Origin: Acidobacteriota bacterium
Lineage (GTDB): Bacteria; Acidobacteriota; Terriglobia; Bryobacterales; Bryobacteraceae
Assembly: GCA_025353165.1 (NCBI GenBank)
Contig: JANXRE010000048.1
Coordinates: 1 to 64,000, forward strand
Direction: 5' to 3'
Length of the DNA stretch: 64,000 bases
A model generated the notes under the pieces. The model saw nothing but the letters and a program-made list of their open reading frames with translations, was not told the DNA's origin and searched no databases. This document shows, in pieces, positions 1 to 64,000 of the stretch (position 1 is its first letter; every line of letters starts with the position of its first letter). A program made the translations under genes and the position numbers.

Positions 1-1
1 G

Positions 2-106
2 ACCCGCTTCGGGGGGCACGCGCTGGCCGTGGACCCGGCCACGCACCGCATCTACGTCGCAGCTTTCGGCTCCATCGCCGTATACGAGCCCGTTGCGCAG
101 CCTTGA
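2..106 (+). CDS. C-terminal end of a beta-propeller-like protein (partial)
   Basis: An open frame enters from the left edge and ends at TGA 104-106. Its 34 residues include HALAVDPATHRIYVA and end SIAVYEPVAQP. A repeat of the form 'DPATHRIYVA..GSIAVYE' is typical of the last blade of a YVTN/SMP-30-like beta-propeller, usually a secreted protein in this kind of genome. The start and most of the gene lie outside the window, so the exact family cannot be given. Confidence 0.5.
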   Translation, partial: TRFGGHALAVDPATHRIYVAAFGSIAVYEPVAQP

Positions 107-167
107 CCGCTTCGGCCGATTGTGACGGTTTTGTAAGCCCGGGGGGGCGCTAAGGCATCCCTATAAT

Positions 168-1136
168 GTGAGGTTGTTCACTCCGTCCCGATTCCTTTCC
201 TTACTGGCCGTGGCTCCTCTTGCGTTCAGTCAGCAGGGAACCATCATCGGAACCGTGGTCGACACCAGCGGAGCGTCCGTCGCGCAGGCCCAAGTAAAAC
301 TGTCGCTGGACAGTCGCGGGCCCGAACAAGAGACGCAGCCGGCCGATGGCGGCGGATTCTCATTCTCGAATGTAGCCCCCGGTCCGTTCCATTTAACCTT
401 CACGGCCCAGGGCTTCGCCGTGAAAACAATCGCGGGCGAATTACACGCGGGCGAAACCTTGAATCTTCCGCAGACCGCATTGGCTATTGACACCCTCAAC
501 ACCGCCGTGACCGTCACCCAATCCCAGGTCGAAATCGCAGAGGCGCAAATCAAGGTGGAGGAAAAGCAGCGCATCGCCGGCGCCGTGCCCAACTTCTTCG
601 TCACCTACGATCACGACGCCGCTCCGCTGAACGCCAAACAAAAGCTGGAACTCACCGGGAAGACCTGGCTTGACCCATCCGCTTTCGTCATCAACGGCGC
701 CATCGCCGGAGTGTGGCAGGCGCAAAACACGCACAAAGGATTCGGCCAGGGCGCACAGGGATACGCGAAGCGCTACGGCGCCAGTTTCGCAGACTACGGG
801 ACCAGCCTCTTGCTCGAAAAGGTCGTCATGCCAACGATCTTTAAACAGGACCCGCGCTATTTCTATGAGGGAATCGGGACCAAGCGCTCCCGCGTCTTCT
901 ACGCCATCAGCCGAACCTTCGTTTGCCGTGGCGACAACAAGAAAGACCAGTTTTGCTACTCCAGTTTCATTAACCGCTTCGGAACAGGCTTGGTCACGAA
1001 CTATTACTACCCTGCCGCTGACCGCGACAAGGCGGGAGTGATCCTGCGAAACTCCACGATGGGCATTGGGTTCGATGCGCTCGGCAACCTCTTCCAGGAA
1101 TTCGTCGCCCGCAGAATAACCCGCAAGAGACCCTAA
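168..1136 (+). CDS. Secreted protein with N-terminal carboxypeptidase-regulatory-like domain
   Basis: 322 residues from a GTG start. A signal peptide occupies about residues 1-21 (basic MRLFTPSR, hydrophobic core, cleavage near AFSQ). It is followed by a carboxypeptidase-regulatory-like beta-sandwich (about 24-100; GTIIGTVVDTSGASVAQAQV, then a GGFSFSNVAPGPF segment). The rest is a conserved acidobacterial region of unknown role with aromatic motifs (QDPRYFYEG, TNYYYPAADRD). Such domains usually serve binding or outer-membrane display; the function here is inferred only. A TATAAT sequence at 162-167 touches the GTG codon, so transcription or translation may really begin slightly downstream. 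Confidence 0.7.
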   Translation: MRLFTPSRFLSLLAVAPLAFSQQGTIIGTVVDTSGASVAQAQVKLSLDSRGPEQETQPADGGGFSFSNVAPGPFHLTFTAQGFAVKTIAGELHAGETLNLPQTALAIDTLNTAVTVTQSQVEIAEAQIKVEEKQRIAGAVPNFFVTYDHDAAPLNAKQKLELTGKTWLDPSAFVINGAIAGVWQAQNTHKGFGQGAQGYAKRYGASFADYGTSLLLEKVVMPTIFKQDPRYFYEGIGTKRSRVFYAISRTFVCRGDNKKDQFCYSSFINRFGTGLVTNYYYPAADRDKAGVILRNSTMGIGFDALGNLFQEFVARRITRKRP

Positions 1137-1387
1137 CGCTTCGCGGCGCGGCCATCCGCCGCCAATCTGGCCACCGGATTCGTCACCAACTTTTCCAACA
1201 CGCTGGGCATCGGCTCGGACGCCACCACCACGTCCCTCTTCAAGTCCCGGCGCTCGGTTCCCGATAAACCGCTGGTGGGGCTTGGGCGGTCTGTCAAGTG
1301 AGTGGGGCCGGCCCTACTGAACGGAGCGCAAGAAGAATTGGACAGATGGTAATACGGGATTGTGGTGTATGATCCTCATTACCTTGT
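1137..1387 (+). other. Gap with a 54-codon in-frame continuation of unknown origin
   Basis: After the TAA at 1134-1136 the same frame stays open for 54 codons to TGA 1299-1301 (contains FVTNFSNTLGIGSDATTTS). This could be a readthrough remnant of the upstream gene or a fragment of another gene; I cannot assign it. 1302-1387 must hold the promoter of the following gene. TATGAT at 1368-1373 is a possible -10 box but has no convincing -35 partner. Confidence 0.3.
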
Positions 1388-3784
1388 ATGCGTACAATTC
1401 TGCTGGCGCTCATGGCGACGGCGGCGCTTTGGGGCGTCGATCCCGTCACGATATTTCCTACTACGGCTACGCGCGGCACGAATGTGCGGGTCACCGTTCC
1501 GAATGCTCCCGAGGTGAAGGTGGGAACCGTGCGGCTGGCCAGCCGCACCGGATGGAAGCAGGAGGTTGCGGCTAGTCCGGTGAAGGCCGGCACGGTGGAG
1601 TTCGCGGTGCCGCCCAAGCTTCCGCTGGGAGCGTATTCGGTGACCGCGAGGCTCGACGGCCGCGATTTCGTGGCCGGCGACTGGCTCAAGGTGATGCCGG
1701 CTCCGGACTGGCAGGTCCACCTGTCGAAAGTCGATCCGGAGACAACCTACGATACGGAACCTGTCTGGATCCTGGACCGGACCAAGACGGCGAAGGAAGC
1801 GAAGCCGTTGAATGTCGCCGAGGTGACCGTGCGCGGGCAGGCCACGGTGCCCGAACGGATACTCGTCAACGGGAAGCAGGCGCCGGTGGTCGCGGCCCCA
1901 TGCGCGAATATGCCGCTGGCCGGCACGGAGCAAGACCCGGCGCCCAACCGGATTTATGGGGAGATCGTGAACGGAGACCTGCGCCTGTGCCGGGTTCCTG
2001 TACCGACGAGCGGGCGGCTGGAAATAGCGATCGGGGGTACTCCAGCGATCCCGGAGTCGGCGAGAGGCGAAACGGTCTGGGTCCCGAACTACAAACCGAG
2101 GCAGATTCGGACCGCTCGGATGAAATTGCAGGGGAGCGGCTTCCTGCAGGATCGTCCCGAGGACAACGAGATCATCGTGAACGGCGCGCACGTGCGGGTC
2201 AGGTGGGATTCGTGCGCCCAGTTGCCCGGCGGGGGAGCGAAGAACAATCCCGTTGAAAACGAGGTTCACGGACAGGTGGTGAGCTCGGATCAAATCGAAG
2301 TGTGCCGCGTGCCGGTGCCCGACGACGGGGAGATGATGCTGGTAGTGCGGCAAGGCGATCTGCTGAGCGAGCCGCGGTCGTTCAAAGTGTTCCGCTACTC
2401 CCAGGTGCCGGTGGCGACGGTGTCGGCCATTGCCGCCGGCGCTCTCGGGCTGCTGGTGCTGGTGCTGATGGGATTCGTGGACAAGCACCATCTCCCGGAG
2501 CCGGGCGCGGGCCGGCTGAGAATTCTGTTTCTGGACGCGGAGACGAACACCTATAGCCTGTCGAAGTTTCAGTTCTACCTGTGGACAGCCGCGGCGCTGT
2601 TCGGCTACTCCTACCTGGTGATCAGCAAGATGCTGGTGCAGCGGGCCGCCTGGCCGGATATACCGGGAACCTTGCCCGGCATCATCGCGATCGGCGCGGG
2701 TACGGCGATCGGGTCGCAGGTGGTGACGGGGGTTCGAGGGCCGAAGGGATCCGGGGCGGAATCTCCGAATCTCAGCGACTTCGTCACCAGCGGGGGCGTG
2801 GCCGCGGCGGACCGGATCCAGATGCTGGTGTGGACGCTGTTCGGAGTGGGAGCGTTCTGTCTGGCGGTGGTGCAGCAGACACCGGGCGCCATCCAGGAAT
2901 TGTCGCCGGTTCCGCAGGGAATGCTGTATCTCATGGGGCTTAGCTCGGTGGGGTACCTGGGTGGAAAGCTCGCTCGAAAGCCGGGGCCGGTCATCAACGA
3001 AATCTCCATCACGCCATCCGAGTCCGAGGAGACGGTCTGGGGCGCGGGGGCCGGCCAAGTCGCGGCTCCGCCGAACCTGGCGCAGCCGGTGGCGCAGGCT
3101 CAGGCGGTGGCGCAGGGATTGCCGGCAGTGGCTTCGCCGATTGCGAAGAAGGCGGTGGATGCGCTCACCGATGCGCTGGTGGCGGCAAAACAGGCGAAGA
3201 CGGCGGCCGGTGTGACGGCGTTGATAGCCAGCCTGGCGAACTTCCGGACGCAGGCGGAGTCGGCGGCGTCCGATGCGGCGAATCAATTCTCGCAGTCGGG
3301 GGCCCCGCCCGATGCGGCGGGCGCGGCCGAAAACGCGCAAAAGGCCGCTGCCGCGTTGCAGGATCTGGCGGCGGGGGTGACGCAAGCCGCTTCCGTGGCG
3401 GCCGGCGGCGCGGACGTTCCCAAGCCGGCGGGAGTTCCGCGAACGATCGACCTGCGGGGGAGGAATCTCTCGACCGAAGCGCTGCTGGAAATCAACGGCG
3501 ACGAACTGCCCTTCCGTATGCTGATGCCGCAAGACGGGAAAAAAATGCCGCAAGTGGTTCTGCGCGAGCAGGACGATCAATCGATGGCCCGCCTGATGCG
3601 GCTCTCGATCGATCCGGCCGCGCTGGAGGCTCCCGATTTAGGGCAATACACACGGTGGTTCGGGAAGAACGGGGCGCTCAGGCTGACGTTGACGAATCCG
3701 GACGGGCAGAAGGCGGATATCAGTTTCTCGATACCGCCGGGAGCGGCTCCGGGCGCGGCCAGCGCGGGGGTGACAGGTAAATGA
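1388..3784 (+). CDS. Polytopic membrane protein with periplasmic beta-rich N-terminus and Ala-rich coiled-coil tail
   Basis: 798 residues; I do not recognise the family. A signal peptide (about 1-17) is followed by two similar IPT-like beta-rich segments (about 20-330). Each of the two halves carries a 'CRVPVP' motif and a conserved Cys/Asn-rich loop. About five hydrophobic segments follow at residues 340-363, 395-415, 428-448, 478-495 and 510-528. Next comes a long Ala/Gln-rich region (about 550-680) likely to be helical or coiled coil, then a beta-rich C-terminal domain (RTIDLRGRNLSTEALLEING) resembling another IPT fold. The stop overlaps the next start (ATGA), so it is very probably co-translated with the GH46-like enzyme. 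It may anchor, export or control that enzyme; this is inference. Confidence 0.65.
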   Translation: MRTILLALMATAALWGVDPVTIFPTTATRGTNVRVTVPNAPEVKVGTVRLASRTGWKQEVAASPVKAGTVEFAVPPKLPLGAYSVTARLDGRDFVAGDWLKVMPAPDWQVHLSKVDPETTYDTEPVWILDRTKTAKEAKPLNVAEVTVRGQATVPERILVNGKQAPVVAAPCANMPLAGTEQDPAPNRIYGEIVNGDLRLCRVPVPTSGRLEIAIGGTPAIPESARGETVWVPNYKPRQIRTARMKLQGSGFLQDRPEDNEIIVNGAHVRVRWDSCAQLPGGGAKNNPVENEVHGQVVSSDQIEVCRVPVPDDGEMMLVVRQGDLLSEPRSFKVFRYSQVPVATVSAIAAGALGLLVLVLMGFVDKHHLPEPGAGRLRILFLDAETNTYSLSKFQFYLWTAAALFGYSYLVISKMLVQRAAWPDIPGTLPGIIAIGAGTAIGSQVVTGVRGPKGSGAESPNLSDFVTSGGVAAADRIQMLVWTLFGVGAFCLAVVQQTPGAIQELSPVPQGMLYLMGLSSVGYLGGKLARKPGPVINEISITPSESEETVWGAGAGQVAAPPNLAQPVAQAQAVAQGLPAVASPIAKKAVDALTDALVAAKQAKTAAGVTALIASLANFRTQAESAASDAANQFSQSGAPPDAAGAAENAQKAAAALQDLAAGVTQAASVAAGGADVPKPAGVPRTIDLRGRNLSTEALLEINGDELPFRMLMPQDGKKMPQVVLREQDDQSMARLMRLSIDPAALEAPDLGQYTRWFGKNGALRLTLTNPDGQKADISFSIPPGAAPGAASAGVTGK

Positions 3785-4722
3785 ACGACCAGCAAAAGCT
3801 GACGGCGAAGGCGATTGTTAACATCTTTGAGACGGGGCGGGTGAGCGGCGATTACGGCGCTGTCACGGTGTTGAAGGGAGACTCGGGTCACCTGACCTAT
3901 GGGCGGAGCCAGACGACGCTCGGGAGCGGGAACCTGTTCCTTCTGATCAACGCGTATTGCAACCGCTCGGACGCGCAGTTCGGCGCGGCTTTGAAGCCGT
4001 ATCTGCAGCGTCTCGCGAATAAGGACACGGGCCTGGACACCGAGGTGACTCTCCGGCAATCACTCCACGAGGCGGGCGCGGACCCGTCCATGCAGGCCGA
4101 GCAGGACCGCTTTTTCAACGCGCATTATTTCAATCCGGCCTGCGCGGCCGCCGCCACGCGCGGGATTCTGACGGCGCTGGGAGAGGCCGTGGTGTACGAC
4201 AGCTTCGTGCAGGGGGGCTGGGCGAAAGTGAATGCCCGCGTGGGCAAGCCGATCGGCGCCGGGGGCTGGGACGAGCAGCAATGGATCGGTGCGTTTGTCG
4301 ATGCGCGGCGAGCGTGGCTGCTGACGCTTGCGCCGCCGCTGCCCAATTGCGTTTACCGGATGGATTCCTTTAAAAAGCTGATCGAGCAGGACGCCTGGGA
4401 GCTGCCGCTTCCGTTGAACGTGCACGGGGTGACGATTTCGGAGGAGAGTCTGAAAACCACGGTCTTCCCGTTTGTGCTGCGGGCGGCGGTGGTGGATCCG
4501 GCCGACGCGAGTGCGCCAATCCTGCGGCTGACGACACCTTATTTGCAGGGCGATGAGGTGAAGAGATTGCAGGAGGCGCTGGCGGCAAACGATCTTTCCA
4601 ATGGCCGCGACGGGGTGTTCGGGCCGTTCACGGAGGCGTTGGTGAAGAAGTTTCAAGAGAGCAAGGGGATGCTGCCCGACGGAGTGGTCGGGGCGTTGAC
4701 GCGGCAGGCGCTGGGGCTGTGA
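3781..4722 (+). CDS. GH46 chitosanase-like enzyme with C-terminal peptidoglycan-binding domain
   Basis: 313 residues. Residues 10-45 match the start of family GH46 chitosanases: IVNIFETG carries Glu17, and KGDSGHLTYGR carries Asp34. These sit where the catalytic Glu/Asp pair of GH46 lies, with nearly the usual spacing. The all-helical core runs to about residue 235. Residues about 250-312 form a PG_binding_1 module (GDEVKRLQEAL, then DGVFGPFTEALVKKFQ and DGVVGALTRQAL). There is no signal peptide, which is odd for an extracellular hydrolase. It is translationally coupled to the membrane protein before it. The substrate could be chitosan or a partly de-N-acetylated glycan such as peptidoglycan. 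Confidence 0.75.
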   Translation: MNDQQKLTAKAIVNIFETGRVSGDYGAVTVLKGDSGHLTYGRSQTTLGSGNLFLLINAYCNRSDAQFGAALKPYLQRLANKDTGLDTEVTLRQSLHEAGADPSMQAEQDRFFNAHYFNPACAAAATRGILTALGEAVVYDSFVQGGWAKVNARVGKPIGAGGWDEQQWIGAFVDARRAWLLTLAPPLPNCVYRMDSFKKLIEQDAWELPLPLNVHGVTISEESLKTTVFPFVLRAAVVDPADASAPILRLTTPYLQGDEVKRLQEALAANDLSNGRDGVFGPFTEALVKKFQESKGMLPDGVVGALTRQALGL

Positions 4723-5241
4723 TTAACGGGAGGGCTGACCGCTCGGTGAGGCCGGTCTGCCCTTGGGGCGCGGCAAATGCCCGACCTGGAGTTGATACGG
4801 CAGGAAATCCAGACCGTGGGGGCCGTTCAAGTTCGGGACGACAGCCGTTACCGTACCGGTCGACATATCGACGCTGACCAGGGCGTTCCAGTTGCCGACG
4901 CAAGCCCACAGGGATCCAACCGTTAAACCGGTGACCTCAACTTCAAGGATTTGATTGTTGGAAGTGTCGCTCAGATAGAACGATCCCTGAGGCGCGGTGA
5001 TAAAGATCGCGTCATCGAGCCCCGCCACGTGCATCGACGTCGCCGGGGCAAGCAGAGTCAGGAAATACACGCTCTGATTTCGAAGACCGGGGTTCTGTAC
5101 GAAGACTAACTGGCCATCGTCTCCGCTCGAAAGCATCAGACTGCCGTTGGGGGCCAGTCTCAGCGAGTCCGGATCGTTCTGGGAAGTAGGCTGATGCGCC
5201 CGAGGGGATAAACTGAGGATGAATTCGGGATGACGTGGCGA
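4723..5241 (-). pseudogene. Remnant of a secreted beta-propeller protein (C-terminal part only)
   Basis: On the minus strand a frame is open from after TAA 5242-5244 to the stop at 4723. Its content (NDPDSLRLAPNGSLMLSSGDDGQ, written here as two parts NDPDSLRLAPNG and SLMLSSGDDGQ; FYLSDTSNNQILEV; GPHGLDFLP) is typical of the last blades of secreted Solibacter-type propellers. The first ATG (5136) falls in the middle of a blade and no upstream coding sequence continues, so the N-terminal part is lost. It is convergent with, and directly abuts, the GH46-like gene. Confidence 0.5.
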
Positions 5242-5279
5242 TTATAATTCTAAAAGTCTCGTGAGGATCTAGCGATATT

Positions 5280-5669
5280 TTAATGGCAGGGCAATTGCGG
5301 GATGCGTTGGAAATGACGATCGCGTGTGACCAACACCAGGTCGTGCTCCAACGCGAGCGCGGCGATCCAGAGGTGGTTGTCGGGAATTGGGGTTCCCGCG
5401 TTCCTGAGCTGAACAAAGAGGCGGGCATATTGCTCAGCAGTCTCCAGGCCGGGGCTCAAAACCGCGACGGTGGGTTTGGCGAGGAACTTTCGCAATAGCA
5501 GCTCGTTGTTGTGCCGAGGCGTGCCGCCGTAGAAACCGGCTTTGATCTCCGCCAGAACGAACAGCGGAATCCAAACTTCGTCGCAGGTTTCCAACCACTC
5601 GGCCAACGCGGCATCGCCCTGAAAGAGATCGGTCAGGCGGTTCGTGTCCAGCGCGACTCTTACTTCCAC
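5280..5669 (-). CDS. VapC-like PIN-domain ribonuclease toxin
   Basis: 129 residues, full PIN-domain length. The four acidic residues expected for the Mg-dependent nuclease site are all present: Asp8 in ALDTNRLTDLF, Glu41 in LAEIKAG, Asp97 in PIPDNHLWIAALA and Asp117 in LVTRDRHF. The family consists of RNases that cleave tRNA or rRNA and are held inactive by the partner antitoxin. The gene starts inside the 3' end of the antitoxin gene (10-bp overlap), the normal layout for translationally coupled pairs. It is the only toxin-antitoxin pair in the window with both partners intact. Confidence 0.85.
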   Translation of the reverse strand: MEVRVALDTNRLTDLFQGDAALAEWLETCDEVWIPLFVLAEIKAGFYGGTPRHNNELLLRKFLAKPTVAVLSPGLETAEQYARLFVQLRNAGTPIPDNHLWIAALALEHDLVLVTRDRHFQRIPQLPCH

Positions 5670-5914
5670 TTGTCCCGATCAATCCGGCGTTGGGCCGCCA
5701 TGATCTCGTCGAAGGCGGGGTCGGGGGTCCAACGGCCAACAAGGTCGGAGAAGTCCGCCCGCCGCTGGCGGCCGACGGTCGCTACGGTCAGTTCGTCCAG
5801 AATAATCCGATTGAGGCTCTGTTTGCGCTGCTCGGCTTTCTGGCGAAGCACGCGGTCCACCTCACGGGGCACGCCACGAATGGTGTATTGGACCGATGGT
5901 GCCTGCTTCTTCAT
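5660..5914 (-). CDS. Ribbon-helix-helix antitoxin (FitA/VapB-like)
   Basis: 84 residues from ATG 5914. The N-terminal beta strand and two helices (PSVQYTIRGVPREVDRVLRQ, then KQSLNRIILDEL) fit an Arc/FitA-type ribbon-helix-helix DNA-binding fold. The C-terminal tail (about 50-84) would wrap the PIN toxin. An in-frame ATG exists 48 bases upstream, but those 16 extra residues (MAHAPMRACTFC...) are the translation of a copy of the dispersed palindromic repeat. I therefore place the start at 5914. Such antitoxins normally repress their own operon. Confidence 0.8.
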   Translation of the reverse strand: MKKQAPSVQYTIRGVPREVDRVLRQKAEQRKQSLNRIILDELTVATVGRQRRADFSDLVGRWTPDPAFDEIMAAQRRIDRDKWK

Positions 5915-5938
5915 GCCTGCATGATGACAGAATGTGCA

Positions 5939-5964
5939 GGCACGCATGGGTGCGTGCGCCACGT
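5939..5964. repeat. Dispersed palindromic repeat, partial copy (stem B only)
   Basis: GGCACGCA-tgg-GTGCGTGCGCC followed by ACG is the second half of the bipartite repeat seen across the window; the GTCGCCA stem is missing. It sits between the antitoxin start and the stop codon of the TonB receptor, ending exactly at that stop. Confidence 0.7.
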
Positions 5965-8900
5965 CAGAAGATGAACTTCGCCCCCAGTTGAAGGATGCGC
6001 GGGTTGTGCGCTCCGTTGGGGTGCAGGAAGCTGCTGCCGAGACAACTCGGGTCGCCAGCCGAGTTGTTCGAGCCGCCGTAGCAGCTCGCGCCGTTGTTTA
6101 CGCCGGTCCATTGCGTGTGGTTGAACACGTTGAAACCCTCTGCGCGGAACTCGAACGCCCGCTGCTCGGTGATGGCGAAACGCTTGAACAGTCCCATGTC
6201 GAAGTTGGTGCGCGAAGGATTGCGCAGGATGTTGCGCCCGGCGTTGCCGAAGGTTAGGCCCAGCGGTTGGGCAAATGCGCCCGGGTTGAAGAGCAGAGGC
6301 CCGGTAACGCCGGCCGCATTGATGATCGGAGGCGCAGCATGCGCATCGCCGATGATGTCCACGTACGAGCCCGCTCCCACGCCGTTCCCCACGCCGGGAC
6401 CGTACTGGTTGTTGTAGACGCTGAACGGGGTTCCGGTCTGGAACGTCATCAGGCCGGTGATCTCCCATCCGCCGATAGCCCCATGCATCAAACGCGATGC
6501 GTGCTCGAAGAGCGGCAGGTCGTAAGTCCAACTGGCGTTAAAAAGATGACGCTGGTCGAAGTTGGAGCTGGCGCGCGTTCTCCGGAGGTCGTAGGAGTTC
6601 ACGAAGTTGCCGTCGTAGCGGTCCGACGAATTATCCAGCGAGTGGCTAAGAGTGTAAGCGAGGCTGAATTGGGATCGGCCGGCGGTCCGGCGGGCGGCCA
6701 CCTGGAGGGAGTTGTAGATGGAGTTCGCCTGATTCTCGAGCTGATAGATGGTCCCGAAACCCAGGTACGGCCGGTTCGGATCGGGGTTCGCGCCGCAGGC
6801 GACGCTGAAATTGAGGCCCGCCTGGCCGGTCGGGGCCACGCCGTTCACCGTACCGTTGTTGCAATCGGCGGCGGTCATCACCTGGCCGGCCTGATAGGGA
6901 TTCTGCGAGGTTGGCGTCGGGTAGAGCTGGTTGAGATCGCGCTGGAGCGTGAGATGGGTGCCCTTGCTTCCGACGTAGGAAACCGTGGTCACGATTTTCG
7001 ACGGCAACTCCCGCTGGATATCCAGGTGCCACTGCTGCATGTAGGGCCACCGCACTTTAATGGGAATGGAGGTCGGGCGCAGCGGCGGGTAGGAGGTAGC
7101 TCCGCCTCCGCCGACGCTGGTGTATCCGGCGATGTTGTACTGCGTCGCGTTGAGGATGACGGGGGGCTGGCCTTCCAGGGATTCTGTGTTGCCTTCGTTG
7201 CCGTTGGTGATTTCGAAGAAGAAGCCATAGCCACCGCGAATAGCGGTCTTGCCGTTTCCGAAAGGATCCCAGGCAAACCCGACGCGCGGGGCTGGATTGA
7301 ACAGATGGCCTTTCATGCAACTGGCGGGAATGCCGTTCTTCCCGCACTGGACCAGGCCGTTGAAGGGATCTCCGGTGCCCGGAATCAGGAATCCCGCCCC
7401 GCCGGTGATGTTGCCGGTCACGTCTATTTGCGGGGCTTTGGACGGATCGTAATGAGCGGGGTCCCAGTTGTAGGGCGTGAGGTACTTCTCACGGTAGGTT
7501 CCGTAGAGGCTGATACGAATTCCGAGATTCAGCGTGAAGCGCGAGGTGATGCGCCAATCGTCCTGGAAATAGGGCTCCAGGCTTTTTTCGCGGTTGTAAA
7601 ACTTCACCTTGGCAGCATCCTGGGAAAAGGACTGGATCCGTCCCAATAGGAAATCGGCGAAGGCGTTTCCGGTGCTGCCGGGCGCGGTATTGGAGAAGTT
7701 GAACGTGCCCTGAAGAGTCGGACTGTTCTGCTCGTTTTTCTGGCGCGCGGCGAAAGTGAAACCGGTGAAGATGTTGTGCTTGCCCACGCTCTTGGCGATC
7801 TGGTCGCGGTAGGTGTAGGTGGGGTTGGAATTGACCCAGGGGAAATAGCCCGCGCCCTCGTTGAATCCGCCACCGTAGGCGTTATTGCAGCAGATGGAAA
7901 CGCCGGGGATGAGGCCGCCGAAGCCGTTGTTGAAGATTCCGGTGGAGGTCATGCCGGACGGGCGCGCGACGTTACCGACGGCGTTCAGGAAGATGTGATC
8001 GGTGGTGTAGCTGAACACGAACTCGTTCAGCAAGGTGGGCGACACGCTGTTGGTGAGGTGCGCCACCAAGCTGACGCCGGGCCCGACGAAATTGGTTTTC
8101 ACGGTATCGAAGCTGCCGCCCGCCCAGAGCGGGGTGGGCGTGATGGTCGCCCAGGAGTCGTGGATATAGCGGAAGAAGAAGCGCGTCGTGTCGGTGAAGT
8201 TCTGGTCCACGCGGATCAGCTCCTCGCGCCAGTTGGTGGGGCTGGGCGACGCCGCGTCGTAGTAGGGGTTTCCTCCGACGACGGTGTTCGGCGCGGGAAT
8301 GTAGGCGTTCAGGATGGTCGCGGCGTTGGGGTCTATGAACGGAACCTGGTTATTCGGAAACGGGTTGCCGTTGGAGTCGTGGGGGCAGTCGGGCCCGGGG
8401 CAGAGGTCGGAGAAATTGCCGCCCCGTTCCGCCGCGGAAGGGTCCTGCTGGTGGAAGACTCCGCCGGGCACGCGATCCTTGCGCCACTCTTCGGAGAAAA
8501 AGAAGAAGGTCTTCTCTTTTTTCGTGTTATACAAGCGCGGGATAAACACGGGACCGCCGACCACGAAACCGTAATCGTTCTTTTTGTAGGACGGGCGCTG
8601 GTCGGCGAAGAAGTTGCGGGCGTTGAAGACGTCGTTCCGCACAAACTCGAACAGGTCGCCATGGAAATCCTTGGTCCCCGATTTGGTGACCGTTTCGACG
8701 GTGCCGGAGCCGTTGCGGCCATACTGCGCGCCGTAATTGGAAGTGAGGACGCGGACCTCGGCGATGGCGTCCACGTTGGGGTAGACATTCAGCGTTCCGT
8801 TGCTGCCGTTGTCCATGTTGTCGCCGCCGTCGATTTCCCAGTTGTTGTATTCGGTGCGGCCGCCATTGATGCTCATGGCGACGTTGCCGTAGACTCCGAC

Positions 8901-9404
8901 CGTCCCTTCGTCCTGGCCGGTCTGATTGCTGACGCCGGGCACCAGCGTGACCAGTTGCGTGAAGTTGCGGCCGTTGAGCACGAGCTGGTTGATCTGCTTG
9001 GCGGTGACGGTACCAGCGAGCTCGGAGGTGTCGGTTTCGACCTGGCTGATGTCGGCGCCGATGACGGTGACCGAGGTCTCGATGGAGCCGACGGTGAGGG
9101 TGGCGTCGGCGCGGGCCTTCTGGGCGATGCGCAGGACGATGCCGCGGGCTTCGAAGCGTTTGAAACCCTTCGAAGCGACGCTGAGGTCGTAGGCGCCCGC
9201 CGGAAGACCTGCCACCAGGTAGTCGCCCGTGGCGCCGGTCGCCGTCTTGCGGACGATTCCCTCGGAGGTGTTGCTAATGACCACGTCGGCGCCGGGCACG
9301 ACCGCGCCGGTGTTATCGAGGACCGTTCCGCTGATGGAGCCGGTATCCTGGGCGATCAGCAGTGACGGTACAAGCAGGAGTACAGCAGACAGACAGAGTC
9401 TCAT
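5964..9404 (-). CDS. Oar-like TonB-dependent outer-membrane receptor
   Basis: 1146 residues. A signal peptide (MRLCLSAVLLLVPSLLIAQ) precedes a carboxypeptidase-regulatory domain (about 22-105; SGTVLDNTGAVVPGADVVI). A plug domain follows (about 120-235; NQLVLNGRNFTQLVTLVPGV, INGGRTEYNNWEIDGG, GRNGSGTVETVTKSGT). The remainder is a long beta-barrel rich in aromatic and Asn residues, ending in Phe (LQLGAKFIF), the usual outer-membrane assembly signal. The family imports or displays large substrates; in acidobacteria these receptors are linked to polysaccharide or peptide uptake. GGGGAAAGG-like purines precede ATG 9404. It is monocistronic as far as can be seen, and its substrate cannot be told. 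Confidence 0.9.
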   Translation of the reverse strand: MRLCLSAVLLLVPSLLIAQDTGSISGTVLDNTGAVVPGADVVISNTSEGIVRKTATGATGDYLVAGLPAGAYDLSVASKGFKRFEARGIVLRIAQKARADATLTVGSIETSVTVIGADISQVETDTSELAGTVTAKQINQLVLNGRNFTQLVTLVPGVSNQTGQDEGTVGVYGNVAMSINGGRTEYNNWEIDGGDNMDNGSNGTLNVYPNVDAIAEVRVLTSNYGAQYGRNGSGTVETVTKSGTKDFHGDLFEFVRNDVFNARNFFADQRPSYKKNDYGFVVGGPVFIPRLYNTKKEKTFFFFSEEWRKDRVPGGVFHQQDPSAAERGGNFSDLCPGPDCPHDSNGNPFPNNQVPFIDPNAATILNAYIPAPNTVVGGNPYYDAASPSPTNWREELIRVDQNFTDTTRFFFRYIHDSWATITPTPLWAGGSFDTVKTNFVGPGVSLVAHLTNSVSPTLLNEFVFSYTTDHIFLNAVGNVARPSGMTSTGIFNNGFGGLIPGVSICCNNAYGGGFNEGAGYFPWVNSNPTYTYRDQIAKSVGKHNIFTGFTFAARQKNEQNSPTLQGTFNFSNTAPGSTGNAFADFLLGRIQSFSQDAAKVKFYNREKSLEPYFQDDWRITSRFTLNLGIRISLYGTYREKYLTPYNWDPAHYDPSKAPQIDVTGNITGGAGFLIPGTGDPFNGLVQCGKNGIPASCMKGHLFNPAPRVGFAWDPFGNGKTAIRGGYGFFFEITNGNEGNTESLEGQPPVILNATQYNIAGYTSVGGGGATSYPPLRPTSIPIKVRWPYMQQWHLDIQRELPSKIVTTVSYVGSKGTHLTLQRDLNQLYPTPTSQNPYQAGQVMTAADCNNGTVNGVAPTGQAGLNFSVACGANPDPNRPYLGFGTIYQLENQANSIYNSLQVAARRTAGRSQFSLAYTLSHSLDNSSDRYDGNFVNSYDLRRTRASSNFDQRHLFNASWTYDLPLFEHASRLMHGAIGGWEITGLMTFQTGTPFSVYNNQYGPGVGNGVGAGSYVDIIGDAHAAPPIINAAGVTGPLLFNPGAFAQPLGLTFGNAGRNILRNPSRTNFDMGLFKRFAITEQRAFEFRAEGFNVFNHTQWTGVNNGASCYGGSNNSAGDPSCLGSSFLHPNGAHNPRILQLGAKFIF

Positions 9405-9486
9405 GAACCTTTCCCCTTTTCGCGTTGTAACGCGGCAGCAACTCGTTCTCGAAAGATTATGCGCCAGTCCGCGGCCGGAAGCAATG

Positions 9487-10380
9487 CTATTGCTTGGCGG
9501 CCAACGCGCGGGCCTTGCGCAATTCGCGGCGGGACTGCTCGGCGAGGCCGGTTTTGGCCAGCGCGCGGGCCAGTTGGAAGTGCGCCTCCGACTTGCCGGG
9601 CAGCAGTTCCACGGCGCGGCGGAGCGCGCGCAGGGCCTCGGCGTCCTTACCCTGGCCTTGCAGCGCGATGCCGAGCGCGAGGTACGGTTCGCCGTAGGAA
9701 GGCGTGCAGAGGATCGCCTTGCGGTAGGAGTCCGCGGCGGCTTGGGAGCGGTCCGCCCAGCGGTCGGTCTCGCCCAGGTAGTAGAGGGCGGGAGCGTAGC
9801 ACGGGTTCAATGCGAGTTCGTCGCGCAACCATTTCCGCGCTTCGACGTCGTCGTGCTGTTTCAGGTAGAGCAGCGCGATGGAGAATTTGACGTCGGGCAG
9901 AGCCGGATCGGTCTGGGCGGCCTTTTTGAACTCGGCGAGGGCTTGCTGGTCGTTCCCTTGGGCTTGGTGGGCGGTAGCGAGTAGTTTGTGGACGAGGGCG
10001 GAATTCGGGTATTGCCGCAACAGATCGGAGAAGGCCTGTTCCGCCGCGGGGCCCTTCCCGGATTTGCGGTAGGTCTCTTCGAGGAAGAACAGAATTCGTT
10101 CGGCGTATTCGGGATTGGAGCGGAGGGGCTCGAGTTCGTCCGCGGCTTGGGGGAACTGGTTCAGCTCGTAATGAGAAACGCCGATTAAGAAGCGGGCTTG
10201 GATCGCGAGGGCGGGGTTTGCGAGGGAGGATTCGAGGAGGGGGAGCGCGTCGGCGTAGCGCCCGGATTTCACGTAGGCCAGCCCGAGGTTGAAAGCGGTT
10301 TTGACGTCGGGCTGGGCGCTGAGGCAACTAGCGCATGCCAGCAGCAGAGCCAGGCGTCGCCAGGAGTGGCGACGCGGCAC
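9487..10380 (-). CDS. Secreted tetratricopeptide-repeat protein
   Basis: 297 residues from GTG 10380. The N-terminus MPRRHSWRR plus LALLLACASCLSAQ is a good signal peptide (basic n-region, hydrophobic core, cleavage after SAQ; the Cys residues could also make a lipobox). The rest is about seven TPR units (e.g. AFNLGLAYVKSGRYADALPL, EAHFQLARALAKTGLAEQS). A longer in-frame ORF reaches 10527, but it would run through the antisense of the small membrane gene and the repeat. Codons for MPRRHSWRR lie inside the dispersed palindromic repeat, so the repeat appears to supply start codon and n-region. TPRs mediate protein binding; no partner is evident. Confidence 0.75.
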   Translation of the reverse strand: MPRRHSWRRLALLLACASCLSAQPDVKTAFNLGLAYVKSGRYADALPLLESSLANPALAIQARFLIGVSHYELNQFPQAADELEPLRSNPEYAERILFFLEETYRKSGKGPAAEQAFSDLLRQYPNSALVHKLLATAHQAQGNDQQALAEFKKAAQTDPALPDVKFSIALLYLKQHDDVEARKWLRDELALNPCYAPALYYLGETDRWADRSQAAADSYRKAILCTPSYGEPYLALGIALQGQGKDAEALRALRRAVELLPGKSEAHFQLARALAKTGLAEQSRRELRKARALAAKQ

Positions 10381-10400
10381 GCACGAGTGCGTGCGCCACG
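10354..10400. repeat. Dispersed palindromic repeat, complete copy
   Basis: Stem A is GCGTCGCCA (10354-10362), loop GGAG, TGGCGACGC (10367-10375), a perfect 9-bp hairpin. Stem B is GCACGCAC (10377-10384), loop GA, GTGCGTGC (10387-10394), followed by GCCACG. It overlaps the 5' end of the TPR gene on the minus strand. Confidence 0.9.
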
Positions 10401-10405
10401 TACCT

Positions 10406-10633
10406 TTAGCGATTCTCCTCAAGGTGCTTGAGGCGGGCGTCCAGGACTTCTTCGACGCGGTGGAGTTCGGCGCGCCAAAGGTCGCGCATGTCGTCGAAGC
10501 GTTGGTTGAGGGCGGCCAGACTGGCACGGACTTCTCCGCGCACAGACTGGATAAGCGCCATAAGCACAGCGATGAGGATGGCGTTGAAAAGCATCGGTGC
10601 TCCGATGGCGAGGTACAACTGTTGGCCGATCAT
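10406..10633 (-). CDS. Small single-pass membrane protein with coiled-coil tail
   Basis: 75 residues. One hydrophobic segment (about 5-29: [20 protein letters not shown]) is followed by a charged heptad-like helix (about 33-75; [22 protein letters not shown]). Its ATG overlaps the stop of the MoaD-like gene (ATGA), so it is the third member of a translationally coupled operon. No function is known to me. It could tether the soluble upstream products to the membrane (inference). Confidence 0.65.
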
Positions 10634-10953
10634 GCGCTTGCTTCCAGCAAGGATAGTTTACCTCCCGCAATGGCTCCCAGCACGATCAGCGGCTCGGCGG
10701 CCTTCACTACCGCCTCCGGCAGCGGGGCGTCCGTCGAGTCGTGAGACAGATCCTCCTCGCAGGCGAAGAACCTCACGAATGGCCGGCGCTCCTTCGTGAC
10801 GTGATCGCGGATGGTGCCGCGCAGCATCGGATAAAGGGCTTCCAGCGCGTCGAGAACGGAGCGCACCGTGGCCGGACCTTCGACCTCGAGCTTCACCTCG
10901 CCGCCGATGCGCGCCAGCGTCCGCAAATGCGCCGGGAGCACTACGCGGATCAT
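10630..10953 (-). CDS. MoaD/ThiS-like beta-grasp protein
   Basis: 107 residues. The N-terminal pattern ([26 protein letters not shown], given as [15 protein letters not shown] and [10 protein letters not shown]; then [20 protein letters not shown]) is that of MoaD/ThiS ubiquitin-like sulfur carriers. However the chain does not end in Gly-Gly: GAIAGG is followed by KLSLLEASA. That would block thiocarboxylate formation unless the tail is processed. It is coupled by ATGA overlaps to a BNR-propeller gene upstream and a small membrane protein downstream. Pairing of a BNR protein with a MoaD-like protein is, as far as I recall, found in other phyla too, and its role is unknown. Confidence 0.75.
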
Positions 10954-12065
10954 GCCAGCGTCTGGACCTCAACCGAAAGCACGCCCGGAAGATCGCGGAC
11001 GATGGGCTTCCAACTGTCGCCCGCGTCCGAAGATGCGTACACCTGTCCGCCGGTGGTGCCGAAATACACGCCGCACGAATCGAGCGAGTCGACAGCCATG
11101 GCGTCGCGGAGCACGTTGACGTAGCAGTCGCTTTGCGGCAGGCCTTTGGAGAGCGCCTCCCATTCGTTGCCGCCGGTGCGGCTGCGGTAGACGCGCAGCG
11201 TCCCCTCGGGCGGGTAGTGCAGCGAGTCGCTGGTGATCGGAACGACGTAGATGGTTTCCGGCTCGTGCGCGTGGACGTCGATCACGAAGCCAAAGTCGGT
11301 GGGGAGGTTGCCGCTGATCTCATGCCAGGAATCGCCGGCGTCGTCGCTGCGCATGACGTCCCAGTGCTTTTGCATGAACAGGACCTGGGGATGAGAGCTG
11401 TGCATGGCGATGCGGTGAACGCAGTGGCCGACTTCGGCGGTCGGGTCGGGGATGTACAGCGAATTGAGTCCCTGGTTGATAGGCTTCCACGTTTGGCCGC
11501 CGTCATCTGTGCGAAACGCGCCTGCGGCTGAGATGGCGATGAAGATCCGTTGGGGGTCGCCTGGATCGAGAAGAATCGTGTGCAGGCACATGCCGCCCGC
11601 GCCGGGCTGCCAGTGCGGGCCGCTGCCGTGGCCGCGCAATCCGGCGAGTTCCTGCCACGTCGCGCCGGCGTCGGTGGAGCGGAACAAAGCGGCGTCTTCC
11701 ACTCCGGCGTAGACCGTGTCCGGATCCGTGAGCGACGGTTCGAGATGCCAGACCCGTTTGAACTCCCAGGGGCGCGGCTTGCCGTCGTACCACTGGTGAG
11801 TGCCGGGAACGCCGTCGTACACGAACTGGTTGCCGGCCGGCGCCCACGTCTTGCCTCCGTCGTCGGAACGCTGGATCATTTGCCCGAACCAGCCGCTGCA
11901 CTGGGAGGCGTACAGGCGATTCGGATCGGCGGGCGATCCCTTGAGGTGATAGAGTTCCCAGCCCGCGAAGTGCGGGCCGCTGATGTCCCAGTGTTCGCGC
12001 TTTCCGTCCGATTCGAGGATGAATGCGCCCTTGCGAGTGCCGACTAGCACGCGTACTTTTGCCAT
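10950..12065 (-). CDS. BNR/sortilin-like beta-propeller protein (exo-sialidase-like fold)
   Basis: 371 residues from ATG 12065 ([19 protein letters not shown]). An alternative ATG lies two codons upstream. Several Asp-box-like motifs ([61 protein letters not shown]) indicate a six- to seven-bladed propeller. There is no signal peptide, so it should be cytoplasmic. The catalytic Arg triad and Tyr of true sialidases are not obvious, so enzymatic sialidase activity is not claimed. It is first in a three-gene coupled operon with the MoaD-like protein and the coiled-coil membrane protein. Confidence 0.8.
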
Positions 12066-12091
12066 GCACATCAGGATAGCGCGGCGGGCGG

Positions 12092-13690
12092 TTACTGGAA
12101 GTTGACCGTGCGAAGAAAATGAGTGATATCCGTGAACAGCCCCTTGTCCAACCCGGTAGCGCTGAAACTGGTGGGAGCGTCGTACTGCCCGATCCACATG
12201 TAGCCGAGGGCGGAGCCGTTTGCCGTCGCGCCGCTGGGTGGAAGCACGGACAACACCCAGGCCGGGATGGTGAACTGGCCCGGGGCGACGGGCGCCGTGC
12301 ACTGCAAATACGCGTAGAGCTTGTATCCGTTCGTGAAAGATACACCGTTGATGCTCACCAGCCCGTCCTGCTTGACGAACTGGGCGCTGTCCCACTTCAC
12401 GGTGAAATCGCTCTTCAGCGAAACGGGCTGGCCTTCCGTGGGGCTCGTGAATTGTTCATTTCCAGGGATCGCGAAGGATTCAGTCGCCGAAAACGACCCG
12501 ACCGGGGATCCTCCTGTGGCCGATATCATATACGGCCTCCCGGCCCACAGGTACCTTCCGCCGTTGGGGTTGAGAATCCCGCCATATGCGCCGCGGTACC
12601 CTGGAATCTGGATCGTCGAGTCGAGCGTGAGCGCGCCCGCGCCGAGCTGGGCGGGGCTCATGTCATTGGGCGTTCCGTTCATGGCGCAGCCGTTCGAGCA
12701 GTCGATGGCCACGCAGTAGCCGGACGACACCCCGTACTGAGCCAGGCCCGCGTTGGCGGGGATAAACTCGCTGAAAGTCGCGTATACCCAGTCGCCGATC
12801 CGCGATCCCGATTCCAGCCGGATATACATATACCCGAAATCGACCTTTTGCCCGGACGCGAGTTTGTCGATCAGGTCCTGGCCCATCACCGAATCGGGCA
12901 GGTTTGCCCGGTTTTGGAAACGGCGATAAACGTGATGTTGCTCATGCCGCCGCCGGCCTGAACGCCGACGGGAACCGAGCATCCGTCCACTCCCGCCGGC
13001 ACTTTAAACTGAATCTGATCGAGGCCCGGCGATCCGGATCTCCCGTTGTAAATCGTGTCGACGGCAGCCGCGCCCACATACACCTGGATGTTGCCGATAT
13101 TGCCGACCGGCGAGAGGCCGGCGTCACTCCCCTGGATTGCGCCGAGCCCGGTTCCCCACAGGACAACCGTGTCTCCGGGATGGAACGTGTGGATGGATGA
13201 CGGTGTTCACTCCATAGGACAGGTCCGTCGCGATCCCCTGGCCGGAATCCGATGCGCCGTAGGTGTAAGTGCCGAACGCGCTCCCCACGACTTGGATCGG
13301 CACCGATGCGCTGGTCTGGTTCTTGTACGTGACGGTAATGGTCCCGGCGCCGGTAGGAATGGCGGAGGGAAGAATGGCGGCCACCTGCGAGGCGAGGGTA
13401 TAGACAAGGTAGGCGGGCAAGGTCGTGCCGCCCACCGTCACGCTGATCGAGGTGTCGGACAACGTGGTCAGGAGCGGCAGACTGGGGGCCTGCACAAGCG
13501 GGGACGGTCCCAGGCCGGTTCTGAAGAGGACGAATATAGGGCCTTGAGCGATGCCGGAGGCGAGCAATCCCGGACTGGGGTAGCTGGCCGAGTTCAGGAC
13601 GCCGTTGCCGGGGCGAATCACCGGCTGAGCGGTGGCGCTTATGAGGGTGATGAGGCAACCGTAGAAAGCACACATTAAGCGTGATTTCAT
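12092..13690 (-). pseudogene. Frameshifted TIGR03437-type secreted protein
   Basis: A signal peptide (MKSRLMCAFYGCLITLISATAQ) and the family hallmark NSASYPSPGLLASGIAQGP start at 13690. The frame breaks at a tandem GGAT-GGAT (13191-13198). Removing one 4-bp unit restores HTFHPGDTVVLWGTGLGAIQ, the family's second conserved stretch. The frame breaks again near 12896-12898, where one base missing from a C run (minus strand) would join GQTCP to DSVMGQDLIDKL. The remainder (to 12092) is a well-preserved C-terminal domain ending [10 protein letters not shown]. The family is abundant in Solibacter-like genomes and of unknown function. Two independent indels make inactivation likely unless they are sequence errors. 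Confidence 0.8.
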
Positions 13691-13764
13691 GTTGATCCGG
13701 TATTATCAGAGGTCAACGACCATTTTTGGGTGCGTCACACCCGCGCGGTATTAAGATTAGGGGC

Positions 13765-15042
13765 ATGCGTAGCACTCTAGCTGTCTTCCTGACGATGGTG
13801 GGGCTGGCTTTCGGCCAGACGCCGCGGATCGGCAATCATGCCCCGCAGTACGACTCGAGAGGGACTCTTCTGCCGTGGACATCGTGGACCGACGCGCTGG
13901 ACCGCGAAATGGGTTGGTACCAGAAATGTCCGGTCGAGCATGGATACCCGAGATTCGTCTACCTGACGTTCATGGACGGCGATTACAAACCGGTGGCCCG
14001 GCGGCCGGACAACATCCCAGCCATGCAGAACGGCATGGGGATCATCTCGTACCTGAAGTATTACGAATGGAAGAACAAGAGCGTGCCGGAGGTCCTCCAG
14101 CTGGCCCGCTCGATGGGCGACTACCTGGTGAAAGAGAGTCTGACTCCAAACACGGGGAAGTACCCGCGATTCACGCGTTCGACGGGATGGAGCAACCAGT
14201 TCCCGCTGAAGCCGGACTCCGGCTCGCAGGCCGACCAGCCCTTCGAGATCGAACCCGACAAGGGCGGCATCGCCGGGTACGCACTGGTGCTGTTGTATGA
14301 AGCCACGGGCGAGAAATCCTACCTGGACCAGGCGCTTCAGAACGCGCATGACCTGGTTGGCAATATGCAGGACGGGAACGGCGAGCGCTCGCCGTGGCCG
14401 GCCCGGGTGGATTACCGGACGGGCGCCGGCCGCCTTCCCGTGAGCTCGAACATGGTCTACATCCTTCGGCTATTCGACCGGCTGGTGCAGCACGGCCACA
14501 CCGAGTTCCAGGACCCCAGCGCGCGGCTTTGGCGCTGGATCAAGGACTACCAAATCCCGGATCTTGCGAAAGGCGGGAACCTGTGGGTGCAGTTCTTCGA
14601 GGATCACCAGGAGCCGGACAACCGCATCGCGTGGTCGCCCCTGAATCTGGCACGGTATCTGTTGGAGCAAAAGGGCGCGCTCGACGCCGACTGGAAGAAG
14701 GACTCGCGCGCGCTGATTGAGTTCGTGAACGAGCGCTTCATCAGCATCCGGGGCGGGATTGCGGTGTGCGGCGAGCAGACCTACGACAAGCAGCCGTGGG
14801 GCGGAGTGCTTTCGACCTACGGGGCCGTTCTGGCCAAGTATTCCGCGGAGACCGGATCAGCGGAATACAAGGGGCTCTCGTATCAGGCCCTGAATTTTGC
14901 GATGTACGCCATCAATGACGATGGCTGCCCGCGGGATAACTCGCTCGAAGCGGGCCGGGGAGGCTGGCAGGAGGATGCGCACACGGACAAGATCCATAAC
15001 TTCATGGACGCCATCGCGGCCTTCCCGGAATGGGCAAAATAG
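13765..15042 (+). CDS. Secreted six-hairpin-glycosidase-like protein
   Basis: 425 residues from ATG 13765, preceded by AGGGG at good distance. The signal peptide is MRSTLAVFLTMVGLAFGQ. The body has alternating helical hairpins with Trp/Tyr-rich loops (WTSWTDALDREMGWYQKCP, GGIAGYALVLLYEATGEKSY, NGERSPWPARVDYRTGAG, YDKQPWGGVLSTYGAVLAKY). This pattern is common in (alpha/alpha)6 barrels such as glycoside hydrolases, lyases and epimerases. I cannot name a family or catalytic residues with certainty; a periplasmic or secreted carbohydrate-active role is inferred. It stands alone, followed by the tRNA gene on the other strand. Confidence 0.6.
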   Translation: MRSTLAVFLTMVGLAFGQTPRIGNHAPQYDSRGTLLPWTSWTDALDREMGWYQKCPVEHGYPRFVYLTFMDGDYKPVARRPDNIPAMQNGMGIISYLKYYEWKNKSVPEVLQLARSMGDYLVKESLTPNTGKYPRFTRSTGWSNQFPLKPDSGSQADQPFEIEPDKGGIAGYALVLLYEATGEKSYLDQALQNAHDLVGNMQDGNGERSPWPARVDYRTGAGRLPVSSNMVYILRLFDRLVQHGHTEFQDPSARLWRWIKDYQIPDLAKGGNLWVQFFEDHQEPDNRIAWSPLNLARYLLEQKGALDADWKKDSRALIEFVNERFISIRGGIAVCGEQTYDKQPWGGVLSTYGAVLAKYSAETGSAEYKGLSYQALNFAMYAINDDGCPRDNSLEAGRGGWQEDAHTDKIHNFMDAIAAFPEWAK

Positions 15043-15072
15043 GGGGGAACCTTAACCGGCCATGTTGAGAAC

Positions 15073-15165
<93 letters not shown>

Positions 15166-15192
15166 GGCCGATGAGGGATCTTTTTCATGCTA

Positions 15193-15864
15193 TCACAGGC
15201 GTTTTTCGAAGATCGCAATGTACTGGCTGCCGGGATTGTGGTCTTTTCGCGACAGCAGACGAAAGCCCGCCGACTCCACTTCCTTCACCACGTCGCCGGC
15301 ATCCAGGCGGATGTGCTGCAGGGCGCGGTCGGGATCGCCCTCCATCGCGCCACGTCTTTTGTAGTACTCGACAATGCCGAGCCGTCCTCCCTCGCGCAGC
15401 GCGCGGCGCAGGGAGGCGAGCATCCGGCCGGGGTAATCGAAGTGGTGATACGCGTCCAGGATCAGGATGAAGTCGGCCGATGATTCCGCGAGATTCGGAT
15501 CCGTCGCCGAGCCGAGCGCGAATTGAACGTTCGCGAGTTTCTCCTGCGTAGCCTTGTCGCGAGCTCGGTCGAGAAAATCGGACTGGATATCCTCCGCGAC
15601 GACTTTTCCCGTTGCGCCAACCGCGCCGCTTAGGAACGGGAGCATATAGCCTGGGCCGGTGCCCAGGTCGACGACCGTCGAACCAGGGCGGATCCCGAGC
15701 GCCTCGACGAGTTCCCGCGGCCGCTGGCGCGCGTCCCGGTCGCGCCGGTCCAACGACGCGGCGATGCCCGCGCGTCCTTCTTTCGTTTGATATGCGCGAT
15801 TCGCATCTTGCGCCGCTTGCGCCCAGATCAGGCCGGCGAATGCCAGTAATACGGACCAACTCAT
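15193..15864 (-). CDS. Exported class I SAM-dependent methyltransferase
   Basis: 223 residues. SAM motif I is clear (TVVDLGTGPGYMLPFL), followed by an acidic motif II region (VVAEDIQSDFLDRA) and a post-motif (ADFILILDAYHHFDYPGRML). These place it with the UbiE/Methyltransf_11 superfamily. The N-terminus MSWSVLLAFAGLIWAQAAQ looks like a signal peptide, which is unusual for a SAM enzyme but common among related acidobacterial proteins. Its start overlaps the stop of homoserine dehydrogenase (ATGA), so the two are probably co-translated. The substrate is unknown. Confidence 0.75.
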   Translation of the reverse strand: MSWSVLLAFAGLIWAQAAQDANRAYQTKEGRAGIAASLDRRDRDARQRPRELVEALGIRPGSTVVDLGTGPGYMLPFLSGAVGATGKVVAEDIQSDFLDRARDKATQEKLANVQFALGSATDPNLAESSADFILILDAYHHFDYPGRMLASLRRALREGGRLGIVEYYKRRGAMEGDPDRALQHIRLDAGDVVKEVESAGFRLLSRKDHNPGSQYIAIFEKRL

Positions 15865-17165
15865 AACGGTTTCTCCATAGGCATGGCCACTGGCGGCTCC
15901 AGCAGGAAATGCAGTTTCGATATCTCCGCGATTGCGTCGCGAATCGACTGCTCAGATGTGGGCTCCACTGTGATCACAAAGGGTAGATCCCGCCAGTTCT
16001 GTTGCGGCAATTGCAACACCGCGTCCAGGCTGATCTTCTGATCCGAAAGCACGCCCGCCAGCTTCGCGATGATACCCGGGCCGTCCTCCACACGGAAGCG
16101 CAGATAGTATGCGGAGTGGCTGCGTTCGACGGGGATCGGCTTGTGATCGCCGAGACGCTGGTGGGCGAAGGGCGATACCCGCTCCGGGCTGCCGCACCGG
16201 ATCTCCCGCGCGACGCGCATCAGGTCGCTGACTATGGCCACGCCGGTAGGATGCGGGCCGGCGCCCCGGCCGTAATAAAACGTGTCGCCGCCGAAATGTC
16301 CGCTCACCCATACGGCGTTGTAGGAGCCTCGCACGCCCGCGAGGATGGTGTCCTGAGGGATCAGCGAAGGGCGGACCGAGAGCAGCAGCCCGTCCGAGGT
16401 CTCGCGCGCCGCGCCGATGAGGCGGATGGTGTGGCCGAGTTGGTGGGCGTAGCGGAAATCCACCGCGGTCACGCGCCGGATGCCTTCGGTGTAGATGTCT
16501 GACGGCGTGATCCGGTGGCCGAAGGCGAGGGCTGCGAGAAGCGCGAGTTTCGAACTGGCGTCGAAGCCATCGACATCCATGCCGGGGTCGGCCTCGGCGT
16601 AACCGAGCCGCTGCGCTTCGGCGAGGACCTCGTCGAACGACGCTCCGCGCTTTTCGATCTCAGTCAAGATGTAGTTGCAGGTCCCGTTGAGAATACCGTA
16701 CAGCGCTCGAACACGATCGCCCGAAATGCCTTCGCGCAACACAGCGTGAATGGGGATTCCGCCGGCAACGCTCGCCTCCATGGCGAGATTGATGCGCGCC
16801 TTGATCGCACGGTCCCAGATTTCGGCCCCGCACTGCGCCATTAATTCCTTGTTGGCCGTGACCACCGATTTCCGGTGGGCGATTGCGCCGTCGATGATCT
16901 CGCGCGCGACGCCGGTGCCGCCGACCAGTTCCGCGACGACGTCCACCTCGGGGTGCGAAACGACCTCGCGCCAGTCGGAGGTCTTGAGAACGTCGGTGGA
17001 GAGTTGCGGCAATTCCTTTGAGTGAACCGAGCGACTGCACACGGCGCGCACCGAAAGCCGGAACCCTAGCTTGCCGGCGATCTGCTCGGCGTTCTCCGTC
17101 AAAATAGAGAGCGTTCCGGACCCAACGTTCCCCAGTCCTATGATTCCGACGCGTACACTTCGCAC
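15861..17165 (-). CDS. hom: Homoserine dehydrogenase
   Basis: 434 residues, the normal length of a monofunctional enzyme with ACT domain. It makes homoserine from aspartate semialdehyde using NAD(P)H, for threonine and methionine synthesis. The Rossmann motif VGIIGLGNVGSGT is at the N-terminus. The catalytic domain carries LYGILNGTCNYILTEI and a GYAEADPGMDVDGFDA segment, both family signatures. The C-terminal ACT domain (about 345-425; YYLRFRVEDGPGIIAKLAGV) would bind the feedback inhibitor threonine. It is divergent from the 17228 gene and co-translated with the exported methyltransferase. Confidence 0.95.
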   Translation of the reverse strand: MRSVRVGIIGLGNVGSGTLSILTENAEQIAGKLGFRLSVRAVCSRSVHSKELPQLSTDVLKTSDWREVVSHPEVDVVAELVGGTGVAREIIDGAIAHRKSVVTANKELMAQCGAEIWDRAIKARINLAMEASVAGGIPIHAVLREGISGDRVRALYGILNGTCNYILTEIEKRGASFDEVLAEAQRLGYAEADPGMDVDGFDASSKLALLAALAFGHRITPSDIYTEGIRRVTAVDFRYAHQLGHTIRLIGAARETSDGLLLSVRPSLIPQDTILAGVRGSYNAVWVSGHFGGDTFYYGRGAGPHPTGVAIVSDLMRVAREIRCGSPERVSPFAHQRLGDHKPIPVERSHSAYYLRFRVEDGPGIIAKLAGVLSDQKISLDAVLQLPQQNWRDLPFVITVEPTSEQSIRDAIAEISKLHFLLEPPVAMPMEKPL

Positions 17166-17227
17166 AAGGCCATCGTAACAATCTCCGCCGGGTTCGCCGC
17201 GGTTATGATGAGGGGAACGGGCGCTCT

Positions 17228-17545
17228 ATGCTAATTCACAATGTGATGCCTTTGATCTTCGTGTCGCTGCTGGCGTTGCAGGACCCCGCCGATCGAAAGG
17301 GAGATTTCAAGGGCGAACCCGCCGAAGTCCGGCTGCCGAGCGGCAAGTTGCAGAAGGACGAAATCCTGAAAGCGGATCACCAGAAGAACATCGAGGACGC
17401 CGCCAAACTGGCGAAACTGTCCGACGGCTTGAGATCGGCGCTCGAGAAGTCCGACGCGAATGTCCTGTCCGTCGAAATGCTCAAGCAGGCCGAGGAGATC
17501 GAGAAGATCGCCCGGCGGATACGCTTGCGGATGAGAAAATTCTAA
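17228..17545 (+). CDS. Small secreted helical protein of unknown function
   Basis: 105 residues. The signal peptide (MLIHNVMPLIFVSLLALQ) is followed by a charged, probably all-helical domain (DEILKADHQKNIEDAAKLAKL ... MLKQAEEIEKIARRIRLRMR, both shortened here). Purine-rich GAGGGGAA lies upstream. It precedes pyrR by 39 bases on the same strand and may share its transcript. I do not recognise it. Confidence 0.6.
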   Translation: MLIHNVMPLIFVSLLALQDPADRKGDFKGEPAEVRLPSGKLQKDEILKADHQKNIEDAAKLAKLSDGLRSALEKSDANVLSVEMLKQAEEIEKIARRIRLRMRKF

Positions 17546-17584
17546 ACAAGTCCGTGTGATACGCTGACAGGTTCAGGACCCTAC

Positions 17585-18151
17585 ATGGCCTTCACCCGCG
17601 AGAAAGCGCAACTCATGAGCGCCTCGGAAATCGAACGTTGCCTGATCCGGCTGGCGCACGAAATTCTGGAGAAGACCAAGGATCTGGACAAGCTTGCATT
17701 CATCGGCATCCGCCGCCGCGGAGTGCCGCTGGCCCAGCGCTTGGCGGACCGGATTCGGAACCTCGAGAAACGGGAGATTCCCGTCGGCATTCTGGACATT
17801 AATCTGTATCGCGACGACCTCTCGACGGTTTCGCAGCAGCCGGTCCTCAACGCGACCGAGATCAATTTCCCGATTACGGGCAAGGACATTATCCTCATGG
17901 ACGATGTCCTGTACACGGGGCGGACAATCCGCGCCGCGTTGGACGCGCTGTTCGACCACGGGCGCCCGGCGAGAGTGCAGGTGCTGGCCCTGATCGACCG
18001 GGGCTGGCGTGAACTGCCGATTGCGGCTTGCTACGTCGGGCGTATGGTCCAGACCACGGAAGACGAGATCATCGAGGTCAAGTTCAAGGAAGTCGACGAC
18101 ATGGAGAAGGTGCTGCTCGTCGAGCGGGTAGCCGCGGGCGAGAGCTCTTGA
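17585..18151 (+). CDS. pyrR: PyrR bifunctional pyrimidine regulator / uracil phosphoribosyltransferase
   Basis: 188 residues. The PRPP-binding signature [13 protein letters not shown] is at about residues 102-114, and the N-terminal [10 protein letters not shown] and [10 protein letters not shown] segments match PyrR. In Firmicutes PyrR binds pyr mRNA with UMP to promote attenuation and also converts uracil plus PRPP to UMP. It starts the pyrR-pyrB-pyrC run (10-bp gap to pyrB). The 39 bases upstream of its ATG show no attenuator hairpin, so how it regulates here is not evident. Confidence 0.93.
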
Positions 18152-18161
18152 ACGAAACGCG

Positions 18162-19070
18162 ATGCGCCCAGGTTTGCTAGGAATCGAGGCTCTCAGCCGC
18201 GAGGATATTGAAGCGATCCTCACGCGGGCCAAAGACTTTCAGCCGCATGGGGGGGAGTCGTTCAAGCGGTTTGATATCCTGCGCGGCCGCATGGTGGTGA
18301 ATCTCTTCTTCGAGGCATCCACCCGCACGCGCACCAGCTTTGAGATCGCGGCGAAGCGGCTGGGCGCCGACGCGGTGTCGATTACCGCCTCGAGCTCCAG
18401 CGTGTCCAAGGGCGAGTCGCTGGTGGATACGCTGAACACGCTGGCGGCCATGCGTCCGGACGCGATCATCATGCGGCATTCGGCTTCCGGCGCTCCGCAT
18501 TTCCTCGCGCGACACCTGGCTATCCCCATCGTCAACGCGGGCGACGGCACGCACGAGCATCCGACACAAGCGCTGCTGGATGCGCGCACGATTCTCGATC
18601 AGCGGCCGGCGCTCGAGGGACTGCGGGTGGCCATCATCGGCGATATCGAGCACAGCCGCGTCGCGCGCTCGAACGTGCACCTGTTGTCGAAATTCGGCGC
18701 GCACGTGGTGCTGTGCGGTCCGGCCTCGCTGCTCCCGCGCGAGCTGGCGAATCTGGCTTCCGGCGTGACGCTGACCAACGATATGGCCGAGGCCATCACC
18801 GGAGCCGACGTGATCATGATGCTGCGCGTTCAACTGGAGCGGCAGCACGAAGCGACTTTTCCGGCGGGTGAGTACTTCCGTTTCTACGGCCTCCGGTTGG
18901 AGCACCTGCAACTGGCCAAGCAGGACGCGATCGTGATGCACCCGGGGCCGATCAATCGAGGCCGCGAATTGTCGTCGGAGGTCGCCGATTCCCAGAAATC
19001 GGTGATTCTGAGCCAGGTGGAGAACGGCGTCGCCGTACGAATGGCCGTCCTCGAAAAGATCCTCGCATGA
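18162..19070 (+). CDS. pyrB: Aspartate carbamoyltransferase, catalytic subunit
   Basis: 302 residues, full length. It catalyses carbamoyl phosphate plus aspartate to carbamoyl-aspartate, the first committed step of pyrimidine synthesis. The carbamoyl-phosphate loop [13 protein letters not shown] is at residues 49-61. [15 protein letters not shown] and MHPGPINRG further match the family. No pyrI regulatory subunit follows. The stop overlaps the pyrC start by 4 bp (ATGA). Confidence 0.96.
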
Positions 19071-20347
19071 AAGAACTGCTGATCCGCAACGGGCGCGTGA
19101 TCGATCCGGCGTCGGGCCGCGACGGCATCGCGGACGTATTCATTCGCAACGAGCTGATTGTCGCGGTGGGCGATAGAATTGACGCGGCCGGAGCCGCCGT
19201 GTTCGATGCCACCGGGCTGGTGGTAGCGCCCGGCTTCATCGACATGCACGTTCATTTGCGCGAGCCCGGGTTCGAGTATTCGGAGACCATCGAAACCGGA
19301 TGCCGGGCCGCGGCGGCGGGCGGATTTACCTCCATCTGCTGCATGCCGAACACGTCGCCGATTAACGACAGCGCGACAGTGACCAGCTACATCGTGGATC
19401 GCGCGCGCCAGCATGGCATCGTCAATGTGTTTCCCATTGGCGCGATTACGAAGAATAGCGCGGGTGAGGAACTCGCGGCCATCGGGTCGATGAAGGCCGC
19501 GGGCGCGGTCGCCATTTCCGACGACGGTCGCCCGGTGATGAACGCTCGCGTAATGCGGCGCGCCCTGGAGACCGCCCACTCGTTCGACATGCCGGTGATC
19601 AATCACTGCGAGGATTTGCATTTGTCCGCCGGCGGAGATATGCACGAGGGCACCGAATCCATGCGCCTCGGGCTGCGGGGCATTCCCTCCGCGTCCGAAG
19701 ACGTGATGGTGGCGCGCGACATCCTGCTGGCGGAGGTAACGGGCGCGCAATACCACGTCGCGCACATCTCCTCGCGCCATTCCGTCGAGATGGTAAATTT
19801 CGCCCGCCGGCGCGGCCTGTCCGTCACCTGCGAAGTGACGCCGCACCACTTCGCTCTGGCCGATACGGACATGGCGCCGTACGATTCGAACTACAAGATG
19901 AAGCCGCCGCTGCGCTCGCGGTGCGATGCGTCGGCGGTGATCGATGGGATCGTTTCGGGAGCCGTCGATGCAATTGCGACCGATCACGCGCCGCACCCCG
20001 GCAGCGAGAAGATGCAGGAGTTCGAGAAATGCCCGTTCGGGATTATTGGGCTCGAAACGGCGCTCGGGCTCTCGCTCGAATACCTGGTGCACACGGGCAG
20101 GATTCCGCTCTCCCGCCTGGTCGCCCTGTTCACGACCGGACCTGCGCGCATTCTGAAGCTCAAACGCGGGACTCTCGGCGCGGGGTGCGCCGCCGATCTG
20201 ACCATCTTCGATCCGGAGCGTAGCTGGACGTACGACGTTAACAGGAGCGCGTCCAAGAGCCGCAACTCGCCGTTCGACGGACGCAGTTTCCGCGGTGGAC
20301 CGGTGGCGACGATGGTCGACGGATCGTTCGTCTGGCAGGCTGAATAA
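19067..20347 (+). CDS. pyrC: Dihydroorotase (class I)
   Basis: 426 residues. It converts carbamoyl-aspartate to dihydroorotate. The metal-binding motif [10 protein letters not shown] (His61, His63) is followed by a further metal-site segment INHCEDLHL and the late ATDHAPH motif, with the class I/PyrC-type C-terminal beta-sandwich. Translationally coupled to pyrB. A complete copy of the dispersed palindromic repeat begins 7 bp after its stop. Confidence 0.95.
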
Positions 20348-20354
20348 GCGCCAA

Positions 20355-20401
20355 GCGTCGGCATGAGTGCCGACGCGGCACGCACGAGTGCGTGCGCCAC
20401 G
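20355..20401. repeat. Dispersed palindromic repeat, complete copy with compensatory change
   Basis: Stem A is GCGTCGGCA-tgag-TGCCGACGC. Relative to other copies (GTCGCCA/TGGCGAC) one C-G pair is flipped to G-C, preserving pairing. Stem B is the standard GCACGCAC-ga-GTGCGTGC. It lies between the convergent ends of pyrC and the Tat-type oxidoreductase gene. Confidence 0.9.
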
Positions 20402-20404
20402 GTA

Positions 20405-21589
20405 TTACTCGGAGTTAAGAAGCTCCTCCCACGTTACTTCCCGCTTCGTTTCATACGCCATCCGCCCGAGCAGGCTGGTGTACGTGGCGTCTGCCGCCGC
20501 TTGCGCCATGTTGTACGGCTTCTTCTCGACGATGCTCTTGAAAAACGACTCCACGGCGTCGATGGTGATCTCGCGCTTGGAGTCGCCGCGCTCGATCAGG
20601 CTGCGATCGCGCAAGTCATCGGCATTCTTCAGCGGCGCGCTCGGAATCGGGCCGTGCCATTTGTAGTAGGTGCGGGCGGTTTCCAACATCCCCGCGGAGC
20701 CGAAGAACTGCTCCTTGACGTCACGGAAGCCGGCGGTGTGTTTGACCGAGATCAGCCAGCCTTCGACGCCGTCCGGATAGTAGTAGGTGATGTTGTGGTG
20801 ATCCGATGTCCAGGTGTAGCCGGGGTGCGGGTAACGCAAGCCTCCGGTGCCGACGGCCTTCACCGGGTGCGCCTGCGCGAACCAGTTGAGCGCATCGACA
20901 CCATGACAGTCCTGCTCGACGATCGGACCTCCGGAGGTCTCGCGGAACATGCCCCACCCCCTGATTTTGTACTCCTCGGGCGAGTAGTTATTCGGGTTGC
21001 CGGGCGCTGCCTTGGGGGGAGTATCGCCCAGCACCCAGTAACTCATCATCATCTTCATGTCGCCGATTTTTCCGGTGCGCAGGATTCGCTCGGCCTTCCG
21101 ATACTCCGGGCTATAGCGCTGCTGAAACCCGAACTGGATAGTCTTAGACGGGTCGGCTTTCGCTGCCGCGGCGAGGAGTCGCTTCACGCCGGCAACATCC
21201 GCGCCAGCCGGCTTCTCGCAGTAGATGTTCTTGCCGGCTTTCACCGCGAGTTCGAAGTGCGCGGGGTGCAGGAATACCGGAGTGGCGATCAGCACGGCAT
21301 CGATGTCGGGCCGCGCGAGCAATTCGTTCATATCCCGGTATGCCTTTACGGCGCTTGCGCCCGGGATGTGGGTTTTCGCGTCGTCGATCTTGTCGGGGTA
21401 GATGTCGCAAATTGCGCCGAGCTTCGCATTCGCGTCTCTCGCCATGTGCGTGCCGACGTAGCTGCCGCGCCCGCCTGTCCCGATGATGCCGAAGACGACC
21501 TTCGAGTTCGCCTGATAGCTGAACGCCGTTTTGGGGCTGACAATCATCGCGGCCCCGGTGAGGATTCCCCTTCTGCTGATGTTTTCCAT
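20405..21589 (-). CDS. Gfo/Idh/MocA oxidoreductase with twin-arginine signal
   Basis: 394 residues. The N-terminus MENISRRGILTGAAMIVSPK is a twin-arginine (Tat) signal, so the folded NAD(P)-bound enzyme is probably exported. The Rossmann motif VVFGIIGTGGRGSYVG follows. The family motif EKPAG (YCEKPAG) and a C-terminal GFO_IDH_MocA domain are present. The likely activity is sugar or cyclitol dehydrogenation, substrate unknown. It is last in a four-gene operon with a second oxidoreductase 1 bp upstream. Confidence 0.85.
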   Translation of the reverse strand: MENISRRGILTGAAMIVSPKTAFSYQANSKVVFGIIGTGGRGSYVGTHMARDANAKLGAICDIYPDKIDDAKTHIPGASAVKAYRDMNELLARPDIDAVLIATPVFLHPAHFELAVKAGKNIYCEKPAGADVAGVKRLLAAAAKADPSKTIQFGFQQRYSPEYRKAERILRTGKIGDMKMMMSYWVLGDTPPKAAPGNPNNYSPEEYKIRGWGMFRETSGGPIVEQDCHGVDALNWFAQAHPVKAVGTGGLRYPHPGYTWTSDHHNITYYYPDGVEGWLISVKHTAGFRDVKEQFFGSAGMLETARTYYKWHGPIPSAPLKNADDLRDRSLIERGDSKREITIDAVESFFKSIVEKKPYNMAQAAADATYTSLLGRMAYETKREVTWEELLNSE

Positions 21590-21590
21590 G

Positions 21591-22748
21591 TTAGAGCCCT
21601 GTCCTTATCCACTGGTTGGTTCTCGCGCTCTCGAGCACGGCGTCGCAAACCCGCTGGGTCTTCAACGCCTCGCGGAAATCGGGCTGCGCAGGTTTGCCGG
21701 CCTCGATTCCCATCACGAAATCCGCAAGCGCATTCAGAAACGTGTGCTCGTATCCGATGCACGTGCCCGGAACCCAATAGCGGTTCATGTAGGGATGCTC
21801 GGAGTTGGTCACGTGAATCTTGCGCCATCCGGTAAGGTGACCCTCGACTTTCTTGCCGGATTGCTGCTGCTTGTACTCGAAGAACTGTAGGTACTCCGGC
21901 TCTTCAAGGTCGAAGAACACGCTGCCGTCCGCGCCGTTCAGTTCGAACGTGTTGTAGTTCTTGCGGCCGCGCGCGTACCGGGTGGACTCGAAAGTCCCCA
22001 TCGAGCCGTTCTCGAATTCCGCCAGGAACATGCACGCGTCGTCGATCCCGACGGGCTGGACCTTGCCGGTAACGGCGTGAATACGCTCCTTGACGAATGT
22101 TTCGGTCTTGGCGACCAGCCGCGTGATCGGCCCGTTAAGCCACATCGCGGTGTCGATGGAATGCGCCAGGAGATCGCCCGTAACTCCGCTGCCCGCGACA
22201 TCGACGTCCAGCCGCCACAATCCGGCGCCGCCTTGCGGAACATCGGCGGCGATGGTCCAGTCCTGCAGGTACGTGGCGCGGTAATGAAACGGCCGGCCGA
22301 TTCGTCCCTCGTCGATGACTTGCTTGGCCAGCGCGATGGATGGCACGCGGCGGTAGTTGAACCAGACCATGTTGGGAACGCCCGCGTCCTCGACGGCGCG
22401 CGCCATTTCTTCCGCCTCGCGAACGTTCATTGCCAGCGGCTTCTCGCAGCAGACCATCTTGCCGTTGCGAGCCGCCGCGAGGGCAATCTCGTGATGCGTA
22501 TCGTTCGGCGTTCCGATGTCGATCAGGTCGATGTCCGGCGCATCTACCAGCTTGCGCCAGTCGGTTTCCACGCGCTCGTAGCCCCAGTTCGACGCGAACT
22601 GGCGGGCCTTGTCCGCGTTGCGTCCACATACCGCTTTCAGGATCGGCTTGTGCTGGACGGGGAAGAAATCGGTGAGGCGCTTATAGGCGTTCGAATGGGC
22701 CCGCCCCATGAATCCGTAGCCCATCATTCCGACGCGCAGATCTTTCAT
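21591..22748 (-). CDS. Gfo/Idh/MocA oxidoreductase (cytoplasmic)
   Basis: 385 residues from ATG 22748 ([20 protein letters not shown]). The frame is open 33 codons further, but that stretch is antisense-like and overlaps the upstream gene. The Rossmann GYGFMG and the EKPLAMN motif mark the family; the C-terminal domain has [20 protein letters not shown] with the substrate-side His. It is probably a NAD(P)-dependent dehydrogenase of an inositol- or sugar-like substrate. It lies 5 bp after the TIM-barrel gene in the operon. Confidence 0.87.
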
Positions 22749-22753
22749 GGAGT

Positions 22754-23701
22754 CTATCCGAACCGCGCAGCCAGTTCGTCCGCGCGTTTCTTGCAGGATT
22801 CCGTCGCGCCCCACGCATCCGGCCAGAAGCACAGATCGATGGTCCACCAGTCGTGCGGCAGTCTCGCCGCCTTCACCAGCTCGGGCAGAATCGTCTCGAA
22901 TTTCAGAAGCCCCAGGCCAAATGGAGGATGAGTGGAGGTCTCGTCGTCGCCGTTCGCGTCCTTGTGGCAGGAGTTGTCCGAGTCGATGAGGTGAATGTGA
23001 TTGATCCTGCCGTCGAGCGAGCGGATGAATTCCACCTGGGATGGAAACACTTCCTTCTCGCCCTCTTGCCTCGACCCGGTCACGCCGACCATCTGTCCGT
23101 GACAGGTATCGTAGAGGATTCCGAAATTTTGCTTGTCCACCGCTTCGTGGATGCGGACGGTGTCACTCGGCTTATTGAATGCAAAGCCTGGTTCGAATTC
23201 CCAACTGACGTACTGGCCGTTGTCCGCCGCGATCTCGCAGCACGTTTTCCAGGTCCGGACGACTCGATTCATCGCGGAGTCATAAGCGATTTCACGATGA
23301 ATCGTCGGCGGCTGCACGGTATCCACCCGAATGCCGCCGATGCCGAGATCGCGGGCGAACTCTGAGTTCTTGCGGAATTCGGAAATGTATTTCGATTGGT
23401 CGTCGGTGTTGATCAACTTCTCGCCCCAAAGATTGGCGGCCATGCCGCTGAGCCCCAGGCCGAGCTCTTCAAGGCGCGCGCGAAGTTCCTGGCGCTGCGG
23501 CTTGCCGGGCATCGCGCCCGGCCATGTATCGTCCGGCCCGTTCGGGTTGCCGGGATTGGGGTGCGGCGGGAATGCCCCGAGTTCCACGCCGTCGAAGCCG
23601 AGTTGCTTCAGGCGGTCGCAGACGGTGTCGAACGCGACGGGATGATCCGCCCAAGGCCCGATGGTGTAGGCCCACGATCCGATGGAGATTCGTTTGGACA
23701 T
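22754..23701 (-). CDS. Xylose-isomerase-like TIM-barrel sugar isomerase/epimerase
   Basis: 315 residues. The AP_endonuc_2/xylose-isomerase-like fold is shown by [14 protein letters not shown] near the N-terminus. Metal-ligand strands follow: SWEFEPGF (Glu), ILYDTCHG (Asp, His), [12 protein letters not shown] (His, Asp). It is likely a cytoplasmic ketose epimerase or keto-inositol isomerase/dehydratase. It is one base after the cupin-like gene and 5 bp before an oxidoreductase, so it acts in the same pathway. Confidence 0.85.
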
Positions 23702-23702
23702 G

Positions 23703-24914
23703 TTAGTGAACCAGTGGCGCGGCGTCCGGATTCCCCGGGCCGAAGTGCTTCAGGATGACGAGCGGCTCCTTGTCGCTGCGGTTCGCCACCCGGACGCCGG
23801 CCTGGGCGGCTGGCGCCGTCACGAACAATTCGTCTTTCGTCATCTCGCCGAAGCGAATCAAAGACGGCGTCTCGACTTCCATGCAGCCGATCATGCCGAT
23901 GCCTTGGGTAACGATCAGGCCGTAAGCCGCGGCATCCTTGATGAATGCCGTACGGCCCGGGAAGATCGTCAGCTCCTTGGCGGAATACCAGTTCGTTCCG
24001 TACGTCACCCACACGCTGCGGTAACCGGCATCCGCCATCTCGGCTTCGTCCGCCGCGGGCTTCGGGAACGTCCTGCGGTGCTCGGCGAAACAGGGATCGA
24101 CGTTCGCTTCCCAATCGAGCATCCCGAGGATGTAGTCGAGATCGTGATGATGCTCCGGCGGAACATCCTTCACCAGCAGATCCCACGGCACGGCGCGGCC
24201 TTCCACCATCGACTGGAACATCCCGAAGACGTCCGAGTTCACCTGCGGCTCGTAGGTCACCAGCGATCCCGGGGCGTGCAGGATTCCCGCATCTATCTGC
24301 CAGCCGGTGCCCGGTTGCAGCCGGTACGCTTTTGAAAGGTACAGGATGCCGTTATCGCCCTCATTCCAGCGCTTGAGACACGCGCGCACGTCGTCCGGCT
24401 TGGTCCCGGGTTCCAGGCCCATGAACGTGTACGGGAAGTTGTTGCCGGTGAAGTTGTACTGAGGAGGGAAGTAGTAAGCTTCGGGTTTCCCCTTCGCGCC
24501 GACCTTCTTCGCATGCTCGTCCATCTGGTGCATGTGGTGCGGAATCGGCCCGAGGTTGTCGAAGAACTTGCACAGGATGTTCCATCCGCCGTGCTCGCGC
24601 ATGACGTCCGCGCCCAGGAACTGGTCGCCGAGATCCTTGATCGCCTCTTTGAGCTGGACGCGGCTGCCATTGATTGCGATGTAGCTCAGCCCCTCATCGG
24701 CGGCGGTCAGGGGACCGTTGGCGGCGTGGGTGGTGGAAGAAAACCAGCGCTCGTCGATACCGCCGCGATGCGCGCCGAACGCGTAGAGATCGCGCGGGTC
24801 GAGTTTCAATCTCCCGCCCGGCATCAAAAACGAGCGCGGAACCCAGCAGGGCGCGAGCCGCACAATACCTTCGCCGCTGGAGAGCGCTTCACGGATGATT
24901 TGGGTGTTCGACAT
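23703..24914 (-). CDS. Cupin-like / phosphomannose-isomerase-like protein
   Basis: 403 residues from ATG 24914 (MSNTQIIREALSSGEG), chosen for the AAGG upstream; another ATG lies 9 codons earlier. A metal-site-like stretch HHMHQMDEHAK occurs near residue 125 and a second-half segment AGILHAPGSLVTYEP near residue 205, as in type I mannose-6-phosphate isomerase-like cupins. It is first in the four-gene sugar operon, so a sugar isomerase role is the best guess, but the exact family is uncertain. Only about 25 bp separate it from the divergent FG-GAP gene. Confidence 0.6.
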   Translation of the reverse strand: MSNTQIIREALSSGEGIVRLAPCWVPRSFLMPGGRLKLDPRDLYAFGAHRGGIDERWFSSTTHAANGPLTAADEGLSYIAINGSRVQLKEAIKDLGDQFLGADVMREHGGWNILCKFFDNLGPIPHHMHQMDEHAKKVGAKGKPEAYYFPPQYNFTGNNFPYTFMGLEPGTKPDDVRACLKRWNEGDNGILYLSKAYRLQPGTGWQIDAGILHAPGSLVTYEPQVNSDVFGMFQSMVEGRAVPWDLLVKDVPPEHHHDLDYILGMLDWEANVDPCFAEHRRTFPKPAADEAEMADAGYRSVWVTYGTNWYSAKELTIFPGRTAFIKDAAAYGLIVTQGIGMIGCMEVETPSLIRFGEMTKDELFVTAPAAQAGVRVANRSDKEPLVILKHFGPGNPDAAPLVH

Positions 24915-24939
24915 GGGGCCTTCTGTGTCAATATATCTC

Positions 24940-26037
24940 ATGCTCTTCTTCTTCTTCCTTTCATTCTTCATTTCGCGGACTCCGGAGCTCCGGTTCGAAA
25001 AGGCCATGATCGATCCGGGAGCGGCGGAGACCTGCGCCTTTGCGGACATCAACGGCGACGGCAAACTCGATATCGTTTCCGGCGAGTTCTGGTACCAAGC
25101 GCCGTCGTGGACTCCGCACCGGTTCCGGGAAGTGCAGTTCACGAACAACTACGTGGACGACTTCAGCGTTCTGCCGTTGGACGTCGACGGCGATGGGCGC
25201 GTGGACATTGTGTCGTGCTCCTGGTTCTCGAAAACGCTGAGATGGTACCGGAACCCGGGTAAGACCGGGGCGTTGTGGCAGGAGGAGAAGATTGAGACCC
25301 GCTGGCCAAACGAATTCGCCTTTCTCGTGGACCTGGATAACGACGGGAAAGCGCGCGCGGTGTTGCCGGAGTTCGGCGACTCGCAGGCTCCGCTGTCGTG
25401 GTACGAGTATGCGAAGGGCGCATGGGTACAGCATGTCATCTCGCCTCGCAGTTACGGGCACGGGATCGGCGCGGGGGATGTGAACGGCGATGGCCGCACG
25501 GATGTGATCACGCCCAAGGGCTGGTTCGAGGCGCCGTCGGATCCGCGCGCGGGGGCGTGGGTTTTCCATCCGGACTTCGATCTCGGGGACACGGGGTTTA
25601 TCCATGTGCTCGACGTCAATGGCGACGGGCGAGCGGACCTGGTGACGTCGCTCGCTCACAATTACGGAATCTTCTGGATGGAGCATCGCGCCGATGGGAC
25701 GTGGGAAAAGCACCTAATCGACGATTCGTGGTCGCAGGCGCACGCGCTCGTGCTCGCCGATCTCAATGGCGATGGCCGCCCCGATTTACTGACCGGAAAA
25801 CGCTACATGGCTCACAACGGGCATGACCCGGGCGAACGGGAACCCCTAGGCGTCTACTGGTACGAAAACGTGAAGGGCGATGATGGGCAGCCGATGTTCA
25901 TCCGGCACGTCATCGACTACGGCGGGCGGACGGGCGGTGGGATCCAGATTGCGGTCGCGGATCTGGCGGGCAGCGGCCGGCTGGATTTCGCTGTCGGCGG
26001 CAAGTCGGGGTTGTTTCTGTTTCAAAATCGTCGCTAG
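24940..26037 (+). CDS. Secreted FG-GAP/VCBS-repeat beta-propeller protein
   Basis: 365 residues from ATG 24940. The N-terminus MLFFFFLSFFISRTPELRF is a strongly hydrophobic signal peptide or anchor. At least five Ca-binding DxNGDGxxD motifs recur (DINGDGKLDIV, DVDGDGRVDIV, DVNGDGRTDVI, DVNGDGRADLV, DLNGDGRPDLL), giving an integrin-like seven-bladed propeller. Its role is likely extracellular binding. It is divergent from the sugar operon with minimal spacing, suggesting a shared control region. Confidence 0.83.
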   Translation: MLFFFFLSFFISRTPELRFEKAMIDPGAAETCAFADINGDGKLDIVSGEFWYQAPSWTPHRFREVQFTNNYVDDFSVLPLDVDGDGRVDIVSCSWFSKTLRWYRNPGKTGALWQEEKIETRWPNEFAFLVDLDNDGKARAVLPEFGDSQAPLSWYEYAKGAWVQHVISPRSYGHGIGAGDVNGDGRTDVITPKGWFEAPSDPRAGAWVFHPDFDLGDTGFIHVLDVNGDGRADLVTSLAHNYGIFWMEHRADGTWEKHLIDDSWSQAHALVLADLNGDGRPDLLTGKRYMAHNGHDPGEREPLGVYWYENVKGDDGQPMFIRHVIDYGGRTGGGIQIAVADLAGSGRLDFAVGGKSGLFLFQNRR

Positions 26038-26040
26038 AAG

Positions 26041-26089
26041 GGCGTCGCCAAGAGTGGCGACACGGCACGCACGACTGCCTGCGCCACGT
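26041..26089. repeat. Dispersed palindromic repeat, degenerate stem B
   Basis: Stem A GCGTCGCCA-agag-TGGCGACAC (26042-26063) has one mismatch. Stem B reads GCACGCAC-ga-CTGCCTGC, where two G to C changes disrupt pairing. The copy lies between the FG-GAP gene and the S9 peptidase. Confidence 0.85.
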
Positions 26090-26099
26090 CCGAAAAGAA

Positions 26100-28382
26100 A
26101 TGGAAATGTATCGATTCGCGGGACTGCTGCTCCTGTTTCTTTTGATCCCTGCGGGCGCGCAGAAGCGGCTGGAGCTGACTGTCGACACCATCATGCGCGG
26201 GCCCGGATTGGCGGGGTATGAACCCGGCGAGGCGCGATGGTCCGGCGACGGGCAGCGCATTTACTTCCGATGGAAACAGTACACCGACGCGCCGACAAAG
26301 CCGCTCGATACCTACGCGGTGAGCCGGGACGGGAGCGGGCTGAAGAAGCTCAACGAGGAGGAGACTCTTCAAGCGCCGCCGGCCTCGGCCGAATTCACGC
26401 GCGATCGGGAACTGTCGGTTTACTCGCGCGACGGCGATCTTTGGTTGTACAACTACGCGAAGGATCGCGCGGAACGGCTGACGCGCACCGGCGAAGCGGA
26501 GACGCAGCCCCGGTTCACGCGCGATGGAAAGCGCGTCGTGTTTCTGCGCGCGAACAATCTGTATGTCATGCCGCTCGACCGCCCCGAGCTGGTTCAGTTG
26601 ACCGACATCCGCCCGGTGGGGTCGCCCCCGCCGGAGCCCAAGAAGGGAACAGACAGCCAGGAATTTATCAAGAAGGAAGAACGCGGACTGCTGGAAACGG
26701 TGCGCGAAAAAGCGGAGCGTCGGGAAGAGGAAGAGGCGCGCAAAAAGCGCGAGAATCCCAGGAAGCCGTACATCCTGGCGGCCCGGCAGACTGTCGCCTG
26801 GATGCAGCTTACGCCCGACGAGAAGTACGTGGTCGCAGGCTTCACCGAAACGGCGGAGCGCGCCAAACAAGCGATCGTGCCGAACTACGTCACGGAGTCG
26901 GCGTATCCCGAGGATATTCAGAGCCGGACCGCGGCGGGCGACACGCGCGGGAAATCGCAGGTCGCGGCGATCTCGGTAGAGACGGGCGAGCTGAAGTGGC
27001 TGGAGCACAAGCCGGAGTGCAACTTCGGCCAGCCGGTCTGGAGCGAGGACGGGACGAAAGCCGTTCTGCCGGCCCGCGCGCTGGACAATAAGGATCGCTG
27101 GATTCTGGCGCTCGATGTGGCGGCGGCCGCGACTCGCGAGGTCGTGCACGATCACGATGACGCGTGGGTGGGCGGCGCGGCTTCGCCGGCGTTGGGCTGG
27201 CTCAAAGACGATCGCAGCGTTTACTTCGTTAGCGAGCGCTCGGGATTCGCGCAGCTTTACGCCGCTCCTTACGAGGGTGGAGAGGCCCGCGCGCTTACGG
27301 CGGGTCCGTGGGAGGTGCAGTCCGCCCAACTCAGTCATGACAAGTCGACGCTCTACTTGAGGACCAATGAAGGCGGTCCGGAAGAACAGCATCTATGGGC
27401 GATGCCGTCCGAAGACGGAGCGCGCGTGAGGATCACTTCCCTTCCCGGCGATCACCGTGCGGTGCTGTCGCGGGACGAGCGATGGATCGCGGATATTCAC
27501 TCGTACACGAACCAGCCATACGAGCTGTATGCGATGGAGAACCGGCCCGAAGCCGAGGAACGGAAGCTAACTTCGTCGCCGGCTCCCGAGTTCTCGACCT
27601 ACCCGTGGCTGGACACGCCGATTGTTCACTTCCGCGCGCGGGACGGCGTGGAGATTCCCGCGCACCTATACAAGCCCGCCAAGTTCCGCAACGGCAGCCC
27701 GGCGGTGATCTTCGTCCACGGCGCGGGTTACCTGCAGAATGTGCACCGGTTCTGGTCAAATTACTATCGCGAGTACATGTTTCATCACCTGCTGATGGAG
27801 CGCGGCTACATTGTCATCGACATCGACTATCGCGGCTCCGCCGGATACGGGCGCGACTGGCGCACCGCGATCTACGAGCACATGGGCGGGAAGGATCTCG
27901 ACGATCACGTGGACGCGGCCAGATGGCTCGTTTCGCAACACGGCGTCGATCCCAAGCGCATTGGCATCTATGGAGGCAGCTACGGCGGCTTCATCACTCT
28001 GATGGCGTTGTTCACGCAGCCCGATGTGTTCGCGGCAGGGGCGGCGCTGCGCCCCGTCACCGACTGGTCTCATTACAACGATTCCTACACGACGAACATT
28101 TTGAACGCGCCGCAGAAAGACCCCGAAGCTTACAAGCGTTCGTCGCCGATCTACTTCGCCTCGGGATTGAAAGGCGCGCTGCTGATCTGCCACGGGATGG
28201 TGGACACCAACGTGTTCTTCCAGGACTCGGTGCGGCTCGCTCAGAAATTGATCGAGCTACGAAAGGACAATTGGGAACTGGCGCCGTATCCGGTCGAGGA
28301 TCACGGGTTTATTCAGCCCAGCAGTTGGGCGGACGAATACAAACGTATCCTCAAGCTGTTCGACACCAACCTGAAGAGATAG
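26100..28382 (+). CDS. Secreted S9-family prolyl oligopeptidase-like peptidase
   Basis: 760 residues. The signal peptide is in residues 1-23 (MEMYRFAGLLLLFLLIPAGA). An N-terminal beta-propeller (about 40-510; WSGDGQRIYFRWKQ, DKSTLYLRTNEGG) precedes an alpha/beta-hydrolase domain. The nucleophile is Ser627 in YGGSYGGF, with Asp702 in GMVDTNVFF and His735 in VEDHGF. This is the dipeptidyl-peptidase IV/acylaminoacyl-peptidase arrangement, likely acting on short peptides in the periplasm. Its last 70 bp overlap the convergent unknown gene. Confidence 0.9.
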   Translation: MEMYRFAGLLLLFLLIPAGAQKRLELTVDTIMRGPGLAGYEPGEARWSGDGQRIYFRWKQYTDAPTKPLDTYAVSRDGSGLKKLNEEETLQAPPASAEFTRDRELSVYSRDGDLWLYNYAKDRAERLTRTGEAETQPRFTRDGKRVVFLRANNLYVMPLDRPELVQLTDIRPVGSPPPEPKKGTDSQEFIKKEERGLLETVREKAERREEEEARKKRENPRKPYILAARQTVAWMQLTPDEKYVVAGFTETAERAKQAIVPNYVTESAYPEDIQSRTAAGDTRGKSQVAAISVETGELKWLEHKPECNFGQPVWSEDGTKAVLPARALDNKDRWILALDVAAAATREVVHDHDDAWVGGAASPALGWLKDDRSVYFVSERSGFAQLYAAPYEGGEARALTAGPWEVQSAQLSHDKSTLYLRTNEGGPEEQHLWAMPSEDGARVRITSLPGDHRAVLSRDERWIADIHSYTNQPYELYAMENRPEAEERKLTSSPAPEFSTYPWLDTPIVHFRARDGVEIPAHLYKPAKFRNGSPAVIFVHGAGYLQNVHRFWSNYYREYMFHHLLMERGYIVIDIDYRGSAGYGRDWRTAIYEHMGGKDLDDHVDAARWLVSQHGVDPKRIGIYGGSYGGFITLMALFTQPDVFAAGAALRPVTDWSHYNDSYTTNILNAPQKDPEAYKRSSPIYFASGLKGALLICHGMVDTNVFFQDSVRLAQKLIELRKDNWELAPYPVEDHGFIQPSSWADEYKRILKLFDTNLKR

Positions 28383-29833
28383 GCGCGTGTGAAGTGGCAG
28401 GACTGCGCGGCCCCGAGCAGCTTCAGCTTACTTAGCTCCCAGTAAAATGACACGACTGGATCTCTAAATCTAAAGGGAGCCGGTTCCTGTCGGGCTTGTC
28501 TCAGCACGTCGAAGGCTTTCCCGACGTGCATAAACCACTCCTGCGGGTATTCACTGAGAAAGTTCGACTGGAGAAAATCGAGCATCGTCCGGGCGAGCCG
28601 GGCACGGTCTTGTTCGCCGACCTGATCCATAAGCGTCGAGTAGAGCGCGCATTTTTCGTGCACGAAGATGCGGAGCGGCTCATTACCGGCACTCCAATTA
28701 TCGAGTTTCGCGGAAAAGTCGGCTACGCGGCCGGGCCACTCAGGCGCGGAGTGCTCGGCGAATCTCAGTTGCCGTACGGCTGTCATCATTTGCCCGGCGC
28801 CCTCCGATTGCCAAACATCGAGTTTCACGGAAGCGGGCGTACTCGTCGAGTTCGAAGGTTTCGATTCATAGTCGGCCTGCTTTATTGCCGGCACGCTCGC
28901 TTCGTGCGGGAAGGCCAAGTCCAATCGAAACCGGTTGAAGTCCGCGGCCACCGAGTCGATTCCGCCAGCCGTACTATCCGGGCAGCGCTCGCCGTTGATT
29001 TGCCTGAGGTAGTATTCACGGATCGCCTTGACCAGTTCCGTGTTCGGAACGCCTCGCGTCCCGCACCGGCGGAGCAGGTCCTCCAACGCCCGGGATGTCT
29101 CATAAAGAGTGGCGAAAAATGCGCCCGGGTCGCGCGGGCAAATCTTCAGGCCCTGACTGAACGAAACGGTCGTAAGATACGCCAACTCCTCGTTGGTCAC
29201 GGCCGCGGACAGCATCTTCGCGATTGGCCCGACCTGTATGGGGGAAATGATGATTCGCGAGGGTCCGTCCAGCAGGACTTGGCGATCCCGCGCGGTCGGG
29301 ACGCCTTTGCTCACGTCCGAGACGATCTCATATGCCGCGCTCACATCGGGGGTGGGAGAATCACACTCTCCGGTATGAAGTTCCGGGACACGGACCGCTC
29401 TCGCAAGTTCTGCGGCCCCGCGCCGGTCAATCGTCAGTAGCGCGGCGATGGCGCGGCGCTGCAAGCTCAAGCGATCGAGGTTGGCCCGGCCGGCGCGCTC
29501 ATGCAGGCCAGACAAGCTGTCCAGGGCGGCGCGGGGTGCTAAGCGAGTCTTATACGGATCCTGGGCGTTCCAGGCCAGACCGAAAGCCTCGCGAATGACC
29601 GATGCCCGGCGCCGCGGATTGTTCGGGTAAGCGAGCGGAGCGACCCTGAGCAATCCATCGGCCGCGAACTCGGGGGGCAAGCTGCGCGCGAGGTCGAGGA
29701 GGCGCTCATAGTTCGGGTTTGCCGCGGTTGCGGGCCGCACTGGGTTCTGAAGCTCCTCGCCGTGGAATAACGTGGCAGACAGAACGCCTAGGGAACCGAT
29801 CAATAGCGAGGCCGCACGCAGGAGAACGCTCAA
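28313..29833 (-). CDS. Secreted protein of unknown function
   Basis: 506 residues. The N-terminus MSVLLRAASLLIGSLGVLSATLF is a likely signal peptide. The rest is largely helical with no motif I recognise. Four Cys residues (GECDSP, LKICPRD, RRCGTRG, GERCPDS) could form disulfides outside the cytoplasm. Coding is supported by a long open frame with GC-rich third positions and no frameshift. The last 23 codons are antisense to the end of the S9 peptidase gene, a convergent overlap. Confidence 0.6.
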   Translation of the reverse strand: MSVLLRAASLLIGSLGVLSATLFHGEELQNPVRPATAANPNYERLLDLARSLPPEFAADGLLRVAPLAYPNNPRRRASVIREAFGLAWNAQDPYKTRLAPRAALDSLSGLHERAGRANLDRLSLQRRAIAALLTIDRRGAAELARAVRVPELHTGECDSPTPDVSAAYEIVSDVSKGVPTARDRQVLLDGPSRIIISPIQVGPIAKMLSAAVTNEELAYLTTVSFSQGLKICPRDPGAFFATLYETSRALEDLLRRCGTRGVPNTELVKAIREYYLRQINGERCPDSTAGGIDSVAADFNRFRLDLAFPHEASVPAIKQADYESKPSNSTSTPASVKLDVWQSEGAGQMMTAVRQLRFAEHSAPEWPGRVADFSAKLDNWSAGNEPLRIFVHEKCALYSTLMDQVGEQDRARLARTMLDFLQSNFLSEYPQEWFMHVGKAFDVLRQARQEPAPFRFRDPVVSFYWELSKLKLLGAAQSCHFTRAYLFRLVSNSLRIRLYSSAQLLG

Positions 29834-29863
29834 TGTACACCGGCTTCGACTGGCAATCGAACG

Positions 29864-30055
29864 TCAAGCTCCCGTTCGACCTGCGGTTTGATGTCCTTGT
29901 CCATAGGCGCCGACCCAGGCACGTCGCACGCGGCCCTCCGGCGAGATTACAATCGTCTCAGGCGTGGCCCCAAGCCGATATTGCGATATTGACGCTGCGT
30001 CCACCCCATAATAGACCGGTGTGTCGAGGGCGTTATCACGGATCATATCAGACAT
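29864..30055 (-). pseudogene. Fragment of a TlpA/redoxin-family protein
   Basis: About 60 codons reading YRLGATPETIVISPEGRV RRAWVGAYG: the 'ATPETIVISPEGRV' block is the cis-Pro and last-strand region of thioredoxin-like TlpA/AhpC proteins. The CxxC-bearing N-terminal half is absent, because the sequence upstream of 30055 is already the BrnT toxin remnant. It is therefore a truncated remnant. Confidence 0.5.
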
Positions 30056-30066
30056 ATACTTTTTTG

Positions 30067-30359
30067 GTGGCGGTACGTAACGACCCCCTCGACCCTTGTA
30101 CCGGGCTTGAATGGGATGACGGAAATGCGCACAAGCACTGGGAACGGCATCGAGTCACCCGAAAGAAGGCGAAGATGTGTTCTTCAATGAACCCTTGGTC
30201 GTTCGGAGCGATGTCCGTCACTCAAAGCGGGAGAAGAGGTATTACGCTCTCGGGCAGACCAGCGGACTGCGATGCCTGTTCGTTGCCTTCGCCATCCGCC
30301 GTTCACTATTGCGTGTAATCTCCGTTCGAGACATGAACCGAAAGGGAAGCCTATGCTAA
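30067..30359 (+). pseudogene. brnT: BrnT-type toxin, disrupted by a one-base frameshift
   Basis: The first frame reads TGLEWDDGNAHKHWERHRV TRKKA, the usual BrnT beginning. It then goes out of frame near 30170, and the second frame gives VFFNEPLVVRSDVRHSKRE, RYYALGQTSG, CLFVAFAIRR and RVISVRDMNRK, the rest of the BrnT RNase fold. Restoring one G near 30170 (AAGGCG-GAAGATG) would rejoin them. The start is a GTG (30067) or TTG (30064). BrnT is a RelE-like RNase toxin. The stop overlaps the start of brnA by 7 bp, the normal order (toxin first) for this type II system. Confidence 0.8.
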
Positions 30360-30646
30360 GCACCAAAAAAAGGCCGGTGCCTGAGTTTCGATCCGAAGAC
30401 GAGGAACGCGAGTTCTCGGCCCAACACGATTCGACGGAGTTCCTCGATTGGCGGTCCGCCCGGCAACGCAAGTTTCCGAACCTGAAGCCCACGCTGCGAA
30501 CCATTTCTTTGCGGCTTCCGGTTTCCATGATCGAGGACCTTAGAGTCTTGGCGCATAAAAGGGATGTGCCATATCAGTCCCTGCTGAAAGTGTTCCTGGC
30601 CGAAAGACTGGAGAAGGGGCGACGGCGCGCATACGCTTTTCGGTGA
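30353..30646 (+). CDS. brnA: BrnA-type antitoxin
   Basis: 97 residues from ATG 30353, with AAAGGGA just upstream. The BrnA pattern is a disordered acidic N-terminal half (FRSEDEEREFSAQHDSTEF, DWRSA) followed by a ribbon-helix-helix part (TISLRLPVSMIEDLRVLAHK, YQSLLKVFLAERL). It would neutralise BrnT and repress the operon. It is intact although its toxin is broken. Its stop overlaps the mutY GTG start, so the toxin-antitoxin transcript reads straight into mutY. Confidence 0.83.
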   Translation: MLSTKKRPVPEFRSEDEEREFSAQHDSTEFLDWRSARQRKFPNLKPTLRTISLRLPVSMIEDLRVLAHKRDVPYQSLLKVFLAERLEKGRRRAYAFR

Positions 30647-31605
30647 AGCCCACGTTTCGCAAAAAGCTGCTCGCGTGGTACGCCGCCAACGGCCGCGACC
30701 TGCCTTGGCGCAGGACGTCCGACCCCTATGCCATCTGGGTCTCCGAGGTCATGCTTCAGCAGACGCGCGTCGCGGCGGTGATCCCCTATTACGAGCGCTT
30801 CCTGGCGAAGTTCCCGACCGTCGAAGCGCTCGCCAGCGCGACCGAACAGGAACTGCTCGCCGCCTGGGCGGGCCTGGGCTACTACTCCCGAGCGCGGAAT
30901 CTGCACGCGGCCGCGAAGCAAATCGCGGGAGCGTTTCCACGCACCTACGACGAGATCCGCGCGCTGCCCGGCGTCGGAGACTACACGGCGGCCGCCGTAG
31001 CCTCCATCGCCTTCGGCCTCCCCCATGCAGCGGTGGATGGAAACGTGGCCAGGGTGCTGGCGCGGGTGACGGCCGAGGCCGCCGCAAAGAAGCGCTTGCA
31101 AGCGCTGGCCGGCGAACTGATGGATCGCCGCCGGCCCGGCGAATTCAACCAGGCGCTGATGGAACTGGGCGCGACGATCTGCGTTCCGCGCAGCCCGCAG
31201 TGCCTGCTGTGCCCGGTCGCGGAACTCTGCGAAGCCCGTGCCTTGGGCCGCCAGAACGAATTTCCAGCGGTGGCGGCGCGTGGGACGCGAATGCGCGTCG
31301 ACCGGACCGTCTTCGTCGTCGAGAAGAACGGGCGCCTGCTGCTCTGGCAGCGCGCCGCGGACGACCGCCGGCTGGCCGGATTTTGGGAATTGCCCGAGCG
31401 CCTCGACGGGCTCGCGGGGCAGCCGGTCGGCCGCTTCCGCCACTCCATCGTCAACCACGATTACACCTTCGAGGTGCGGACCGCGACCCTGGGCCGCGCG
31501 CCCCGGGGACATCGCTGGTGGCCCGAGCAACGTCTCTCCGAAATCCCGCTGAGCACCACCGCGAAGAAAGCGATCGCCTGCTGGAGAACTGCTACAGTAA
31601 GCTAG
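30643..31605 (+). CDS. mutY: A/G-specific adenine DNA glycosylase
   Basis: 320 residues from GTG 30643. MutY removes adenine mispaired with 8-oxoguanine. The helix-hairpin-helix and catalytic Asp are in LPGVGDYTAAAV and AAVDGNVARV (Asp132), with the general-acid Glu35 in VSEVMLQQTR. The [4Fe-4S] ligands are Cys180, 187, 190 and 196 in the C-x6-C-x2-C-x5-C pattern. A C-terminal NUDIX-like domain recognising 8-oxoG follows (FVVEKNGRLLLWQR). The start overlaps the brnA stop. Confidence 0.95.
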   Translation: MKPTFRKKLLAWYAANGRDLPWRRTSDPYAIWVSEVMLQQTRVAAVIPYYERFLAKFPTVEALASATEQELLAAWAGLGYYSRARNLHAAAKQIAGAFPRTYDEIRALPGVGDYTAAAVASIAFGLPHAAVDGNVARVLARVTAEAAAKKRLQALAGELMDRRRPGEFNQALMELGATICVPRSPQCLLCPVAELCEARALGRQNEFPAVAARGTRMRVDRTVFVVEKNGRLLLWQRAADDRRLAGFWELPERLDGLAGQPVGRFRHSIVNHDYTFEVRTATLGRAPRGHRWWPEQRLSEIPLSTTAKKAIACWRTATVS

Positions 31606-31609
31606 CCTT

Positions 31610-32338
31610 ATGCGCCCGAAAATCCTGATCGCCGTCCTGGGGTGCGGCTTGATGCCCGCCTTCGGCCAGACCGTGCAGGAGCAGGTGGACGCGCTCAAGG
31701 CGGAGGTCGAAAACCTCAAGAAACAACAGGGCGCAGTCATCCAGCAGCTGGTGGAATTGCAGAAAAGACAGGCACCCGCAAATCCGGTGGTCGACCTGAA
31801 GGGCGCCGCCGGGACCGGCTCGAAAACGGCGAAGATCGCGATCGTAGAGTTCACTGATTTCTGGTGCGGCTTCTGCGCCCGATTCGCCCAAAATACCCTG
31901 CCGGACCTGATGAAGGAATATGTGGTGACGGGCAAAATCCGCTACTACGTGAAGGATTTCGCGGCCCAGCGCGGCCCCAAAATCTCCGAGGCGGCCCATT
32001 GCGCCGCCGAGCAGGACAAATACTGGCCGCTCCACGACAAGCTGTTCGCCCATTACGGCAAGTACGCCGATACCGAAGTGGCCGGCTACGCGCAGGAGTC
32101 CGGCGCCGACCCCACGCTATTTCAAAAATGCGTCGAGAGCGACCGGTATGCCAAGGTGGTGAGCGAGTCGATGGAACAGGGCGTAGCCGCGGGCATCGAC
32201 GGCACGCCGACGTTCCTGATCGGAGTCGTCGACCCGGCCGATCCGGGCAAGCTGAAGTCCGTGAAAACGGTGGTCGGCGCTCAGAGCCTGGAACAGTTCC
32301 GGGCGGTGATCAATTCGGTGATCGACAGCTCCAAATAG
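31610..32338 (+). CDS. Exported DsbA/thioredoxin-like thiol-disulfide protein
   Basis: 242 residues. The signal peptide ends near AFGQ (residue 20) and a short coiled coil spans about 21-55 (VDALKAEVENLKKQQG). The thioredoxin fold has the active site DFWCGFC (Cys86, Cys89) and the cis-Pro loop GTPTFLIG. It resembles DsbA-family oxidoreductases of the DSBA_Thioredoxin_4 type. It is 4 bp downstream of mutY and likely co-transcribed. The role is periplasmic disulfide formation or reduction. Confidence 0.87.
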   Translation: MRPKILIAVLGCGLMPAFGQTVQEQVDALKAEVENLKKQQGAVIQQLVELQKRQAPANPVVDLKGAAGTGSKTAKIAIVEFTDFWCGFCARFAQNTLPDLMKEYVVTGKIRYYVKDFAAQRGPKISEAAHCAAEQDKYWPLHDKLFAHYGKYADTEVAGYAQESGADPTLFQKCVESDRYAKVVSESMEQGVAAGIDGTPTFLIGVVDPADPGKLKSVKTVVGAQSLEQFRAVINSVIDSSK

Positions 32339-32386
32339 GCCTTTTGGGGTACAGATTTCCCGCGGCGCTCGTAGTAAGCTCAAGTC

Positions 32387-33190
32387 GTGCCAACAGCCCT
32401 CCGATGGCTAGTGGCTGCCTCGCTCGGATCCCTGCTATGGGCCGGAACAGAGGCTCAACGAGGGGCGCCATCCTACTCGGCTACCAGCATAGTGAATTCC
32501 GCCGCCAGCGCCGTCGGCCTCCTGGCTCCCAACACCATCGCCAGCATTTACGGCCAAAACCTCTCCTGGACCACCCGTGCCCTGGCCAGCAGCGATATCA
32601 GCGTCGGATTGCTCCCGACCACGCTCCCGGGGACCGGCGCGCGGGTGATCGTCGGCAATATCCCGGCCCACCTGTTCTACGTCTCGCCCACGCTGATCAA
32701 CTTCCTGGTGCCGAGCATCCTGCGACCGGGCCCGGTGAAGCTGTACGTCGAGGTAAATAATCACGCCGGACCGGAGGTGCAGTTAACCCTGGACGACTCC
32801 GGACCCGGTTTATTCCTGCAACTGCCGGCCCTGATCCCTGCCGCCGTGAAGATCGACGCCTCGCTGATCACCCCGGATCACCCGATACGCCACGGCGAAC
32901 TGGCCGTGCTGTTTGCGACGGGACTCGGGACGACCGCGCCCCCGGCGGATTACGGCCGGGCGGCTACAGCGGTTGCCTGGATCACCGCTCTGGACGACGC
33001 CGATATTCTGCTGGACGGCGCGCGCGTCGAGCGGGCCAACATCAAGTACATAGGTCTCGCGCCGGAGTTCGCCGGGCTCTACCAGATCAACCTGGTAATC
33101 CCCGATTGGGCGGCCCCAAACGCGGAGATCCGGATTCGCGTGCGGCAAAAGACAAGCCCGGAGGGGATTCACCTGCCCGTCTCGCCCTGA
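32387..33190 (+). CDS. Solibacter-type secreted protein (TIGR03437-like)
   Basis: 267 residues from GTG 32387 with a signal peptide (LRWLVAASLGSLLWAGTEA). The family signatures SIVNSAASAVGLLAPNTIAS and YVSPTLINFLVPSILRPGP, followed by ELAVLFATGLGTTAPP and YQINLVIPDWA, match the beta-rich C-terminal domain found in many Solibacter-like secreted proteins. Its function is unknown. It is intact, unlike the copy at 12-13.7 kb. Confidence 0.75.
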   Translation: MPTALRWLVAASLGSLLWAGTEAQRGAPSYSATSIVNSAASAVGLLAPNTIASIYGQNLSWTTRALASSDISVGLLPTTLPGTGARVIVGNIPAHLFYVSPTLINFLVPSILRPGPVKLYVEVNNHAGPEVQLTLDDSGPGLFLQLPALIPAAVKIDASLITPDHPIRHGELAVLFATGLGTTAPPADYGRAATAVAWITALDDADILLDGARVERANIKYIGLAPEFAGLYQINLVIPDWAAPNAEIRIRVRQKTSPEGIHLPVSP

Positions 33191-33233
33191 GTTTCCGATC
33201 CCGGCAGCGGCCGTGTAGTACTGGGCTACCAAT

Positions 33234-34054
33234 ATGCGTGCCGCGACCCGATCGCTGGTGGTTCTTTCCTCGCTGACAGCCTGCTGGACGGCCCCGTCTG
33301 TCCGCCCGATCCCAAATCTGTCGTCTCCGCGACCGGTGGGAACAGTCATCGGACTGGCGGCGATTGCCCAAGGACGAGGGAGATCGCGAGAAACTCGGAT
33401 CCAAGCTCCGATTCCGCTACAGCGTAAGCGTGGATGGGTCCCCCTTTCACGTGGTCCGGGATTTCAGCCCGGAAGCGGGCTTCGCCTGGAGTCCGGCGCT
33501 CTACGAGCACGAGGCGCGCGTCAAGGTCACGTTCAAGAATACGGCCACAAAGATGACAGCCGAGGTGGAACTGCCGTTCCGGATCGTGCCCCGAGTGACG
33601 GGACAGGAACCCGTGGCTACGCGCACGGCAAATCCTATGGTGGCGCTCTTCAGTGCGCCGCCCTGCCCGGAAGGCAGCCGCTTCCGCGTTACGTTCCGCC
33701 GCGAGGGCACGGGCGATGCCTTCCACACAGGCGCCGAGCCGTGCACGGGCTCCCGAACCAGCAACATATACGTCGCGGGCATGCTGGCCGATTCCACCTA
33801 CGAGATGAACGGCGAAGTGCTGACGGGAGACTCCTCCCTCCCAGGGTCTCCGGTCCCGTTCCACACCGGCGTGGCCGATGCCGCATCCGCGGCCTTTAAC
33901 GCCAAGATACCTCGCGAAAGCAGCACCTCAACGGCTGAGCCGTTCCTGATCTATAGCATGGAAGGGCCGGTCCAGCGCCCCATGGCTACCGACCTCAACG
34001 GCAACCTCGTTTGGTATCTGCCGCTGATATACTCCGCCCAGCCGGTAAGACTGC
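33234..34054 (+). pseudogene. Truncated, frameshifted arylsulfotransferase-like lipoprotein
   Basis: The first frame gives a lipoprotein signal (MRAATRSLVVLSSLTACWTA). Near 33365 coding moves to another frame (KDEGDREKLGSKLRFRYSV ...). It then reads smoothly to MATDLNGNLVWYLP, the beginning of the propeller region of secreted arylsulfotransferase (ASST) proteins. The frame then runs straight into a copy of the palindromic repeat at about 34055, and the remaining propeller is missing. Naming it ASST rests on the NGNLVWYLP context, so it is tentative. Confidence 0.6.
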
Positions 34055-34099
34055 CGTGGCGCAGGCACTCGTGCGCCGCACTCGTGCGTGCCGCCACGT
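34055..34099. repeat. Dispersed palindromic repeat, rearranged copy
   Basis: CGTGGCGCAGGCACTCGTGCG followed by CCGCACTCGTGCGTGCCGCCACG. Stem B sequence occurs twice and stem A is absent; the outer CGTGGCG/CGCCACG arms pair. It lies exactly where the arylsulfotransferase-like gene is cut off. Confidence 0.7.
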
Positions 34100-34165
34100 G
34101 AAACCTGGGTTCCCCGGGCCGCGTTTAGAGGTTATGGGCTAGAATTGGCCCAGAGAGGTCTCCCC

Positions 34166-34900
34166 ATGCGCATTACCCTTCTGCTCGCATTCCTGTCGGT
34201 CCTGGCCCGGGGGGGACAGTTTGAGGTCGTGCCCGGCACCCGCGTCCCGCTGAGCATGATCAACAGCGTTTCGACCAAGCACGCCGCCGAGGGCGACCGC
34301 ATCTATCTCGAAACCGTGTTCCCGATCCTGGTCCGGGGCAAGATGGTGATTCCACCGGGCTCCTATGTGGCCGGAACGGTAACCGAGTCCAAGCGGCCCG
34401 GCCGCGTGCGTGGCCGCGGGGAACTCTACGTCCGTTTCGACTCCCTCACGCTTCCCAATGGCGTCACGCGGGATTTCCGGGCGCGCATGGGATCGCTCGA
34501 CGGCCGCGCCGCCGAGGAACTCGATAAGAACGAGGGCAAGATCAAGGGCGAGGGCAACAAGTCCGGCGACATTCAGACGATCGGGCAGACGGCCGGGGCC
34601 GGGGCCGGCATCGGCACCATAGCCGGCAGCGCCGCCGGACATCTAGGGATGGGCGCGGGAATCGGCGCAGCCGCGGGCGCGGCCGCCGGGTTGATGGCCG
34701 TATTGCTGACGCGCGGGCCCGATGCCGTGCTGGCCAAAGGCACCACCCTCGAAATGGTGCTCGACCGGCCGATCGTATTCGAGGACACCGAGCTGGATTT
34801 TTCTGGCACGCCCTCTTTCCGCAAGTCGTCGGACGGCGGCGGTCCGTTGCCGAGCCACAAACAGCAATCGCAATTCCCCGGCCGCCGCTGGCCCTTGTAG
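34166..34900 (+). CDS. Secreted TrbI/VirB10-like conserved acidobacterial protein
   Basis: 244 residues from ATG 34166, preceded by GAGAGG. A signal peptide (MRITLLLAFLSVLARGG) is followed by a beta-rich domain (VPGTRVPLSMINSVSTKHAA, IPPGSYVAGTVTESKRPGR, ELYVRFDSLTLPNGVTRD). The 'G-x-x-V/I-PL-x-L/M-x-x-x' and 'LPNG' patterns recall TrbI/VirB10 C-terminal domains. A Gly/Ala-rich helix (about 140-185) may insert in a membrane. No conjugation genes are nearby, so a role in secretion is not implied. Confidence 0.6.
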   Translation: MRITLLLAFLSVLARGGQFEVVPGTRVPLSMINSVSTKHAAEGDRIYLETVFPILVRGKMVIPPGSYVAGTVTESKRPGRVRGRGELYVRFDSLTLPNGVTRDFRARMGSLDGRAAEELDKNEGKIKGEGNKSGDIQTIGQTAGAGAGIGTIAGSAAGHLGMGAGIGAAAGAAAGLMAVLLTRGPDAVLAKGTTLEMVLDRPIVFEDTELDFSGTPSFRKSSDGGGPLPSHKQQSQFPGRRWPL

Positions 34901-35079
34901 ACCGCGCCCGATGTCGTCATCGCCACCGCCTGCGAACTGCTCTACCGCAACCGCAAGGTTCTGCCGATCGGCAAGGATTAGTGGGGGAACTTCGGCGGCC
35001 TGGCGAAGGAATCCTTCGGCGGCGCCCACATGATCGGGACGCCGCACTAGCGCAGCCTCGGCATCCGCGACTCGCCCGG
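34901..35079 (+). other. No intact gene; short decayed coding remnant
   Basis: The frame ATACELLYRNRKVLPIGKD, stop, WGNFGGLAKESFGGAHMIG looks like an ageing coding sequence with in-frame stops, but I cannot assign it to a family. No RNA gene or promoter stands out. Confidence 0.25.
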
Positions 35080-35493
35080 TTAGCTTAGATCAAATGCCAC
35101 CATTTCGTGCAGACCGATCAAGGGCACTTGAACCTCTACCGCGCCCGCTGTTTCCCAAAAGTCCGGCTGCGTGACCTCGAGGAGGCCCACGCCGTGTACG
35201 CTCAGCATCGGCTCTTCGTTGGTGGCCCAGAGCACTGCGTTGCGCAGCAGCTTCCCGTGATCCGGGCTGAGGACTTCCCAGTAGGTTCGATCGATGTCCC
35301 AGGGGCAGAAAACGACGCGGCTTTTGCCGATTTGCCTGGCAGTTACTCCCGGGATGTCCGGTTTGGGCACGCGTGGGAATCCCTCGTTGTACGACGAATG
35401 GGGTGGCCGGGCCTGTTCGGATTGTCGGCCACCGGCCCGGCGAAAGGCTCGCAATAGCGCATGCCGGAGCCGCTGCACTCGGATGCGAGACAT
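35080..35493 (-). pseudogene. C-terminal remnant of a large glycosidase-like protein
   Basis: On the minus strand the frame contains HSSYNEGFPRVPKPDIPGV, GKSRVVFCPWDIDRTYWEV and HGKLLRNAVLWATNEEPML. This resembles the beta-galactosidase trimerisation-like region found near the C-terminus of large Tat-exported acidobacterial glycosidases. The catalytic barrel that should precede it is missing, and the frame's first residues (MSRIRVQRLRHALL) look unrelated. Treated as a truncated remnant. Confidence 0.5.
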
Positions 35494-35526
35494 CCACTGT
35501 CGCGCGACGCCGGGCTGCGGCTGGAA

Positions 35527-35907
35527 TTAGAATTCCAGTCTAGCCTGAAACGCAATCATACGCGGAGAACTATCACCCCCGAGCCCAACGCCCAGCAGTC
35601 CCGTGAGCGGTGCCGTCGTATACGTCAGCGCTCCGAATCCGGTCTGCGTCGCAGGCTTCCCTGGAATGCCGGCATACCCCAGGACGGGAAGGCCGAAGTT
35701 CGGATGATTGAACACATTAAAAAACTGCCCGTCGATGCGAAGCTTGAAGCGCTCATTCAAGGTGAACCACTTGGTGATGTAGAAATCGCTCGACGTGAAG
35801 CAGGTGACTCTCCCCAAGGATAATAGCGGACGGTTTCGTTCATTTGATGGAGGCGATGGCAACCGGCTTGCGCTAAAACTGAAGCGCCCGATGATTACAT
35901 TTGTCAC
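35527..35907 (-). pseudogene. C-terminal remnant of an Oar-like TonB-dependent receptor
   Basis: FYITKWFTLNERFKLRIDGQ followed by FFNVFNHPNFGLPV and ending PRMIAFQARLEF is the last three or four strands of an Oar-type receptor barrel with a terminal Phe. The preceding thousand residues are absent, and the 30 residues upstream of this block are unrelated. It sits just downstream of the lysR gene. Confidence 0.7.
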
Positions 35908-35925
35908 AGTGGAACCCTCGAGCTT

Positions 35926-36807
35926 TTACGATTCCGTGCTTTGAATCAATTCTAGGAACGCCTTCGCGGCGTGGCTTAGCGCCCGCTTCGCAGGGTAAAC
36001 CAGCCGGATCTTGCGCTCCATGTACAACTCGGGTACCCGCACTTCGAACAGCCGTTCCTGCTGGATCTCTTCTTCGACGCACATCTTCGGAAGGAACGCG
36101 ACGCCTTCGTTCTTTTGCACCATCTTGCGGATGGTCTCCACCGTCGGCATCTCGACATCCATGTTCAGCGGAATCTTGTGGTGCTGGAATGCCTTGATCA
36201 CCACCGCGCGGTAAGGCGACATCACGTTGTGCGCGATGAACGTCTCCATGCCCAGTTCGGTGATCGACACCTCGGGGCGCGCGGCGAACCGGTGCTGCGG
36301 AGAAACAACGAAAGCCAGGTGGTCGGTGTAGATCGTGGACGCGATCAGGTGCTCGTCCTCGGGATCGTAGCTGATGACGCCCAACTCGAGGTCGCCGTCG
36401 ATCAACTGCGTGGGGATTTTGCTCGAGTAGCTCCGGCGAACCTGGACCTTCACCTTCGGGTACAGGCGCCGGTATTTCTCGATGTGCTTCAAAAGGTAGA
36501 GCGTCGTCGATTCGTTCGCGCCGATGATCAGCCGGCCGGCGGAGTTGTCCCGCAATTCAGCGAGCACATTCTCCAGATCGTCCTGTAGGTTCAGAAAGCG
36601 GCGCGCGTAATCCAGCACGATGCGGCCGGCGTCGGTCAGCAGCAATTCCTTGCCGGAGCGGTCGATCAGTTTCTCTTGCAGCTCGGCTTCAAGGCGCTGG
36701 ATGGCCAGCGAAATCGCGGGTTGGGTTCGTAGCAGCTTTTCGCCGGCCCGCGAGAAGCTCTTTTCCGTAGCAACGGTCAGAAAGACCTTGAGAGGGTAGA
36801 GTTCCAT
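35926..36807 (-). CDS. LysR-family transcriptional regulator
   Basis: 293 residues, normal LysR length. The winged helix-turn-helix is at residues 1-60 (LKVFLTVATEKSFSRAGEKL, TQPAISLAIQRLEAELQEKL). The rest is an effector-binding domain of two alpha/beta lobes (GRLIIGANESTTLYLL, ELGVISYDPEDEHL). It is divergent from leuA across 119 bp, so it probably controls leucine synthesis and itself; the inducer may be a branched-chain intermediate such as isopropylmalate (inference). Confidence 0.88.
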   Translation of the reverse strand: MELYPLKVFLTVATEKSFSRAGEKLLRTQPAISLAIQRLEAELQEKLIDRSGKELLLTDAGRIVLDYARRFLNLQDDLENVLAELRDNSAGRLIIGANESTTLYLLKHIEKYRRLYPKVKVQVRRSYSSKIPTQLIDGDLELGVISYDPEDEHLIASTIYTDHLAFVVSPQHRFAARPEVSITELGMETFIAHNVMSPYRAVVIKAFQHHKIPLNMDVEMPTVETIRKMVQKNEGVAFLPKMCVEEEIQQERLFEVRVPELYMERKIRLVYPAKRALSHAAKAFLELIQSTES

Positions 36808-36926
36808 AAGCGCTCGTTATGACATCACTTATGATTATACACCTGTCAATAATTATAAATTTGCGTAATTGGGCCCCGGCCCGGATAATGGCAGCAAAGG
36901 GAGGAAAGCCTACCGGCTTTTCCAAC
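36805..36926. promoter_or_regulatory. lysR-leuA divergent control region
   Basis: This AT-rich island in GC-rich DNA holds CATAA-N7-TTATG (36805-36821), which contains a T-N11-A LysR-type site overlapping the lysR start codon. A direct repeat TTATGA-N6-TTATGA lies at 36817-36834, and AT-rich ATAATTATAAAT follows. These are plausible operator and promoter elements. No consensus -35/-10 pair with 17-bp spacing could be fixed by eye. Confidence 0.5.
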
Positions 36927-38108
36927 ATGAATAATCGAGTTTACATTTTCGATACAACCCTACGCGACGGCGAGCAATCCCCAGGCTGTAGCATGACCGT
37001 GCACGAGAAGCTGGGAATGGCGAACAGGCTGGTGGAACTCGGCGTCGATATCCTCGAAGCCGGATTCCCGATCGCCTCCGAGGGCGATTTCGAAGCCGTG
37101 GACGCCGTCTCGCGGGAGTTCCCGTGGATGCAGGTGGCGGCTCTCGGGCGAGCCTGCAACCTCGACATCGAGCGGGCGGCGGCGGCGCTGAAGCATGCCA
37201 AGCGGCCCCGGATTCACACGTTTATCGCTACCAGCGATATCCATTTAAAATACAAGCTGAAGAAATCGCGCCAGCAAGTGCTCGAGGAGGCCTGCTCCGC
37301 CGTCGAGCTGGCGCGCGGATATACGGACGACGTCGAGTTCTCCGCCGAGGACGCGACCAGAACGGACATCGGCTACCTCGAGGAGATCTCGAAGGCCGTG
37401 GTTGCGGCCGGCGCGCGCACCGTGAACCTGCCCGACACCACGGGCTATTCGGTCCCGAGCGAACACGCGGAGATGATCGGACACATGGTTCGCGTTCTGG
37501 GGGACACCGCGATCGTGAGCGTGCATTGCCACGACGACCTCGGGCTGGCGGTGGCGAATTCCATTGCGGCGGTGCAGGCCGGCGCGCGCCAAGTGGAGTG
37601 CACCATCAACGGAATCGGCGAGCGCGCGGGCAACGCCGCGCTCGAAGAGCTGGTGATGGCGTTCCAGGTCCGGCAGGACCGCTTGCCGTTCCAGACGGGG
37701 ATCGTGACCGAGCATCTGTATGCGGCAAGCCAGCACCTGGCATCCATCATCACGTTCGGGCCGCAGCCGAACAAAGCCATTGTGGGCGAGAACGCGTTTG
37801 CCCACGAAGCCGGCATCCATCAGGACGGCTATCTGAAGGAGCGGAGCACGTACGAGATCATCGACCCGCGCTCGGTCGGCGTTCCCGAAAGCCGGCTGGT
37901 CCTCGGCAAGCACAGCGGGCGTCACGCTCTCCACCAGCGCTGCCAGGATCTCGGATTCGAACTGGATCGCGAAGAACTGCAGGACGTCTATCAGCGATTT
38001 ACCACGCTCGCGGACCGGAAGAAAGGCGTGCGCAACGATGAGATCCTGTCCATCGTGAATCACGTGGTGGGCGAACGGCGTCACGCGCGCGTGGTGGCGA
38101 GCGACTAA
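36927..38108 (+). CDS. leuA: 2-isopropylmalate synthase, short form
   Basis: 393 residues from ATG 36927. It condenses 2-oxoisovalerate and acetyl-CoA, the first step of leucine synthesis. The metal/catalytic motif [13 protein letters not shown] is at residues 8-20, [14 protein letters not shown] carries the metal His pair, and [11 protein letters not shown] and [10 protein letters not shown] follow. Standard LeuA has about 510 residues with a C-terminal leucine-binding allosteric domain; this one stops after the accessory region ([14 protein letters not shown]). It is therefore either naturally feedback-insensitive or related to the short citramalate/homocitrate-type enzymes. The leuBCD genes downstream support LeuA. 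Confidence 0.88.
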
Positions 38109-38136
38109 TTGGTCAATAAGCAGCATGGCAGGATTC

Positions 38137-38250
38137 ACGTGGCGCACGCACTCGTGCGTGCCGCGTCGCCACTCTTGGCGACGCATGTTCTCCGGGCAAA
38201 GATGTGTCGAGAAGAGTCTCGACACGGCACGCAGGAGTGCGTGCGCCGCG
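38137..38250. repeat. Facing pair of dispersed palindromic repeats
   Basis: The first copy (38137-38184) is in reverse orientation with stem A GCGTCGCCA-ctct-TGGCGACGC. The second (38203-38250) is in forward orientation with stem A GTGTCGAGA-agag-TCTCGACAC. In the second copy three base pairs differ from the usual stem, each changed on both sides. Eighteen bases separate the copies, like a bacterial interspersed mosaic element. It lies inside the leu operon between leuA and leuB. Confidence 0.9.
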
Positions 38251-38284
38251 GAAGTAGCTGATAGCTGATAGCTTCGGTTGGCGA

Positions 38285-39367
38285 ATGCAATTAAATATTT
38301 TGACTTTGCCCGGCGACGGAATCGGCGCCGAGGTGACACGAGAGGCCGTTCGAGTCCTCGAAGCGGTGGCGCGGAAGTTCCACCACGAACTGAATTTGTC
38401 CGAAGGGCTGCTGGGCGGTGTCGCGATTCACAAGACCGGCAAGCCATTGCCGGACGAAACCGCGCGGCTCGCGCTGGAAGCCGACGCCACGCTGATGGGC
38501 GCGGTGGGTCTGCCGGAATTCGACAATGCGCCACCGGAGCAGCGCCCGGAGCGCGGCCTGCTCGGGATCCGGAAAGTGCTCGGGGTTTACGCCAACTTGC
38601 GGCCGGTGCGCTCGTACAAAGCGCTGATCGAATCTTCGCCGTTGAAGAACCACTTGGTGGACGGCGTCGACATGATCATCGTCCGCGAACTGACCGGCGG
38701 CATTTACTACGGAACACCGCGTGGGATCTCGGGCGAGGGGCCGTCGGAACGAGCGGTTAACAGCATGGTGTACACGCGGCACGAGATCGAGCGCGTCAGT
38801 CGCATGGCATTCCAACTGGCCCGGAACCGGCGCAGGAAAGTGACCAGCGTCGACAAATCGAACGTGCTGGAGAACTCGCAATTGTGGCGCAGGGTGGTGG
38901 TCGAGGTGGCGCGCGAATACCCGGATGTCGAGCTCGATCACCTGCTGGTGGACAATTGCGCGATGCAATTGATCCTGAACCCGCGCAGGTTCGACGTTCT
39001 GCTGACCGAGAACATGTTTGGCGATATCCTGAGTGATGAGGGGGCCGTTCTCGCCGGTTCCATCGGGATGTTGCCCTCGGCTTCGATCGGCGACAAATCT
39101 CCGACGGGAGCGTGGATCGGCTTGTATGAGCCGGTACACGGTTCCGCACCGGATATCGCCGGACAGAACAAGGCGAACCCGTTCGGCGCGATCGGTTCCG
39201 CGGCCGCGATGCTCGAATACAGTTTCGGCCTGATGAAGGAAGCCCGCGCCGTGAATGACGCAGTGGAGAAGGTGCTCGATAGCGGAAACGTAACGGCCGA
39301 CCTGCGGCCGGCTGGCGCTCCCGCGACGACCGAAGAGGTCGGGCGCGCCGTTTGCAGTTACATTTGA
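38285..39367 (+). CDS. leuB: 3-isopropylmalate dehydrogenase
   Basis: 360 residues, the family length. It oxidatively decarboxylates 3-isopropylmalate with NAD+. The N-terminus [19 protein letters not shown], the substrate Tyr loop ([16 protein letters not shown]), the metal-binding Asp segment ([19 protein letters not shown]) and the NAD+ loop ([18 protein letters not shown]) are all present. It follows the repeat pair; a small tandem TAGCTGATAGCTGATAGC precedes it. A 10-bp gap separates it from leuC. Confidence 0.96.
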
Positions 39368-39377
39368 GAGTTATCCG

Positions 39378-40793
39378 ATGTCCAAACCACGCACTATCAT
39401 CGAAAAAGTCTGGGACGCGCACCTCGTTTCCGAGAGAGCCGGCGCGCCCGCCCTACTGTTCATCGACCTGCACCTCGTCCATGAGGTGACCTCGCCGCAA
39501 GCCTTCGCCGGCCTGCGCGAGCGCGGACTGCGCCTCCGCCGCCCCGATCTCACTTTCGCGACCGTCGACCATTCCACACCGACCACGCCGCGCACGCTGC
39601 CCATCGTCGATCAGATCGCCGCGACTCAGGTCGCTCAGTTAGAGGCCAACGCCCGGGACTTCGGAATCCCGTATTTCGGTTTCCAGAACCACAACCAGGG
39701 AATCGTTCACGTGATCGGTCCCGAGCAGGGACTCACGCAGCCCGGAATGACGGTGGTTTGCGGCGATTCGCACACCGCGACGCATGGGGCGTTTGGCGCG
39801 CTCGCGTTCGGCATCGGGACCAGCGAAGTGGAAATGGTGCTCGCCACGCAGTGCCTTCCGCAGCGCCCGTCGAAAACGTTCGAGGTGCGCGTGGACGGCC
39901 GGTTGAGGCCGGGTGTCGCGGCGAAGGACATCATCCTCGCGATGATCGCGAAGATCGGCATCGCTGGCGGGACGGGGTGCGTGTTCGAGTACCGCGGTAG
40001 CGCGATCGGCGCGCTCTCGATGGACGAGCGCATGACGGTGTGCAACATGTCGATCGAAGCGGGCGCGCGCGCCGGCATGATCGCACCGGATCAAACGACC
40101 TACGACTACATCGCCGGCCGGAACTTTGCGCCGAAGGGCGCGGTCTGGGACGCGGCTGTCGCGCGCTGGAGCCAACTACCCACCGACGACGGCGCAGTGT
40201 ACGACAAGTCCGTCACGATCGACGCCTCGTCGCTCGAACCGATGATTACGTTCGGCACCAACCCGGGAATGGGTATCCCGATCACCGGCGCCGTTCCCGA
40301 CCCGTCCACGATGCCGGCCGGAGTCGAGCGGGAGTCGCTCGCAAAGGCTCTCCGGTATATGGACCTGGAGGCGGGGAAGCCACTCGCGGGCCACCGGATC
40401 GACGTAGTGTTCATTGGGAGCTGCACGAATTCCCGCATCAGCGACTTGCGCGCCGCCGCATCGGTGCTCAAAGGGCGGAAGGTCAGCCCGAAAGTTCGGG
40501 TGATGGTGGTGCCGGGCTCGCAGAACATTAAGCGGCAGGCGGAGGCGGAGGGCCTCGACCAGATTTTCAAAGACGCCGGCGCGGAGTGGCGCGAAGCCGG
40601 CTGCTCAATGTGCATCGCGATGAACGGCGATCAGCTCGAGCCGGGGCAGTACAGCGTGTCCACTTCGAACCGCAACTTCGAAGGGCGGCAAGGGAAAGGC
40701 GGCCGGACTTTCCTGGCAAGCCCGCTTACGGCAGCCGCGAGTGCAGTCACCGGCGTCGTCACGGATGTTCGGGCTTTGCCGGGGAAGGTATAA
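39378..40793 (+). CDS. leuC: 3-isopropylmalate dehydratase large subunit
   Basis: 471 residues. An aconitase-family enzyme that isomerises 2- to 3-isopropylmalate with LeuD. The [4Fe-4S] ligands lie in FIGSCTNSR and the CSMC motif ([15 protein letters not shown]). Other family blocks are [20 protein letters not shown] and [20 protein letters not shown]. It ends 3 bp before leuD, so the two subunits are co-translated. Confidence 0.96.
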
Positions 40794-40796
40794 GCA

Positions 40797-41396
40797 ATGG
40801 AGAAGTTCACGGCGTTTGAATCGACAGCGGTCCTGTTGCCGATAGACAACATCGACACGGACCAAATCATCCCGGCGCGCTTTCTGAAAACGATCACCAA
40901 GGATGGGCTTGGCGACCAGCTCTTCTACGACTGGCGCTACGATGCGAGCGGGGCCCCGAAGGCCGATTTCGTCTTGAATAAAGCGGAATCGAAGCAGGCC
41001 CAGATTCTGGTGGCGGGCGACAACTTCGGGTGCGGAAGCTCCCGCGAGCACGCGCCGTGGGCGCTGACCCAATACGGATTCCGCGCGGTCGTGGGCACGT
41101 CGTTCGCGGATATATTCAAGGGCAATTCACTGAAGAACGGCCTGCTGCCGATCGTAGTCCCGGCGGATGTGCACGCGTGGCTGTTCGAGAATCCCGGTGC
41201 GGTTTTGCGTGTCGATCTAGCGGCGCAAACGCTGGTCCTTCCCGACGGTCGCAAGGTTGAGTTCCCAGTCGACGCGTTCGCGAAGCACTGCATGCTGGAA
41301 GGAGTGGACGAACTCGGCTACGTCCTCCAGCAGGCGGATGCGATCTCGGCGTATGAAGCGAGCCACGCGGCGCCGATCAACACGCTGCAGGGGTAG
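40797..41396 (+). CDS. leuD: 3-isopropylmalate dehydratase small subunit
   Basis: 199 residues. The swivel-domain partner of LeuC. Family motifs are [37 protein letters not shown] and [15 protein letters not shown]. It is the last gene of the leu operon; a second type of hairpin repeat follows 24 bp after its stop and could end the transcript. Confidence 0.95.
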
Positions 41397-41419
41397 TGGC
41401 CAACCTGTCCACCGACTCC

Positions 41420-41464
41420 CTTACGGTCGCGGCTCGGAAGCGCTTTCTGAGCCGCGCGCGTAAG
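41420..41464. repeat. Long imperfect palindrome after leuD (second repeat type)
   Basis: CTTACG-gt-CGCGGCTC (41420-41435) pairs with GAGCCGCG-cg-CGTAAG (41449-41464) around a loop that itself contains AAGCGCTT. Only one copy is seen in the window. From memory, similar CTTACGGTCGCGGCTC elements are scattered in related genomes. It may be a REP-like element or a rho-independent-like stop without a T tract. Confidence 0.65.
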
Positions 41465-41473
41465 CAAGCGGCA

Positions 41474-41645
41474 TTACAGGAACTCTTTACCCTCCGCGGG
41501 GTCGCAATCAACCGCTCCGTGCAGGTTTTTCGGAGTGCTGCCCTTCAGCAGGTCACGCAGGTCAAACGTTTTCTGCCGGACCGGTTCGATGACGATCCGG
41601 CCATGTTCTTCCACCGTTTCTTCGCCGTCGCCTTCAGGACCCTCT
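41474..41645 (-). pseudogene. Remnant of a MazE/AbrB-type antitoxin
   Basis: On the minus strand a frame ending TAA 41474-41476 reads EEHGRIVIEPVRQKTFDL, RDLLKGSTPKNLHG and ends AVDCDPAEGKEFL. This is the C-terminal two thirds of a MazE-type antitoxin (typical 'DGRIVIEPVR ... LLKAITPENLHGE'). The beta-hairpin N-terminus (KWGNSLAVRIP) is missing and no MazF toxin is next to it. It lies between the palindrome and the end of the ABC substrate-binding gene. Confidence 0.6.
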
Positions 41646-41657
41646 CCCCTGTAAACT

Positions 41658-42509
41658 CTAACGAAGGCGCGCTAAGAAATCGCGCGCGACCTCGCCGATC
41701 GGCCTGTGCTTGCCGGCCACTTCGTAGTTGAGCTTTCTCATCGTGTCGTCGGTGAACCGGCCCGAGAGTTCGGCGACCGCGCTTCGCGCCGGCGCGCCGA
41801 GCCCTGCGCGGATTAAGAACGCCGCCTGGTACGGCGGGAAAAAGTGCTTGTCGTCTTCCAGCACGGCGAAGTCCTTCGCGGCGATCAGCCCGTCGGTGGA
41901 ATTCGCCGCGGCCATGTCGATCTTGCCGCTTTCCAGCGCCCGGTACAGAAGACCAAGATCCATCGTCACCGGTGTGCCGTTGAGCGGTAGCTCGTAAGTC
42001 TTCTGAAAGCCCGGCAAACCATCCGGCCGGGTTGCAAATTCATACCCGGCGCCGAGAGTCCATCGGCGCCGCCGGGCCGCGGTCAAGGTGCGAATCCCGT
42101 CCCGTCGGGCATCTTCGCCGCGAACCACCATCGCGAACGTGTTGTTAAACCCGAGCGGGTCCAGCCACTCGATGCGCCACCGTCGATAGCCCTCGCGCAC
42201 GCGGCGCAGCACATCATCCGCCGAGGACGACGGTGCCTGTTTCAATACTGTGGTGAGCGCGGTGCCGGTGTACTCGGGATAGAGATCGATGTCGCCCTGG
42301 ACCAGCGCGTTGTGGGCCAGCAGCGTTCCGCCGAGGTTCAGTTTTCGCTCGACGGTGCGGCCAAGCCGTTTCTCGAGATGCTGCGCGACGATCTCTCCGA
42401 GGATCAACTGCTCGGTGAAATTCTTCGAGCCCACCACGATGCGGCGCTCGGACCGGCCGCAGCCGGCCAGCGCCGCGATTAAGAGCGCGACAATCGCCGC
42501 TCGAGCCAT
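41658..42509 (-). CDS. Glycine betaine/choline ABC transporter substrate-binding lipoprotein (OpuC/OsmX-like)
   Basis: 283 residues from ATG 42509. A lipoprotein signal ends in the lipobox LAGC (MARAAIVALLIAALAGC). The OpuAC-type domain begins RRIVVGSKNFTEQLILGEIV and includes GDIDLYPEYTGTAL, typical of quaternary-amine binders. Its start overlaps the permease gene by 31 bp, so a longer frame through that gene is not the true start. It probably delivers osmoprotectants. Confidence 0.88.
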   Translation of the reverse strand: MARAAIVALLIAALAGCGRSERRIVVGSKNFTEQLILGEIVAQHLEKRLGRTVERKLNLGGTLLAHNALVQGDIDLYPEYTGTALTTVLKQAPSSSADDVLRRVREGYRRWRIEWLDPLGFNNTFAMVVRGEDARRDGIRTLTAARRRRWTLGAGYEFATRPDGLPGFQKTYELPLNGTPVTMDLGLLYRALESGKIDMAAANSTDGLIAAKDFAVLEDDKHFFPPYQAAFLIRAGLGAPARSAVAELSGRFTDDTMRKLNYEVAGKHRPIGEVARDFLARLR

Positions 42510-43084
42510 CCGAGTCCTCCATCCGCTGCCAGCGCCATGGCGGCGGCGGGAACCGCGCCGGCCAGAATCTCGCGTGTGTCCACCGTTGCCAGGCCGCGGA
42601 ATATCAGCACGCCCAAGCCGCCGCCTCCGATGGCAGCCGCGATGGTCGCGGTGCCCACCGTCGTAACCGTCGCGATTCGAATCCCCGCCATAATCGTTCG
42701 GGCCGCGAGCGGCAGTTCTACAATCCGAAGCAGTTGCCGGTCCGTCATGCCCATCGCAATCGCGGAATCCCGAATCGCGGGATCGACGCCGGCGATCCCG
42801 GTCACCGTGTTGCGCAAAATGGGAAGCAATGCGTAAAGAATGAGCGCCACCAGCGCCGGCGTCTTTCCGATGCCGCCGACGATCGGCACCGCCAGCAGAA
42901 ATCCCAACAGCGCCAGGCTCGGAATTGTTTGCGCGACGCTTGCGAATCCCAAGGCCCATTTCTCGATTCGCGGGCGGCGTGTAATCGCGACCCCTGCCGG
43001 AATGGCGATTGCGGCCGCAACGAGAGTCGCGATCGCCACCAGCACGATATGTTCGAGCGCGCGTTCGCCCAGGTCCGGGGGCAC
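42479..43084 (-). CDS. ABC transporter permease, OpuCB/ProW type
   Basis: 201 residues from GTG 43084, with five to six hydrophobic segments. The binding-protein-dependent permease loop is visible (AIAMGMTDRQLLRIVELPLA, then a Gly-rich helix AAAIGGGGLGVLIFRGL). The start overlaps the ATPase stop (TAGTG) and the 3' end overlaps the binding protein by 31 bp. Only one permease gene is present, so it likely forms a homodimer. Confidence 0.88.
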   Translation of the reverse strand: MPPDLGERALEHIVLVAIATLVAAAIAIPAGVAITRRPRIEKWALGFASVAQTIPSLALLGFLLAVPIVGGIGKTPALVALILYALLPILRNTVTGIAGVDPAIRDSAIAMGMTDRQLLRIVELPLAARTIMAGIRIATVTTVGTATIAAAIGGGGLGVLIFRGLATVDTREILAGAVPAAAMALAADGGLGWLERRLSRS

Positions 43085-43809
43085 TAGGTCTCCAGGCAGG
43101 CGAGAAACTCCTGCACTCTCACATTATCCACGCGGCGAAACTCGGACGCGGGCACCATCGCCTCCAGGCGACCCTCATGCAGCAGCCCGACGTGGGTTCC
43201 CAGCCGCAGAGCTTCCCCGATGTCGTGGGTGACAAACACCGCGGTTTTGCGATAGCGCTCGCGCAACGCAAGGAACTGGCGTCGCAGATCGAGCCTGGTA
43301 ATCGGATCGAGCGCGCCGAACGGTTCGTCGAACAGCAGCAGGCCCGGATCGGCCGCCAGCGCGCGAGCTACGCCGACCCTCTGTCGCTGGCCGCCGGACA
43401 GCTCCCGCGGAATCCGCCCGGCATACTCGGCGGGCGGCAATTGCACGTCGTTCAGAAGAGACTCGACGCGCTCTCGAACGCGCTCGGGCGGCCAATCCTC
43501 AAGGCGCGGAACGATGCCGACGTTAGCGGCGACGGTGAGGTGTGGAAACAGACCGCCCTCCTGGATGACGTAGCCGATCTGGCGGCGCAGAGCGATAGGA
43601 TCCCACTCCGTCGTGCGCCTCCCGCCGACGACCACTTCGCCCGCGGACGGTAACAGCATGGCGTTGACCATCTTGAGCGCCGTGGTCTTACCCGATCCGC
43701 TCGCGCCGAGTAGAACAAGCGTGTCTCCGGCAGAGAGATGAAACGTCAGCCCGCGCAGGATCGCGCGTGCGCCAACCGAGTAGGAAACGCTGCGGAACTC
43801 AACTTCCAT
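43084..43809 (-). CDS. ABC transporter ATP-binding protein, OpuCA/ProV type
   Basis: 241 residues from ATG 43809 (MEVEFRSVSYSVGARAIL). Walker A is GASGSGKT at about 35-42, the signature is LSGGQRQRVGVARAL, Walker B is LLLFDEPFGALDP and the switch His is in FVTHDIGEAL. It lacks the C-terminal CBS pair of OpuCA/OpuAA osmosensors. First gene of the three-gene transporter operon. Confidence 0.92.
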   Translation of the reverse strand: MEVEFRSVSYSVGARAILRGLTFHLSAGDTLVLLGASGSGKTTALKMVNAMLLPSAGEVVVGGRRTTEWDPIALRRQIGYVIQEGGLFPHLTVAANVGIVPRLEDWPPERVRERVESLLNDVQLPPAEYAGRIPRELSGGQRQRVGVARALAADPGLLLFDEPFGALDPITRLDLRRQFLALRERYRKTAVFVTHDIGEALRLGTHVGLLHEGRLEAMVPASEFRRVDNVRVQEFLACLET

Positions 43810-43861
43810 CGCCAATTCATATTGGCACAGCAATCAGCGCGGAGTAATCGGCGATCTTCAC

Positions 43862-44242
43862 TCAGTAAAGGATCCAGCAAACCAGCGCGGCGCTTCCCGT
43901 GAAGACTCCGAAGATTGGAATGATGGAAACGAGGCAGAGGATCCCGACCGCAATGCCTAGCCGCTTGCCCGGCTCGGGATCCTGATTGGGAATATTACGT
44001 CGCACGAACTCGTTGTGCAGCGAAGCCGCCAAGTGGCCCACCAGGAAGAATTGATAAACCAGCGAGAAGAATGGAATCAGCATGAGCCAGACCGACTCCG
44101 GCGATGTCGTCCTGCGCTCCGGCGCGCAACGCAGCAGCGCCTTTTGCAGCGTCATCAAATAGAAAATGCCGGCCGCCAAGACGGAACCACCAAACACTAC
44201 CAGGATCACAAGCAATTCCGGCAACCCGATGGAACGCAGCAT
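43862..44242 (-). CDS. Small three-helix membrane protein
   Basis: 126 residues. Hydrophobic segments at about 7-31 (LPELLVILVVFGGSVLAAGI), 50-71 (SVWLMLIPFFSLVYQFFLVG) and 98-122 (GIAVGILCLVSIIPIFGVFT). A short loop resembles the conserved core of DUF4328/DUF4870-like proteins, but I do not assign it. It stands alone between the ABC operon and decayed DNA. Confidence 0.6.
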   Translation of the reverse strand: MLRSIGLPELLVILVVFGGSVLAAGIFYLMTLQKALLRCAPERRTTSPESVWLMLIPFFSLVYQFFLVGHLAASLHNEFVRRNIPNQDPEPGKRLGIAVGILCLVSIIPIFGVFTGSAALVCWILY

Positions 44243-44277
44243 AGTGACTCCTAAGATATCCTTGTCTTTCCATTAAG

Positions 44278-44892
44278 CTCAACCGCTACCCCGGCAACCC
44301 CATCCTCTCCCCCCACCCCGACCACCCCTGGGAAGACCTCGCCGTCTTCAACCCCGCCGCCTGGTACGACGAACGACAACGCAAAGTCTACCTGCTCTAC
44401 CGCGCCGCCGAATCCACCCCCCCAGTACAAATGCTACCTCGGCCTCGCCACCAGCGCCGACGGCTTTCACTTTGAGCGCGTGAGCGATCAACCCGTGCTC
44501 AGCCCGAGCATCGAAGCCTTCGACGGAGCCACCATCCAGGATCCGCGCATCACGAAAATGGGCGACTGGTTCTACGTGACCTATGCGGCCCGCCACTATC
44601 CCTTCGGCCAGTTCTGGAATCCCGAAGTGAAGGCGCGCTACGCCAATCCGGACTGCCCGCCGGAATTCCCGCGCTACCTCCGCGCCAACGCCACACTGAC
44701 CGGACTCGCCATGACCCGCGACTTCCGCACCTGGATCCGAGCGGGCTGGCTCACCGATCCCCTGCTCGACGACCGCGACGCATTCTCTTCCCCGAAAAGG
44801 TGAACGGCCAGTACATCATGATGACGTGGGTGCGGCGCTCCAACGTCCTGACCGGCGCCAAGTGGATGCGATGCCGCGGAAGGCGTAGCTGA
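44278..44892 (+). pseudogene. Frameshifted GH130-like glycoside phosphorylase
   Basis: Three consecutive frames make one GH130-type protein. First, LNRYPGNPILSPHPDHPWED to KVYLLYRAAES. Then, after an indel in the seven-C run near 44420, YKCYLGLATSADGFHFERVS through IQDPRITKMGDWFYVTYAA. Then, after a missing base near 44783, AILFPEKVNGQYIMM. The DPRITK block carries the family's catalytic/substrate Asp. Beta-mannoside or related phosphorolysis is the family function. The start codon and the last part are lost; sequence past 44870 is unrelated and ends in a repeat. Confidence 0.75.
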
Positions 44893-44929
44893 GGAAGCCG
44901 ACGACGTGCACGATCGCGTAGACGACGAA

Positions 44930-44968
44930 ACGCACGAGTGCGTGCCGCGTCGCCACTCCTGGCGACGC
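44930..44968. repeat. Dispersed palindromic repeat, reverse orientation, truncated
   Basis: CGCACGAGTGCGTGCCGCGTCGCC continued by ACTCCTGGCGACGCC: stem B is shortened and stem A is complete (GCGTCGCCA-ctcc-TGGCGACGC). It is flanked by decayed genes on both sides. Confidence 0.8.
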
Positions 44969-44991
44969 CGTGCTGCTACAATCGACCCACC

Positions 44992-45448
44992 GTGACGAGG
45001 AACTGGATCTACGCGGGCATCGCGCTAAACGCCGTCCTCACCGGCATCCTCATCCACCCCGCGTCTGCCGCCGGCGCAATCTATGCCTCGGAGATTCTGC
45101 TCGAATACGCCATCCTGCCGGACACTAACCTCAACATCCGTCTCGGCTAAGCTAAGTCGAATACGGCTCCGTGTTGGCCCTGTACTGTCTCGCGGGCCTC
45201 TGGACTGCCACCCGAGCTGGCAAGATGCGCCCCGGCCTGTGGGCGGCCTTCTGTTCCTGGCCGAAGGCAATTACGAAGACTTCGCCCGCGGCGGCATTCG
45301 CGATTTCGGCGCCTTCATCCTGCAGGATCTGCGCGGCGCATCCTCCTTCCATTTGGTCCTCGGACCTGCCTCCGCCCTGACAGCCGGCGGCATCGGAGCA
45401 ATCACGGGCCAGTACCTATGCCGCCAAAAAACCCAGAATCTCCGCTAG
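44992..45448 (+). pseudogene. Frameshifted small membrane protein
   Basis: The first frame (GTG 44992) gives WIYAGIALNAVLTGILIHPA and LLEYAILPDTNLNIRLG and stops at 45150. A second frame continues YGSVLALYCLAGLWTATRAG. A third gives LFLAEGNYEDFARGGIRDFG and LTAGGIGAITGQYLCRQ to TAG 45448. The three join into one four-helix membrane protein of about 150 residues. Its 3' end overlaps the convergent alpha/beta-hydrolase gene. Family not recognised. Confidence 0.55.
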
Positions 45449-46198
45449 CGACCGCTCTGGCTGATCGGTCGGAAAGATGTGCCCGGCATTCGGCACCAGA
45501 ACAAACCTGGCGCCCGGGATCCGTTCAGCGATCATCCGGCCGTTTTCCGGCGGCACCAGCCGGTCACCGTCTCCGTGGATGACCAGCGTCGGCGAGGCGA
45601 TCCGCGGAAGCCGCTCATACGCCTGCCACCGCAGAATGGCGAGCAGTTGCACCGCCGATCCGCGCAATTTCGGGCCGTTGGCGCGAACGACGGCGCGATC
45701 CTCCTCGATGCGCTCCCGAGGCGTGCCCTGGTCGTAAAGGAAGGGCGTGAAGGCAGCCATCCGTTTCTCTTTCGACACGAACGGCCGCAGAAAAACGCGG
45801 CGGACTTCCGCGCCCGGGCGAACCGCTTTCGGACCGCCGCACTGCGTGCAACCCAGCACGAGTTTCCGCACCCGCCCGGGAGCCGACAGCGCCAGTTCCT
45901 GCGCGATCATGCCGCCCATCGAGACTCCAAAGACATGCGCGCTGGCCACCCCCGCGGCATCCAGCACGCAGACGGCGTCCCGCGCCATCGCCGCCATCGA
46001 CCACGGGCGCAACGGAACGTCGCTCTTCCCGACTCCGCGATTATCGAACAGGATCGTGCGGAAGTGCCGGGCCATGACGGAGCGCAGGTCGCGCCACATC
46101 GCCAGGGAAAAACTCAGCCCCATGATCATCAGCAGGGGCTCGCCCGCGCCTTCCTCCTCCCACCAGATGCGGACGCCGCCGTTGGAAACGTAAGCCAC
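45416..46198 (-). CDS. Alpha/beta-fold hydrolase
   Basis: 260 residues from GTG 46198. The oxyanion strand (PLLMIMGLSFSLAMW), nucleophile elbow GVSMGGM (Ser), a late Asp in VIHGDGDRLVPP and His in NAGHIFPTDQPE form the catalytic triad. It belongs to the haloalkane-dehalogenase/esterase-like superfamily; substrate unknown. Its GTG overlaps the stop of a 38-residue membrane ORF (TAGTG), so the two are translationally coupled. Confidence 0.85.
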   Translation of the reverse strand: MAYVSNGGVRIWWEEEGAGEPLLMIMGLSFSLAMWRDLRSVMARHFRTILFDNRGVGKSDVPLRPWSMAAMARDAVCVLDAAGVASAHVFGVSMGGMIAQELALSAPGRVRKLVLGCTQCGGPKAVRPGAEVRRVFLRPFVSKEKRMAAFTPFLYDQGTPRERIEEDRAVVRANGPKLRGSAVQLLAILRWQAYERLPRIASPTLVIHGDGDRLVPPENGRMIAERIPGARFVLVPNAGHIFPTDQPERSLAEILGFLAA

Positions 46199-46314
46199 TA
46201 CCGGCCACCCGGCATGTAATGCAGCACGTACCCCATCATCCCGCGCTCGTAAAACCTCATGCGGTAGCAGGCGCCGGACGCGAGAGCCAGCCAGAGGACC
46301 GCCCACCACCACAT
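46198..46314 (-). CDS. 38-residue membrane microprotein coupled to the hydrolase
   Basis: ATG 46314 is preceded by TAGGAGCG, a strong ribosome-binding sequence. The product starts MWWWAVLWLALASGACYRMR and ends GYVLHYMPGGR: one transmembrane helix or lipoprotein-like signal with a short basic tail. The stop TAG shares bases with the hydrolase GTG, so it may drive hydrolase translation or place it at the membrane. The gene is short, so this rests on the ribosome-binding site and the overlap. Confidence 0.5.
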   Translation of the reverse strand: MWWWAVLWLALASGACYRMRFYERGMMGYVLHYMPGGR

Positions 46315-46409
46315 CGCTCCTATTCTATCTTTCTCCGTGCGGCGGCCCCCAGGTCGCCCTTGGACCGTTTTCTTGACTTCTTTCTGATATATATTTAGGT
46401 GGAATCCGC

Positions 46410-46841
46410 TGGCTGAAGCCTTGGCGAAAGATGGGCGGAACAGCCCCAAGCACGGACTGTCCGGAGCATTCACCGTCCTCCCCCACGAGGACCAGGACGA
46501 ATTCGACATCCTGATCGCCTGCCTTCGCGACGAATCCCACCCCGCCACCCAGCACGAATCGTGTACGCTCGCGCTGGATGGTGGCCAGGGCGCGGGCGCC
46601 TCCGGACAGGAGCTTGGCGGCGATGAATCGGTCGGGGTCTTCCTGGAGAGGGGACGGACGGGTGTGTCCACTCCGCAAAATACGCTCCGGGACACACTCG
46701 TCCGTCCCCACCATCGTCTCCAGCATCTGGTCGAAGATGGCAGTTTCGAGGCGGCGGGCGCGGGGCGAGACGCCAGCGGGATTCGGCCATCAGCTCGGTG
46801 AGGAAACGAAACGAACCCAAAATTCTACACCGCCCCGGTGA
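46410..46841. pseudogene. Conserved hypothetical gene split by an internal inversion
   Basis: The plus strand (to 46561) encodes an N-terminal half: RNSPKHGLSGAFTVLPHEDQ, DEFDILIACLRDES and ATQHES. The next about 247 bp (46562-46808) encode on the minus strand what looks like the matching C-terminal half: RFLTELMAESRWRLA, ARRLETAIFDQMLETMVG, DRFIAAKLLSGGARALATIQ. Flipping that block restores HES-RFLTELMAESRWRL in frame and, at the other end, IQRERT-KRTQNSTPPR-stop at 46841. One extra C in a C run breaks the flipped half. From memory these halves belong together in a hypothetical family ('HGL...VVLPHED...ARWR...ETAIFDQML') frequent in Bryobacterales. Confidence 0.6.
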
Positions 46842-46859
46842 GAACCTGGCCCTGAGGCT

Positions 46860-47187
46860 CTAGCGAGCCACCCGCAGGCATTCGATGTCGTACTTGGGGA
46901 TCTCACTGTCGGTGGTCATCAGCGTCAGTTGCTCGGCCTTGGCCTGGGCGATCAGGGCGCGGTCAAACGGGTCCAGGTGAATCGCTTCGAGCGCCTCCAG
47001 CCACCACGCGCGCGGATCGCCGGCGTCGAGTTTGCCTTTCATGCTCTTTGAGCAGCACCTCCCAATAAGAGATCCCGCTCAGATAACGCGGCCCGGATTC
47101 GAGTGTCCGGCGCACCCTGGATGGGGTTCGCTCGGGCAACGCCAGACCAAGCAGCGCCACATTCGTGTCCAGAAGGTATCCGTTCAC
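46860..47187 (-). pseudogene. PIN-domain toxin, frameshifted
   Basis: A GTG start at 47187 begins GYLLDTNVALLGLALPERTP with the first PIN Asp, then SGISYWEVLLK. Near 47048 an extra A shifts the frame. The other frame continues SMKGKLDAGDPRAWWLEALE and ends HLDPFDRALIAQAKAEQLTL, MTTDSEI, carrying the later acidic residues (DPFDRALIAQA). The start overlaps the antitoxin stop by GTGA, the usual arrangement. Confidence 0.7.
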
Positions 47188-47388
47188 AGGTAGCCCGCGA
47201 GGAAACGGTCCAAATCGACCGGATTGTCGCAGCCGGGCAACGGCCGGATCCGGCCGCCGTTCGGTGGGCGCCGGGGTGATTTGGGCGACCGGCTTCCCGT
47301 GCCGCGTGAGGACGACCTTCTCCCCACCCTCGACCGCGCGGATCAGCTCGGGGAGCCGGTTCTTGGCTTCGGCGACGGAAACATCCAT
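47184..47388 (-). pseudogene. Phd/YefM-type antitoxin, frameshifted
   Basis: ATG 47388 begins MDVSVAEAKNRLPELIRAVE and continues EKVVLTRHGKPVAQITPAP, a textbook Phd/YefM DNA-binding domain. Near 47265 the frame shifts; the expected C-terminal toxin-binding tail (RIRPLPGCDNPVDLDRFLAG, YL, stop 47184-47186) is in another frame. Because of this shift the antitoxin frame runs on into the PIN toxin frame as one artificial fusion. Confidence 0.7.
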
Positions 47389-47462
47389 AGCAGGACCCGC
47401 ATAACCATCAATTATGGCCAGATCAAGATTTGGGTAATCTAAGTGTTTGGACGGGAGTATCC

Positions 47463-49526
47463 GTGAATAATAACCGAAACTGCATTTTGGGATTGATTCT
47501 TCTTGCCGGCGCCGCGGCCAGCCGCGCCGACGAGGGCATGTGGACCTTCGACAATCCACCTGCGAAGCAGCTACAAGCCAAGTACCACTTCACGCCCACG
47601 CAGGAGTGGCTCGACCACGTTCGCCTGTCCTGCGTGCGCCTGAACGACGGCGGATCGGGGTCCTTCGTCAGCAGTCGCGGGCTGTTGCTGACCAACCATC
47701 ACGTGGCGCGCGGCCAGCTGCAGAAGAACTCGACGAAAGAGCGCGACTACATTCAGGACGGCTTCTACGCGGCCACCACCGACCAGGAGATGAAGTCGCC
47801 GGACCTCGAGGTAAACGTTCTCGTCTCCCTGGAGAACGTCACCGCCCGGGTGCTGGCGGCGTTGAAGGGCGCGCCCACGCCGGAGAAGGAATTCGCCGCG
47901 CGAAATGCGGTCATCGCCGGCATCGAAAAGGAGAGCCTCGACAAGACCGGCCTCCGCTCGGACGTCGTAACGCTCTACCAGGGCGGCGAGTACTGGCTGT
48001 ACCGCTACAAGAAATACACCGATGTGCGGCTGGTCTTCGCGCCCGAGGAACAGGCCGCGTTCTTCGGAGGCGATCCGGACAACTTCACCTATCCGCGCTT
48101 CGACCTCGACATGGCGTTGTTCCGTGTTTACGAGAACGGCAAGCCGATCGAGAGCAAGGACTACCTGCGGTGGAACCCGAAGGGAGCGGCCGACGAAGAA
48201 CTGGTCTTCACCGCCGGGCACCCCGGCTCGACGCAGCGTCTCGACACCATGTCGCAACTGGAATTCGAACGCGACATGGTCTACCCGAACGTACTGAAGC
48301 TGCTGAAGCAGCGGATCGCCATAGCCAAGGCTTACGCAGCCCGCGGCGCCGAGCCCGCGCGCGAAGCTGGATCGCTGATCTTCGGCCTCCAAAACGGGCT
48401 CAAGTCTATCGAAAACAGCTACAAAGGTTTGCTCAACCCGAGCGTGATGGCGGCCAAACAAAAGGACGAGACCCAATTCAAATCCCTGGTGACGGCCAAC
48501 CCGGAGTGGAAAGCCGCGTACAGCAGCGCCTGGGACTCCACCGCCGAAGCCCTTCAGAAAGCTCGCCCGCGAATGAAAACGCAGTTCTTCCGCACCCTGG
48601 ATTCGCGGCTGGCGGGCCTGGCGAACACCATTGTCGAATATGTTGCGGAGATCAAAAAGCCGGACGGTGAACGCCTGGAAGGCTTCTACGATTCGCAGCT
48701 CGAATCCCTTCGGTTCCGGCTCTTCTCATCGGCTCCGACCTATCCGGGGCTGGAGATGGCGCGCTTGACCGGCGTGCTGGAGATGGCGCGGGCGGAGCTC
48801 GGGCCGGAGGACCCGTGGGTCAAGATCGTGCTCGGCGGACGCGCTCCGAAGGATGTCGCGACAGAGCTGGTGAGCGGCACGAAGCTGGCCGATCCCGCGG
48901 TTCGCAAGAAGCTGGCGGAGGGCGGCGAAGCGGCGGTGTCGGCGTCGGACGATCCCATGATTGTGCTGGCGCGCAAGCTGGATCCGATGCAGCGGGAAAC
49001 CAGAAAGTGGTTCGAGGACAACGTGGAGAGCGTGACGCTGCGGGCCGGCGAGCAGCTCGGAAAAGCGCGGTTCGCCGCATTCGGAAAGAGTACGTACCCC
49101 GACGCGACGTTCACGCTCCGGCTGTCGTACGGTCAGGTGAAGGGATTCCCGATGAACGGCACCATCGCGCCGCCCAAGACCACGCTGTACGGCCTGTACG
49201 ATCGAGCCGCGAGCTTCGATTACCAGGGGCCTTTCTATCTGCCCTTGCGGTTCAAGGAAGGGCGCGACAAACTGGATCTCTCGATGCCGCTCAATTTCGT
49301 AAGCACGAACGACATCGTCGGCGGCAATTCAGGCTCGCCGGTGATCAACCGCAACGCCGAAATCGTCGGCCTGATTTTTGATGGGAACATAGAATCGCTG
49401 GTCGGCCATTTCGTGTACGACGGCGAGACCAACCGCGCCGTCGCGGTGCACACGGCGGCGATGACCGAGGCGCTAATCAAGCTGTACAAGGCCCAGCGGC
49501 TGGTGGATGAACTAATGGCCAAGTAA
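47463..49526 (+). CDS. Secreted S46-family dipeptidyl-peptidase
   Basis: 687 residues from GTG 47463 (GGGAG six bases upstream). The signal peptide ends near ASRADEG, and EGMWTFDNPP is the typical S46 mature start. The catalytic His is in LLLTNHHV (79/80), an Asp in YPRFDLDMALFR (about 214/216) and the nucleophile Ser623 in GGNSGSPVINR. S46 enzymes (DPP7/DPP11) remove dipeptides from oligopeptides in the periplasm; Asp/Glu versus hydrophobic preference cannot be judged by eye. It is followed 7 bp later by a sugar oxidoreductase gene. Confidence 0.93.
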   Translation: MNNNRNCILGLILLAGAAASRADEGMWTFDNPPAKQLQAKYHFTPTQEWLDHVRLSCVRLNDGGSGSFVSSRGLLLTNHHVARGQLQKNSTKERDYIQDGFYAATTDQEMKSPDLEVNVLVSLENVTARVLAALKGAPTPEKEFAARNAVIAGIEKESLDKTGLRSDVVTLYQGGEYWLYRYKKYTDVRLVFAPEEQAAFFGGDPDNFTYPRFDLDMALFRVYENGKPIESKDYLRWNPKGAADEELVFTAGHPGSTQRLDTMSQLEFERDMVYPNVLKLLKQRIAIAKAYAARGAEPAREAGSLIFGLQNGLKSIENSYKGLLNPSVMAAKQKDETQFKSLVTANPEWKAAYSSAWDSTAEALQKARPRMKTQFFRTLDSRLAGLANTIVEYVAEIKKPDGERLEGFYDSQLESLRFRLFSSAPTYPGLEMARLTGVLEMARAELGPEDPWVKIVLGGRAPKDVATELVSGTKLADPAVRKKLAEGGEAAVSASDDPMIVLARKLDPMQRETRKWFEDNVESVTLRAGEQLGKARFAAFGKSTYPDATFTLRLSYGQVKGFPMNGTIAPPKTTLYGLYDRAASFDYQGPFYLPLRFKEGRDKLDLSMPLNFVSTNDIVGGNSGSPVINRNAEIVGLIFDGNIESLVGHFVYDGETNRAVAVHTAAMTEALIKLYKAQRLVDELMAK

Positions 49527-49533
49527 AAAACCA

Positions 49534-50637
49534 ATGCTGAATCACGCTCCACCGCCGCCCGCTCGAAAGGATTTCGCAATCGGCGTAATCGGCTCCGGAT
49601 TTATCGTCCGCGATATCCAGCTCGTCGCCTACCAAAAAGCCGGCTACAACGTTGTCGCGATCGCTTCGCAGAACCAGGCGCAGGCCGCCGAAGTGGCCGA
49701 ACTTCGCGGCATTCAGAAGTGCTACGACACGGTCGAGCAACTGCTGGAAGACCCCACGGTCGAAGTAGTCGATATCGCGGTTCCCCCGCACGCGCAGCGC
49801 GAGATCGTCGGCCAGGTGCTGCGGCACAAGGACCACATCCGCGCCATACACGCGCAGAAGCCGCTGGCCATGGATTATGCCGAGGCCCGAGGAATCGTGG
49901 AAGCGTGCGAAGAGGCCGGCGTGGTCCTGGCCGTCAATCAGAACATGCGGTACGACCAGTCGGTCCGCGCCATGAAGCACCTGCTGGACAGCGGCGATCT
50001 CGGCGAGCCCGTGCTGGGCACCATCGAGATGCGCGCCATTCCGCACTGGCAACCCTGGGTTCAAGATTACGGCAAGGTGACGCTGCTCGCGATGAGCATC
50101 CACCACCTGGACACGTTTCGCTACTGGTTCGGGAATCCCGGCGCGGTCTATGCCAGCGCTTGCAAGGATCCCCGCACGAAATTCGAACACCGCGACGGCA
50201 TCGTACTATCGATTCTGGAGTACGACAACGGACTGCGCGCTTCCGCCTGGGACGACGTGTGGACCGGTCCGGCGCGCGAGGGCGCGGCGTCCGAAATCTA
50301 TATCAAGTGGCGCGTGGAAGGGACCGATGGGCTGGCTACGGGCACCATCGGATGGCCCGGCTATCCGAACCGGCAGCCGAGCACCATCCGCTTCGCCACC
50401 AAGAAGCAACCCGACATCTGGATTGCCCCCGAATGGCCCGAGGTGTGGTTCCCGGACGCGTTTGCCGGAACCATGGGGAGCCTGCTCGAGGCGCTCGCCA
50501 CAGGCAGCGAGCCGGCCATCGGCGGCCGCGATAATCTGAACACGATGGCGCTCGTGGACGCTTGCTACCGGTCGCTCGACGAACATCGCCCCGTGCGGCT
50601 CGACGAGATCGCCGCTGATACTAACCAGGAGCTGTGA
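49534..50637 (+). CDS. Gfo/Idh/MocA oxidoreductase
   Basis: 367 residues. The Rossmann motif IGVIGSGFIVRDIQ is near residue 15, and the AQKPLAM motif corresponds to the family's EKP with Gln in place of Glu. The C-terminal domain has MSIHHLDTFRYWFGNP with the catalytic-side His. Likely a NAD(P)-dependent sugar or inositol dehydrogenase. Its TGA is immediately followed by the ATG of the TIM-barrel gene, so both act in one pathway. Confidence 0.88.
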   Translation: MLNHAPPPPARKDFAIGVIGSGFIVRDIQLVAYQKAGYNVVAIASQNQAQAAEVAELRGIQKCYDTVEQLLEDPTVEVVDIAVPPHAQREIVGQVLRHKDHIRAIHAQKPLAMDYAEARGIVEACEEAGVVLAVNQNMRYDQSVRAMKHLLDSGDLGEPVLGTIEMRAIPHWQPWVQDYGKVTLLAMSIHHLDTFRYWFGNPGAVYASACKDPRTKFEHRDGIVLSILEYDNGLRASAWDDVWTGPAREGAASEIYIKWRVEGTDGLATGTIGWPGYPNRQPSTIRFATKKQPDIWIAPEWPEVWFPDAFAGTMGSLLEALATGSEPAIGGRDNLNTMALVDACYRSLDEHRPVRLDEIAADTNQEL

Positions 50638-51474
50638 ATGAAACTCGGACTTATTAATTCCGCATGGCAGGGGACCGACATCGGCACGGCCGAAGGGATC
50701 CGCCTGACCAAGGAGATCGGGTTCGACACCATCGACATTTTCGCCGATCCGCTCGACATTGATATTAAGGAGCGCAAGCTGATCAAGGAAGCTTGCCGCG
50801 AACACGAATTGCCCATCGTGTCGGTATGCTGCGTCGCGCTGGGCATCGCCGATTTCAATCCGGCGGTCCGGCATTTCCATCTCGACCGCGTGTTGGAGCA
50901 CCTCGATTTCTGCTACGAGCTCGAGGCGAAGAACCTGCTGCTGGTACTCGGCGAATACATCTGGCAACAGGAAGTCATCGCGCCCAAGGACCAGTGGAAT
51001 TGGGCCGTCGAGCAGGGCCGGGCCATCGGCGATTACGCGGCCAGCCTCGGACTGGAGGTCGCGATCGAACTGGAGCCCTTCAAGCTGTCCCTCGTGAATA
51101 ATGCCGGCAAGATGGTGGACTATCTCGACCAGGTGGATCACAGTTCGGTGAAAGCCAACCTCGACATCTCGCATCTGCATCTTTCGAATTCCCCGCCCAC
51201 GAGCATCCACAATCTGAAGGGCCGCATCGCGCACGTCCACTTCTCGGACTGCGACGGCGTGAAGCACGGCGATCTCCCGCCCGGCCACGGCGTCGTCGAT
51301 TTCATTCCGTACCTCCAGGAAGTAAAGAATGTCGGATTCGACGGCGTGGTGAGCATCGAATTGGAATACTCGCCGGACCCGTCCCGAATCGTCGAGTGGG
51401 TGCGCGAGGCGTACACGGCGACAGACGACCTCATGCGCCGTGCGGGCATCGAGCGATGTCCCGGATCACGCTGA
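50638..51474 (+). CDS. Xylose-isomerase-like TIM-barrel sugar isomerase/epimerase
   Basis: 278 residues. EIGFDTIDIFADPLDIDI begins the barrel; metal-site strands are AIELEPFKLSL (Glu), KANLDISHLHL (Asp, His), IAHVHFSDCDG (His, Asp) and VSIELEYS (Glu). This is the AP_endonuc_2 superfamily pattern of ketose 3-epimerases and inosose enzymes. It is directly coupled to the preceding oxidoreductase, and its 3' end overlaps the next gene by 19 bp. Confidence 0.87.
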   Translation: MKLGLINSAWQGTDIGTAEGIRLTKEIGFDTIDIFADPLDIDIKERKLIKEACREHELPIVSVCCVALGIADFNPAVRHFHLDRVLEHLDFCYELEAKNLLLVLGEYIWQQEVIAPKDQWNWAVEQGRAIGDYAASLGLEVAIELEPFKLSLVNNAGKMVDYLDQVDHSSVKANLDISHLHLSNSPPTSIHNLKGRIAHVHFSDCDGVKHGDLPPGHGVVDFIPYLQEVKNVGFDGVVSIELEYSPDPSRIVEWVREAYTATDDLMRRAGIERCPGSR

Positions 51475-52205
51475 TCCATTGGGACGCCGCGGAGGGTGAA
51501 GCCCGCGCCGCGCAATTGCGCGCCGCCGGCTTCGATGCGCGCCTCCTGCCGCCGGCCAGCCCGCCGAATGTGCGCGCGATCCGCGACGATCCTCCGGATG
51601 CCGTGGTGATCGACCTCACCCGTTTGCCGTCGCACGGGCGCGAGGTTGCCGTTTACCTGCGCCAGTCGCGGACCACCCGGCATGTGCCGCTGGTGTTCGC
51701 CGGCGGTCCTCCCGCAAAGGTGGCGCTGATCTGCGAGCGGCTGCCCGACGCGACGTACGCCGGGTGGGACGTCATCGCGGCCGCCGTCCGGTGCGCGTTG
51801 CGCAAGCGCGTGGCGAACCCGGTGGTTCCGCCGCGCCTCGAAGGTTACACCGCGTCGTTGCTGTCCAAGAAGCTCGGCATCAAACCGGGAAGATCGGTTG
51901 CGCAGGTAAACGCGCCGGGCGGCTTCGATTCAGGCGAAGTGAAGTTGAGCGAAACGCCGGACATCATTCTGTTGTTCGTGGAATCCCAGCAGCAAATGGA
52001 GATGCGATTGGAGAAGACGCTCGCCAGGCTGGCGGAGGGCGGCGCGCTCTGGGTGATGTATCCGAAGAAGACGTCGGGCATGCGCAGCGATCTCACCCAG
52101 AACGCGATCCGCGAGTTCGGCCTCGCGCTGGGACTGGTGGACTACAAGATCTGCGCCGTGGACGCAACCTGGACCGGCCTGTGTTTCGCCCGCCGCCGCA
52201 AGTAG
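51456..52205 (+). CDS. Receiver-like domain fused to DUF3052-like domain
   Basis: 249 residues from ATG 51456. The N-terminal 110 residues resemble a CheY-type receiver (ITLIHWDAAEGEARAAQL, PDAVVIDLTRLPSHGREVAV, VPLVFAGGP), with Asp in the expected strand but weak surrounding acid residues. Residues about 130-249 match DUF3052 (LLSKKLGIKPGRSVAQVNAP, GGALWVMYPKKTSGMRSDLT, GLVDYKICAVDATWTGLCFA). No signal peptide. It overlaps the TIM-barrel gene. Known function: none. Confidence 0.7.
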   Translation: MSRITLIHWDAAEGEARAAQLRAAGFDARLLPPASPPNVRAIRDDPPDAVVIDLTRLPSHGREVAVYLRQSRTTRHVPLVFAGGPPAKVALICERLPDATYAGWDVIAAAVRCALRKRVANPVVPPRLEGYTASLLSKKLGIKPGRSVAQVNAPGGFDSGEVKLSETPDIILLFVESQQQMEMRLEKTLARLAEGGALWVMYPKKTSGMRSDLTQNAIREFGLALGLVDYKICAVDATWTGLCFARRRK

Positions 52206-52208
52206 CGC

Positions 52209-52390
52209 CGTGGCGCACGCACTCTTGCGTGCCGCGTCGCCACTCTTGGCGCCGCTCGCCGCTGGACGAATATACGTAGGGGGGTGAGTTCACTCCTGCC
52301 CAACATTCCGGTTGGCATCCAGGCCTTCCGTGCCGGGGCCAGGCGTCGCCATGAGTGGCGACGCAGCACGCAAAAGTGCGTGCGCCACGA
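52209..52390. repeat. Facing pair of dispersed palindromic repeats
   Basis: A reverse copy at 52209-52253 (stem B GCACGCAC-tc-TTGCGTGC, stem A degraded to TGGCGCCGC on one side) faces a forward copy at 52343-52390 (stem A GCGTCGCCA-tgag-TGGCGACGC, stem B GCACGCAA/AGTGCGTGC). About 90 bp of non-coding DNA lie between. The forward copy contains the ATG that an automatic gene caller would give to the MFS gene. Confidence 0.88.
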
Positions 52391-52419
52391 AGGGCCGAAC
52401 TTGCGCTATCATCGCGTAC

Positions 52420-53751
52420 TTGGCGGCAATCAACGGCTATCTCGTAAAAGCTACCGTCGTCGCGGCGCTCGGCGGACTGCTGTTCGGCTTCGATACCGCC
52501 GTCATCGCGGGCGCGACCCATGCGCTAAGCGCTCAATACTCGCTCACGCCGAAGTTGCTCGGCCTCACCGTTTCCATCGGGCTGTGGGGCACCGTCATCG
52601 GGTCGCTGTTCGCGGGCATCCCCGGCGACAAATGGGGCCGCAAGGCCTGCCTGCAGGTGCTCGCCGTTCTCTACCTGATCTCCGCATTGGGCTGCGCCTT
52701 CGCCTGGGGCTGGACGCCGCTGGTGGTGTTCCGCTTCATCGGCGGGCTCGGCATCGGCGGATCGTCGGTGCTCGGGCCGATGTATATCGCCGAGGTCGCG
52801 CCGGCCCGCGCGCGCGGACGGCTGGTCGGATTCTTCCAGTTCAACGTCGTGTTCGGAATCCTGGCGGCGTACCTGTCGAACTACATCATTGGAAGGTTCA
52901 ATTTCGGCGACATCGAATGGCGCTGGAAACTCGGCGTGGCCGCCATCCCGGCGCTGTTCTTCCTGCTGATGCTGATCTCGATTCCGCAGAGCCCGCGATG
53001 GCTCGTAAAGGTCGGGCGGCTGGAGGAAGCGCGCAAGATCCTGCTGCTGACCGGCGAGCAGAACGCGGACGAAGAGGTCCGGCAGATCGCAGCGACTGTC
53101 AGTCACGAAAAGGGTCAGCCGTCGGAAAACCTGTTTCAGAGAGCCTACCTGTTCCCGATATTCCTGGCCGTGTCCATCGGAATGTTCAACCAGCTCTCGG
53201 GCATCAACGCGATCCTGTACTACCTGAACGACATCTTCGCGAAGGCCGGGTTCGATAAGGTATCGAGCGACATGCAGGCCGTGGCGATCGGCGCGACCAA
53301 CCTGCTCTTCACGATGCTTGCGATGTCGGTGATCGATCGCATCGGCCGCAAGAAACTGCTGCTGATCGGCGCGATCGGGACGGCGCTCTGCCTGGCCGGA
53401 GTGGCGTACGTTTTCGCCTCGAAGGCGCACGAGAAACTGCTGCTGCCCCTGCTGGTCGGCTACATCGCGTTCTTCGCGTTTTCGCAGGGCGCGGTCATCT
53501 GGGTGTACCTGAGCGAAGTTTTTCCGAACCGCGTGCGCGCCAACGGCCAGAGCCTCGGCAGCTTTACGCACTGGATCATGAACGCCGGGATCTCGTATGC
53601 GTTCCCCGTCGTGGCAGTGTACGGCGCGCTCCCGTTCGTATTCTTCGCGGCGATGATGGTAGTGCAGTTCTTCGTGGTCCTGTTTATCTACCCCGAGACG
53701 AAGGGCATCACGCTTGAGGACATGCAGGACAAGCTCAGTGCAGCTCACTGA
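52420..53751 (+). CDS. MFS sugar porter
   Basis: 443 residues from the proposed TTG 52420 (AAINGYLVKATVVAALGG). An in-frame ATG at 52351 would add 23 residues translated from the palindromic repeat (MSGDAARKSACATKG), which cannot be native. There are twelve transmembrane helices with sugar-porter signatures: GDKWGRK in loop 2-3, PQSPRWL at the end of helix 6, QLSGINAILYYLNDIF in helix 7, DRIGRKKLLLIG, and PETKG near the end. It likely imports a hexose or inositol for the preceding dehydrogenase/isomerase genes. Confidence 0.9.
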   Translation: MAAINGYLVKATVVAALGGLLFGFDTAVIAGATHALSAQYSLTPKLLGLTVSIGLWGTVIGSLFAGIPGDKWGRKACLQVLAVLYLISALGCAFAWGWTPLVVFRFIGGLGIGGSSVLGPMYIAEVAPARARGRLVGFFQFNVVFGILAAYLSNYIIGRFNFGDIEWRWKLGVAAIPALFFLLMLISIPQSPRWLVKVGRLEEARKILLLTGEQNADEEVRQIAATVSHEKGQPSENLFQRAYLFPIFLAVSIGMFNQLSGINAILYYLNDIFAKAGFDKVSSDMQAVAIGATNLLFTMLAMSVIDRIGRKKLLLIGAIGTALCLAGVAYVFASKAHEKLLLPLLVGYIAFFAFSQGAVIWVYLSEVFPNRVRANGQSLGSFTHWIMNAGISYAFPVVAVYGALPFVFFAAMMVVQFFVVLFIYPETKGITLEDMQDKLSAAH

Positions 53752-54524
53752 CCTGGTCCGCGAGCGGCTGCGCGCGGCAGCGGACGAGAAGTTCGGGGAG
53801 GGCCAGCGGCGATTCTTCCAGCACGAGGTAAACACCTACGGAGTGCGCGGGCCCGAGCTGAAAGCCATCGCCCGCAACATTTCCCGAGAGGTGAAAACGC
53901 GGCCGCTCGCGGCGAGGAACGATCTCTGCACCGAGTTCTGGAAGAGCGGAAAGCTCGCTGGTCTGCTACATCATACCGGCGTTTCGCGCGGAACTGTGGT
54001 GAGCGCGAAATAAAGTTATTGACCGCTATGTCCGCAACTGGGCGTATTGCGACGGGGTCGCGTCCTGGCTTCTGGCCGCGTCCATTGAGAACGAGCCCTC
54101 GCTGATCGGCAAGCTGCCGCCGTGGACGAAATCGAAGAACCGCTGGAAGCGCCGCGCGGCCGCAGTGGCGCTGCTTCAGGAAGCGAAGCAGGGGCGCAAC
54201 ACGGAAGCGATCTTCGACATCGCCGGGCACATGATGACCGACCCCGACGACATGGTGCACAAGGGCGTGAGATGGCTGTTGAAGGAGACTTATCCGAAGC
54301 GGCCGCGCGAGGTGGTCGCATTCCTGAAACCGTGGCGCGGGCGCGCACCGCGATTGCTGCTGCGATACGCGGCAGAGAAGATGACGGCCAAAGACCGGGC
54401 GTCCGTCTTAGCCCGTGATGTGGCGCACGCATGGAAGACGGGCGTCGCCAGGAGTGGCGACGCGGCACGCACGAGTGCGTGCGCCACGTCACTCAAACCC
54501 AACCTCGAGCAGAAGCGCCGATAG
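53738..54524 (+). pseudogene. DNA alkylation repair (AlkD-like) protein, frameshifted
   Basis: A GTG at 53738 inside the end of the MFS gene starts LVRERLRAAADEKFGEGQRR and TYGVRGPELKAIARNISREV, the AlkD beginning. Between about 53955 and 54020 the frame changes two or three times. The third frame then reads RYVRNWAYCDGVASWLLAAS, DMVHKGVRWLLKETYPKRPR and LLLRYAAEKMTAKDRASVLA, the rest of the HEAT-like glycosylase. It is nearly full length, and its very end runs into the repeat at 54441. Confidence 0.8.
54419..54489. repeat. Dispersed palindromic repeat: half copy plus complete copy
   Basis: A half copy GTGGCGCACGCATGG (from 54419) precedes a complete forward copy with stem A GCGTCGCCA-ggag-TGGCGACGC and stem B GCACGCAC-ga-GTGCGTGC (54441-54489). 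The complete copy ends at the stop codon of the minus-strand glycosyltransferase gene. Confidence 0.88.
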
Positions 54525-56351
54525 CGCTCTCGTATCCGGCGGCGCGGTGAACGTCTTGTCGGCGCCGATCGCGACGGTGGCCTGATCCGTTCGAGGCGCG
54601 GCCGCCGTCAGCCGGTGCCTGCCCGGACCAGGGAACGTCGCGCGCGACACCTCGGATCCGTTCACATACAACGTGAAGGTGCGCGCCGGCGAAGCAGGCG
54701 GGATGAACAACACCGCCTCGATGCGCGTCGCCGATTCCGGCTTCTTGAGCACGACAACGGCGCGCTCATTCATCCAGCGGTCGCTATTGAACACGCCCGA
54801 CACGATGTGTTCCGCCGCCGCGGGAGTTCCAATGGTAATTCGGGAGAGAGTGGGCTTGCGCCCGGTCACAACGTCCGCGCGCACGATGTCCATCGGCGCC
54901 AGCGAGACGTCGAACGGCCGCAATCCGAACGCAATGGACGAGTATCCCGACTTCGCGCTTAAAGCCACGACGCGCAGCGGGATCGCGGAGCCAATGGCGA
55001 CACCTCCCTCCGTGCTCGCGGCGTACGCGCTCGACACGACGACGTCACCGTCGCGCGGAGGCTGGTTGCGCTCCAGCGGCAGCGCTCCTTCGCGTTCTAG
55101 ATAGTGCCGCAATCCCCATTCTCCGTTCACCCAAACGCGACGGCTCGCGAGGTCGCTCGTCAGCGATGCCGCGAAATCGCGGTAGCCGTTCCAATGCTGG
55201 TAATTGACCAAGGCGAGCCCGAGACCGACGACGGCGTTCGCCGCCGCGCCCGCGTACAGCCAGCGCGGGCGGACTTCCCGCGCGACGAGAATCGCCACCG
55301 GCGCCGCGATGGGAAGCAAGTAACGCGCCGCGCCTGCGAAGAAGATGACCAGCGCCGCCGCGAAGAAGAGCACCACCCAGGCGGCGAGAAACGCCGTGTC
55401 GGCATCGGAGTCGAACACGCGAGTGAGACACCAGACCAGTACGACCGCCCCGGCGCCGATCGAAACCCAGAACAGCGGATTCGGATCGTAGATCATCGCA
55501 AGCGCCGGGAGCAGCCACAGCCCGAACGGGATGCGACGGAACGCAAGCAAGGCGAGCGCCGGAAACACAATCCAGCCGGCGTGCCCGAATAACGCTACGG
55601 CACTCTGAAGCTTGCGCGAGAGTTCCTGCAAGCCGCCGCTCCGCATGTACCCTGCGAGCATGGAGACGGGAACGGTCCCGCTCGACAGGCGCTCGAAGAC
55701 CTGATATGCGGCGATCGCAACGGGCACTGCTGTCAGCGCGGCCCAACCGGCGAACCAACCTCGCCGTCTCTGCCACAGATAGAACGCGAGTATCGGAGCC
55801 ATCGCGATAGCCTGATACGCGACGAGCCCGGCCAGCGCACCAAACACAAAGCAGGCCAGCGCGAGCGCGCGCGACCTGCGATCCACCGCCGCGACGAAGC
55901 AGGCCGCCGCCGCCATCCAGCATCCGAGCAAAGGCAGGTCGGCCTCGAGCGAAGTGCCGTTGACGACGAACGGCAGAGTTACACAGAACAGAACAGTCGC
56001 GGCTAGAGCGCGCTCCGGCACAAACCGGCGCGCGAGCGACAGCATGGCGAGTGCGGCCAACAAAGACCACACCAGGTATGCCGCGTGATACGGGATCTCC
56101 CGTTCATCGCCGGTGAGAGCGAGCAGCGCCGCCAGATACCAGGAGTTCAGCGGCGGGTGCGGATGACCCCGCATGTCCACAACTTCGCCCTGGAACACAT
56201 AGCGCGCGTGGGTGGGATGCAGCGGATCGATCTGCGCGTGTTCGGCACCCTTCAGATAGTAGAAGTCGTCGCCCTGAATCGCCTGATTTAGGAACGGAAG
56301 GCGAAGCGCCAGCACCAGCAGGCAAATGACAACGGCCTGACGCGCCGTCAA
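54489..56351 (-). CDS. GT39/PMT-like integral membrane glycosyltransferase
   Basis: 620 residues from TTG 56351, which overlaps the reductase stop (TTGA). About ten hydrophobic segments cover residues 5-430. The first loop holds QAIQGDDFYYLKGAEHAQ, with the acidic pair typical of ArnT/PMT (GT-C fold) enzymes, and HPPLNSWYLAALLALTGD. A soluble C-terminal domain (about 440-620) resembles a carbohydrate-binding beta-sandwich (TFTLYVNGSEVSRATF). It probably transfers a sugar from a lipid-linked donor in the periplasm. A longer upstream frame is antisense to other coding and is not used. Confidence 0.75.
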   Translation of the reverse strand: MTARQAVVICLLVLALRLPFLNQAIQGDDFYYLKGAEHAQIDPLHPTHARYVFQGEVVDMRGHPHPPLNSWYLAALLALTGDEREIPYHAAYLVWSLLAALAMLSLARRFVPERALAATVLFCVTLPFVVNGTSLEADLPLLGCWMAAAACFVAAVDRRSRALALACFVFGALAGLVAYQAIAMAPILAFYLWQRRRGWFAGWAALTAVPVAIAAYQVFERLSSGTVPVSMLAGYMRSGGLQELSRKLQSAVALFGHAGWIVFPALALLAFRRIPFGLWLLPALAMIYDPNPLFWVSIGAGAVVLVWCLTRVFDSDADTAFLAAWVVLFFAAALVIFFAGAARYLLPIAAPVAILVAREVRPRWLYAGAAANAVVGLGLALVNYQHWNGYRDFAASLTSDLASRRVWVNGEWGLRHYLEREGALPLERNQPPRDGDVVVSSAYAASTEGGVAIGSAIPLRVVALSAKSGYSSIAFGLRPFDVSLAPMDIVRADVVTGRKPTLSRITIGTPAAAEHIVSGVFNSDRWMNERAVVVLKKPESATRIEAVLFIPPASPARTFTLYVNGSEVSRATFPGPGRHRLTAAAPRTDQATVAIGADKTFTAPPDTRALSALLLEVGFE

Positions 56352-57274
56352 GCGCGGAAGATCGGCTCTACCGCGCTCGCCTTGGCGAACAAGTCCTGCC
56401 GCTCCGTATCGGACAGCGGCCGGTAGTCCGCCGCGATGTCGAGAGCCATGTTGAACAGGCGCTCGTCTCCGGGCGGGATGGCCGCTGTGATGTCCTGCGA
56501 CAACGTGAACCGCACCGCTTTGCCGGCGAGGTCGCGGTCGTCCACCGGCTTGTACCAGCACTTCGGGTACGGACGCTCGCTCTCCTTCATCGACTCCGGC
56601 CACCGGGTGTACGCCATGGCTTTCAACGCCAGCCGGCGGATGCCCTTGCGCTTCGCAGCCTCGAGGATTTGCGGCCCGAAGTTGCCCTGCGTCCAGTTCA
56701 CGAAGTTGACCGGGAACAGAATCGAGTCGGCGGGAAAGCGGTCCATCAACGCGATCGCGGCCTCCGGATTATGCGCACTGAATCCGGCATAGCGAACCCT
56801 GCCATCGCGCTTCGCCTTGAGAAATAACTCCGCCGCGCCGCCCGGGCCGGTGATCGAGTCCACGTCCTTCATCGTGGTGACGGCGTGGAACTGGTAGAGG
56901 TCGAAGCGATCGGTATGCAGCCGGTCGAGCGAACGGTTCAGCTCCTGCTCAGCGCCTTTCGCATCCCGGCTCATGGTCTTGCATGCTAGGAAGATTTTGC
57001 TCCGGTAAGGCTTGAGCGCGTTGCCCAGCTTGATCTCGGCCTCGCCATCGAAATAAGACGGAGCCACGTCGTAGTAATTAACGCCGCGTTCGAAGGCGGT
57101 GGCGACGGTCCGGTCCGCCGTGGCTTGCTCCTGGCCGACCACAACGATTCCTCCGAAGCCAATAACGGACAGCTCGATTCCGTCCTTATAAGGCCGGCGC
57201 GGGACGACACTGTTCGGGGCGGGCGATGCGGCGGCGCTGGCCGCAACCGCAGTCAGAAACTCTCGACGATGCAT
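56348..57274 (-). CDS. Tat-exported aldo/keto reductase
   Basis: 308 residues. The twin-arginine signal MHRREFLTAVAASAAASPA is followed by an AKR barrel: IGFGGIVVVGQEQ, the catalytic region GVNYYDVAPSYFDGEAEIKL (Asp, Tyr), LACKT (Lys) and LYQFHAV (His), the full AKR tetrad. An exported AKR needs a bound cofactor, which fits Tat export. Its stop overlaps the glycosyltransferase start; it follows the Spy-like gene by about 20 bp. Confidence 0.88.
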   Translation of the reverse strand: MHRREFLTAVAASAAASPAPNSVVPRRPYKDGIELSVIGFGGIVVVGQEQATADRTVATAFERGVNYYDVAPSYFDGEAEIKLGNALKPYRSKIFLACKTMSRDAKGAEQELNRSLDRLHTDRFDLYQFHAVTTMKDVDSITGPGGAAELFLKAKRDGRVRYAGFSAHNPEAAIALMDRFPADSILFPVNFVNWTQGNFGPQILEAAKRKGIRRLALKAMAYTRWPESMKESERPYPKCWYKPVDDRDLAGKAVRFTLSQDITAAIPPGDERLFNMALDIAADYRPLSDTERQDLFAKASAVEPIFRA

Positions 57275-57295
57275 GGCAACCTCCTGCGCTTGATT

Positions 57296-57709
57296 CTACA
57301 TCCGCGGGTTGCGCTGCTGGGCCCGCTCGGAGCGCCTCCGCTGCAACTCCCTCCACTGCACCGGTGTAAGAACCATGCGGAGTTTCAGCGACATCTCGGA
57401 AACAGTGATAAAAACGTTCTGCCGCGCGGCGGCCAGTTCCCGGATTCCTTCGTGGACCCGCGCTTCATCCACCGCGTCCACGTTGAAGGCGGCTTCCAGT
57501 GCGTCTTCAGCCTGTATCGCCGCCGCGCGCTCGGCACCCAACTTGGTTCGATAGCTTCGCACGATGGCCTGGACCTGCTCCTTCTGGACCGGATTCACTT
57601 CCAGATCGCTAGTGATCGGACCATCCCACCAAGGGTAGAAACCGCGCGTTGATTGGGCCGATGCGACGGACCCCAGCAGAATCGCAAGCCACAGTAAAAA
57701 GATGCGCAT
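57296..57709 (-). CDS. Periplasmic Spy/CpxP-like (LTxxQ) protein
   Basis: 137 residues. The signal peptide is MRIFLLWLAILLGSVASAQ. The helical body has a heavy-metal-sensor/Spy-like pattern: VNPVQKEQVQAIVRSYRTKL, a long helix, then MVLTPVQWRELQRRRSER (the LTxxQ box). Related proteins are chaperones or stress sensors in the periplasm. Its position 9 bp after an anti-sigma factor suggests it takes part in controlling the ECF sigma. Confidence 0.78.
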   Translation of the reverse strand: MRIFLLWLAILLGSVASAQSTRGFYPWWDGPITSDLEVNPVQKEQVQAIVRSYRTKLGAERAAAIQAEDALEAAFNVDAVDEARVHEGIRELAAARQNVFITVSEMSLKLRMVLTPVQWRELQRRRSERAQQRNPRM

Positions 57710-57718
57710 GGCTTCCTC

Positions 57719-58162
57719 TTACTCCTCGCCAAACAGCCCTTCGATGGGCTTGGCGGCGCGGGGTTCGGACGACTGCGCCATAGCGGCCATTTCCCGGAAG
57801 AACTGTGCGTCGGACGATGGGTTCTCAATCACAATGGCACGGGCTGGCGGTTGCGGCGAAACAGCCGAGGGACGTACCAGCAACAGCGCGGTCGCAAGCA
57901 TTCCGGCGGCAGCCAGCACCGGGACGACGCGTTTCACCAGCGGCTTCGCCGGGCGCTCCATCCGGCGGTGGATCTCGCGCCTTTGAGACATCAGGACTTC
58001 GGCGGGAATCTGCGGGGGTTCCGCAGCGCGCAAGGAGTCACGCCTCGCCGCGAATGCTCTCCAGGCCGCATGACACTCGCGGCAGTCGTCGAGGTGGGTA
58101 TCCGGCGGTCCAACGCCGTAAATCCTCTCGATGAAATCGTCTTCGGTCCAATGGCGGTTCAT
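57719..58162 (-). CDS. Membrane anti-sigma factor with zinc-binding motif
   Basis: 147 residues from ATG 58162, 4 bp after the sigma gene stop. The zinc anti-sigma motif H-x3-C-x2-C is present (HLDDCRECHAAW, His23, Cys27, Cys30). One transmembrane helix at about 79-97 (VVPVLAAAGMLATALLLVRP) and a periplasmic tail follow. It would hold the ECF sigma factor at the membrane until a signal triggers release. Confidence 0.82.
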   Translation of the reverse strand: MNRHWTEDDFIERIYGVGPPDTHLDDCRECHAAWRAFAARRDSLRAAEPPQIPAEVLMSQRREIHRRMERPAKPLVKRVVPVLAAAGMLATALLLVRPSAVSPQPPARAIVIENPSSDAQFFREMAAMAQSSEPRAAKPIEGLFGEE

Positions 58163-58166
58163 TGCT

Positions 58167-58748
58167 TCATTCCCCGGCGCTTCCATAAAGGTCGCGCAGT
58201 TCCACCCTCATTTTTTGGATTGCCCGGAACATATGGGCCTTTACGGTTCCAACGTCCAGGTCCAGCACAGCCGCGATCTGCTCTAGGGGCAGATCCTCGT
58301 AATGACGGAGCGTGAACACCGCTCTCTGCCTTGCCGACAGCCGGTCCAGCGCTTGGCCGATCCGCTGCCGGATCTGGACGGCATAGGCCTGATCCTCGGC
58401 GTCCGGCGCTGCATCCCGCGCTCTATCCAGTATTACTTTTTCGTCTTCCGAGTGGGGACGCTTTCGCCAGAACTGCCACTTCCGCGACCGCAGCCGGTCC
58501 AGGCACGTATTCACCGCGATTCGCGTAATCCACCTGCCTGGGTCGTCCAGATCCGGCACGGCATCGCGGCTCAGAGCCTCGTAGGCCTTCAGGAACGAGT
58601 CCTGCGTAGCGGAGTCGGCCTCCCCCTCGTCCTGCAGCATCCGCCTGCAAAGAAGGAAAATCCGGCGCTGCTCGGCCGTCATCCAGGCGCTAAAATCCCG
58701 AACGCCGGGATCCACCTCCGAGGTCGCCAGGGCCATCTCGCCCATCAT
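58167..58748 (-). CDS. ECF-family RNA polymerase sigma factor
   Basis: 193 residues. Region 2 holds RRIFLLCRRMLQDEGEADSA and TQDSFLKAYEAL, then RWITRIAVNTCLDRLRSRKW. Region 4 holds LDRLSARQRAVFTLRHYEDL and LEQIAAVLDLDVGTVKAHMF, the -35-binding helix-turn-helix. It is co-transcribed with its anti-sigma factor and a Spy-like protein, and may also drive the aldo/keto reductase and glycosyltransferase. Confidence 0.92.
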   Translation of the reverse strand: MMGEMALATSEVDPGVRDFSAWMTAEQRRIFLLCRRMLQDEGEADSATQDSFLKAYEALSRDAVPDLDDPGRWITRIAVNTCLDRLRSRKWQFWRKRPHSEDEKVILDRARDAAPDAEDQAYAVQIRQRIGQALDRLSARQRAVFTLRHYEDLPLEQIAAVLDLDVGTVKAHMFRAIQKMRVELRDLYGSAGE

Positions 58749-58795
58749 AACCGTTAGGACGAGGCGAACCCGGTAAGGTTTACAGGTCTATCGCT

Positions 58796-61177
58796 TCACC
58801 GGCGTACTGCCAAAATGGATTGCAGGGCGATGGAGACCTTCGCCGGCGGCTGTTTCAGCGGCACTGAGAAGGACGCGCCGTCGTCCGCGCTTCTAACCCA
58901 CTTGACGACCGCGGTGGAAGATTTCGCCATCTGCATCTCGACCGGCACGTCGGCCGAGAATTCGTCGTCGACTTCGCTCTGCCGCAGCGTCCCGTTGACC
59001 CGGACGGCGGGTGCCTTGCCGCGCACCGCGTAGTCCAGTTTCAGTACGGGAATCCCGGTGCCGTACACCCAGGTTTCGAAGAAATTCTCCAGCGTGGCAT
59101 CGGAACTTTTCGGCGGGAGGAACTCCGCGGCGAAGCGGCGGAAATCCTCGGTGGTGAGCGCCCGTCCCGCGTACCGCCGGGGGAGTTCGTTCAGCATCTT
59201 CGCGAACCGCTCGTCTCCCATGTACCGCCTCAGCATGTGGACGATCCACGAGCCTTTCTCGTAAATGATCGTCCGCCAGACATCTTCGCCGCTGGCGGCC
59301 TGCAAACGCGCGCCCCAGGTAATGGGCCCGCTGGATTCGACCGTCTTCCCGTCCGGGCGTTTGGCGATGAGGTGGGTGCGATAGTCCTCCAGCACCTGCT
59401 CCATCGCCTTCAGGCCCTTGCTTTTCTCCAGGTACATCAAGGCGGAGTAATTGGCCAGCGACTCCATCACCCATTCGTCGGGGTAGGACTCCGCCGTCAC
59501 CAGGTTTCCCCACCACTGGTGGGCTAGCTCGTGAGCCGGAAGCATGTCGGAGAAGAAGGTCTGCAGGGATTTGTCCTTCACCGTGGCGGCGCGTTCCTTC
59601 GGGCTCAGATAGGCGAAGGTCGAGAGGTACACGAGACCTGGAAAACCCTGGCCGAAAAAGCCCGGGATGGGCGAGACGGTGAGGGTCTTCAGCGGCATCG
59701 GCCCGAACTTTGCGGTCATGAATTCGAGGGCCCCCTCGATGTCCGTGGACAGTTCCCGAAGATGAATCGAATTGTCGGGGATGGGTGCGATTCCGGCCAG
59801 CGGCGCCTGGCGCGGATTGCGCGGGAGCGCGGGGATCAGGCTGGGATCCTGCCGGGCGAGATTCGGTTCCGCGGAACGGTTTCCATAGACTTCGATGGTG
59901 TAGCCGTCCTTCTTCAGCGATACCTTCTTGTATTCGCCCAGGTTGAACCCGGCGAAGCGGATGGGCGCTTCGGCCACGCAGCGCGTGGTCCGCGTTTCCC
60001 CTTCCGTCTTGTCCTCCACCACCGCGCCCGTACCTACCAGAGTCAAAGCCTTGGGGTAGCGGAAAGTCATGTCGTACCGGGAGAACTCGAAGGACTGGTG
60101 GGGATACCAGGTGCCGCGCGATCCCACGAAAAAAACGTTGTTGCCGGCGGGAACAATGACGTCGCCGGCGTGCCGGATTTCCAGCTCATGATCCGCGCCG
60201 GGGAGGATCGGTTCCGGCGCGACCATCAGGAAGAGGTCGTCCTGTCCGCCGCGTATCGCGTCCTCGCGAATGGACTGGCGAGTGAAGACCTCGACCGGCT
60301 TGCCGTCCAGCTTCGCTTCAGTCACCCGCATCCTGGATGAAAGGAGGAAAGGCAGCGCCCGCATGGGTTGTCCCTTCACCCGCACCTTGATGCGCGCGTC
60401 CACGCTGAGGCGCAGCTTAGAGTCGAGGCTGGCGTCGATCTTGAACTCGGGCGCGCTGAGAGGCTCCGGTGGCTGCCGGGGCGTCTGCCGGACGGAACGC
60501 GATTCGAAACTGCACCACACCTCGAACGTGGGCTTCCCTAAGGGACTCGCCACCTGGCCGACGAGAATCTGTTCGCGGTTCGCCGGATCGTGCATGATAT
60601 CGATGTTGCCCAGCCGAGTGCCTCCCAGCGTACCGAAGAACAGGCCGGACTCCGGCCGCTGGTCGTTCAGCAGATCCTGCACCAGGCGCATGGTAAAGCT
60701 CTCCGACAACAGGCGGGCGGATTCGGCATACTGTTGCGCGAGCAGGATTCCCTGTTCGCTGCTTGGCTTGCCGATCTGGCGGGCGCGCTCGAGGAGCTCC
60801 GACGTGGTGGAATCGGTCGCCACGAAGAAGGCGGTGCGGAAATGCTCGTTCAAATTGGGCGAACCGGTGAACGAGGCCAGAGACCGGCGTTCGCTGCGAT
60901 GCGGAGGCATGACGATCACTTCGGCGTCTCCGCCTTCGTTCTCTCCCGAGAAGATGACCCACAGCCGCTTTCCGCCGACCGGTTTCCCGAAGAGAAGATA
61001 GCCGTCGTTGAAATACAGACGAAGATCCTCTTTGGCGAAATTCAGATCCCGCACCCGGTAGCATTCGTCGGGGTCGAGGGCGGTGTCGCGAATCGTGCGG
61101 GCGAGTTCGACGGCGCTCGGCTGGGCAGCGGTCAGCGAAGCCGCCCCGAGCAGGCTCCAAAAGATGATGCGAATCAC
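58796..61177 (-). CDS. Secreted M1-family aminopeptidase-like metalloprotease
   Basis: 793 residues from GTG 61177 with a signal peptide (IIFWSLLGAASLTAAQ). The zinc site HELAH is at 549-553 with the third ligand Glu572 in WVMESLA, i.e. HEXXH-x18-E, the M1 gluzincin pattern. The N-terminal half is long and unlike typical M1 (GKPVGGKRLWVIFSGENEGG). The GxMEN exopeptidase motif is not obvious: the strand preceding the site reads GFFGQGFPGLVYLS. It may thus be a peptidase with altered N-terminal recognition. Confidence 0.85.
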   Translation of the reverse strand: MIRIIFWSLLGAASLTAAQPSAVELARTIRDTALDPDECYRVRDLNFAKEDLRLYFNDGYLLFGKPVGGKRLWVIFSGENEGGDAEVIVMPPHRSERRSLASFTGSPNLNEHFRTAFFVATDSTTSELLERARQIGKPSSEQGILLAQQYAESARLLSESFTMRLVQDLLNDQRPESGLFFGTLGGTRLGNIDIMHDPANREQILVGQVASPLGKPTFEVWCSFESRSVRQTPRQPPEPLSAPEFKIDASLDSKLRLSVDARIKVRVKGQPMRALPFLLSSRMRVTEAKLDGKPVEVFTRQSIREDAIRGGQDDLFLMVAPEPILPGADHELEIRHAGDVIVPAGNNVFFVGSRGTWYPHQSFEFSRYDMTFRYPKALTLVGTGAVVEDKTEGETRTTRCVAEAPIRFAGFNLGEYKKVSLKKDGYTIEVYGNRSAEPNLARQDPSLIPALPRNPRQAPLAGIAPIPDNSIHLRELSTDIEGALEFMTAKFGPMPLKTLTVSPIPGFFGQGFPGLVYLSTFAYLSPKERAATVKDKSLQTFFSDMLPAHELAHQWWGNLVTAESYPDEWVMESLANYSALMYLEKSKGLKAMEQVLEDYRTHLIAKRPDGKTVESSGPITWGARLQAASGEDVWRTIIYEKGSWIVHMLRRYMGDERFAKMLNELPRRYAGRALTTEDFRRFAAEFLPPKSSDATLENFFETWVYGTGIPVLKLDYAVRGKAPAVRVNGTLRQSEVDDEFSADVPVEMQMAKSSTAVVKWVRSADDGASFSVPLKQPPAKVSIALQSILAVRR

Positions 61178-61187
61178 TTCCCTAAGT

Positions 61188-61805
61188 TTATTCGGACGGC
61201 GCGCTCGCGGGGGCGCTTTCCCGCATGCGCGCCAGAGATCGCAAGGCGAGCAGGCGGACCTTGGGGTCGGCATCGGCGCGGAGCCGGTGAGCCAGGGGAA
61301 GGAAACACCGGTCCGCCAAATGCCCAAGCGCCCACGCCGCGCTGGCGCGGAAGATCGGATCGGGATGGTGGGCCATGGCTTCGAGTGCTTCGGCGCCGGC
61401 GCGATCGCCAATCCTGTGCAGCCCGACCGCGGCGTTGGCGGCCACCCGGTTGTGGGCGTCCTTAGTGGCCCGGCGCAGCAGCGCCGCCGCATAGGACGAC
61501 CGCATCCCCCACATGGATTCGACGGCGTTGGCCCGCACCCGGTCGTTATCGTCCGCGAGAGCCCGCTCGAAACACGCCACGTTCTGGCTGGCGCGGCCCA
61601 TCACCAAAACCGCTTTGGATCGAACCTGCGGATCGGGATGGTGGAGGAAAGGAGCGATCACCGGCAGCAGTCTGGTCGCGTCACCCGTCGCAACCAGCAT
61701 GTTCAGGGTCTGGAGGAGCTGGTCTTGCAGATCGAGCCGCCGGCTGACGTCTTGCACCAGCGTAGCGATCTCACGAATGTCGTCCGTGTTCGTGCCAGGG
61801 CTCAC
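61188..61805 (-). CDS. HEAT-repeat protein
   Basis: 205 residues. At least four HEAT/PBS-lyase units: HHPDPQVRSKAVLVMGRASQ, ADDNDRVRANAVESMWGMRS, KDAHNRVAANAAVGLHRIGD, HHPDPIFRASAAWALGHLAD and ADPKVRLLALRSLARM. No signal peptide, so cytoplasmic. HEAT proteins act as scaffolds. It lies 10 bp upstream of the M1 peptidase on the same strand. Confidence 0.8.
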   Translation of the reverse strand: MSPGTNTDDIREIATLVQDVSRRLDLQDQLLQTLNMLVATGDATRLLPVIAPFLHHPDPQVRSKAVLVMGRASQNVACFERALADDNDRVRANAVESMWGMRSSYAAALLRRATKDAHNRVAANAAVGLHRIGDRAGAEALEAMAHHPDPIFRASAAWALGHLADRCFLPLAHRLRADADPKVRLLALRSLARMRESAPASAPSE

Positions 61806-61880
61806 GCCTGTTCTTATCGGACAAAAACGTTCGCGGGAAGAGATCTTTCACGGACCGGCATGGTCATTTCCCGGCAGGCA

Positions 61881-63583
61881 CTAAGGCTTGGCCCCGTAAA
61901 CGGTCTTGCCACCGACAATCGTCCACAAGACTTTTGTATCGCGTGCCTCTTCGGCGGTACCCGTCAGCACATCGCGATCCAGCAGAGCGAAGTCCGCCTG
62001 CTTGCCCGGAGCGATCGACCCGATTCTGTCCTGCTCTTTTAGCGCGCGGGCAGCATTCCGGGTGTAGGCATACAGCATCGCCTCACGCGGAACACGCTGG
62101 CTCGCATCCAGCACTCCCTCCGGCCCCTTGCGCGTTTCAGCCTGGTAAATCGCCTGGAAGACGTTGGCGGTGGAAACCGGCCAGTCGCTGGCGCCTGCGA
62201 GGATGCCGCCTTCGTCCAGCACCGACCGCGCCGGATATTGCCACTCGTACAGGGCGGGATCGAGGTGGGGTTTCACCAGCTCGATGGTGTCCGTTCCCGC
62301 GCTCGCCCAGTAGAGCTGGAAGGACGCGATCACGCCGAGTTCGTGGAAGCGCGGAATATCCTCCGGCCGGATCAGCTGCAGGTGCGTAATGGTATGCGGC
62401 AAGCCGGAGTCTCCGTTCGCCTTGCGGGCCGCTTGGATACCGTTCAGCGCCTCTGTTACCGCCTGGTCGCCGATGGCGTGAACATGACGATCATTCCCTG
62501 CTTGTCGGCGGCGGCCGCAATTTTCGCGAACTCCGCGGGATCGAACAGCTGCTCGCCGTTCTTCCCGCTGGTGCGATAGGGCTTGGAGAGAACCGCCGTC
62601 TGTGAGGGGTATTCCAGGACGCCGTCCGCAAATACCTTGATGCCTACAATCCTGGCTCCAGGCACATCCTGGAAGCGTTCCCGCCATTCCAGCGCCGCCG
62701 CTAGCTGACGCTCCGGATGCCCCTCCTTGAAGTCGATTACCGGCAGCGCCGCAACATGCGAATTCAACTCGCCACGCTCATCCAAACTGCGGTAGCTCGC
62801 CAGGGTGTCCGCGCTGACGGAAGGGTCGAGCCACGCCGTGATTCCCAGACCATGCAGGTGTTGCGCCGCCGCGCGCGCAGCCGCAAGCATGCGCTCCTTG
62901 TCCGGCCTGGGAACTAGGGCGCTAACCTTATCCACACCCGCATCCACCAGGAAACCGTTCGGCTCAAGATCCGGGTCCAAGCCGTAGTACCCCCGACGCA
63001 CCGCATCGAGGCCGCCGATCAGTTGCCTGTCGATCCCCGCCCGCTTGAGCAGCGCCTTATTCGCCCATGCCGTGTGGCCGTCCATCCCCCGGAGCAGGAC
63101 CGGCTGATGCGCATAGCTACCTGCGTTGAAGCGATCGTTCAGTTCCTTGTTCTTCGACCAGAAGGCCAGCGGGATTCCGCTTACGGTCAGAATGTCCCCT
63201 TGCATTCCCCGGCCGCTCTGCTTCGCCGCGGCGGCAAACGCCGCCAGTTCATCCACGGAACTCGCGTTCTCCCCGATATCCGCCGAGATCAGGGAGAGCC
63301 CGCCCTCCACCGCGTGACAATGGCTGTCGATCAACCCCGGCGCCAGGAAATTACCCTTGAGGTCGATCATTTCCGCGCCGCCCGTCACCGTCTTGGCCAC
63401 GTCGCGTCGATTGCCGACGGCCACGATCTTGTCGCCGCGGATCGCCACCGCCTCGGCATAAGGATGCCCGGGTTCCGCCGTGAAGATCTTGCCGTTATAG
63501 AACACCCGCTCGTCCGCTGCGCCGGCGACGCCTGGAAGACAAGCACACAGCAGCAACGGGAACACGCGCCTGGACAAGGACAT
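61881..63583 (-). pseudogene. YtcJ-like amidohydrolase, one-base frameshift
   Basis: A signal peptide (MSLSRRVFPLLLCACLPGVAG) and the amidohydrolase N-terminus (FLAPGLIDSHCHAVEGGLSL) start at 63583. The frame is good through LFDPAEFAKIAAAADKQGMIV. At about 62485 one C is missing (GTC-ATGTTCAC instead of GTCCATGTTCAC), which loses HVHAIGDQAVTEALNG. That motif resumes in another frame and runs to ASDWPVSTANVFQAI and GKQADFALLDRDVLTG at 61881. Only one base separates it from an intact secreted metal-dependent amidohydrolase, so sequence error is possible. Confidence 0.85.
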
Positions 63584-63667
63584 TACCCTCCACCTCGAAA
63601 CGATCTTACATCGGTGGAGCGCCGGCGCTACGATTCCTAGGACCCGCGGCCGCCCGGCCAGGGTGGC

Positions 63668-64000
63668 TACGTGCCGGTTCCCATCAACGGCCCGGTGAAT
63701 GGGGATGTGAAGGTGACGCCGACCGCACAGCTCGCGCCCGCGGCTAGCGATGCCGGACAGTTGTTACTCTCCGCGAACTCCGGCTGGTTTGCTCCCGCGA
63801 TACGGACGTTGTAGACGGAGGCCGCTCTCTTTCGAGGCGTTGTTCACGGGGATGGTCTGAGGCTGGCTGGTGGTTCCCGTCGGCTGGCTGGGGAACGTCA
63901 AGCTGGCGGGAAAGACGCTGATGACGGTGGCGACGGCAGTGAGCGCTGTGGTTTGCGGGCTGCCGGCGGCGTTGTCAGAGATCTGGATGGAGGCGGATTT
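63668..64000 (-). pseudogene. Choice-of-anchor-D-like protein, C-terminal part, frameshifted (partial)
   Basis: The frame enters from the right edge on the minus strand: SIQISDNAAGSPQTTALTAV, SLTFPSQPTGTTSQPQTI. Near 63815 an extra base shifts the frame; the other frame gives ASVYNVRIAGANQPEFAESN, NCPASLAAGASCAVGVTFT and ends GPLMGTGT-stop at 63668. These are Ig-like ASPM/SPD-2/Hydin-type repeats of large secreted proteins in acidobacteria. The start lies beyond the window. Confidence 0.7.

Follow-up and report, generated by a model that had tools for sequence, protein, structure and literature searches.

The window analysed here, a stretch of 64,000 nucleotides from the draft genome of an Acidobacteriota bacterium (Bryobacteraceae), contains between 46364 and 46862 a damaged copy of a gene of a multi-copy protein family, the middle part of which lies in the opposite sense to its two ends. 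This copy is, with high probability, a decayed paralog (pseudogene) with a one-off 244-bp micro-inversion, probably caused by template switching or by illegitimate rejoining. Most probably we see here a molecular fossil rather than a working on/off switch, and the process that it records is ordinary gene decay. The first-pass annotation of this DNA had proposed a gene split by an internal inversion and had named a dead rearrangement as one way to read it; both proposals find support in three paralogs that are intact elsewhere in this genome.

The inverted block and its joints

The window copy was compared with the paralogs C95, C169 and C39; the next nearest copy, C101, is itself shortened and was excluded from the alignment, the identity counts and the block scores. 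Positions 46435–46561 and 46806–46862 align with all three paralogs in the sense of the gene, and positions 46572–46805 align with them in the reverse sense only. The left arm (46435–46561, plus strand), which is the N-terminal half in its native sense, is identical to C95, C169 and C39 at 110/127, 109/127 and 103/124 positions, respectively. The inverted block (46572–46805, minus strand) holds the middle part of the gene, and two parts of it could be counted: 46720–46805 (77/84, 74/85 and 74/85 identities in the same order) and 46572–46640 (59/69, 60/69 and 57/68). The tail (46806–46862, plus strand), with the last codons and the stop region, is again in the native sense, carries small indels and has 49/56, 36/40 and 50/58 identities. 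In the opposite sense, the arm, the block parts and the tail score only 14–24. The block as a whole scores 109–131 against the three paralogs when reversed and 18–19 as found, the best score among 1,000 dinucleotide shuffles, taken over the three paralogs and both senses, being 35. The reversed-only alignment and scores beyond those of the shuffles therefore confirm that the inversion is real in the assembled sequence, far beyond chance. Identity of the pieces to the three nearest paralogs ranges from 81 to 92%, the block and the arms being about equally diverged, and since no piece is identical to any of the three, none of them was the recent source of the block. Sister copies in the same genome suffice to prove and delimit an internal inversion.

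Judged by the paralogs, the block ends at 46562 and 46805 (244 bp). At its left end, some 10 bp (46562–46571) have no clear match in the paralogs; they may be filler or what is left of the missing 3′ part. Across the left joint, the sisters have CACGA(A/G)(A/G)CG-TTCCTC, and the window reads CACGAATCG up to 46561, followed by TTCCTC on the minus strand from 46805. Because these sequences fit those of the sisters, the left joint is exactly restored with ends at 46562 and 46805. The first-pass annotation had placed the ends at 46562 and 46808: the left one stands, and the right one is about 3 bp off, as 46808 leaves a surplus codon (HES-RFL versus HE[A/T]-FL in the paralogs). It had also described exact restoration at both joints, which is correct for the left joint only. 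At the right joint, 141 bases in C95 separate the end of the block match (502) from the start of the tail match (644), and in their place the window has the approximately 10 unmatched bases, a net loss of about 130 bp. The peptide KRTQNSTPPR at this end belongs to a non-native frame; the native frame is NEPKFYTAPGENLALRL, and the native tail reads RNEPKILHRPGENLALRL in the window versus RNEPKFYTAPGENLALRL in the paralogs (in outline, in two of the three sisters). As (T)KRTQNSTPPR is shifted by one frame from the native tail, the match on the right is no evidence for restoration.

Inverted repeats, which a switch would call for at the block ends, were looked for up to 60 bp away from each joint. 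An exact repeat of 7 bp, not located at both joints, is the longest; inverted repeats of at least 7 bp occurred in 489 of 2,000 random pairs of stretches from the 40–52-kb part of the window, so that this length is within chance. Microhomology at the joints amounts, by eye, to about 4 bases at most (TCGT/ACGA).

Further lesions, gene family and neighbourhood

The damage extends well beyond the inversion. Upstream of the gene, 46364–46402 (plus strand) is the remnant of a leader common to the paralogs, TTTTCTTGACTTC..CTGATATATAT, with 90% identity over 31 bp to C95 and 89% over 38 bp to C39. By eye, similar leader sequences are seen upstream of several family copies. After the leader, the alignment shows the absence of 17 bp that include the ribosome-binding site and then of about 53 bp of 5′ coding sequence. 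A GTG (46399–46401) occupies the position of the paralogs' ATG, and its frame meets a stop after five codons. The frame of the left arm is open upstream without the native start, its first TTG being at 46421, so that a truncated product is just conceivable. With the approximately 130 bp missing from the 3′ part, and one surplus C in the block ('CTCGCCCCGC' versus the paralogs' 'CTCG-CCCGA'), the 5′ part, the 3′ part and the frame are all damaged, and the gene is intact in neither orientation. The surplus C is the frameshift that had been suspected at first pass; the losses of 5′ and of 3′ sequence and the hairpin described below had escaped notice. The copy thus combines homology along its length to intact members of the 'STGPKTPEGKA..NSTKHGLS' family with several disabling lesions (loss of the ribosome-binding site and 5′ end, 3′ loss, extra C, early stop and broken frames), as is expected of a pseudogene. 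The native frame is still open in the left arm and the tail, and the block is open in two stretches, so that the decay may be recent; the flip could have preceded the other lesions.

The locus belongs to the multi-copy protein family 'STGPKTPEGKA..NSTKHGLS'. A search of its own genome (G000, 200 contigs totalling 5.77 Mb) with the N-terminal piece gave 14 matches at E values of 10 or less, counting the window copy; for 13 the E value was 0.021 or better. The three full-length paralogs, C95, C169 and C39, of 195, 200 and 196 codons, lie elsewhere in the genome and are close to the window copy; all three show the unflipped order only, and their linker, 23 nt long, lacks the hairpin. Neither Pfam nor NCBIfam gave a match for the C95 copy, and two family members scanned against PHROG gave nothing better than E = 0.035. 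The family is present in 32 of the 61 related genomes searched, its own included, and exceeds 20 matches in three of them: G000 (22), G001 (28), the one genome searched that comes from another species of the genus, and G030 (53), for which contamination is given as 10%. A scan of named genomes with a close family alignment found no relative; with a broad family alignment it found two loci, both in one Acidobacteria metagenome-assembled genome, and these are the only named relatives found.

Around the remnant, no recombinase was found among the Pfam-scanned ORFs between 44480 and 49523. On the minus strand at 46860–47400, a Phd/YefM antitoxin-like gene is followed by the halves of a PIN domain in two frames (the PIN matches being below the Pfam curated cut-offs), and 44480–44800 matches a short part of the GH130 profile, also below the curated cut-off. 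The neighbours of the remnant look decayed too, although base errors in the draft could produce the PIN and GH130 picture. A hydrolase gene and an S46 peptidase gene also belong to the locus. A dispersed repeat of about 40 bp, with the shared part GTGCGTGCCGCGTCGCCACTCCTGGCGACGCC, is found at 44930–44969, 10353–10392 and 54441–54480; searching the genome with one window stretch gave at least 42 matches beyond that stretch itself (40 of 258 candidates scored), and on C31 a copy stands upstream of a family gene. An orthologous locus was found neither in G001 nor among the 61 genomes searched with the window DNA. Window positions 47300–49600 gave no DNA match in G001; a hydrolase gene related to that of the window is present there (56% over 257 residues), and the 10 kb around it matched the window, by blastn and by tblastn, at the hydrolase alone, a comparison with little power for a diverged fragment copy. 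Six of the 61 genomes matched the window DNA, its own included, the other five covering no more than about 100 bp each.

A palindrome in the linker

Within the inverted block, the linker of the gene carries a 60-bp hairpin (46650–46709, minus strand) that belongs to a dispersed family of REP-like palindromes. Its arms are 20 nt long and 95% complementary, and its predicted stability is −45.5 kcal/mol (z = −8.06, plus strand). The linker measures 83 nt in the window copy versus 23 nt in C95, C169 and C39, an excess of exactly 60 nt; the remaining linker, however, is unlike that of the sisters, and a clean insertion of the hairpin is therefore not demonstrated. A covariance model built from four copies gave 11 matches, strands counted apart, at six places in the genome: the four model copies, one on C39 and a weak one on C182 (E = 0.005). 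Matches were obtained in 7 of 41 genomes, its own included; the related genomes G018, G020 and G021 yielded 26, 48 and 11, again with strands counted apart. The hairpin is thus a short palindrome dispersed in the genome, as REP elements are.

Of the six hairpin copies, the five other than that on C182 have no GTAG in the 12 nt 5′ of either stem. PF01797 (Y1 transposase) is present in four of five genomes, including this one. A convincing hairpin adjoins 1 of 10 Y1 loci (L157) and a weak one is found in L154 (E = 0.17); beside the two Y1 loci of the window's own genome (L151 and L156) there is none. One hairpin copy lies just behind an ORF that by eye is lptB-like, and two copies adjoin terminase-like genes. 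Those two loci, L099 (C183:5500-13500) and L100 (C113:7500-14500), are the genome's only two matches to the ATPase half of the terminase large subunit. Each is adjoined by a separate ORF resembling the nuclease half (just under the Pfam cut-off on C183, by eye on C113), by a hairpin copy and by a relative of the window's gene family (by search on C183, by eye on C113). A further copy (C119:46180-46239; L017/L163) is in frame within an open gene whose product has a glycosyltransferase-28 C-terminal domain. That the hairpin had here entered a living gene without breaking its frame was considered and rejected as unproven, the linker of homologues being similarly long at that place.

Origin of the inversion and known systems

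The preferred reading begins with a duplicate gene of a multi-copy family that would have been under little or no selection. Since the block ends are without homology, we infer that illegitimate rejoining or template switching produced the flip: two nearby breaks may have been joined end to end, or a replication fork may have switched templates, in either case with little homology. The strong hairpin near the centre of the block possibly favoured the event. A precise-looking internal inversion can thus be a lesion in a dead duplicate.

A special case of this explanation, not exclusive of it, gives the hairpin the causal part: the REP-like palindrome would have stalled replication and so set off the inversion. 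This hairpin has a very high stability, and its centre lies 4 bp from that of the block, 9 of 185 possible placements being as central. Yet this is a single case, the 9/185 is a weak figure looked at after the fact, and the flip may be older than the insertion of the hairpin; we regard a hairpin-driven flip as unlikely. Less likely still is the general form of the idea, in which the dispersed palindromes of this lineage are flip points, the present one having provoked an inversion of about 90–100 bp to either side, and small inversions are a recurrent by-product. If the hairpin did cause the flip, the spread of the palindrome would generate micro-inversions, which would go unseen in ordinary gene calling.

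The inversion might also have been made by the assembler, pieces of different sister copies being joined in the wrong sense. A draft in 200 contigs, with 14 matches to the N-terminal piece (itself included, E up to 10), invites such errors. However, pieces only 81–92% identical to the three nearest sisters cannot have been supplied by them, the joints are well inside an 85-kb contig, and block and arms have diverged about equally, which makes an artefact very improbable. Least credible of all is the invertible switch also suggested at first pass, in which the block is turned by a site-specific recombinase, so that the gene is joined or broken, and this copy later gained a frameshift: the block is indeed bounded to within a few bases and the native frame is restored at the left joint, but the inverted repeats at its ends are no longer than chance, the 5′ and 3′ parts are damaged whichever way it lies, the three close paralogs are all unflipped with a 23-nt linker and no hairpin, and the scanned ORFs between 44480 and 49523 include no recombinase.

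A literature search on micro-inversions in bacterial coding sequences gave, among the titles listed, no paper on such a case, and one on invertible intragenic inversions in bacteria gave nothing, neither of which is a claim of absence from print; one bacterial paper (PMC7977185) contains a single mention of the word.

Papers on REP and REPIN palindromes, which TnpA-REP (RAYT) enzymes mobilize, include PMC8266576, PMC3116915 and PMC3733652; the first treats the GTAG motif. The window hairpin resembles them in being short, stable and dispersed, in a genome with Y1-type transposase genes, and in the 60 extra nucleotides of the linker. It differs in that its family lacks GTAG within 12 nt of the stems on their 5′ side (five copies), has few copies (six places) and shows a convincing hairpin at just 1 of 10 Y1 loci.

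Invertons are segments flipped by a recombinase and bounded by inverted repeats; PMC11892184 deals with them. The present locus shares with them a short segment reversed inside a gene; unlike them, it has end repeats no better than chance, no recombinase among the scanned neighbouring ORFs and no intact orientation. With an ordinary bacterial pseudogene bearing a small rearrangement, the locus has in common its multi-copy family, its several lesions and an origin that calls for no mechanism other than illegitimate joining. To our knowledge, small inversions of this kind are seldom noticed. What sets this copy apart from other bacterial pseudogenes is that one of its lesions is neither a deletion nor a frameshift nor a stop but a clean 244-bp inversion.
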